24,449 nt of DNA from a virus. Where the stretch lies: positions 1 to 24,449 of IMG/VR virus record IMGVR_UViG_3300042691_009296; one strand, 5' to 3'. A program made the position numbers and the translations under genes. Positions 1-24,449 of the stretch are shown piece by piece; within the stretch, counting starts at the first letter, position 1; every line of letters begins with the position of its first letter. The notes below the pieces were generated by a model. That model was given only the letters and a program-made list of their open reading frames with translations, was not told the origin of the DNA and made no database searches.

Positions 1-3000
1 GTATTGAATTATATGTTCCAGGACAACGTTTCCAAGGAGCATTTGCTGATAACAATTATTATGAACCAGGCGATGTAGTAACTTATGGTAACAGTGCATA
101 TATCTGTACCTTACATGCAAATGATCAATCTATTTTAGATACTGGATTCTTTAGTCTACTAGTACCTGGAAGTAAATTTGAAGGCACATATAATGGTGCT
201 ACGGCTTACCAGTATCAAGACATTGTTAGATATGGCGGATTTTTATACATTGCCAAAGGTGATACAACTGGCAACTTACCAACAAACACCACATATTGGA
301 GTGTGTTAGTTGAAGGATTTTTAGATCGTGGCAGTTTTAATATTGGAACATTATACCTACCAGGCGACATTGTTGCCTGGGGTTCTAGAAAATACAAAGT
401 TAAAGGCAGTGTCGCTAGTGTAACAGGACAAAAACCTTCTAACACAACATTCTGGGAAGTATATGCATATGGCAACGAATACCGAAGCACATATGCTGGC
501 GGTACACAATATTATCCAGGTGACATTGTTTTGTATGGTGGTAGACTTTATGAAACAGTGACTGACCCTCTTGGGGTTGACCCAACATATACTGCAACAT
601 GGACTACATATTTGCCAGGTTTAAAATGGATGGGTGTTTATAGTTCAAGTGCAACATACAAAGTTGACGAAGTTGTTGAATATCAAGGCTCTAGTTATGT
701 TTGTACACAACAAAGTACAAATAATCAACCAAATATTTCAGGAGCATACTGGAATCTTGTAGCACAAGGCAGCAATGATTCTGTAACAACTACTCGTGGC
801 GATCTTATTGTTAGAGGCGCAGTAGCTAATCAAAGATTAGGTGTTGGCCCAGCAGGATCATTCTTAATCAGTGATGGTACTGACGTTAAATGGGGTATGC
901 AAGCACCTGAAGCAACATTCTATGTTGCTCTTACTGGTGACGACACTAATGATGGTCGTACACCTGCTACAGCATGGCGTACAATACAACATGCTGCCAC
1001 AGAAACATTTAATTATTTTACAACAAATGCAAATCCTTGTAGTATCAGTGTATTTGCTGGTGTATATGAAGAATTATGTCCAATCAAATTAGGCAAACAT
1101 GTAGTTATAGAAGGTATGGGCGGCCTTGGCTCTGTATGGGTTGAACCAGACTCAACTAATGACAAAGGATTTGGCGTAGGCAAGTCCAAAGACGGTTCTA
1201 CAAATAACGCTAACAGTGAAGTGTTCCAAATGAACAACGGAACACGTTTGCGTAATATGGTTTTTAGAAATTTCAGCACAGGATCTGTGTTAGCATGTTT
1301 AGATCCAGGTACTGGACCTAATGATTCAAGTGTTTGGATTACTTCACAATCACCATATGTACAAAACTGTACAAACCTAAGTGCAAATTGTACTGGTATG
1401 AAAATTGATGGTGCACTACATAACGGTGGCTATAAGTCAATGGTGGCCAATGACTGGACACAGATTAACAGTGACGGTATTGGCATACACGTATTAAATG
1501 ATGGACGTACTGAATTAGTATCAGTATTCACATACTACTGTCATATTGGTTATTTGGCAGAAAGCGGCGGCAAGATTCGTGCGCTGGTCGGTAACAACAG
1601 TTACGGTGAATACGGCGCTGTGGCTAGAGGCTACAGTCAAAACGAAATACCATTAAAAGGTAATTTACAATTAGAATCTGATGTTATTGATTCTATTGTT
1701 ACTATTACTAATGATGTTACAATCAATAACAGTTATAAAGACGATGACGGCAACATTTGGATAGTAGGCTATACTAATCCAAATATGGCTTCAGGAATTC
1801 CAGGATTAACTGGCGGCGCCAGTTATATGTTCGTAGCTGGTATTACTGCTGGCGGCGCATTGATTTTCCAAAGCACTATTGCTGGATCAGGTGATGAAAA
1901 CAAACCTGGATATTTAAATGCAATTTTAGAACTAGACGGCGCACTATACCTAGCAGGTTCTGTAACAGACAGTGGACAAAAAGGATTCCTTGCAAAATTA
2001 AATAAAACTGGCACTGTACAATGGACAAAAACTGTTGCTGAATATTCAGCATTTACTAGTTTGACCACTGACTTTAGTCAAATTTATGTAGCAGGTAACA
2101 AAGCTGGCGGTGGTGCTGGTGTACTAGAACACAGCGTTGCTGGTATTATTGATTGGAACAGTTTTATCAGCTACAATGACAGCTCTTTAGCAACATTGTC
2201 TGATCCAAAGATTGTTCATGCAAGTCAACCAACATCAAGTACTGACACATATGCCAGCGCAGGCGATGCAAATGCAGCCGGCAAATTATGGGTAGCATGT
2301 AATGATAGTTCAAATGATAGAGTTGTGCTTGTTGGTATAAGCACTTCAGGTAGCTATTATAAATCATATCACTATCCTAATATTAGAGTAAATGCATTTA
2401 ACATTGATCGTGGATCAGGTGACGGCATTTATTTTGTGTTGGCAGGTTACGATTTAAACGGATCTACAAAAAATGCATATGTAGCAAGAATAACTGTTGC
2501 TGGTAACGTAGCATGGCAATTAGTTGATGATAGCGCAACAATAGATACAGAATATTTTGGAGCTCTTCCTCAAGGTGACTCTGTTTATGTGTCTGGATGG
2601 AAAGAAACATCAAATGGTTCAGGCGTAAATGTTGGCTTAGTTAGAAGAATTACTTCTAATGGCAGTGTAACATGGGCTAGAACCTTAGCTGATGCAGGAA
2701 CTAGTGTTGGATTTAGATCAATACACTTAGACGGTGTTAACGTTGTTGTTCCAGGATATGGCACTGGCGATGACATTGTTATTCTTAACGTACAACGAGA
2801 CTTAACTAACGGTATTGGTACTGTAAATTCAGGTACATGGACATTTAGTAACTATGCCACAACGCCATCTAATACAACAATCACTACTAGAGCAGTTGAA
2901 GGTGCTTATGTTTACGCATCAAGTGCAACATTAAATGCAGCCACATATACTTCTAATGTAACTGCTGTATACACTGCGGCCAGTAACGCAACAAGAGCAG

Positions 3001-6000
3001 GTTTTGCTGGTGTTGGTAGGGGTATTAATTTTGCAGTAAAAGGACTATTACGTAAACCAAAAGAAGGTTCCGTAGTACATATCACTGGCGATACGGACAC
3101 TTATTTCTGTGTTGGAGTATCAAACTTTACTGACCCAACAAGAACCAGTGGAAATAATCCAAATTCTAGAGTTTTATTAGCATCTAATAAAGATTTCTTA
3201 AAAGCAGAAGTCATTGCATACATTAATGCAACATATCCATCATTAACATATGATCAAGCACTATGCTCAAGAGATGTTGGGCTAATTGTCGATGCGTTAG
3301 GTGATGATTTAGATTACAACAGTAACGCAAGTAGTATTGATGCAGGATATGCATACTACAACAATTCAAGTAGTTTATATGCAATTACTACACAAAAAAC
3401 AGAAACATTGGCAGCAATCACATACTTAAAAACTATTGTTGATAATGTTCTTAAAAATCAAACACCAGCAACTGTTAGAAGTGCAGTTCCACAATATAAA
3501 AACGGTGCTTTAGTTTTTGAAGCTACTAGTGATACTAGATGCGGTAGTAATTTAGATGAAGTTTACAATATTATTAATCTTGGTGTAGGTGCTGCCTCAG
3601 AAAAGGTTGGTTTAGGAACTTGTGAAATAGCATTAGATCCACCAATTCCTAGCAACAAAGTTCCTAACGATAATCAACCAATGGTATTCAGAGAAGCATA
3701 CAGTCAAGTTCGTATGACTGGTCATGACTTCTTAGATGTTGGAACTGGCGGATTTGCTGATACTAATTACCCAGTAATTATTCAAGAAGATTATACACAA
3801 CAGCCTGATCAAGAACGTGAAGTTTTAGCTGAAACTGGTGGTCGTTGCTTCTATGTAACCACAGACCAAGATGGTAACTTTAGAGTTGGTGATTACTTTA
3901 AAGTTGAACAGGCCACAGGTCGTGCAACACTGAGCTCAGAAGAATTTGACTTATCAGGTCTTAACGAATTACAACTTGGTAGTATTAAAGCTGGTAAACA
4001 AGGTGCTACAGTTAACGAATTTAGTACTGATCCAGAAATGGCAGACAACAGTGACACTGCTGTACCAACTGAAAAAGCTGTTAGAGGGTTTGTTAAAGGC
4101 GGCTTTATGGGAACTGATGCTATTTGGGTTCCAGCAGGAACTACAGCACAGCGTCCAGTAAGTCCTCAAGAAGGTATGGTACGTTTTAATACTACATTGA
4201 ATACCTTAGAATTTTATGATGGTGTAACATGGAGTGCTGGCGGTGGTGGCGGTATTCTTGTTTCTAGTGTAAGCCCAAGTATCATTGATCCAAGTGTAAA
4301 CAGTACTGTAACAATTTTGGGCGACAAATTTACTAACCCAACAACTGTTGTAATTGGTGGTGTTACAATACCATCAGGGTCAGTGACTTATGTTTCAGCT
4401 AATAGATTGACTGTTAATACAGGTACTACAGTACTAACTAGTGTAAGTTCTGGTCTTGTAGATTTAACATTGACCGGCTCAAACGGACAAAGTGCAACTT
4501 ATCCAGAATACATTAGAATTAATAGAACACCTACATTTACAACCAGTGCTACATTAAGTAACGTACAAGAAGGATCTGCGTTCAACGTAACAATTTCTAC
4601 AACTGACACTGAAGGTCATACAAAAACCTATAGTTTAGCAAGTGATCCTAACAGCTTGTTTACAGCAAACGGCGGCCCATTTACGCTAAACACTAGTACT
4701 GGTCAAATTACTGGTACTACACCGTTAGTTGCCAGTGACAGTGCAAGATCATTTACTTTAAGAATTACAGATCAATTTGGGCTATTTAATGATCGAACAT
4801 TTACATTTACAATTCTAAATAATACAGCACCAACAGTAACAAGTCCAACAGCTGGGCAAAACTTTGGTGACTTTGGAACTACTGTTGACAGTACCTATAC
4901 AACTGGCGTAAACATTGCATTTACTGCCAGCGACACTGAAGGAAACACATTATCTTATGCAGTAGCACCAAGCGGTGACCCGGCAGCATTGTTTAGTAAT
5001 GGTTTGTCATTGAATACGTCAACAGGTAATATCACTGGAACAATCACACATGGTTGGCTAAACAAGGCTTATACAAGAACTGGTTCAGTTACAATACGTG
5101 TTACTGATAATGCATCAAATTCATTGTTTACAGATCGTCAATTTAACGTTGTTGCTCGTTGCACATGGAGATACAGAGTATTGTACAGTCGCGGTTATAT
5201 GGGCGGCGGTTATAGAAATAGTGATCCTTGGAATAACGTTAATAGAACACAACACAGCACAGATACTAGCACAAACTTAGGCGACATCATGAGTAGAAAA
5301 GGTTCCTACTCAGACGGAACTTTTAGTGATAATACATTCTTTATGTTTGGCTTACAGGATGCATACGACGGTAAAGACACATTTAGCTGGAGTATGAACA
5401 TGAACACTGATGCTGGTAAAGCTACATTCAATATGAGTATTAGTAGAAACGACTGTGCAGCGGTACCTTATGATACTGTTCGTGGTTATATTACTGGCGG
5501 TGATTCAAACAGCGCATATGATAGAATTGATTTTGCTACTGAAAATATGCTATCAACACTAGCAGGCGGATTAGGTAGTGACTATGTAGGCGGTGCATGG
5601 AACGATACAAAGGGTTTTTTCTGGAACGGTACACAGATTAGACTAACGTTCTCTACTGAAAGTTCCTCAAGTATTTTCTCAACTAGAGGAACACACAGTA
5701 AGGGATGGGCAAGTAAGTACGGTCATTATTACATTGGACCAGCTAACAGTGCAGATAATTTAGCTAAAGTTAGTTATTCTACTGAGAGTGTGGTAAGTAC
5801 TTTAGGTAACTATCCAAACACACAAACACAAGGTGAACACAATACACAAATTGGTCAAGACAACGTGTACACTATTGGTATGTGGAACAGTTCAAACTCA
5901 CAAGTTAATGACAGTTGGAAACTTGCGCTAAGTAATGATACATATTCATTCGGTGTTAACGGTCATGCTACATTACAGCCAAAAGGTAGAGATGGCTGTA

Positions 6001-6029
6001 GCTCAGGTGGCTGTGCAACATTTGGTTAA
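1..6029 (+). CDS. Giant modular tail fibre protein 1 (5' partial)
   Basis: The reading frame is already open at base 3, so the gene starts before the window; ATG 303 is internal. About 2008 residues are visible. Domains in order: five ~50-residue repeats (to ~770) of the form W/Y-x-G-x-Y...Y-x-x-G-D-I-V-x-Y-G-G-x-x-Y, resembling carbohydrate-binding-module 5/12-type repeats; a pectate-lyase-like beta-helix (~905-1680, starting near FYVALTGDDTNDGRT); a beta-propeller-like stretch with G...KLN..G..QW repeats (~1690-2830); a ~160-residue insert (~3130-3615) absent from the paralogue at 11652; a conserved hub module (~3680-4095); a short P-x-G-T...RFNT...W module (~4110-4240); an IPT/TIG-like Ig fold (~4255-4520); two cadherin/He_PIG-like Ig domains (~4520-5150); and a kelch-like C-terminal domain ending in GCSSGGCATFG. 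Such chimeric fibres are typical of marine T4-like phages. Role inferred: long adhesion fibre on the baseplate or tail. The exact homologue is not identified. Confidence 0.85.
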   Translation, partial: IELYVPGQRFQGAFADNNYYEPGDVVTYGNSAYICTLHANDQSILDTGFFSLLVPGSKFEGTYNGATAYQYQDIVRYGGFLYIAKGDTTGNLPTNTTYWSVLVEGFLDRGSFNIGTLYLPGDIVAWGSRKYKVKGSVASVTGQKPSNTTFWEVYAYGNEYRSTYAGGTQYYPGDIVLYGGRLYETVTDPLGVDPTYTATWTTYLPGLKWMGVYSSSATYKVDEVVEYQGSSYVCTQQSTNNQPNISGAYWNLVAQGSNDSVTTTRGDLIVRGAVANQRLGVGPAGSFLISDGTDVKWGMQAPEATFYVALTGDDTNDGRTPATAWRTIQHAATETFNYFTTNANPCSISVFAGVYEELCPIKLGKHVVIEGMGGLGSVWVEPDSTNDKGFGVGKSKDGSTNNANSEVFQMNNGTRLRNMVFRNFSTGSVLACLDPGTGPNDSSVWITSQSPYVQNCTNLSANCTGMKIDGALHNGGYKSMVANDWTQINSDGIGIHVLNDGRTELVSVFTYYCHIGYLAESGGKIRALVGNNSYGEYGAVARGYSQNEIPLKGNLQLESDVIDSIVTITNDVTINNSYKDDDGNIWIVGYTNPNMASGIPGLTGGASYMFVAGITAGGALIFQSTIAGSGDENKPGYLNAILELDGALYLAGSVTDSGQKGFLAKLNKTGTVQWTKTVAEYSAFTSLTTDFSQIYVAGNKAGGGAGVLEHSVAGIIDWNSFISYNDSSLATLSDPKIVHASQPTSSTDTYASAGDANAAGKLWVACNDSSNDRVVLVGISTSGSYYKSYHYPNIRVNAFNIDRGSGDGIYFVLAGYDLNGSTKNAYVARITVAGNVAWQLVDDSATIDTEYFGALPQGDSVYVSGWKETSNGSGVNVGLVRRITSNGSVTWARTLADAGTSVGFRSIHLDGVNVVVPGYGTGDDIVILNVQRDLTNGIGTVNSGTWTFSNYATTPSNTTITTRAVEGAYVYASSATLNAATYTSNVTAVYTAASNATRAGFAGVGRGINFAVKGLLRKPKEGSVVHITGDTDTYFCVGVSNFTDPTRTSGNNPNSRVLLASNKDFLKAEVIAYINATYPSLTYDQALCSRDVGLIVDALGDDLDYNSNASSIDAGYAYYNNSSSLYAITTQKTETLAAITYLKTIVDNVLKNQTPATVRSAVPQYKNGALVFEATSDTRCGSNLDEVYNIINLGVGAASEKVGLGTCEIALDPPIPSNKVPNDNQPMVFREAYSQVRMTGHDFLDVGTGGFADTNYPVIIQEDYTQQPDQEREVLAETGGRCFYVTTDQDGNFRVGDYFKVEQATGRATLSSEEFDLSGLNELQLGSIKAGKQGATVNEFSTDPEMADNSDTAVPTEKAVRGFVKGGFMGTDAIWVPAGTTAQRPVSPQEGMVRFNTTLNTLEFYDGVTWSAGGGGGILVSSVSPSIIDPSVNSTVTILGDKFTNPTTVVIGGVTIPSGSVTYVSANRLTVNTGTTVLTSVSSGLVDLTLTGSNGQSATYPEYIRINRTPTFTTSATLSNVQEGSAFNVTISTTDTEGHTKTYSLASDPNSLFTANGGPFTLNTSTGQITGTTPLVASDSARSFTLRITDQFGLFNDRTFTFTILNNTAPTVTSPTAGQNFGDFGTTVDSTYTTGVNIAFTASDTEGNTLSYAVAPSGDPAALFSNGLSLNTSTGNITGTITHGWLNKAYTRTGSVTIRVTDNASNSLFTDRQFNVVARCTWRYRVLYSRGYMGGGYRNSDPWNNVNRTQHSTDTSTNLGDIMSRKGSYSDGTFSDNTFFMFGLQDAYDGKDTFSWSMNMNTDAGKATFNMSISRNDCAAVPYDTVRGYITGGDSNSAYDRIDFATENMLSTLAGGLGSDYVGGAWNDTKGFFWNGTQIRLTFSTESSSSIFSTRGTHSKGWASKYGHYYIGPANSADNLAKVSYSTESVVSTLGNYPNTQTQGEHNTQIGQDNVYTIGMWNSSNSQVNDSWKLALSNDTYSFGVNGHATLQPKGRDGCSSGGCATFG
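3..770 (+). repeat. Five tandem protein repeats, CBM5/12-like, in fibre 1
   Basis: Five consecutive ~50-residue units carry the pattern G-x-Y/W, then Y-x-x-G-D-I/V-V-x-Y-G-G-x-x-Y, then a W followed by a hydrophobic-P-G or E-G linker. Examples are EPGDVVTYG, YQDIVRYGG, LPGDIVAWG, YPGDIVLYGG and KVDEVVEYQG. Aromatic spacing resembles carbohydrate-binding module 5/12 repeats, so sugar binding is plausible but not shown. Units differ at nucleotide level, so they are old duplications. More units may lie upstream of the window. Confidence 0.7.
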
Positions 6030-6041
6030 AAGAGGAACAGC

Positions 6042-6788
6042 ATGATAATTTATTACAGAGGCAAAGAACAATTAAACGGATATATCCAAACTAAAACAAT
6101 TTTTCAGGGTGGATATATTGCAGAAATTGCACCTAATTCTGAGGAGTTCGTTGAATGGAGCGCATTTGACTGGGTAAGAACAATCCCAGCTGACAACGAA
6201 CAATTTTTAACTTCAAACTTTGGTAAGAAAAAATTAGAGTTTTGGCAAAGTGAAAATGGTGAAACTACTACAACAAAGCGTTCATCTGTTGATGAAAACG
6301 GAGTCAAATGGTCTAAAATCAAACGCGATTTTACACAGGAAGAACATGATAAACTATTAAGTTTTGAAAAAACTGTCTTAGAAGGCATCTTAGTCAGCAT
6401 TTATAAAACAAGAGTTGTTGGAAAAAATCTTTTCCCAACAGATTTTGAACAACAAACTTGGCATATACAAGAACAAGAAGCTAAAGAATATAAAACAACT
6501 GGATCAGCTGGCGTACTACTAAGCACATTAGCAGACGCTAGAGGTGTAAATGTTGCTACAATGGCTGATAAGATACTAGCCAAGTCTGAAGATTTTAAAA
6601 GAAATATTGGTACACTATTGGGTACATTTCAGAGACACAGAAGTACAATTAACGGGTTTGATAAACTAGAAGATCTAAGAGAATGGAGATCAAAACATTT
6701 CGGATGGAATATTTCTAAAGAAAACGTTCCGTTAGATCAATACGTACCACCATTAGACCCCTTAGCTGATTACAGAAAAAACATCTAA
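6042..6788 (+). CDS. Putative tail-fibre assembly protein (chaperone-like)
   Basis: A 248-residue protein beginning 12 nt after the fibre 1 stop, with a good Shine-Dalgarno (AGAGGAAC) before its ATG, so probably co-transcribed with fibre 1. The N-terminal ~90 residues are beta-rich with several Trp (FVEWSAFDWVRTIPADNEQF). From about residue 140 the pattern is Q-x-TW-x-x-Q-x-x-EA...LL-x-x-LA-x-ARGV-x-V-x-x-MA-x-KI followed by a helical stretch with LLG-x-x-Q. That resembles the C-terminal helical segment common in phage tail-fibre assembly or tail-assembly-chaperone proteins, which are often encoded just downstream of a fibre. No catalytic motif or signal peptide is seen. Function is inferred from pattern plus position and could instead be a small structural or baseplate-attachment protein. 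Confidence 0.6.
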   Translation: MIIYYRGKEQLNGYIQTKTIFQGGYIAEIAPNSEEFVEWSAFDWVRTIPADNEQFLTSNFGKKKLEFWQSENGETTTTKRSSVDENGVKWSKIKRDFTQEEHDKLLSFEKTVLEGILVSIYKTRVVGKNLFPTDFEQQTWHIQEQEAKEYKTTGSAGVLLSTLADARGVNVATMADKILAKSEDFKRNIGTLLGTFQRHRSTINGFDKLEDLREWRSKHFGWNISKENVPLDQYVPPLDPLADYRKNI

Positions 6789-6814
6789 ATCGCTGCACCA
6801 CAACTTGATAGGCA

Positions 6815-6822
6815 TATAAATA
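6815..6822 (+). promoter_or_regulatory. T4-type late promoter TATAAATA
   Basis: Exact match to the T4 late consensus TATAAATA in the 50-bp gap after 6788. It is followed by a strong Shine-Dalgarno AGGAGG (6827-6832), 6 nt before ATG 6839. T4 late promoters need only this -10 element plus sigma gp55, so the lack of a -35 box is expected. It should drive the coiled-coil gene and the enzyme genes behind it. Confidence 0.75.
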
Positions 6823-6838
6823 TCCCAGGAGGATTTAT

Positions 6839-7564
6839 ATGTCTATCACAGATCAAGATATTATCGATTACGGACAAAATCATTTATTTGCCTATACTGA
6901 TTACCAAATTCAAAATTATGTAATTAATACAGGTATAACAGATCATAGAAAAACACGCCAGGCTCTTTTAGAAATTGAACAAAGAACCAATTCTATTATC
7001 GATCATGATTTTTTAGTTCGAAAACATCAAGCAAACATTGGAATTAAGAAAGAAGAACTAACTTCTGAAATCAGCGCGGCTAAAAAACAATTAATTCAAG
7101 TTGAAATTGAAGAACTTGAATTTGCATTAAAAAAATGTAACATTAGAAAAATTGCTCTAGAAGAAGAAAGAAATACTTTTTTAAATTTTGTAAAAATGTT
7201 TGTAAAAACTAAAGAAGATTTAGACAAAGTATATAACGATCCAGAAGAAGATAAGCAATATTGGATTTCAAGAATGAGTAAACAGGCTGCTATTGATTTA
7301 CTATCTTATGGCAAAGTTTCTGCAGGTAATATGGAAAGTATTATACAAATGCCTGTTGAAGATCAAGTACAAACACTAGCTGGCGCAATTGAATTCAACA
7401 AAAAAATGGAAACTGGACTATTAGCACTACAACGTAAAGTTGAAACACAGCTATTAGAAGATATGAAAACAAATATAAATCCAGAATTAATCCCTAATTT
7501 AGAAAAAACAGTCAAACCATATGACACGAAAAATCTTCTCGGTACCACTGAATCCAAAACTTGA
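6839..7564 (+). CDS. Coiled-coil protein of unknown function
   Basis: A 241-residue protein with its own late promoter and a strong AGGAGG site, so probably made in quantity late in infection. Residues ~60-125 are dense in Glu, Lys, Ile and Leu and look like a long coiled coil. A second helical stretch lies near residues 180-225, and a single Cys sits at about residue 100. There is no signal peptide, membrane segment or enzymatic motif. The product is not recognised. Position between fibre genes suggests a virion or fibre-associated helper, but there is no direct evidence. Its 3' end overlaps the next gene by 44 bp, which suggests translational coupling to the U32-like/methyltransferase fusion. 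Confidence 0.7.
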   Translation: MSITDQDIIDYGQNHLFAYTDYQIQNYVINTGITDHRKTRQALLEIEQRTNSIIDHDFLVRKHQANIGIKKEELTSEISAAKKQLIQVEIEELEFALKKCNIRKIALEEERNTFLNFVKMFVKTKEDLDKVYNDPEEDKQYWISRMSKQAAIDLLSYGKVSAGNMESIIQMPVEDQVQTLAGAIEFNKKMETGLLALQRKVETQLLEDMKTNINPELIPNLEKTVKPYDTKNLLGTTESKT

Positions 7565-9230
7565 ACTAGACACGTTTGAGAATGAATTTTTACCTTGGCT
7601 AGACCAACATAAAGATTACATTTACGATGTGTATTTTACTTGTAGACTAGCACCCTTTGATCAAGATGCTATGGGTGATGTATTCAGGCGCGGCGATTGG
7701 CGTGCTCTTGTAAACAATGCTATGGTAATTCAAGAAGCATTGAACATACCATTGTCGGCCACTTTTAATAATTATTCGATTGCTCCCACAACTAAAAATC
7801 TTCAAACATTCGTTGAATCTTTTAAACCTTTATATGAAGCAGGTATTAGAACAGTTACTATACCTCATACTATTTGGATGTTGCAGGGCGTAATACAAAG
7901 AGAATTTCCAGAATTAAAAGTAAAAAATACAATATTACGAAACGTACAGCGTCCTAATGAAATAGTAAAATTAGCAGAAGCTGGTTTTTATTATGTAAAC
8001 TTAGATAGAGATCTTATGCGAGATCAAAAACGTTTATTAGAAATAAAACGTGCTAAGGAATACATTAGAAAAAACATATGCAGTGATTTTACAGTTAGTT
8101 TGCTGGCCAATGAAGGATGTTGGGGTAATTGTCCAGTTCAAGATGAACATTTTGAATTTAATTTTACAAGACAAAATTTTGAAGACCCAACATATTTTGC
8201 TGACCCAATTAGTAAACCAACTTGCCCAAGATGGGACAGTATTGACCCTGCGGGTCCTTTAAAGGTAGCAAATTTTCCACCTTGGAAAAAAGACTGGGAC
8301 GAATTTATTGATACACTGGGTATTGATGTAATTAAAATGCATGGTCGTGAGCATGAACCTAGACTTCAAGAAACTATGAAGATTATATCTAGGTATGCTA
8401 GAGGCGATGATGTACTATTTGATGATTTTAATACATATATTCAAGACGCTAATTTAGAACATAAACCTATAAATGTATGGCGTGAAAAAATCAAAACTTG
8501 TCAATTTAATTGCTGGGATTGCCACTATTGCGAAGATGTAGTAGCTAACAAACAAAAAAATAAGTGGGTTACAAAAATTAATGAATCATTGTTAAATGCG
8601 CAGGATCATAAAAGTAATGTAACAGACAAATCTTTAAAAATTAACGGGCTAACCAGTGAAAAAATAAAACATTTTTTAAACAACCTTTGCCAACAAGAGG
8701 ATACTAGATTCCTTGAAATTGGTAGTTATCGTGGAAGTACATTCTGCTCTGCAATTGAAAATAATGAAATTAAAGCAGTAAGTATTGATAACTGGAGCAC
8801 TCCTACAATTAATCCTGCAAGAAATGTTGAAGGTTGGACCGGAACAGAAGATCCGTTAACTGATTTTAAACAAAATATTCAATCAGTTTTAGGTAAAAAT
8901 CAAGTTATGGGATTTAACGAAGATGTTAATAATATAGATCTCGTTAAAATGCCTTTTAAATTTAATGTAGTGTTTTATGATGGCGATCACACATATGATA
9001 GCACACATGGTTTTCTAAATAAATTTAGTTCAGTATTTGAGGAAACATTTGTATTAATAATGGATGACTGGAACTGGGAACAGATTAAAACAGCTACAGA
9101 GGATTGGGCTAAAGCAAATACAACTACAATTTACAAAAAAGAAATTAAAACAACAGGTGAAGATCCTGAAGATTTTTGGAATGGTTTAGGAATTTTTGTA
9201 CTAAGAAAAAATAGAGAGCATATAACATGA
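7521..9230 (+). CDS. U32-peptidase-like (putative Fe-S) domain fused to SAM methyltransferase
   Basis: A 569-residue, two-part enzyme. Residues ~1-340 follow the logic of U32-peptidase-like TIM barrels (YrrO/UbiU/UbiV type): AGIRTVTIPH, an NVQRPNEIVKLAEAGF segment, then VNLDRDLMRD and a Cys-rich segment. Seven cysteines lie at 200, 204, 235, 327, 331, 334 and 337. UbiU/UbiV hold a [4Fe-4S] cluster with four Cys, so a cluster here is plausible but unproven. Residues ~375-569 are a class I SAM methyltransferase (Methyltransf_24-like) with motif I FLEIGSYRGSTF, acidic VSIDNW, and FYDGDHTYD plus IMDDWNW downstream. No strong Shine-Dalgarno precedes ATG 7521. The start is supported because the barrel's first strand (IFSVPL) begins at once and the next Met is about 50 residues in. 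The stop overlaps the halogenase start (ATGA). Substrate unknown; a role with the adjacent halogenase is inferred. Confidence 0.72.
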   Translation: MTRKIFSVPLNPKLELDTFENEFLPWLDQHKDYIYDVYFTCRLAPFDQDAMGDVFRRGDWRALVNNAMVIQEALNIPLSATFNNYSIAPTTKNLQTFVESFKPLYEAGIRTVTIPHTIWMLQGVIQREFPELKVKNTILRNVQRPNEIVKLAEAGFYYVNLDRDLMRDQKRLLEIKRAKEYIRKNICSDFTVSLLANEGCWGNCPVQDEHFEFNFTRQNFEDPTYFADPISKPTCPRWDSIDPAGPLKVANFPPWKKDWDEFIDTLGIDVIKMHGREHEPRLQETMKIISRYARGDDVLFDDFNTYIQDANLEHKPINVWREKIKTCQFNCWDCHYCEDVVANKQKNKWVTKINESLLNAQDHKSNVTDKSLKINGLTSEKIKHFLNNLCQQEDTRFLEIGSYRGSTFCSAIENNEIKAVSIDNWSTPTINPARNVEGWTGTEDPLTDFKQNIQSVLGKNQVMGFNEDVNNIDLVKMPFKFNVVFYDGDHTYDSTHGFLNKFSSVFEETFVLIMDDWNWEQIKTATEDWAKANTTTIYKKEIKTTGEDPEDFWNGLGIFVLRKNREHIT

Positions 9231-10729
9231 CAGAACAGATTAGACACATAATGATCGTTGGTGGTGGAACCAGTGGCTGGCTAGTGGCAGCATACTTAAA
9301 AAATAATTTGCCACCAGAGGTCAAATTAAGTTTAATAGAAAGTACAAAAATTGGACCCATAGGTGTTGGGGAAGGTACACAACCATTTACCATGCAGTTT
9401 TTACGAGAAGCCGGTATTACACCTGAAATGTGGATGAAGGATGCTAGTGCAACATATAAATTAGGTGTTGAATTTGTTGGTTGGCACAATAAACCGTATT
9501 TTGTTGACAACGACACTTATGAAACTTTTGTAATTGGGCCTAATACAACAACAATGCCTTATTGGGTGGACAAAGGCGTTGATAAATTTTTTGATTGGCT
9601 TCCGTCATACAAGTTAGCTCAAGCTAATAAAAGTCCTAAGATGAGTCCAGAGTTAGACCACACACCTGGATTAGTAAGTCCTAGTTGGGACGCTGTACAT
9701 TTTAACGCTTTTAAAATTGGCGACACACTGCGTCAAATGTTAAAAAATAAAATAGATTATTACGATACAGAAATTGTTGAAGTAGATAAAAACGATCACG
9801 GCATTGAAAAATTGCGTGATGTAACTGGCAAAGAATACATGGCAGATCTTTATATAGACTGTAGTGGATTTAAAAGTATTCTTTTAGAACAGGGGTTGGG
9901 TGAACCATTTATAGACTGTAACGATGTATTATTGTGTAATCGTGCAGTAGCAATGCCAACACAGTATAAAAATAAAGAAACAGAAATGTTTCCTTATACT
10001 AGAGCAACAACTATGAATTATGGTTGGCGTTGGACAATACCTATCAGTGAAAGAGTTGGCAATGGCTATGTGTACAGTGATCTTTTTATATCTCCAGAAC
10101 AAGCAGAATTAGAACTTAGACAATCATTAGGCGACTTTACTACTCCAGTGAATCATTTAACAATGAAGATTGGCTACCATAAAGAAATTGCCAAACAAAA
10201 TGTACTGGCTGTTGGACTTAGTGCAGGTTTTGTAGAGCCTCTTGAAGCTACAGGTATTACATTTACGACTAAAGCAGTGCATTTTTTAATGGAAGCACTG
10301 GTAAAATCAAATGGCGTTTGGGACCAAAGATCAAGGAATCTTGTAAACAGTCAATTTGAGACTATGTTTAGCGAAATTGTTGATTTTATATTTTTACACT
10401 ACAAACTATCTAACAAAACTGGCAGTGATTTTTGGCAGGCCTATAGAGAAATGCCTATGCCAGAAGCAGTGCAAAAACGATTGGAATTTTTCGCTACAGA
10501 TTTGCCCAAGCAGATGTTTATGAAAAACAACTTTCAAATGTTTCATACCGGCCAGTGGTTTGAAATGTTATTAGGCAGTGGGTATTTTAAAGACAGATTT
10601 TCTATATTAGATCCTGACTATGCAAAATATGCGGATATGTACATAGATTATCAAAGATATAAAACTAATCAAGTTTTAAACGTATTCCCTAATCACAGCA
10701 ATTACATAGCTGGTTTATACGATAAATAA
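9227..10729 (+). CDS. Flavin-dependent tryptophan-halogenase-family enzyme 1
   Basis: A 500-residue protein, close to the usual length of PrnA/RebH-type halogenases. These use FADH2 from a partner reductase, O2 and halide to halogenate an aromatic ring. FAD-binding GGGTSGW lies at residues 12-18 and GVGEGTQPF near 46-54. Lys78 in TYKLGVEF aligns with the catalytic lysine (PrnA K79). The diagnostic WxWxIP is W267-R-W-T-I-P272. Glu340 in EPLEATGI aligns with the catalytic glutamate (PrnA E346). All expected catalytic residues are thus present and the enzyme looks competent. No flavin reductase is seen in the window, so one would come from the host or elsewhere in the phage. It is translationally coupled (ATGA) to the fusion enzyme upstream. 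prnA-like genes are known in some T4-like cyanophages; the substrate of those enzymes is not established. Confidence 0.93.
   Translation: MTEQIRHIMIVGGGTSGWLVAAYLKNNLPPEVKLSLIESTKIGPIGVGEGTQPFTMQFLREAGITPEMWMKDASATYKLGVEFVGWHNKPYFVDNDTYETFVIGPNTTTMPYWVDKGVDKFFDWLPSYKLAQANKSPKMSPELDHTPGLVSPSWDAVHFNAFKIGDTLRQMLKNKIDYYDTEIVEVDKNDHGIEKLRDVTGKEYMADLYIDCSGFKSILLEQGLGEPFIDCNDVLLCNRAVAMPTQYKNKETEMFPYTRATTMNYGWRWTIPISERVGNGYVYSDLFISPEQAELELRQSLGDFTTPVNHLTMKIGYHKEIAKQNVLAVGLSAGFVEPLEATGITFTTKAVHFLMEALVKSNGVWDQRSRNLVNSQFETMFSEIVDFIFLHYKLSNKTGSDFWQAYREMPMPEAVQKRLEFFATDLPKQMFMKNNFQMFHTGQWFEMLLGSGYFKDRFSILDPDYAKYADMYIDYQRYKTNQVLNVFPNHSNYIAGLYDK
10721..10728 (+). promoter_or_regulatory. Late-promoter-like GATAAATA, 5 nt before ATG 10734
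   Basis: The octamer GATAAATA overlaps the last codons and stop of halogenase 1 (Asp-Lys-stop), so it could arise by coding chance. However, it is spaced exactly 5 nt from ATG 10734, the same as at the gp14 start. In a T4 late promoter the start site falls about 6 nt past the octamer, at or next to the ATG, and the gene has no Shine-Dalgarno. A leaderless mRNA is therefore possible. Confidence 0.45.
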
Positions 10730-10733
10730 TTAC

Positions 10734-11033
10734 ATGTTCAATAAATTCGTATCTAATCAAAGTTTTGAAATATTGCCCGATGTTATTGCAGTAAGCTCGC
10801 CTATTTTCAGCGAATATTGCAGGCTAGCTACAACTGTGCCTTTACTAATGGCGATTGGGCCTAACCCGGACCCAAGAACTGGGCAACCTTATGTAATACC
10901 GTCTAATACTATTTTAGATATTTACATTGAAAATCGAGGCGATAAAATAGGTCTACTGCTAATAGAGGATTTAGGTATTGACAGTACAGTTCAACGTGGT
11001 CGTGCAAGTATCACTATCTTAGAGGCTGTATGA
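10734..11033 (+). CDS. Small protein of unknown function (99 aa)
   Basis: A 99-residue acidic-to-neutral protein. It has a central proline- and glycine-containing loop (IGPNPDPRTGQPYVIPS) and a predicted beta-rich C-terminal half (ILDIYIENRGDKIGLLLIED). No enzymatic motif, signal peptide or membrane helix is evident. There is no Shine-Dalgarno upstream; a GATAAATA octamer lies 5 nt before the ATG. Its stop overlaps the J-domain gene's start (ATGA), indicating coupled translation. Not recognised. A small virion or baseplate component is possible given the late-gene surroundings, but this is a guess. Confidence 0.6.
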   Translation: MFNKFVSNQSFEILPDVIAVSSPIFSEYCRLATTVPLLMAIGPNPDPRTGQPYVIPSNTILDIYIENRGDKIGLLLIEDLGIDSTVQRGRASITILEAV

Positions 11034-11353
11034 TAAATTTATACGAAATTTTAGGTATAGATCCTAGAGCTACTTACGAAGAAGTTAGATATGCTTATCG
11101 TATTAAAGTTATGCAGTATCATCCAGATAGAATAGGTCCAAATGATGACTTTGATAGGATTTTCAAAGCATACACTATTCTCATAGACCCTAACGCTAGA
11201 TTCAAATATGATATTTTGTTTAATTATTACCGAAGTCAGGACGGTGACAATGAAGATGCAAAAATACATACTGGCACATACTATAAAGACATAGATCCTG
11301 CACAATTTAAGGGTGTTTCTTATCCGTTTGGTGTTGTAGAAATCTATAGCTAA
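11030..11353 (+). CDS. Short J-domain (DnaJ-like) protein
   Basis: A 107-residue protein whose first ~70 residues are a J-domain: LYEILGI at the start, helix II rich in Tyr/Arg, the hallmark HPD at residues 31-33, and helix III with FDRIFKAYTILIDPNARFKYD. J-domains recruit Hsp70 (DnaK) and stimulate its ATPase. The protein lacks the Gly/Phe region, zinc finger and client-binding domains of full DnaJ. The ~35-residue tail (ending FGVVEIYS) is not recognised and may target a specific partner. It is translationally coupled (ATGA) to the 99-aa gene and lies between two giant fibre genes. A plausible inferred role is bringing host DnaK to large, repeat-rich fibre proteins during folding. Confidence 0.85.
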   Translation: MINLYEILGIDPRATYEEVRYAYRIKVMQYHPDRIGPNDDFDRIFKAYTILIDPNARFKYDILFNYYRSQDGDNEDAKIHTGTYYKDIDPAQFKGVSYPFGVVEIYS

Positions 11354-11358
11354 ATTCC

Positions 11359-11366
11359 GATAAATA
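11359..11366 (+). promoter_or_regulatory. Late promoter GATAAATA
   Basis: GATAAATA in the 31-bp gap between the J-domain gene and the 79-aa gene. It is followed by the Shine-Dalgarno GGAGAG (11371-11376) and ATG 11385, leaving a normal leader of about a dozen nucleotides. The same octamer recurs at 11623 and, on the minus strand, at 23836, supporting a phage-specific variant of the T4 late consensus. Confidence 0.65.
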
Positions 11367-11384
11367 CTGCGGAGAGCAAATTTC

Positions 11385-11624
11385 ATGGCAAATATCCGCA
11401 GAATCACAGTAGGGGAAGCCCTAAGTTCAATCACAGCCTTTCATGGCTTCAATGTTGCCGCTAATGGCGACCTCATGTATACTAAGTTTGACGGCGGAAA
11501 TTTAGACATAAGAGATGCAGATAATTTAGAACAGTATATTATGTATGAAATCAGCACGGATGACTTCGTGTGGAAAATCAATGGTGACGGCGAGTTAGTC
11601 GTAGAGTTCGAAACCGATGACTGA
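11385..11624 (+). CDS. Small acidic protein of unknown function (79 aa)
   Basis: A 79-residue protein starting MANIRRITVGEALSS and becoming strongly acidic toward the C-terminus (VVEFETDD). Predicted short beta strands; no known motif. It has its own late promoter and GGAGAG ribosome site, so real expression is likely. Its stop codon overlaps the late promoter for fibre 2 (GATAAATA at 11623), tying the two genes together. It precedes a giant fibre gene, so it may be a fibre-attachment or baseplate accessory. I do not recognise a family. Confidence 0.65.
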   Translation: MANIRRITVGEALSSITAFHGFNVAANGDLMYTKFDGGNLDIRDADNLEQYIMYEISTDDFVWKINGDGELVVEFETDD

Positions 11625-11630
11625 TAAATA
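11623..11630 (+). promoter_or_regulatory. Late promoter GATAAATA for fibre 2
   Basis: GATAAATA begins inside the TGA stop (11622-11624) of the 79-aa gene and lies 21 nt before ATG 11652. Only a weak purine-rich ribosome site (CGGGA) is seen in the leader. It would drive fibre 2, the tip protein and perhaps halogenase 2. Confidence 0.65.
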
Positions 11631-11651
11631 CTCTAATAACGGGATCAGATA

Positions 11652-12775
11652 ATGGGTATTTCAACGATTTCAATTGGTAAAGTAAAGTTTAATTGGCGCG
11701 GCAACTGGGCCGCCGCCACAGCCTACGTTAAAGACGATGTAGTAAAATATGGTCCCAGTGTTTATACCATAACTGAAGCACATACTAGTGCTAGTACCTT
11801 TGCCGCAAATATAGCAAAAACCAGTTTAATGGTAGAAGGTGTGACTTTTGACGGAGCATGGAGTTCAGGTACACTTTATCAAACCAATGACATTGTCAGT
11901 TACGGTGGTGCAATTTATGTTGCATTAAGAGAAACACAAGCAGATATTCCAAGTTCTAGTCCCAGTGACTGGAGTAAATTAGTTGGCGGTCTTGAATATG
12001 AAGGGACTTATTCAGGTGTAACAGCGTACCAACAAGGCGACATTGTAAAATACGGCGGAACCACGTATGTTGCAAAACAAGATACCACAGGCAACTTACC
12101 AACAGATGTAACTAGTTGGGATAGACTAAACGACGGTTTCACATATGTTGGTGTTTGGTCATCTATTGATACATACCGTCCAGGCGATATTGTAAAATTT
12201 GGTGGTAAATTCTATAGCGCACTACAAGTAACATTAAATCATAATCCTACTACTGCTACTTCCTATTGGAATGTATTCTCTGAAGGCATACAATTTATTG
12301 GGACGTATAGTAATGTCACTGAATACAAAGTTGCAGAAGTAGTAAAATACGGTGGGAATCAATATATTTGTATACAAAATACCACAACTGGTATTAGACC
12401 ATCAAATACTAGTTACTGGACACTATACTTACCAGGGCTTAATTATAGAAATGATTGGGCCGTAACTACAAGTTATAATCCTGGTGATGTTGTAAAATAT
12501 GGTGGAAGAAGTTATGTATGTACAGTTGATGCATTACATGTGGACCCAATACAAATATACCCAACAGATACTGTATATTGGTCAATTTTGAACAAAGGTC
12601 TTGATTGGAAAGGACCTTGGAGTACAAGTACTAATTATAAATTAGATGACGTTGTTGAATACAGTGGAAGTAGTTATGTTTGTATCTTAGGTCATAATGA
12701 CGATGGTAGTACTGATACAACTCCTAGCACTGCGGCTACATATTGGCAAGCATTAGCAATAGGTGATATTAGTAG
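11652..12775 (+). repeat. Seven tandem protein repeats, CBM5/12-like, in fibre 2
   Basis: Seven ~50-residue units share the cores VKDDVVKYG, QTNDIVSYGG, QQGDIVKYGG, RPGDIVKFGG, KVAEVVKYGG, NPGDVVKYGG and KLDDVVEYSG. Each is preceded by G-x-W/Y and followed by a Trp about 20 residues later. Two more full units than are visible in fibre 1 (whose 5' end is missing). Rich in exposed Trp and Tyr; sugar binding is a family-level inference. Confidence 0.72.
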
Positions 12776-15700
12776 TCCAATGACCAATACTGGTGATATG
12801 ATTTACCGTAATAGTGTTGGCGGCATAGTAAGACTTCCGATTGGGCCTAGTGGTGCATTCTTAGTGGTTAACAATGGTATACCTAGTTGGGGTTCACAAG
12901 CCCCTGAACGTAACTATTACGTTAGTTTACAGGGCAGTGACAGTAATGATGGACGTACAGTTACTACTGCTTGGCGTACACTGCAACATGCATGTCAACA
13001 GACATTTAATGGTGGACAAGCAAAAATTAGTATAATGGCTGGCGCTTATACAGAATTATGTCCTATAAAAGTGGGCAAAAGTGTTGTTATTGAAGGTGAC
13101 GGCCTTGGTGCTGTAACAATTAGTCCAGAAAATAGTACAGATAAAGGTTACGGTGTTGGTATAAGCAAAGACGGATCTACTCCTAATGCTAATAGTGAAG
13201 TGTTTCATGTAAACAACGGCTCTAGAATTCGTAATCTAGTATTCCGTGGATTTGGCAGCGGTGCTGTTTGTGTAAGTTTAGATCCAGGCTATGGTCCTAA
13301 TGATACATCGGTATGGATCACATCACAATCACCATACGTACAAAACTGTACTAGTTTTACTGATTTAGGCACTGGTATGGTTATTGATGGCGCACTACAT
13401 AATGGCGGATATAAATCTATTGTGGCCAATGACTGGACACAGATCAATAGCGATGGTATAGGATTTATTGTTAAAAATGACGGACGCAGTGAATTAGTTA
13501 GTTGCTTTACATACTATTGTCACATAGGCTATTTGTGTGAGGGTGGCGGCAAAATACGTAGTGTTGGTGGTAATAACAGCTATGGTGAATATGGCGCAGT
13601 TGCACGTGGTTTTAGTCAAAGTGAAATTCCTCTCACAGGTAATTTACAATTAAGTGATGATACACTAAACAGTATTCAAACATTTACTGATAATGTACAT
13701 ATTTTTACCAGCTATAGAGATTTTAGTGGTAATTTATTTTGTGTAGGCCATACTAACCCTACAGGATCAGATGAAAGTAGTAGTTGGAGTAACACTGCAA
13801 GTAGACCATTTATAGCTAAGTTTACTTCAGCAGGCACATTAGATTGGTCTTATACATATACCAGTGCATTTGGCGGTGTTCATAGTATTATAGAAATTGA
13901 TGGACTATACTATGCCGGTGGTGTAATTTATACTGGTGGTAGTAATAAAGGATTTTTATTAAAAATATCAGCAAGTGGTGAAATACAATGGCAAAAAACT
14001 GTTGGCGATACTACTGAAATTGTAGATTTAGCTACTGACGGCACTAGTTTTTTATACGCAGTTGGAAATCACAATATTAATGGCGTTACACTAATTAAAG
14101 TTCAGCCAAGCGGTATTATTAGTTGGAGTCGTACTTTAGATTATAATGATAGTAGTATTAACACTCTTACTGCAAGTAGTTTATGTTACGCTGGTACACC
14201 AACAACTAGTACAGACAGCTATGCTTCTGAAGGAGATGCTACAGCAGAAGACGACTTATATATTGCCTGTCGTGATACTACAGCTAATATAGCAATGATT
14301 GTTCGTGTGAACAATTCTGGAAATTTAGTCACTGCTTATAGATATGGTGATTTTTGGATTAACAAATTACGTTTAGATACAGGTAATGGTGATGGAATTT
14401 ATATGATGGCCGTTGGATATTATGATCCTGCAAGTGCCGCAACAAAGAATCCATTAGCTATGCGTGTGGATATATTGGGCAACATTGAATGGCAATCACA
14501 GTTAGTTAATAGTTTAAATGGCGAATTTACAGATGTATTTCCACAAGGTGATGATGTTTATATTGCAGGATATGCTAACGATAGTGACAGTACACAAACA
14601 TTTAATCAAGGATTAGTAACTAGATATACTTCTAATGGCACATTAACTTGGTCTAGAATAATTAAAGAAAATGCACAGAATGTATGGTTTACTGGGGTTG
14701 CATTAGATGGTGTTAACGTAGTATTAGCCGGTAATTATCTAACAAATAGTGTTATAGCTAATATACAAAGAGATTTAACTAATGGCATTGGAACTGTGAC
14801 TTCAGGAAGTTGGGTCTTAGGCTCAACAGCATTTTTACCAGCTTCTTCAACAGTGGCTATAAAAAATATACAAAACATTTATGCACAAAGCGTTGCAATC
14901 AGCTTAACAGATTCAACATTAACACTAAATCAAAGTCCAGGAATAACACGTTCTGTTAGCGCAACTAGAAGTGGTTTTGCAGGAATAGGAACTGGTTTAT
15001 CTTTTTCAGTAACAGGCGTGTCTAGAAGTCCAAAAGCAGGTAGTGTATTACAGATAGCTGGCAATACAGAAACTTATTTTGTAATTGAAGTGGCAAATTT
15101 TGACAGCGGTACTGGAAATTGTACTATTGCTATTGATCCTGCACTACCAAGTAACAAAACCCCTGATGATAATACAGCAGTAACATTCCGCGAAGCATTT
15201 AGTCAAGTACGTATGACCAGTCATGACTTCTTAGATATAGGTACTGGTGGATTCGCTGACACTAATTATCCCGTCATTATCCAAGCAGATTATACACAAC
15301 AACCAAATCCAGACAGAGAAGTTATTGAAGAAAGTGGCGGACGTTGTTTCTATGTAACTACGGATCAAGATGGCAACTTCCGTGTTGGTAATTACTTTAA
15401 GGTTGAACAAAGTACTGGTCGTGCAACACTGAGTTCAGAAGAATTTGATCTAAGTGGATTGAATGAGTTGCAGTTGGGCTCTATTACTGCTGGCCGTCAA
15501 GGTGCTACGGTTAACGAATTTAGTACTGATGGCACATTCTCTGATAACAGCGATACTGCCGTACCAACAGAACGTGCTACAAAAACTTATGTAGATAATT
15601 CTATTACAGCGGCAGTTGGTGCAGCCAGTAAACTTAAAGTTGGTACAGCTCCTAATGAATCATTAGTTGAGATTGTTGGGTCAGGAGCAACTACGGATGT

Positions 15701-16172
15701 AATAGATTTTGACATTTACGGAACACTAGCGGCACAAATAGCTAAAGAATATGTGTTAGTACCAAGAGGTACAACAATCAATCGACCAGGAAGTCCTGTA
15801 AATGGTTATTTAAGATATAATACAGATATAAATGCATTTGAAGGTTATGTAAACGGCGCATGGAGTGGTATCGGCGGCGGCAATCCATGGGACACAAAAT
15901 CTAGCTCATATACAGCAGTCAATAATGATAGATTGTTTATTAATACAAGTTCAAGCTCAGTAACAATTACGTTGCCTGCAAGTCCAGCAGTTGGCGATAA
16001 TGTAAGATTTATGGATTTAGCAGGAACATTTGGAACAAATGCATTAACTGTGGGAAGAAACGGGAATAAGATTTTTGGGGTGTTAGATGATTTAGTTATT
16101 AATACCCCCGATGCTGCCTTCCAGCTAATTTATACTGGTGCAACTTATGGTTGGAAACTAGCGGAGTTATAA
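11652..16172 (+). CDS. Giant modular tail fibre protein 2 (paralogue of fibre 1)
   Basis: A complete 1506-residue protein with the plan of fibre 1. It begins with seven CBM5/12-like repeats (residues ~1-375), then a pectate-lyase-like beta-helix (~415-665; YYVSLQGSDSNDGRT start). A beta-propeller-like region (~670-1055) with KIS..G.IQW and RVD..GNIEW repeats follows, then a linker, then the hub module (~1178-1310; SQVRMTSHDFLDIGTGG through LNELQLGSI) nearly identical to that of fibre 1. A short RYNT...W module (~1365-1405) and a C-terminal ~95-residue domain close the protein (DRLFINTSSSSVTITLPASP, then LTVGRNGNKI). That last domain is a tip or trimerisation fold common at phage fibre ends. 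It lacks the ~160-residue insert and the TIG/He_PIG/kelch tail of fibre 1. Those distal functions seem to be supplied by the next gene, which lies in the same frame after two stop codons. Role inferred: adhesion fibre shaft. Confidence 0.88.
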   Translation: MGISTISIGKVKFNWRGNWAAATAYVKDDVVKYGPSVYTITEAHTSASTFAANIAKTSLMVEGVTFDGAWSSGTLYQTNDIVSYGGAIYVALRETQADIPSSSPSDWSKLVGGLEYEGTYSGVTAYQQGDIVKYGGTTYVAKQDTTGNLPTDVTSWDRLNDGFTYVGVWSSIDTYRPGDIVKFGGKFYSALQVTLNHNPTTATSYWNVFSEGIQFIGTYSNVTEYKVAEVVKYGGNQYICIQNTTTGIRPSNTSYWTLYLPGLNYRNDWAVTTSYNPGDVVKYGGRSYVCTVDALHVDPIQIYPTDTVYWSILNKGLDWKGPWSTSTNYKLDDVVEYSGSSYVCILGHNDDGSTDTTPSTAATYWQALAIGDISSPMTNTGDMIYRNSVGGIVRLPIGPSGAFLVVNNGIPSWGSQAPERNYYVSLQGSDSNDGRTVTTAWRTLQHACQQTFNGGQAKISIMAGAYTELCPIKVGKSVVIEGDGLGAVTISPENSTDKGYGVGISKDGSTPNANSEVFHVNNGSRIRNLVFRGFGSGAVCVSLDPGYGPNDTSVWITSQSPYVQNCTSFTDLGTGMVIDGALHNGGYKSIVANDWTQINSDGIGFIVKNDGRSELVSCFTYYCHIGYLCEGGGKIRSVGGNNSYGEYGAVARGFSQSEIPLTGNLQLSDDTLNSIQTFTDNVHIFTSYRDFSGNLFCVGHTNPTGSDESSSWSNTASRPFIAKFTSAGTLDWSYTYTSAFGGVHSIIEIDGLYYAGGVIYTGGSNKGFLLKISASGEIQWQKTVGDTTEIVDLATDGTSFLYAVGNHNINGVTLIKVQPSGIISWSRTLDYNDSSINTLTASSLCYAGTPTTSTDSYASEGDATAEDDLYIACRDTTANIAMIVRVNNSGNLVTAYRYGDFWINKLRLDTGNGDGIYMMAVGYYDPASAATKNPLAMRVDILGNIEWQSQLVNSLNGEFTDVFPQGDDVYIAGYANDSDSTQTFNQGLVTRYTSNGTLTWSRIIKENAQNVWFTGVALDGVNVVLAGNYLTNSVIANIQRDLTNGIGTVTSGSWVLGSTAFLPASSTVAIKNIQNIYAQSVAISLTDSTLTLNQSPGITRSVSATRSGFAGIGTGLSFSVTGVSRSPKAGSVLQIAGNTETYFVIEVANFDSGTGNCTIAIDPALPSNKTPDDNTAVTFREAFSQVRMTSHDFLDIGTGGFADTNYPVIIQADYTQQPNPDREVIEESGGRCFYVTTDQDGNFRVGNYFKVEQSTGRATLSSEEFDLSGLNELQLGSITAGRQGATVNEFSTDGTFSDNSDTAVPTERATKTYVDNSITAAVGAASKLKVGTAPNESLVEIVGSGATTDVIDFDIYGTLAAQIAKEYVLVPRGTTINRPGSPVNGYLRYNTDINAFEGYVNGAWSGIGGGNPWDTKSSSYTAVNNDRLFINTSSSSVTITLPASPAVGDNVRFMDLAGTFGTNALTVGRNGNKIFGVLDDLVINTPDAAFQLIYTGATYGWKLAEL

Positions 16173-16178
16173 TAGATG
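16170..16178 (+). other. In-frame tandem stops joining fibre 2 and tip protein
   Basis: The junction reads TAA-TAG-ATG with all three codons in one frame. Fibre 2 ends at 16172 and the tip protein starts at 16176 in the same frame, with GGAG (16163-16166) 9 nt before the ATG. This is what a fission, or a fusion prevented by stops, would look like. Independent initiation is expected because of the ribosome site. Confidence 0.8.
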
Positions 16179-18827
16179 CCTATTAATTATCAACAAAAGA
16201 AAAATACAAATACTACATTTGGTGGCACCGATGCTATCACAGTTCCTGTAGGTTCGCAAGCACAAAGAAGTGGTACTGAAATTGGTCAACTTAGATACAA
16301 TACTGACGTAGGATTGCCAGAATTTTATACAGCCAGTGGCTGGAGTGCAGTTGCCCCGCCTCCTACTATAACAACAATATCTGGCGTAATTAACGAAAAT
16401 ACAAACAGTACAATTACTATTAATGGTACTAATTTTGTATCTGGGTCAGTAGTTAGTATTGAAGGAGCAGCAGTTGGTGGTACTCCTAGAACTCTTACAA
16501 CAACTTTTGTAAATTCTGCACAACTTACTGCGGCAACAAACGCAGGTTCTGTAAACTTTGTTGGCGGGGCTAGTTTTGATCTTAAAGTTACTAACCCAAG
16601 TGGACTAACTGCGAGTTTATTAACTGCTGGAAATATTGATAGAGATCCAGCATGGGCAACCTCTGTAGGAAATTTAGGTACTAATCAAGAAAGACCTATT
16701 CCTGGTGCCGATATTACATCATTTACATCAGGTAGTGATACTTTTAGAATACTAGCATTTAGGGCCGGTGGTGGTACATGGACACCAAACTTCACTGGCA
16801 CTGTGGATGTGCTAGTTGTAGGTGGCGGTGGTGGTGGTGGCTATCAAGTTGGTGGCGGTGGCGGCGCTGGAGGATTAATTTATAGGTCAGGGTTATCTGT
16901 TACAAGTGGTTCTGGCATCAATTGGTATGTAGGTGAAGGCGGCCGCGGCGGCGGCTGGGCCGGTCAAGGTGAGCCTAATAATGGACCAGACAACTTAGTT
17001 GCAACAGGTGGTCAAGATAGTTATTTTGGTAGTTTAACAGCTAAAGGCGGCGGCGCAGGATCGAATCACAACACTGGTGCAAGATCAGGCCCAATTGGAC
17101 CTTATGACGGTCTAGGCCAAGCTGGCGGTTCAGGCGGCGGTGGCGCTGGCGATAGTGCAAGCAGAAGCCGTGCAGGCGGCACTGGTAATCAATCAAGTCA
17201 AGGCGGCGAAAGCGGTAGTTTTGGCTTTGGAAATAACGGTGGTCAAGGTTTAGCAAGTTCTTGGGCTGGTGGTGGTGGTGGTGGCGCTGGTGGCGCTGGT
17301 AGTAATGCTACATCAAATACAGGCGGACCTGGTGGTGTTGGTAGAGATTATTCTGCACAATTTGGTACAACTTACGGACAATCTGGATTCTTCGCTGGTG
17401 GCGGAGGCGGCTGTAGTAGTGGTGAATCTGGCACAGCCGCAGTAGCAGGTGGTAACGGCGGTGGCGGAAGAGGTTTTGCTAATAACGGTCAAGCATTAGG
17501 TGGTGGAACCACAGGCGGTGATGGAACAGTTAACACTGGCGGCGGCGGCGGCGGAGTTAGAGATCGTTATGACGGCTCAAATGCCTATATAAGAGCTGGT
17601 AACGGTGGCAGTGGTATTATATTGGTTAGATACAATGTTAATTTAGAAACAGTACCTACAAGATTTACACTTTCTGCTACAGATCCAGACGGAGGTGCAA
17701 CAACTTACAGTTTAGCTAGTGGTAGCCTACCAACAGGATATACTTTAAATTCTTCAACAGGAGTTATTAGTGGTTATCCTCCTGCTGTAGCAAGTGATAC
17801 TACATATACATTTGGAGTTGATGCTACTAGTGCCGGACAAACCGTTAATCGTAGTTTTAATATTATTATAAGCAGAACTAATGATGGATCAAAATCAGAC
17901 AGGGCGGCTGCAAGTGCGGCAGCAATTAAGTCTTTAACTGGTACCACTATTAATGGTATCTATTGGATACTAGTTAACGGTGTTGCTACACCAGTATACT
18001 GTGATATGAATAGAGATAGTGGCGGGTGGATGTTGGCAATGAACATCAATACTAGTGATAATAGTATTGTACATTATACAAATCACGATTTTTGGGAAAG
18101 TCCAACTAAACTAACTAGTTACCCAAGTGGTGGTGGCACAGTAAGTAATAGACCAAGTTCAAATGTAAATGATTGCTTTATTCGTGATTATAAAGCGATT
18201 GAGTTTGGAAACTTATGGAATAATTTTGCCGGAACTAAATTTATGGTCATGGTTCATAATAACGGATCATATGTTGGTTATCGAAGTTGGAATTTAAACA
18301 CAGCAGTGGCTACTAAATTTAGTGAGTTCTGGAATGGTCCAAGAACACCTGGAAATCCAGGAAGTGGCAGTGTAAGATATTATAAGAAAATAACAAATGG
18401 TACTACAAATAGTGATATTGGTAGTATTAACAGTAGAACACCTAATAGTTATGAAAGTCAAGATTTAATTACTAACGCTGAAAACGGAGAGTCCGATCTA
18501 AACAGATTAACACAGGTCAATAGTGGAGCACCTAGCGGTCCCAATACCAACCATACTTACAGTCGTGGCGATAACGCAGGCGCTGGCTTTGGTACACTGT
18601 ATGATAGAACAGCAGGCGGTAGACCAGAAAGTGATGCACAAAACTGGGATTCTGGCACTTGGACTAACAGTGGCGGCGGCAGATACGGTAGTGACACTTT
18701 AACTAACGATAACTTTAGTAGTTGGGGCGGTAAGGCGTATACTACTAGTGGTGCAGGAACAGGTGACACGTACAACTGGAACGGTTATACTGGTTTAGAC
18801 TATGATTTTGCCATGTTTATTAAATAA
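16176..18827 (+). CDS. Fibre tip/adhesin with polyglycine domain and fibrinogen-like C-terminus
   Basis: An 883-residue protein. Residues ~10-60 repeat the RYNT...EFYTASGWS module that ends the shafts of fibres 1 and 2. Residues ~60-155 are an IPT/TIG-like Ig domain. About 175-488 is a glycine-rich domain opening DVLVVGGGGGGG and carrying around a dozen poly-Gly motifs, recalling the polyglycine-sandwich tips of phage adhesins such as S16 gp38. About 490-565 is He_PIG/Ig-like (DPDGGATTYSLASGSLP). About 590-883 is a fibrinogen-related domain: GIYWILVNG, VYCDMNRDSGGWML, several Trp, ending YDFAMFIK. Fibrinogen-related domains bind acetylated sugars in animals; here sugar or surface receptor binding is inferred. 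It starts 3 nt after the fibre 2 stop, in the same frame, with its own GGAG site. It is probably the distal receptor-binding subunit of fibre 2. Confidence 0.85.
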   Translation: MPINYQQKKNTNTTFGGTDAITVPVGSQAQRSGTEIGQLRYNTDVGLPEFYTASGWSAVAPPPTITTISGVINENTNSTITINGTNFVSGSVVSIEGAAVGGTPRTLTTTFVNSAQLTAATNAGSVNFVGGASFDLKVTNPSGLTASLLTAGNIDRDPAWATSVGNLGTNQERPIPGADITSFTSGSDTFRILAFRAGGGTWTPNFTGTVDVLVVGGGGGGGYQVGGGGGAGGLIYRSGLSVTSGSGINWYVGEGGRGGGWAGQGEPNNGPDNLVATGGQDSYFGSLTAKGGGAGSNHNTGARSGPIGPYDGLGQAGGSGGGGAGDSASRSRAGGTGNQSSQGGESGSFGFGNNGGQGLASSWAGGGGGGAGGAGSNATSNTGGPGGVGRDYSAQFGTTYGQSGFFAGGGGGCSSGESGTAAVAGGNGGGGRGFANNGQALGGGTTGGDGTVNTGGGGGGVRDRYDGSNAYIRAGNGGSGIILVRYNVNLETVPTRFTLSATDPDGGATTYSLASGSLPTGYTLNSSTGVISGYPPAVASDTTYTFGVDATSAGQTVNRSFNIIISRTNDGSKSDRAAASAAAIKSLTGTTINGIYWILVNGVATPVYCDMNRDSGGWMLAMNINTSDNSIVHYTNHDFWESPTKLTSYPSGGGTVSNRPSSNVNDCFIRDYKAIEFGNLWNNFAGTKFMVMVHNNGSYVGYRSWNLNTAVATKFSEFWNGPRTPGNPGSGSVRYYKKITNGTTNSDIGSINSRTPNSYESQDLITNAENGESDLNRLTQVNSGAPSGPNTNHTYSRGDNAGAGFGTLYDRTAGGRPESDAQNWDSGTWTNSGGGRYGSDTLTNDNFSSWGGKAYTTSGAGTGDTYNWNGYTGLDYDFAMFIK
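16818..17560 (+). repeat. Polyglycine motif region in tip protein
   Basis: About a dozen Gly-rich segments (for example GGGGGGG, GGGGGAGG, GGSGGGGAG, GGGGGGAGGAG, GGNGGGG), encoded mainly by GGT and GGC codons, make a locally GC-rich, G-biased stretch in AT-rich DNA. Poly-Gly segments of this kind pack as polyglycine-II helices in some phage adhesin tips. The intervening loops, which would carry specificity, differ from each other. Confidence 0.75.
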
Positions 18828-18852
18828 CTAATTGCACAAAGATAACTAATTG
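18824..18852 (+). repeat. 11-bp direct repeat before halogenase 2
   Basis: ATAACTAATTG occurs at 18824-18834 and again at 18842-18852, 18 bp apart, filling the gap between the tip protein stop and ATG 18854. The second copy, with the preceding G, includes GATAACTA, one mismatch from the GATAAATA late octamer. Either a duplicated regulatory element or chance in AT-rich DNA. Confidence 0.5.
18841..18848 (+). promoter_or_regulatory. Late-promoter-like GATAACTA, 5 nt before ATG 18854
   Basis: GATAACTA differs from GATAAATA at one base and sits exactly 5 nt before the halogenase 2 ATG. This is the same spacing as the octamers before ATG 10734 and before gp14. No Shine-Dalgarno is present. Weak on its own; the shared spacing raises its value. 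Confidence 0.35.
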
Positions 18853-18853
18853 T

Positions 18854-20341
18854 ATGAAAATAGTTATTGCAGGGGGCGGAACTGCTGGCTGGCTTTCCGC
18901 CCTTTTTTTATCGAAAATATATCCAGAATTCCAAGTTGAACTCATTGAAAGTTCTAAAATTGGTGTTATAGGCACAGGCGAAGGCAGCACCGGATTATTA
19001 AATGATGTACTAACAAATAGAATTTGGAATTTTGGTTGTAATTTAGATGACTTTTTAAAAACAACCAAAAGTACGCCTAAATTAGGTATTGAATTTAGTA
19101 ATTGGGGTGTGGATGATTATATTAGCCCAATTGATGGTTCTGCATGGAGTAGTAGAAGTCCAGACACAATAACACTACACGCCATTGCTAACAGTATTCC
19201 TTCATACATGACATCTATGCAAGGGCTCCGTGGAGTCAACATGATGACACAGTTTAATGATAGAAAAAATATTAAAAATTCTAGCAACGGGGGTGCATAT
19301 CACTTTGATGGCCAACTAGTCAGTCAATATTTTAAAAGTATATGCAACACTGTAACAGTATATGATGATAAAATTACTAGTTTTAAACAAAGATCTAACG
19401 GCAGTGTGTCTACAATAATTTGTGAAAATGTCATTATTGACGATATAGACATGGTTATAGACTGTTTAGGTTTTAACAGTATTTTCAATAAAGAGTTGCC
19501 ATCAACATTTATAGATTTTAGTAAACATTTACCAGTAAACACTGCTATACCATTCCAAATAGAAAATAACGATCTAACAAACACTATACCATTTACTAAA
19601 TCTAGAGCTATGAACTATGGTTGGATGTGGCAAATACCTGTAGGCAAGAGATATGGTTGTGGATATGTGTTTAATGGTGATTTAATCTCTCCTGAAGATG
19701 CTGTTGAAGAAATAGAAAATACTTTGCAAAGAAAAATAAAGCCAATAAAAACAATAAAATTTACCAGCGGACACATTCGTAATCTATGGAGAAATAACGT
19801 TATTGCTATAGGACTTAGCAGCGGATTTTTAGAACCTTTACAAGCTACAGCAATACACACAGTTATAGCACATTTGAGTATGTTGTGTTTTGACTTTTTA
19901 AATTACGATAAACAATTAGTACAAAATTATCCTGGCAAAGATTTATACAATCAAAGAGCAGGTCAATATTATCATGATTTCGCTGATTTTATCAATTTAC
20001 ATTATCAAACACCAAGAGGGGATACAGAATTTTGGCGTTATATGAAAAATGAATCTGCAACAGACTTTGTTAAAAATATATTATCTGTGTGTAAGGCTCG
20101 AATACCTACACATCACGATTTTAAAAAATACAACTATGCCGCAGGAGCTAGTTTATGGAATCCAACTATTCAGGCTTTAGGAATTGTAACATCTCAAACA
20201 GCACAAAAACAATTAGATTTTTGTCAAATAAAGTTCCCATCAAATATTAAATCTACTTTAGAAAGACATATTGCACTTGTTGAATCTGAAGATTTAATTT
20301 CAGTAGAAGAATTTTATAATACGTATTCTAAATATTATTAA
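18854..20341 (+). CDS. Flavin-dependent tryptophan-halogenase-family enzyme 2
   Basis: A 495-residue homologue of the enzyme at 9227. GGGTAGW lies at residues 7-13, confirming the start because the FAD loop must be near the N-terminus. TGEGSTG follows near 39-45. Lys76 in TPKLGIEF aligns with the catalytic lysine, and WxWxIP is W257-M-W-Q-I-P262. The expected catalytic Glu in the EPLEATGI motif is Gln330 here (EPLQATAIH), a non-conservative change at a residue that contacts substrate in PrnA. It may have another substrate, reduced halogenation or a different flavin-dependent oxidation. The two enzymes are clearly diverged, so this is not a recent duplication. No Shine-Dalgarno is seen; a late-promoter-like octamer lies 5 nt before the ATG. 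Its stop overlaps the stop of the convergent 87-aa gene. Confidence 0.9.
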   Translation: MKIVIAGGGTAGWLSALFLSKIYPEFQVELIESSKIGVIGTGEGSTGLLNDVLTNRIWNFGCNLDDFLKTTKSTPKLGIEFSNWGVDDYISPIDGSAWSSRSPDTITLHAIANSIPSYMTSMQGLRGVNMMTQFNDRKNIKNSSNGGAYHFDGQLVSQYFKSICNTVTVYDDKITSFKQRSNGSVSTIICENVIIDDIDMVIDCLGFNSIFNKELPSTFIDFSKHLPVNTAIPFQIENNDLTNTIPFTKSRAMNYGWMWQIPVGKRYGCGYVFNGDLISPEDAVEEIENTLQRKIKPIKTIKFTSGHIRNLWRNNVIAIGLSSGFLEPLQATAIHTVIAHLSMLCFDFLNYDKQLVQNYPGKDLYNQRAGQYYHDFADFINLHYQTPRGDTEFWRYMKNESATDFVKNILSVCKARIPTHHDFKKYNYAAGASLWNPTIQALGIVTSQTAQKQLDFCQIKFPSNIKSTLERHIALVESEDLISVEEFYNTYSKYY

Positions 20342-20601
20342 AGTTTTTCTACAAACCTGTGTAGTTTTAATCTAGCTTCTTTGAGATCTTTGGTAAAAGT
20401 GCTGTGCTGTAAACCTACAGCAACAAATCCACCAGCCATATCTTCTACACTGCGATCCACTGCTTCTACTTTAAGAAGAAAATCAGCTAGTAGACTTTTG
20501 CCTAAAGCACGTTGTTCTTTATCTTGAATACTGTCAACTTTACGTGTGTATTCTTCAACATCCTGTTGAAATTGCGGTAATTCACGAATAAACAATGCCA
20601 T
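20338..20601 (-). CDS. Small helical protein of unknown function (87 aa)
   Basis: An 87-residue, highly charged and probably all-helical protein starting MALFIRELPQF, rich in Lys, Glu and Asp. It has AAGGA before the ATG and follows the Nudix gene by 9 nt, so it is the last gene of the gp14-gp15-Nudix operon. No motif or membrane segment is seen and it is not recognised. Its stop (20338-20340) overlaps the stop of halogenase 2 on the other strand, leaving no room for a terminator between the convergent units. Confidence 0.7.
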   Translation of the reverse strand: MALFIRELPQFQQDVEEYTRKVDSIQDKEQRALGKSLLADFLLKVEAVDRSVEDMAGGFVAVGLQHSTFTKDLKEARLKLHRFVEKL

Positions 20602-20610
20602 ACTTTTTCC

Positions 20611-21060
20611 TTAAATTAAATCCATAACGTCAAATACTGTTTGCAGTTTATTTCTAACTGCACGATTTCCAAAACTGCTACGCAGTGCTTGATGTAAAGG
20701 TTTTGGCGCAGTATCAATAGCACACCAACACCATCCATCATGCTCACTACTTAGAGCGGGAACAAACTCATTATTTACTACACACAAATAAGTGTGAAAG
20801 TTAAAAACGGTATCATTACTAACAAAAGTTTCTAAAGGTACTGTTTTAATTATGTCTGGAGTGACACCAATTTCTTCATTGATTTCACGTTGAAGTCCTT
20901 GCCATGCACTTTCACCTAGGTCGTTAGTGCCACCAACTAGACCCCAGGTACCTGCATGTTTTCCTGAACTTTTTTGTAGCAGTAGAATACGCTTGGTATT
21001 TTTAGCGTAAAATAGCGCACCACTACAAACTATACGATCTTTTATAACTCCAGTCGCCAT
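20611..21060 (-). CDS. Nudix hydrolase
   Basis: A 149-residue protein with a perfect Nudix box G-x5-E-x7-R-E-I-x-E-E-x-G-V at residues 44-66 (G44, E50, R58, E59, E62, E63, G65). It is preceded by the usual strand and substrate loop (RILLLQKSSGKHAGTWGLVGG). Nudix enzymes cleave nucleoside diphosphates linked to another group, using Mg2+ held by the box glutamates; the substrate here cannot be told. Length is typical of MutT-type single-domain members. It overlaps the end of gp15 by 19 bp and has a good AAGAGGAAC ribosome site inside gp15, so it is expressed with the tail-completion genes. T4 also encodes a Nudix enzyme (NudE), but orthology is not claimed. Confidence 0.92.
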   Translation of the reverse strand: MATGVIKDRIVCSGALFYAKNTKRILLLQKSSGKHAGTWGLVGGTNDLGESAWQGLQREINEEIGVTPDIIKTVPLETFVSNDTVFNFHTYLCVVNNEFVPALSSEHDGWCWCAIDTAPKPLHQALRSSFGNRAVRNKLQTVFDVMDLI

Positions 21061-22673
21061 GTTCCTCTTGGATACTCCCCTTCAAAGCTCTTGCGCCAAC
21101 TGACGCCGTCCCATTTGTATTGAACATTAGTATATATGTTCGTAAGGTATATCAAAGAGTCCGTTGTGGCAGCGGCATTAAAAATTACTTGCCATTTAGA
21201 GCCATCCCATTCTATAATATCATTAGTGTTAGCAATGAAGTCACTGTCATCTGCGTTTTTCCAAGCACTAGGGCCGTCTTCATTTAGGTAAATTTCGTAG
21301 GTAATAATGTCGTCAATGTCCACTGTATTTGTTAATCTTATAGATAACTGCCCTTGATTGTTTAGTGGAGGTAGTAATGCTACATCTACACCATTAACAA
21401 ACACTTTTACATCGTCTACGTTATCAAAATCGACTGTAGTATCAATCCTATTACTACGTGCATCTGCTATCAGTGTTTCTCTAACGCCGCCACCAATGTT
21501 GTTAATAATCAAATAGCGTGTTCCTAATGTAGGCTGTGCAAGTCCAGATCCTGGCGCTGATTTTTCTGGATCCACAATAGCATCAAATGTTCCTGGGCTA
21601 TTTGGTCGTGCTGTACTGGCAATATCAGTATTACTTGGGTAAGTATCACTGTCCCAGTTAACTGTTAGGATACTTTCATCTAAACTGTTAATAGCCACAG
21701 TACCTGACACTTCAGTTCCGTCTTCTTGTGTTAAAAATAATTGACTAATGCCTGGTCGATATTTTCCTGGATATGCATCAAGAACTGTACGCCAGTTTAT
21801 ATTGTCTGGTGTTTCAATGTCTACATCATTGAGATCTGTGGCATCACTGCCAGTGTTTTCACCTTGATCCAAGATTCTCGCTTGCCCCCCATAGACCACT
21901 ATCCTGTAGTTGTCGATGGTAGTTCTCACTGTGTCGATGATGCGTGTGCCCGGTGTAGTAGGCAATGCATCTACACCAAGACCTTCGATGTAGCCATCAC
22001 CACCACGATCTATGGTGTCATTGATGTTCATTATGATGCTGTGTATGACACCCAAGCGTTTGACCTTGCTAGGTGGACTGATGTAGATAGGGATGTCAAA
22101 ACTCAATGTGGCTATGTCTATGTTGCTTTCTGCGCCTACAGGGATCTGTCTGCTGCTGAATTGCACATCGCCCAAGTTAACAACACTGAGACTGGTCCAA
22201 TCTAAGTAATTGTCTGTGGTCTGTATCTCCAAGCTGGGATTGAACAGCATCAATATCTGCTCCAATAACTGCAATTTCTGTTCAGTGCTGGTGGTCCAGA
22301 TATCTGCTTTCAATGTCATCTTGAACGGCGTAGGCATCAATCGTTCTACAGTATAGTTTCTACCTTGGCTGCTGGTGTATTCGCCACCTTCTACATCACG
22401 TTCACGTATATGTACTTTGCTGACGTGTGTGGCGTCGGCCAGTCGATCTTTGTCTAAATCAAGATCAGTTATATAAACAGCGATTCGCGGAGCACTGTTG
22501 ATTTTATTTTCACTATTTTGTTTTTGAATGTGCGCAACTTGTCTATCACTATCGCCGTACATTACAGGTACACGCACAAGTCTACCATCACCGTATTTTA
22601 CTACAAAGTTACTGAGCAAACGTATTGTCTGCAACAAATAGCGTCTTATCTGACCATCGTAAAAAAACTGCAT
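21042..22673 (-). CDS. gp15-like tail completion / sheath stabiliser protein
   Basis: A 543-residue protein whose first ~220 residues follow T4 gp15: FFYDGQIRRYLLQTIRLLSNF, then RLVRVPVMYGD, P-x-x-F/I-K-M-T-L-x-x-x-I-x-T near residue 120, and LEQILMLFNPSLEI. In T4, gp15 caps the tail tube and sheath and joins the tail to the neck. T4 gp15 is about 270 residues; this one is twice as long. The extra C-terminal part includes beta-rich segments (DIIEWDGSKWQVIF, YKWDGVSWRKSFEG) with repeated W-D-G-x-x-W patterns. Its ATG shares one base with the gp14 stop (TAATG), indicating coupled translation, as in T4 where genes 14 and 15 are adjacent. Identification rests on the N-terminal pattern plus gene order. 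Confidence 0.82.
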   Translation of the reverse strand: MQFFYDGQIRRYLLQTIRLLSNFVVKYGDGRLVRVPVMYGDSDRQVAHIQKQNSENKINSAPRIAVYITDLDLDKDRLADATHVSKVHIRERDVEGGEYTSSQGRNYTVERLMPTPFKMTLKADIWTTSTEQKLQLLEQILMLFNPSLEIQTTDNYLDWTSLSVVNLGDVQFSSRQIPVGAESNIDIATLSFDIPIYISPPSKVKRLGVIHSIIMNINDTIDRGGDGYIEGLGVDALPTTPGTRIIDTVRTTIDNYRIVVYGGQARILDQGENTGSDATDLNDVDIETPDNINWRTVLDAYPGKYRPGISQLFLTQEDGTEVSGTVAINSLDESILTVNWDSDTYPSNTDIASTARPNSPGTFDAIVDPEKSAPGSGLAQPTLGTRYLIINNIGGGVRETLIADARSNRIDTTVDFDNVDDVKVFVNGVDVALLPPLNNQGQLSIRLTNTVDIDDIITYEIYLNEDGPSAWKNADDSDFIANTNDIIEWDGSKWQVIFNAAATTDSLIYLTNIYTNVQYKWDGVSWRKSFEGEYPRGTWRLEL

Positions 22674-23830
22674 TATAAATCTGCCCTAGGTTTAAGTGCT
22701 TTGCTAAGTGCTTGGCGTTCTTCAACAACTTCACCTGCAATAGTATTTGTATTTGTATTATTAATAAATCCAGTTTTGAGGGTTTTTCTATTGTCAGTGT
22801 TAGTTAATGTATGACGTACACTGTCCTCAATTTTTAACCAACGTCCGCCATCATAGCGAAATAATCTATTTGGAGCAAAATCAGTACGTAAAAAATAATC
22901 ATCTTTTTGTGGACTGGCTGGAAATTGTATGCCGTGGCCAAACTCATAACCATTAGGTGGTATACCATCACCTAACAAATATCCTACATAGCCACTACGT
23001 TGTGCTCTACCATGGATACGACTAGTATCAAGACCAGTATTACTAGCATCTAAATCAGTTTGATCAACTGTTTCTAATGTTGGTTTACCAGTATTTGGAT
23101 CCACAGCCAAAGTATAAAATTGCTGTGTTTCGTAACCACTTTTTGGAACATCTGCTTCTGCTTGTGCTAATATAGCATCATTAATTTCTAATTCTTTGCC
23201 TTTAGTGCTGAGTATATCTCTTAGAGTTTCAGTGCCACATTCTGTAGCAGGTTGATCTAAAATATCTGCAAACTGCTGACTATCCACTATCTTTTTAAGT
23301 TTTAGTCTGTATAAATGCGGCCACCATGTCTGGCTAAAACCCTCACTGGCTCTACTTACGTCTTCTATAACAAAGTATCTAGGCAACGCAACCATATAAT
23401 CGTTAAGAGCAAACTCATCTTTCAAATGAGGCAGTTCAAAAACATCGCCACTTATGGGTTTTCTACCAATGCTTTTAATCCAGTCATTTATATGCACAGT
23501 CATGAATATAGTATCGTTGTCTATGAATAGACCGAACTGACTGAGATTAAAGTCTAAATTCTGTACGTTATAAATGCCACGTACTTTGTAAATGCTAGGG
23601 TCATATTTTCTATCCCTATTTTCTAACAACAATAAATCTTGTATGTTAGTAACATCTAAACTAGCATAATTGGGTTGATCCGCAGTGGCGTTGGCCTCAG
23701 CAGTATTGACACCAATGTATTTGTGTAGGTAAAGATCAGTCCCGCCAACCTGAAACATTTCAGAAATTTGACGGTCTATGAACTTGTAATCATTACCTCG
23801 TTCGGGTTTATATAATGATAATCGTGGCAT
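22673..23830 (-). CDS. gp14-like neck protein
   Basis: A 385-residue protein matching the neck protein gp14 of marine T4-like phages in pattern. The N-terminal part has FIDRQISEMFQVGGTDLYLHKYIG, a central VFELPHLKDEF segment follows, and the C-terminal part has DYFLRTDFAPNRLFRYDG, RWLKIEDSVR, NTDNRKTLKTGFINN and EERQALSKALKPRAD. gp14 forms the neck with gp13, between the head portal and the tail. It is longer than T4 gp14 (about 256 residues). It is first in the minus-strand operon and is followed directly by gp15. No Shine-Dalgarno lies before the ATG; instead a GATAAATA late octamer ends 5 nt upstream, so a leaderless transcript is possible. Confidence 0.85.
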   Translation of the reverse strand: MPRLSLYKPERGNDYKFIDRQISEMFQVGGTDLYLHKYIGVNTAEANATADQPNYASLDVTNIQDLLLLENRDRKYDPSIYKVRGIYNVQNLDFNLSQFGLFIDNDTIFMTVHINDWIKSIGRKPISGDVFELPHLKDEFALNDYMVALPRYFVIEDVSRASEGFSQTWWPHLYRLKLKKIVDSQQFADILDQPATECGTETLRDILSTKGKELEINDAILAQAEADVPKSGYETQQFYTLAVDPNTGKPTLETVDQTDLDASNTGLDTSRIHGRAQRSGYVGYLLGDGIPPNGYEFGHGIQFPASPQKDDYFLRTDFAPNRLFRYDGGRWLKIEDSVRHTLTNTDNRKTLKTGFINNTNTNTIAGEVVEERQALSKALKPRADL

Positions 23831-23835
23831 AGTGA

Positions 23836-23843
23836 TATTTATC
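23836..23843 (-). promoter_or_regulatory. Late promoter GATAAATA for gp14 operon (possible leaderless start)
   Basis: On the minus strand GATAAATA is followed by 5 nt and then the gp14 ATG. It lies in non-coding DNA, so unlike the 10721 copy it is not explained by codons. With T4-type spacing the transcript would begin at or beside the A of the ATG. No ribosome site is visible. Confidence 0.6.
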
Positions 23844-23847
23844 GTAC

Positions 23848-23855
23848 GCTAAATA
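23848..23855 (+). promoter_or_regulatory. Late-promoter-like GCTAAATA for gp13
   Basis: GCTAAATA is one base from GATAAATA and lies 17 nt before ATG 23873, with a clear Shine-Dalgarno AGGAGAG (23860-23866). It starts only 4 bp beyond the minus-strand octamer, making a back-to-back divergent pair. Confidence 0.5.
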
Positions 23856-23872
23856 TACTAGGAGAGCAAAAG

Positions 23873-24449
23873 ATGCCTGAATCAACGATCCTAAAAGAAA
23901 GAGAAAACGTTTACGATTATGTTAAAAACATGCTGGCGGACGGTATGGTGGACGTTGAACTTGACCCCATACATTATGAAACAGCACTAAATCGTGCTCT
24001 AGCTAGATATCGTCAAAAAAGCTCAAATGCTGTAGAAGAATCCTACTACTTTTTAGAGCTACAACAGGACACTAACGATTATCGTTTGCCTGATGAAATC
24101 ATAGAAGTTCGCAGTGTATTTCGCAGAACAGTAGGTAGTAGAACTGCTGGTGGTAGTGGTGGTACATATTTTGAACCATTTAATTTGGCCTACACAAACA
24201 CCTATCTGTTAAACAGTACAATGTTAGGCGGTATTGCAACTTATGAACTTTTTGCTGGTTATCAAAAATTAGTAGGTCGTATGTTTGGTGCTTACATTGA
24301 GTTTCAGTGGGTTCCGACTACTCATACTTTAAGAATTTTACAACGTCCTTATGCAGAGGGCGAACAGATTATGATCCGCGGTTATAATCACAGACCTGAC
24401 GACATATTATTAAGAGATCGCTATGCCGGGCAATGGTTTAAAGACTATA
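23873..24449 (+). CDS. gp13-like neck protein (3' partial)
   Basis: The frame is open from ATG 23873 to the window end (192 codons), so the C-terminus is missing. The start is set by AGGAGAG 6 nt upstream. The sequence resembles the gp13 neck protein of T4-like marine phages: YDYVKNMLADGMVDVELDP near the start, a helix ALNRALARYRQKSS, YRLPDEIIEVRSVFRR, and EFQWVPTTHTLRILQRP followed by IMIRGYNHRPDD. gp13 and gp14 together complete the head neck after DNA packaging. In T4, genes 13, 14 and 15 run in one direction; here gp13 diverges from gp14-gp15. Confidence 0.82.
   Translation, partial: MPESTILKERENVYDYVKNMLADGMVDVELDPIHYETALNRALARYRQKSSNAVEESYYFLELQQDTNDYRLPDEIIEVRSVFRRTVGSRTAGGSGGTYFEPFNLAYTNTYLLNSTMLGGIATYELFAGYQKLVGRMFGAYIEFQWVPTTHTLRILQRPYAEGEQIMIRGYNHRPDDILLRDRYAGQWFKDY

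Follow-up and report, generated by a model that had tools for sequence, protein, structure and literature searches.

In Bacillus subtilis the U32 proteins TrhP1 and TrhP2 (YrrO and YrrN) are needed for the hydroxylation of U34, and TrmR (YrrM), a product of their operon, adds a methyl to the hydroxyl so made and converts ho5U to mo5U34 (PMC6599085). UbiU and UbiV bind [4Fe-4S] and function in the O2-independent hydroxylation of ubiquinone, and a CX6CX15CX3/4C motif for [4Fe-4S] is found in eight of ten U32 families (PMC6747719). U32 proteins are emerging as factors of O2-independent hydroxylation of which few substrates are known, and the phage branch described here, present in 123 cyanophage genome records, has no recorded function. 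The member that we analysed is encoded in a 24.4-kb virus record of IMG/VR (24,449 nt, the whole of which is called the window) that also has matches to a tail sheath and to virion proteins, and in it a U32-like barrel and a class I O-methyltransferase form one chain. Each of the two parts is already known, and so is their pairing in an operon; in the open-licence literature searched we found no description of a fusion of U32 and methyltransferase, of U32 proteins in cyanophages, of the layout of three plus four cysteines or of the fibre and RTX context. The features of the window that concern this protein are as follows.

303..6029, + strand: large fibre/adhesin-like protein, open at its start, with CBM_5_12 and He_PIG matches; candidate substrate
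6042..6788, + strand: phrog_1604-like gene in the T4-GC 352 position, upstream in 59 of 64 testable loci
6839..7564, + strand: phrog_1409 gene in the T4-GC 353 position, overlapping the fusion gene; upstream in 63 of 64 testable loci
7521..9230, + strand: fusion gene, 569 aa; phrog_1458 at E 2.7e-178, profile positions 1-519 of 519
7521..8408, + strand: predicted U32-like TIM barrel, residues 1-296; AlphaFold2 pLDDT 88, best PDB match 5d88 (Z 16.0)
8109..8150, + strand: core motif NE-x-C200-x3-C204-P-x3-EH, residues 197-210; N, E, C, G, C, E and H invariant in 40 sequences and also across phage and bacterial relatives
8223..8225, + strand: C235, the third core cysteine, retained in distant bacterial relatives too
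8334..8351, + strand: KMHGRE motif, residues 272-277, with K, G and R universal; compare KIEGR of TrhP, UbiU and RlhA
8409..8555, + strand: C-terminal extension of the U32-like protein with C327-x3-C331-x2-C334-x2-C337; invariant, found also without the methyltransferase, missing from distant bacterial relatives
8616..9227, + strand: predicted O-methyltransferase domain, residues 366-569; Methyltransf_24, O-methyltransferase structures at Z up to 17.5, TrmR the best PDB sequence match
9227..10729, + strand: flavin-dependent Trp halogenase, directly downstream; PF04820 1.2e-105, PDB Trp halogenases 2e-73, VirX1 3.6e-54

The fusion gene begins with ATG and overlaps the upstream gene by 44 bp and the downstream halogenase gene by 4 bp. 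Its product gives a full-length profile match to phrog_1458, aligned to residues 51-563, and its N-terminal half is also matched by phrog_36869; both families are recorded as being of unknown function. When the phage collection was searched by tblastn, relatives with less than 60% identity were found in 123 cyanophage records, and the hosts of all 123 are Synechococcus or Prochlorococcus. At least 506 stretches in IMG/VR encode relatives of the fusion protein, and a plasmid search found none. In the genome regions inspected the cyanophage relatives are labelled 'hypothetical protein', and in Syn19 and P-HM2 the relative carries the note T4-GC 354 and is preceded by T4-GC 351-353. The arrangement, for which the original prediction knew of no described enzyme, is thus not singular and is that of a widespread cyanophage family. 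Matches of the family to CytoC_RC, Yippee and PufC were below threshold and confined to few members and were dropped.

The full-length AlphaFold2 model, made with a 40-sequence input, had a mean pLDDT of 87.9, and the N-terminal 345 residues modelled alone had a pLDDT of 88.1 and a pTM of 0.88. The predicted N-terminal fold is an eight-stranded TIM barrel, with strands from 6-9 to 270-273, that is followed by a helical, cysteine-rich extension. When the barrel was compared with the PDB by VIA-align, the first match was the U32 peptidase MK0906 (5d88) with Z 16.0 and an rmsd of 3.2 A over 223 residues, which was also the top match in Foldseek, and the runner-up was MTHFR with Z 13.3 and rmsd 5.0. 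MTHFR, FBP aldolase and other TIM barrels all scored below MK0906 and were rejected as the identity of the barrel, as were PRMT5 and pyruvate kinase, which Foldseek returned for the full-length model as mixtures of TIM and Rossmann folds with an rmsd above 20 A. MK0906 is the nearest solved fold but it is only 11% identical to the phage barrel and lacks a methyltransferase. PF01136 (Peptidase_U32) had no match at E<=1 in the fusion protein or in 11 members, and when the N-terminal profile was aligned by hhalign to four U32 proteins of E. coli the result was not significant (probability 2.4%, E 0.02). However, the family profile retrieves Lachnospiraceae proteins with a best E of 1.6e-12, and two of those tested exceed Pfam's cut-off for PF01136. 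Because the direct hhalign comparison was not significant, the kinship to U32 rests on the fold and on these sequence intermediates, and since the direct sequence tests are weak and yet the intermediates pass PF01136, we call the domain U32-like and not a strict U32 member. Judged by model and sequence, the N-terminal half is related to U32 and lies outside PF01136 in the strict sense. That this half would be U32-like, as had been proposed, is supported by MK0906 as the top fold match and by the Lachnospiraceae intermediates, and structure prediction did show the barrel.

The seven cysteines named in the original prediction (200, 204, 235, 327, 331, 334 and 337) are all at these positions and, as had been anticipated, they are conserved among homologues. 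They are invariant in the alignment of 40 sequences of 44-68% identity, in which C41 is variable, and they are kept in 43 of 43 further fused viral ORFs, in 14 of 14 viral ORFs without the methyltransferase domain and in 10 of 10 close bacterial or MAG sequences; in this tally one contig-truncated row was set aside, and L121, one of the 14, is cut by a contig end. Such invariance in aligned and wider relatives argues that the seven cysteines are not there by chance. The four-cysteine cluster had been regarded as a feature of the domain junction but it is retained by proteins without the methyltransferase domain and so is not one. As read from the alignments, the cysteines fall into a core set of three and a set of four on the extension, which is part of the U32-like protein. 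In 50 more distant relatives, almost all of them from gut bacteria of the Lachnospiraceae, the Eggerthellaceae and the like, C200, C204 and C235 are kept and the four-cysteine extension is missing from 49, the exception being the close relative L269, which was counted twice. These distant hits were fetched by a DNA pattern that fixed N197, E198, C200, C204, P205, E209 and H210 and therefore only C235, K272, G275 and R276 are independent evidence among them. The canonical CX6CX15CX3/4C motif was not found in the fusion protein, whose core has only C200-x3-C204-x30-C235, the other four cysteines being in the extension. With UbiU and UbiV the protein has in common the U32-type barrel, conserved cysteines and a similar 'C...C...C...KIEGR' register, whereas UbiU and UbiV are a heterodimer without a methyltransferase and have four cysteines each (CX6CX16CX38C; CXnCX12CX3C) (PMC6747719), unlike the CX3CX30C plus CX3CX2CX2C pattern of the phage fusion.

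The C-terminal half is predicted to be a Rossmann-type methyltransferase from about residue 365 to 565, and against O-methyltransferase structures it gave Z values of 15-17.5. When the methyltransferase profile was compared with PDB sequences, TrmR was the sole significant match (E 2.6e-4). Methyltransf_24 matches 8 of 11 members, the best at 2e-8, and in the fusion protein it reaches 25.3 bits, just under the Pfam cut-off of 26.3. Thus, of the proposal that this is a SAM methyltransferase of the Methyltransf_24 kind, the methyltransferase part holds by its fold match, and the Methyltransf_24 part holds as a real match that is below the cut-off in the fusion protein itself. E-x-G-x3-G, D423, D487, DD-x-N and E...WNG are conserved, and model and sequence agree on a TrmR-like or COMT-type class I fold with a predicted SAM motif I and the acidic residues of a metal site; which of the conserved residues bind the metal we infer.

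In 11 viral loci the two functions are not fused and a homologous methyltransferase is encoded by the adjoining downstream gene (E 1e-55 to 2e-60). These are L111, L113, L117, L126, L127, L138, L149 and L160, then L123, and the near-identical L128 and L171; L121 was rejected as a further split form because of its truncation at the contig end. Since the methyltransferase adjoins the U32-like gene in the split loci, the pairing of the two is kept whether or not they are fused. In the tree the split group from L111 to L160 and the bacterial proteins fall outside the fused clade and the second viral split group nests within it. In L113 the U32-like gene comes after a radical SAM gene, and in L171 a subtilase (Peptidase_S8, 1026-2852) lies two genes beyond the split pair, as seen in one viral clade. 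What the phage protein shares with TrhP1/TrhP2 and TrmR is a U32-type protein genetically coupled to a class I O-methyltransferase, whereas in B. subtilis these are separate genes acting on tRNA and in the phage there is one chain with another cysteine pattern, a four-cysteine extension and a context of fibre, oxygenase and halogenase genes.

An upstream fibre-like cluster was present in 63 of the 64 testable phage loci, the label 'fibre-like' being taken from names (sericin-like in Syn19) and from the CBM and Ig-type matches of the window. Fibre genes are always near in this T4-like genome region, and adjacency alone may reflect packing. Downstream, clusters of 2OG-Fe(II) oxygenases, Trp halogenases and DUF6445 proteins, assigned by the matches of their representatives, account for 132 of the 262 genes in the first three positions compared to 37 of 687 genes that lie more than three genes away, a contrast that is descriptive as the loci are related to each other, and 76 of 88 loci had at least one such gene in the first three. 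VirX1, the flavin halogenase of cyanophage Syn10 (PMC8407142), is of the family of the downstream neighbour and not of the fusion protein.

Standalone U32-like relatives are present in a few bacteria; among 299 genomes of the order to which G007 belongs 5 have a close one (weak in one case), and among 345 genomes of the phylum to which G005 belongs 1 has. Three are beside type I secretion genes and one of these is right after an RTX gene. In Desulfocapsa (L338) the order is an RTX gene (PF00353, 1.1e-14), the U32-like gene and a C39/ABC exporter, in Sulfurimonas (L333) the U32-like gene is followed by OEP, ABC and HlyD genes, and L246 has the same gene order and sizes as L333. In L217 DUF6445 and radical SAM/SPASM genes adjoin the U32-like gene, and in a Sulfurimonas MAG (L334) Trp halogenase, HlyD/M50-type and SecA-like genes are within about 8 kb of it, the halogenase (5806-7158) and the U32-like gene (9363-10331) being few genes apart. 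No secretion genes are near the relatives in L337, which adjoins a type III CRISPR locus, and L332, which adjoins TauE and PAPS reductase genes, and the context of these two is uninformative. No methyltransferase of the fusion family was found in the bacterial neighbourhoods scanned. The genes just upstream of the U32-like gene in L338 (3567-4352, - strand) and L246 (1-324) encode similar tails, ...AASWH and ...SSAWHE; the former is RTX by Pfam and the latter is too short to classify. The Lachnospiraceae loci (L221, L233, L263, L288, L290 and others) have tandem pairs of U32-like genes, one with NE-x-C-x3-CP-x3-EH and one without, near GH10/GH5 glycosidase or permease genes, and these recall the UbiU/UbiV and TrhP1/TrhP2 pairs.

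By analogy with TrhP1/TrhP2-TrmR and UbiU/UbiV, the fusion protein may act twice on one substrate, first by hydroxylation and then by O-methylation, and this substrate is most likely a large protein exposed at the surface; to this reading we give a probability of about 0.4. The core cysteines C200, C204 and C235 probably hold a [4Fe-4S] site and the CX3CX2CX2C extension would hold a second cluster; a three-cysteine site could leave one iron open for the substrate and the second cluster could be an electron relay. The U32-like barrel would install a hydroxyl, probably without O2, which the O-methyltransferase, fused or separate as in the relatives, would then cap with a methyl. The likeliest substrates would be the fibre/adhesin-type proteins encoded upstream in the phages and, in the bacterial relatives, RTX proteins that leave the cell by type I secretion; a large surface protein is favoured because these two settings are unrelated and yet point the same way. 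What argues against the two-step modification of a surface protein is that the four-cysteine motif of U32 is incomplete, there being three core cysteines with another spacing, that L332 and L337 are without secretion genes and that the bacterial relatives have no methyltransferase of the family nearby.

The location by tail-fibre genes suggests that cyanophages decorate a surface protein, or RNA, in two steps. The protein could be a fused phage analogue of TrhP and TrmR whose target is a base, such as the wobble uridine of a tRNA, and which by hydroxylation and O-methylation of that base tunes decoding during infection, as the U32 proteins of known role in the cited literature act on RNA or quinone (PMC6747719, PMC6599085), U32 and TrmR genes share an operon in B. 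subtilis (PMC6599085) and the best PDB sequence match of the methyltransferase profile is TrmR. We consider this unlikely, since the fibre genes upstream, the 2OG oxygenases and halogenases downstream and the bacterial RTX and type I secretion contexts do not suggest RNA and make a surface-exposed fibre or adhesin likelier than tRNA, and the 24,449-nt window has no tRNA and no Rfam family. It is quite unlikely that the substrate is a glycan or small molecule, for instance a sugar later put on fibres, with the barrel as a redox partner of a Mg-dependent sugar O-methyltransferase: neither a glycosyltransferase gene nor a sugar-nucleotide gene was seen in those phage neighbours that were scanned and annotated, even though the sugar O-methyltransferases MycF, SpnH and NovP are also fold matches of the methyltransferase, with Z values (15.2-16.2) at most 1-2 units below the best, and the neighbours of distant Lachnospiraceae relatives include GH10 and GH5 genes and permeases of the ABC sugar type.

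The cysteines might instead bind a structural metal such as Zn, which CX3CX2CX2C could hold as well, and the barrel would then be a module without redox function, of a binding or chaperone-like kind, by which a fibre is presented to the methyltransferase; that the fusion gene is tightly linked to two further genes that are conserved in the fibre region and have no known function would fit this. That explanation appears improbable, as the invariant polar residues of the barrel, N197, E198, E209, H210, K272 and R276, look like an active site and the core cysteines persist in distant relatives that have neither the extension nor the methyltransferase.

If the two-step modification of a surface protein is the true reading, one would expect hydroxylated, O-methylated and perhaps halogenated residues on the fibres of cyanophages and on some RTX proteins of bacteria, and a natural role would also be suggested for viral halogenases and for the many 2OG oxygenases of fibre regions. 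A wider proposal, which we regard as doubtful, is that phages and some bacteria have in common an O2-independent Fe-S barrel with two clusters that hydroxylates side chains of giant surface proteins, namely fibres in the phages and type I-secreted RTX proteins in the bacteria; in the phages a coupled O-methyltransferase would cap the product, in the company of halogenases, 2OG oxygenases and radical SAM enzymes.

Some other genes near the fusion gene may be mentioned. The window encodes two different flavin-dependent Trp halogenases (9227-10729 and 18854-20341), kin of the PrnA/RebH type and of VirX1 (Syn10), and amid the fibre and halogenase genes there is a short DnaJ-domain protein of 107 aa (11030-11353; PF00226, 6.9e-16). 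The very long fibre/adhesin-like genes at 303-6029 and 11652-16172 share homologous stretches, fall in one cluster and are each rich in repeated segments of the 'ATYKVDEVVEYQGSSYVC' type. In one phage group, seen in L010, a heme oxygenase gene (12561-13190) and a ferredoxin-dependent bilin reductase gene (13090-13830) are few genes downstream of the fusion.
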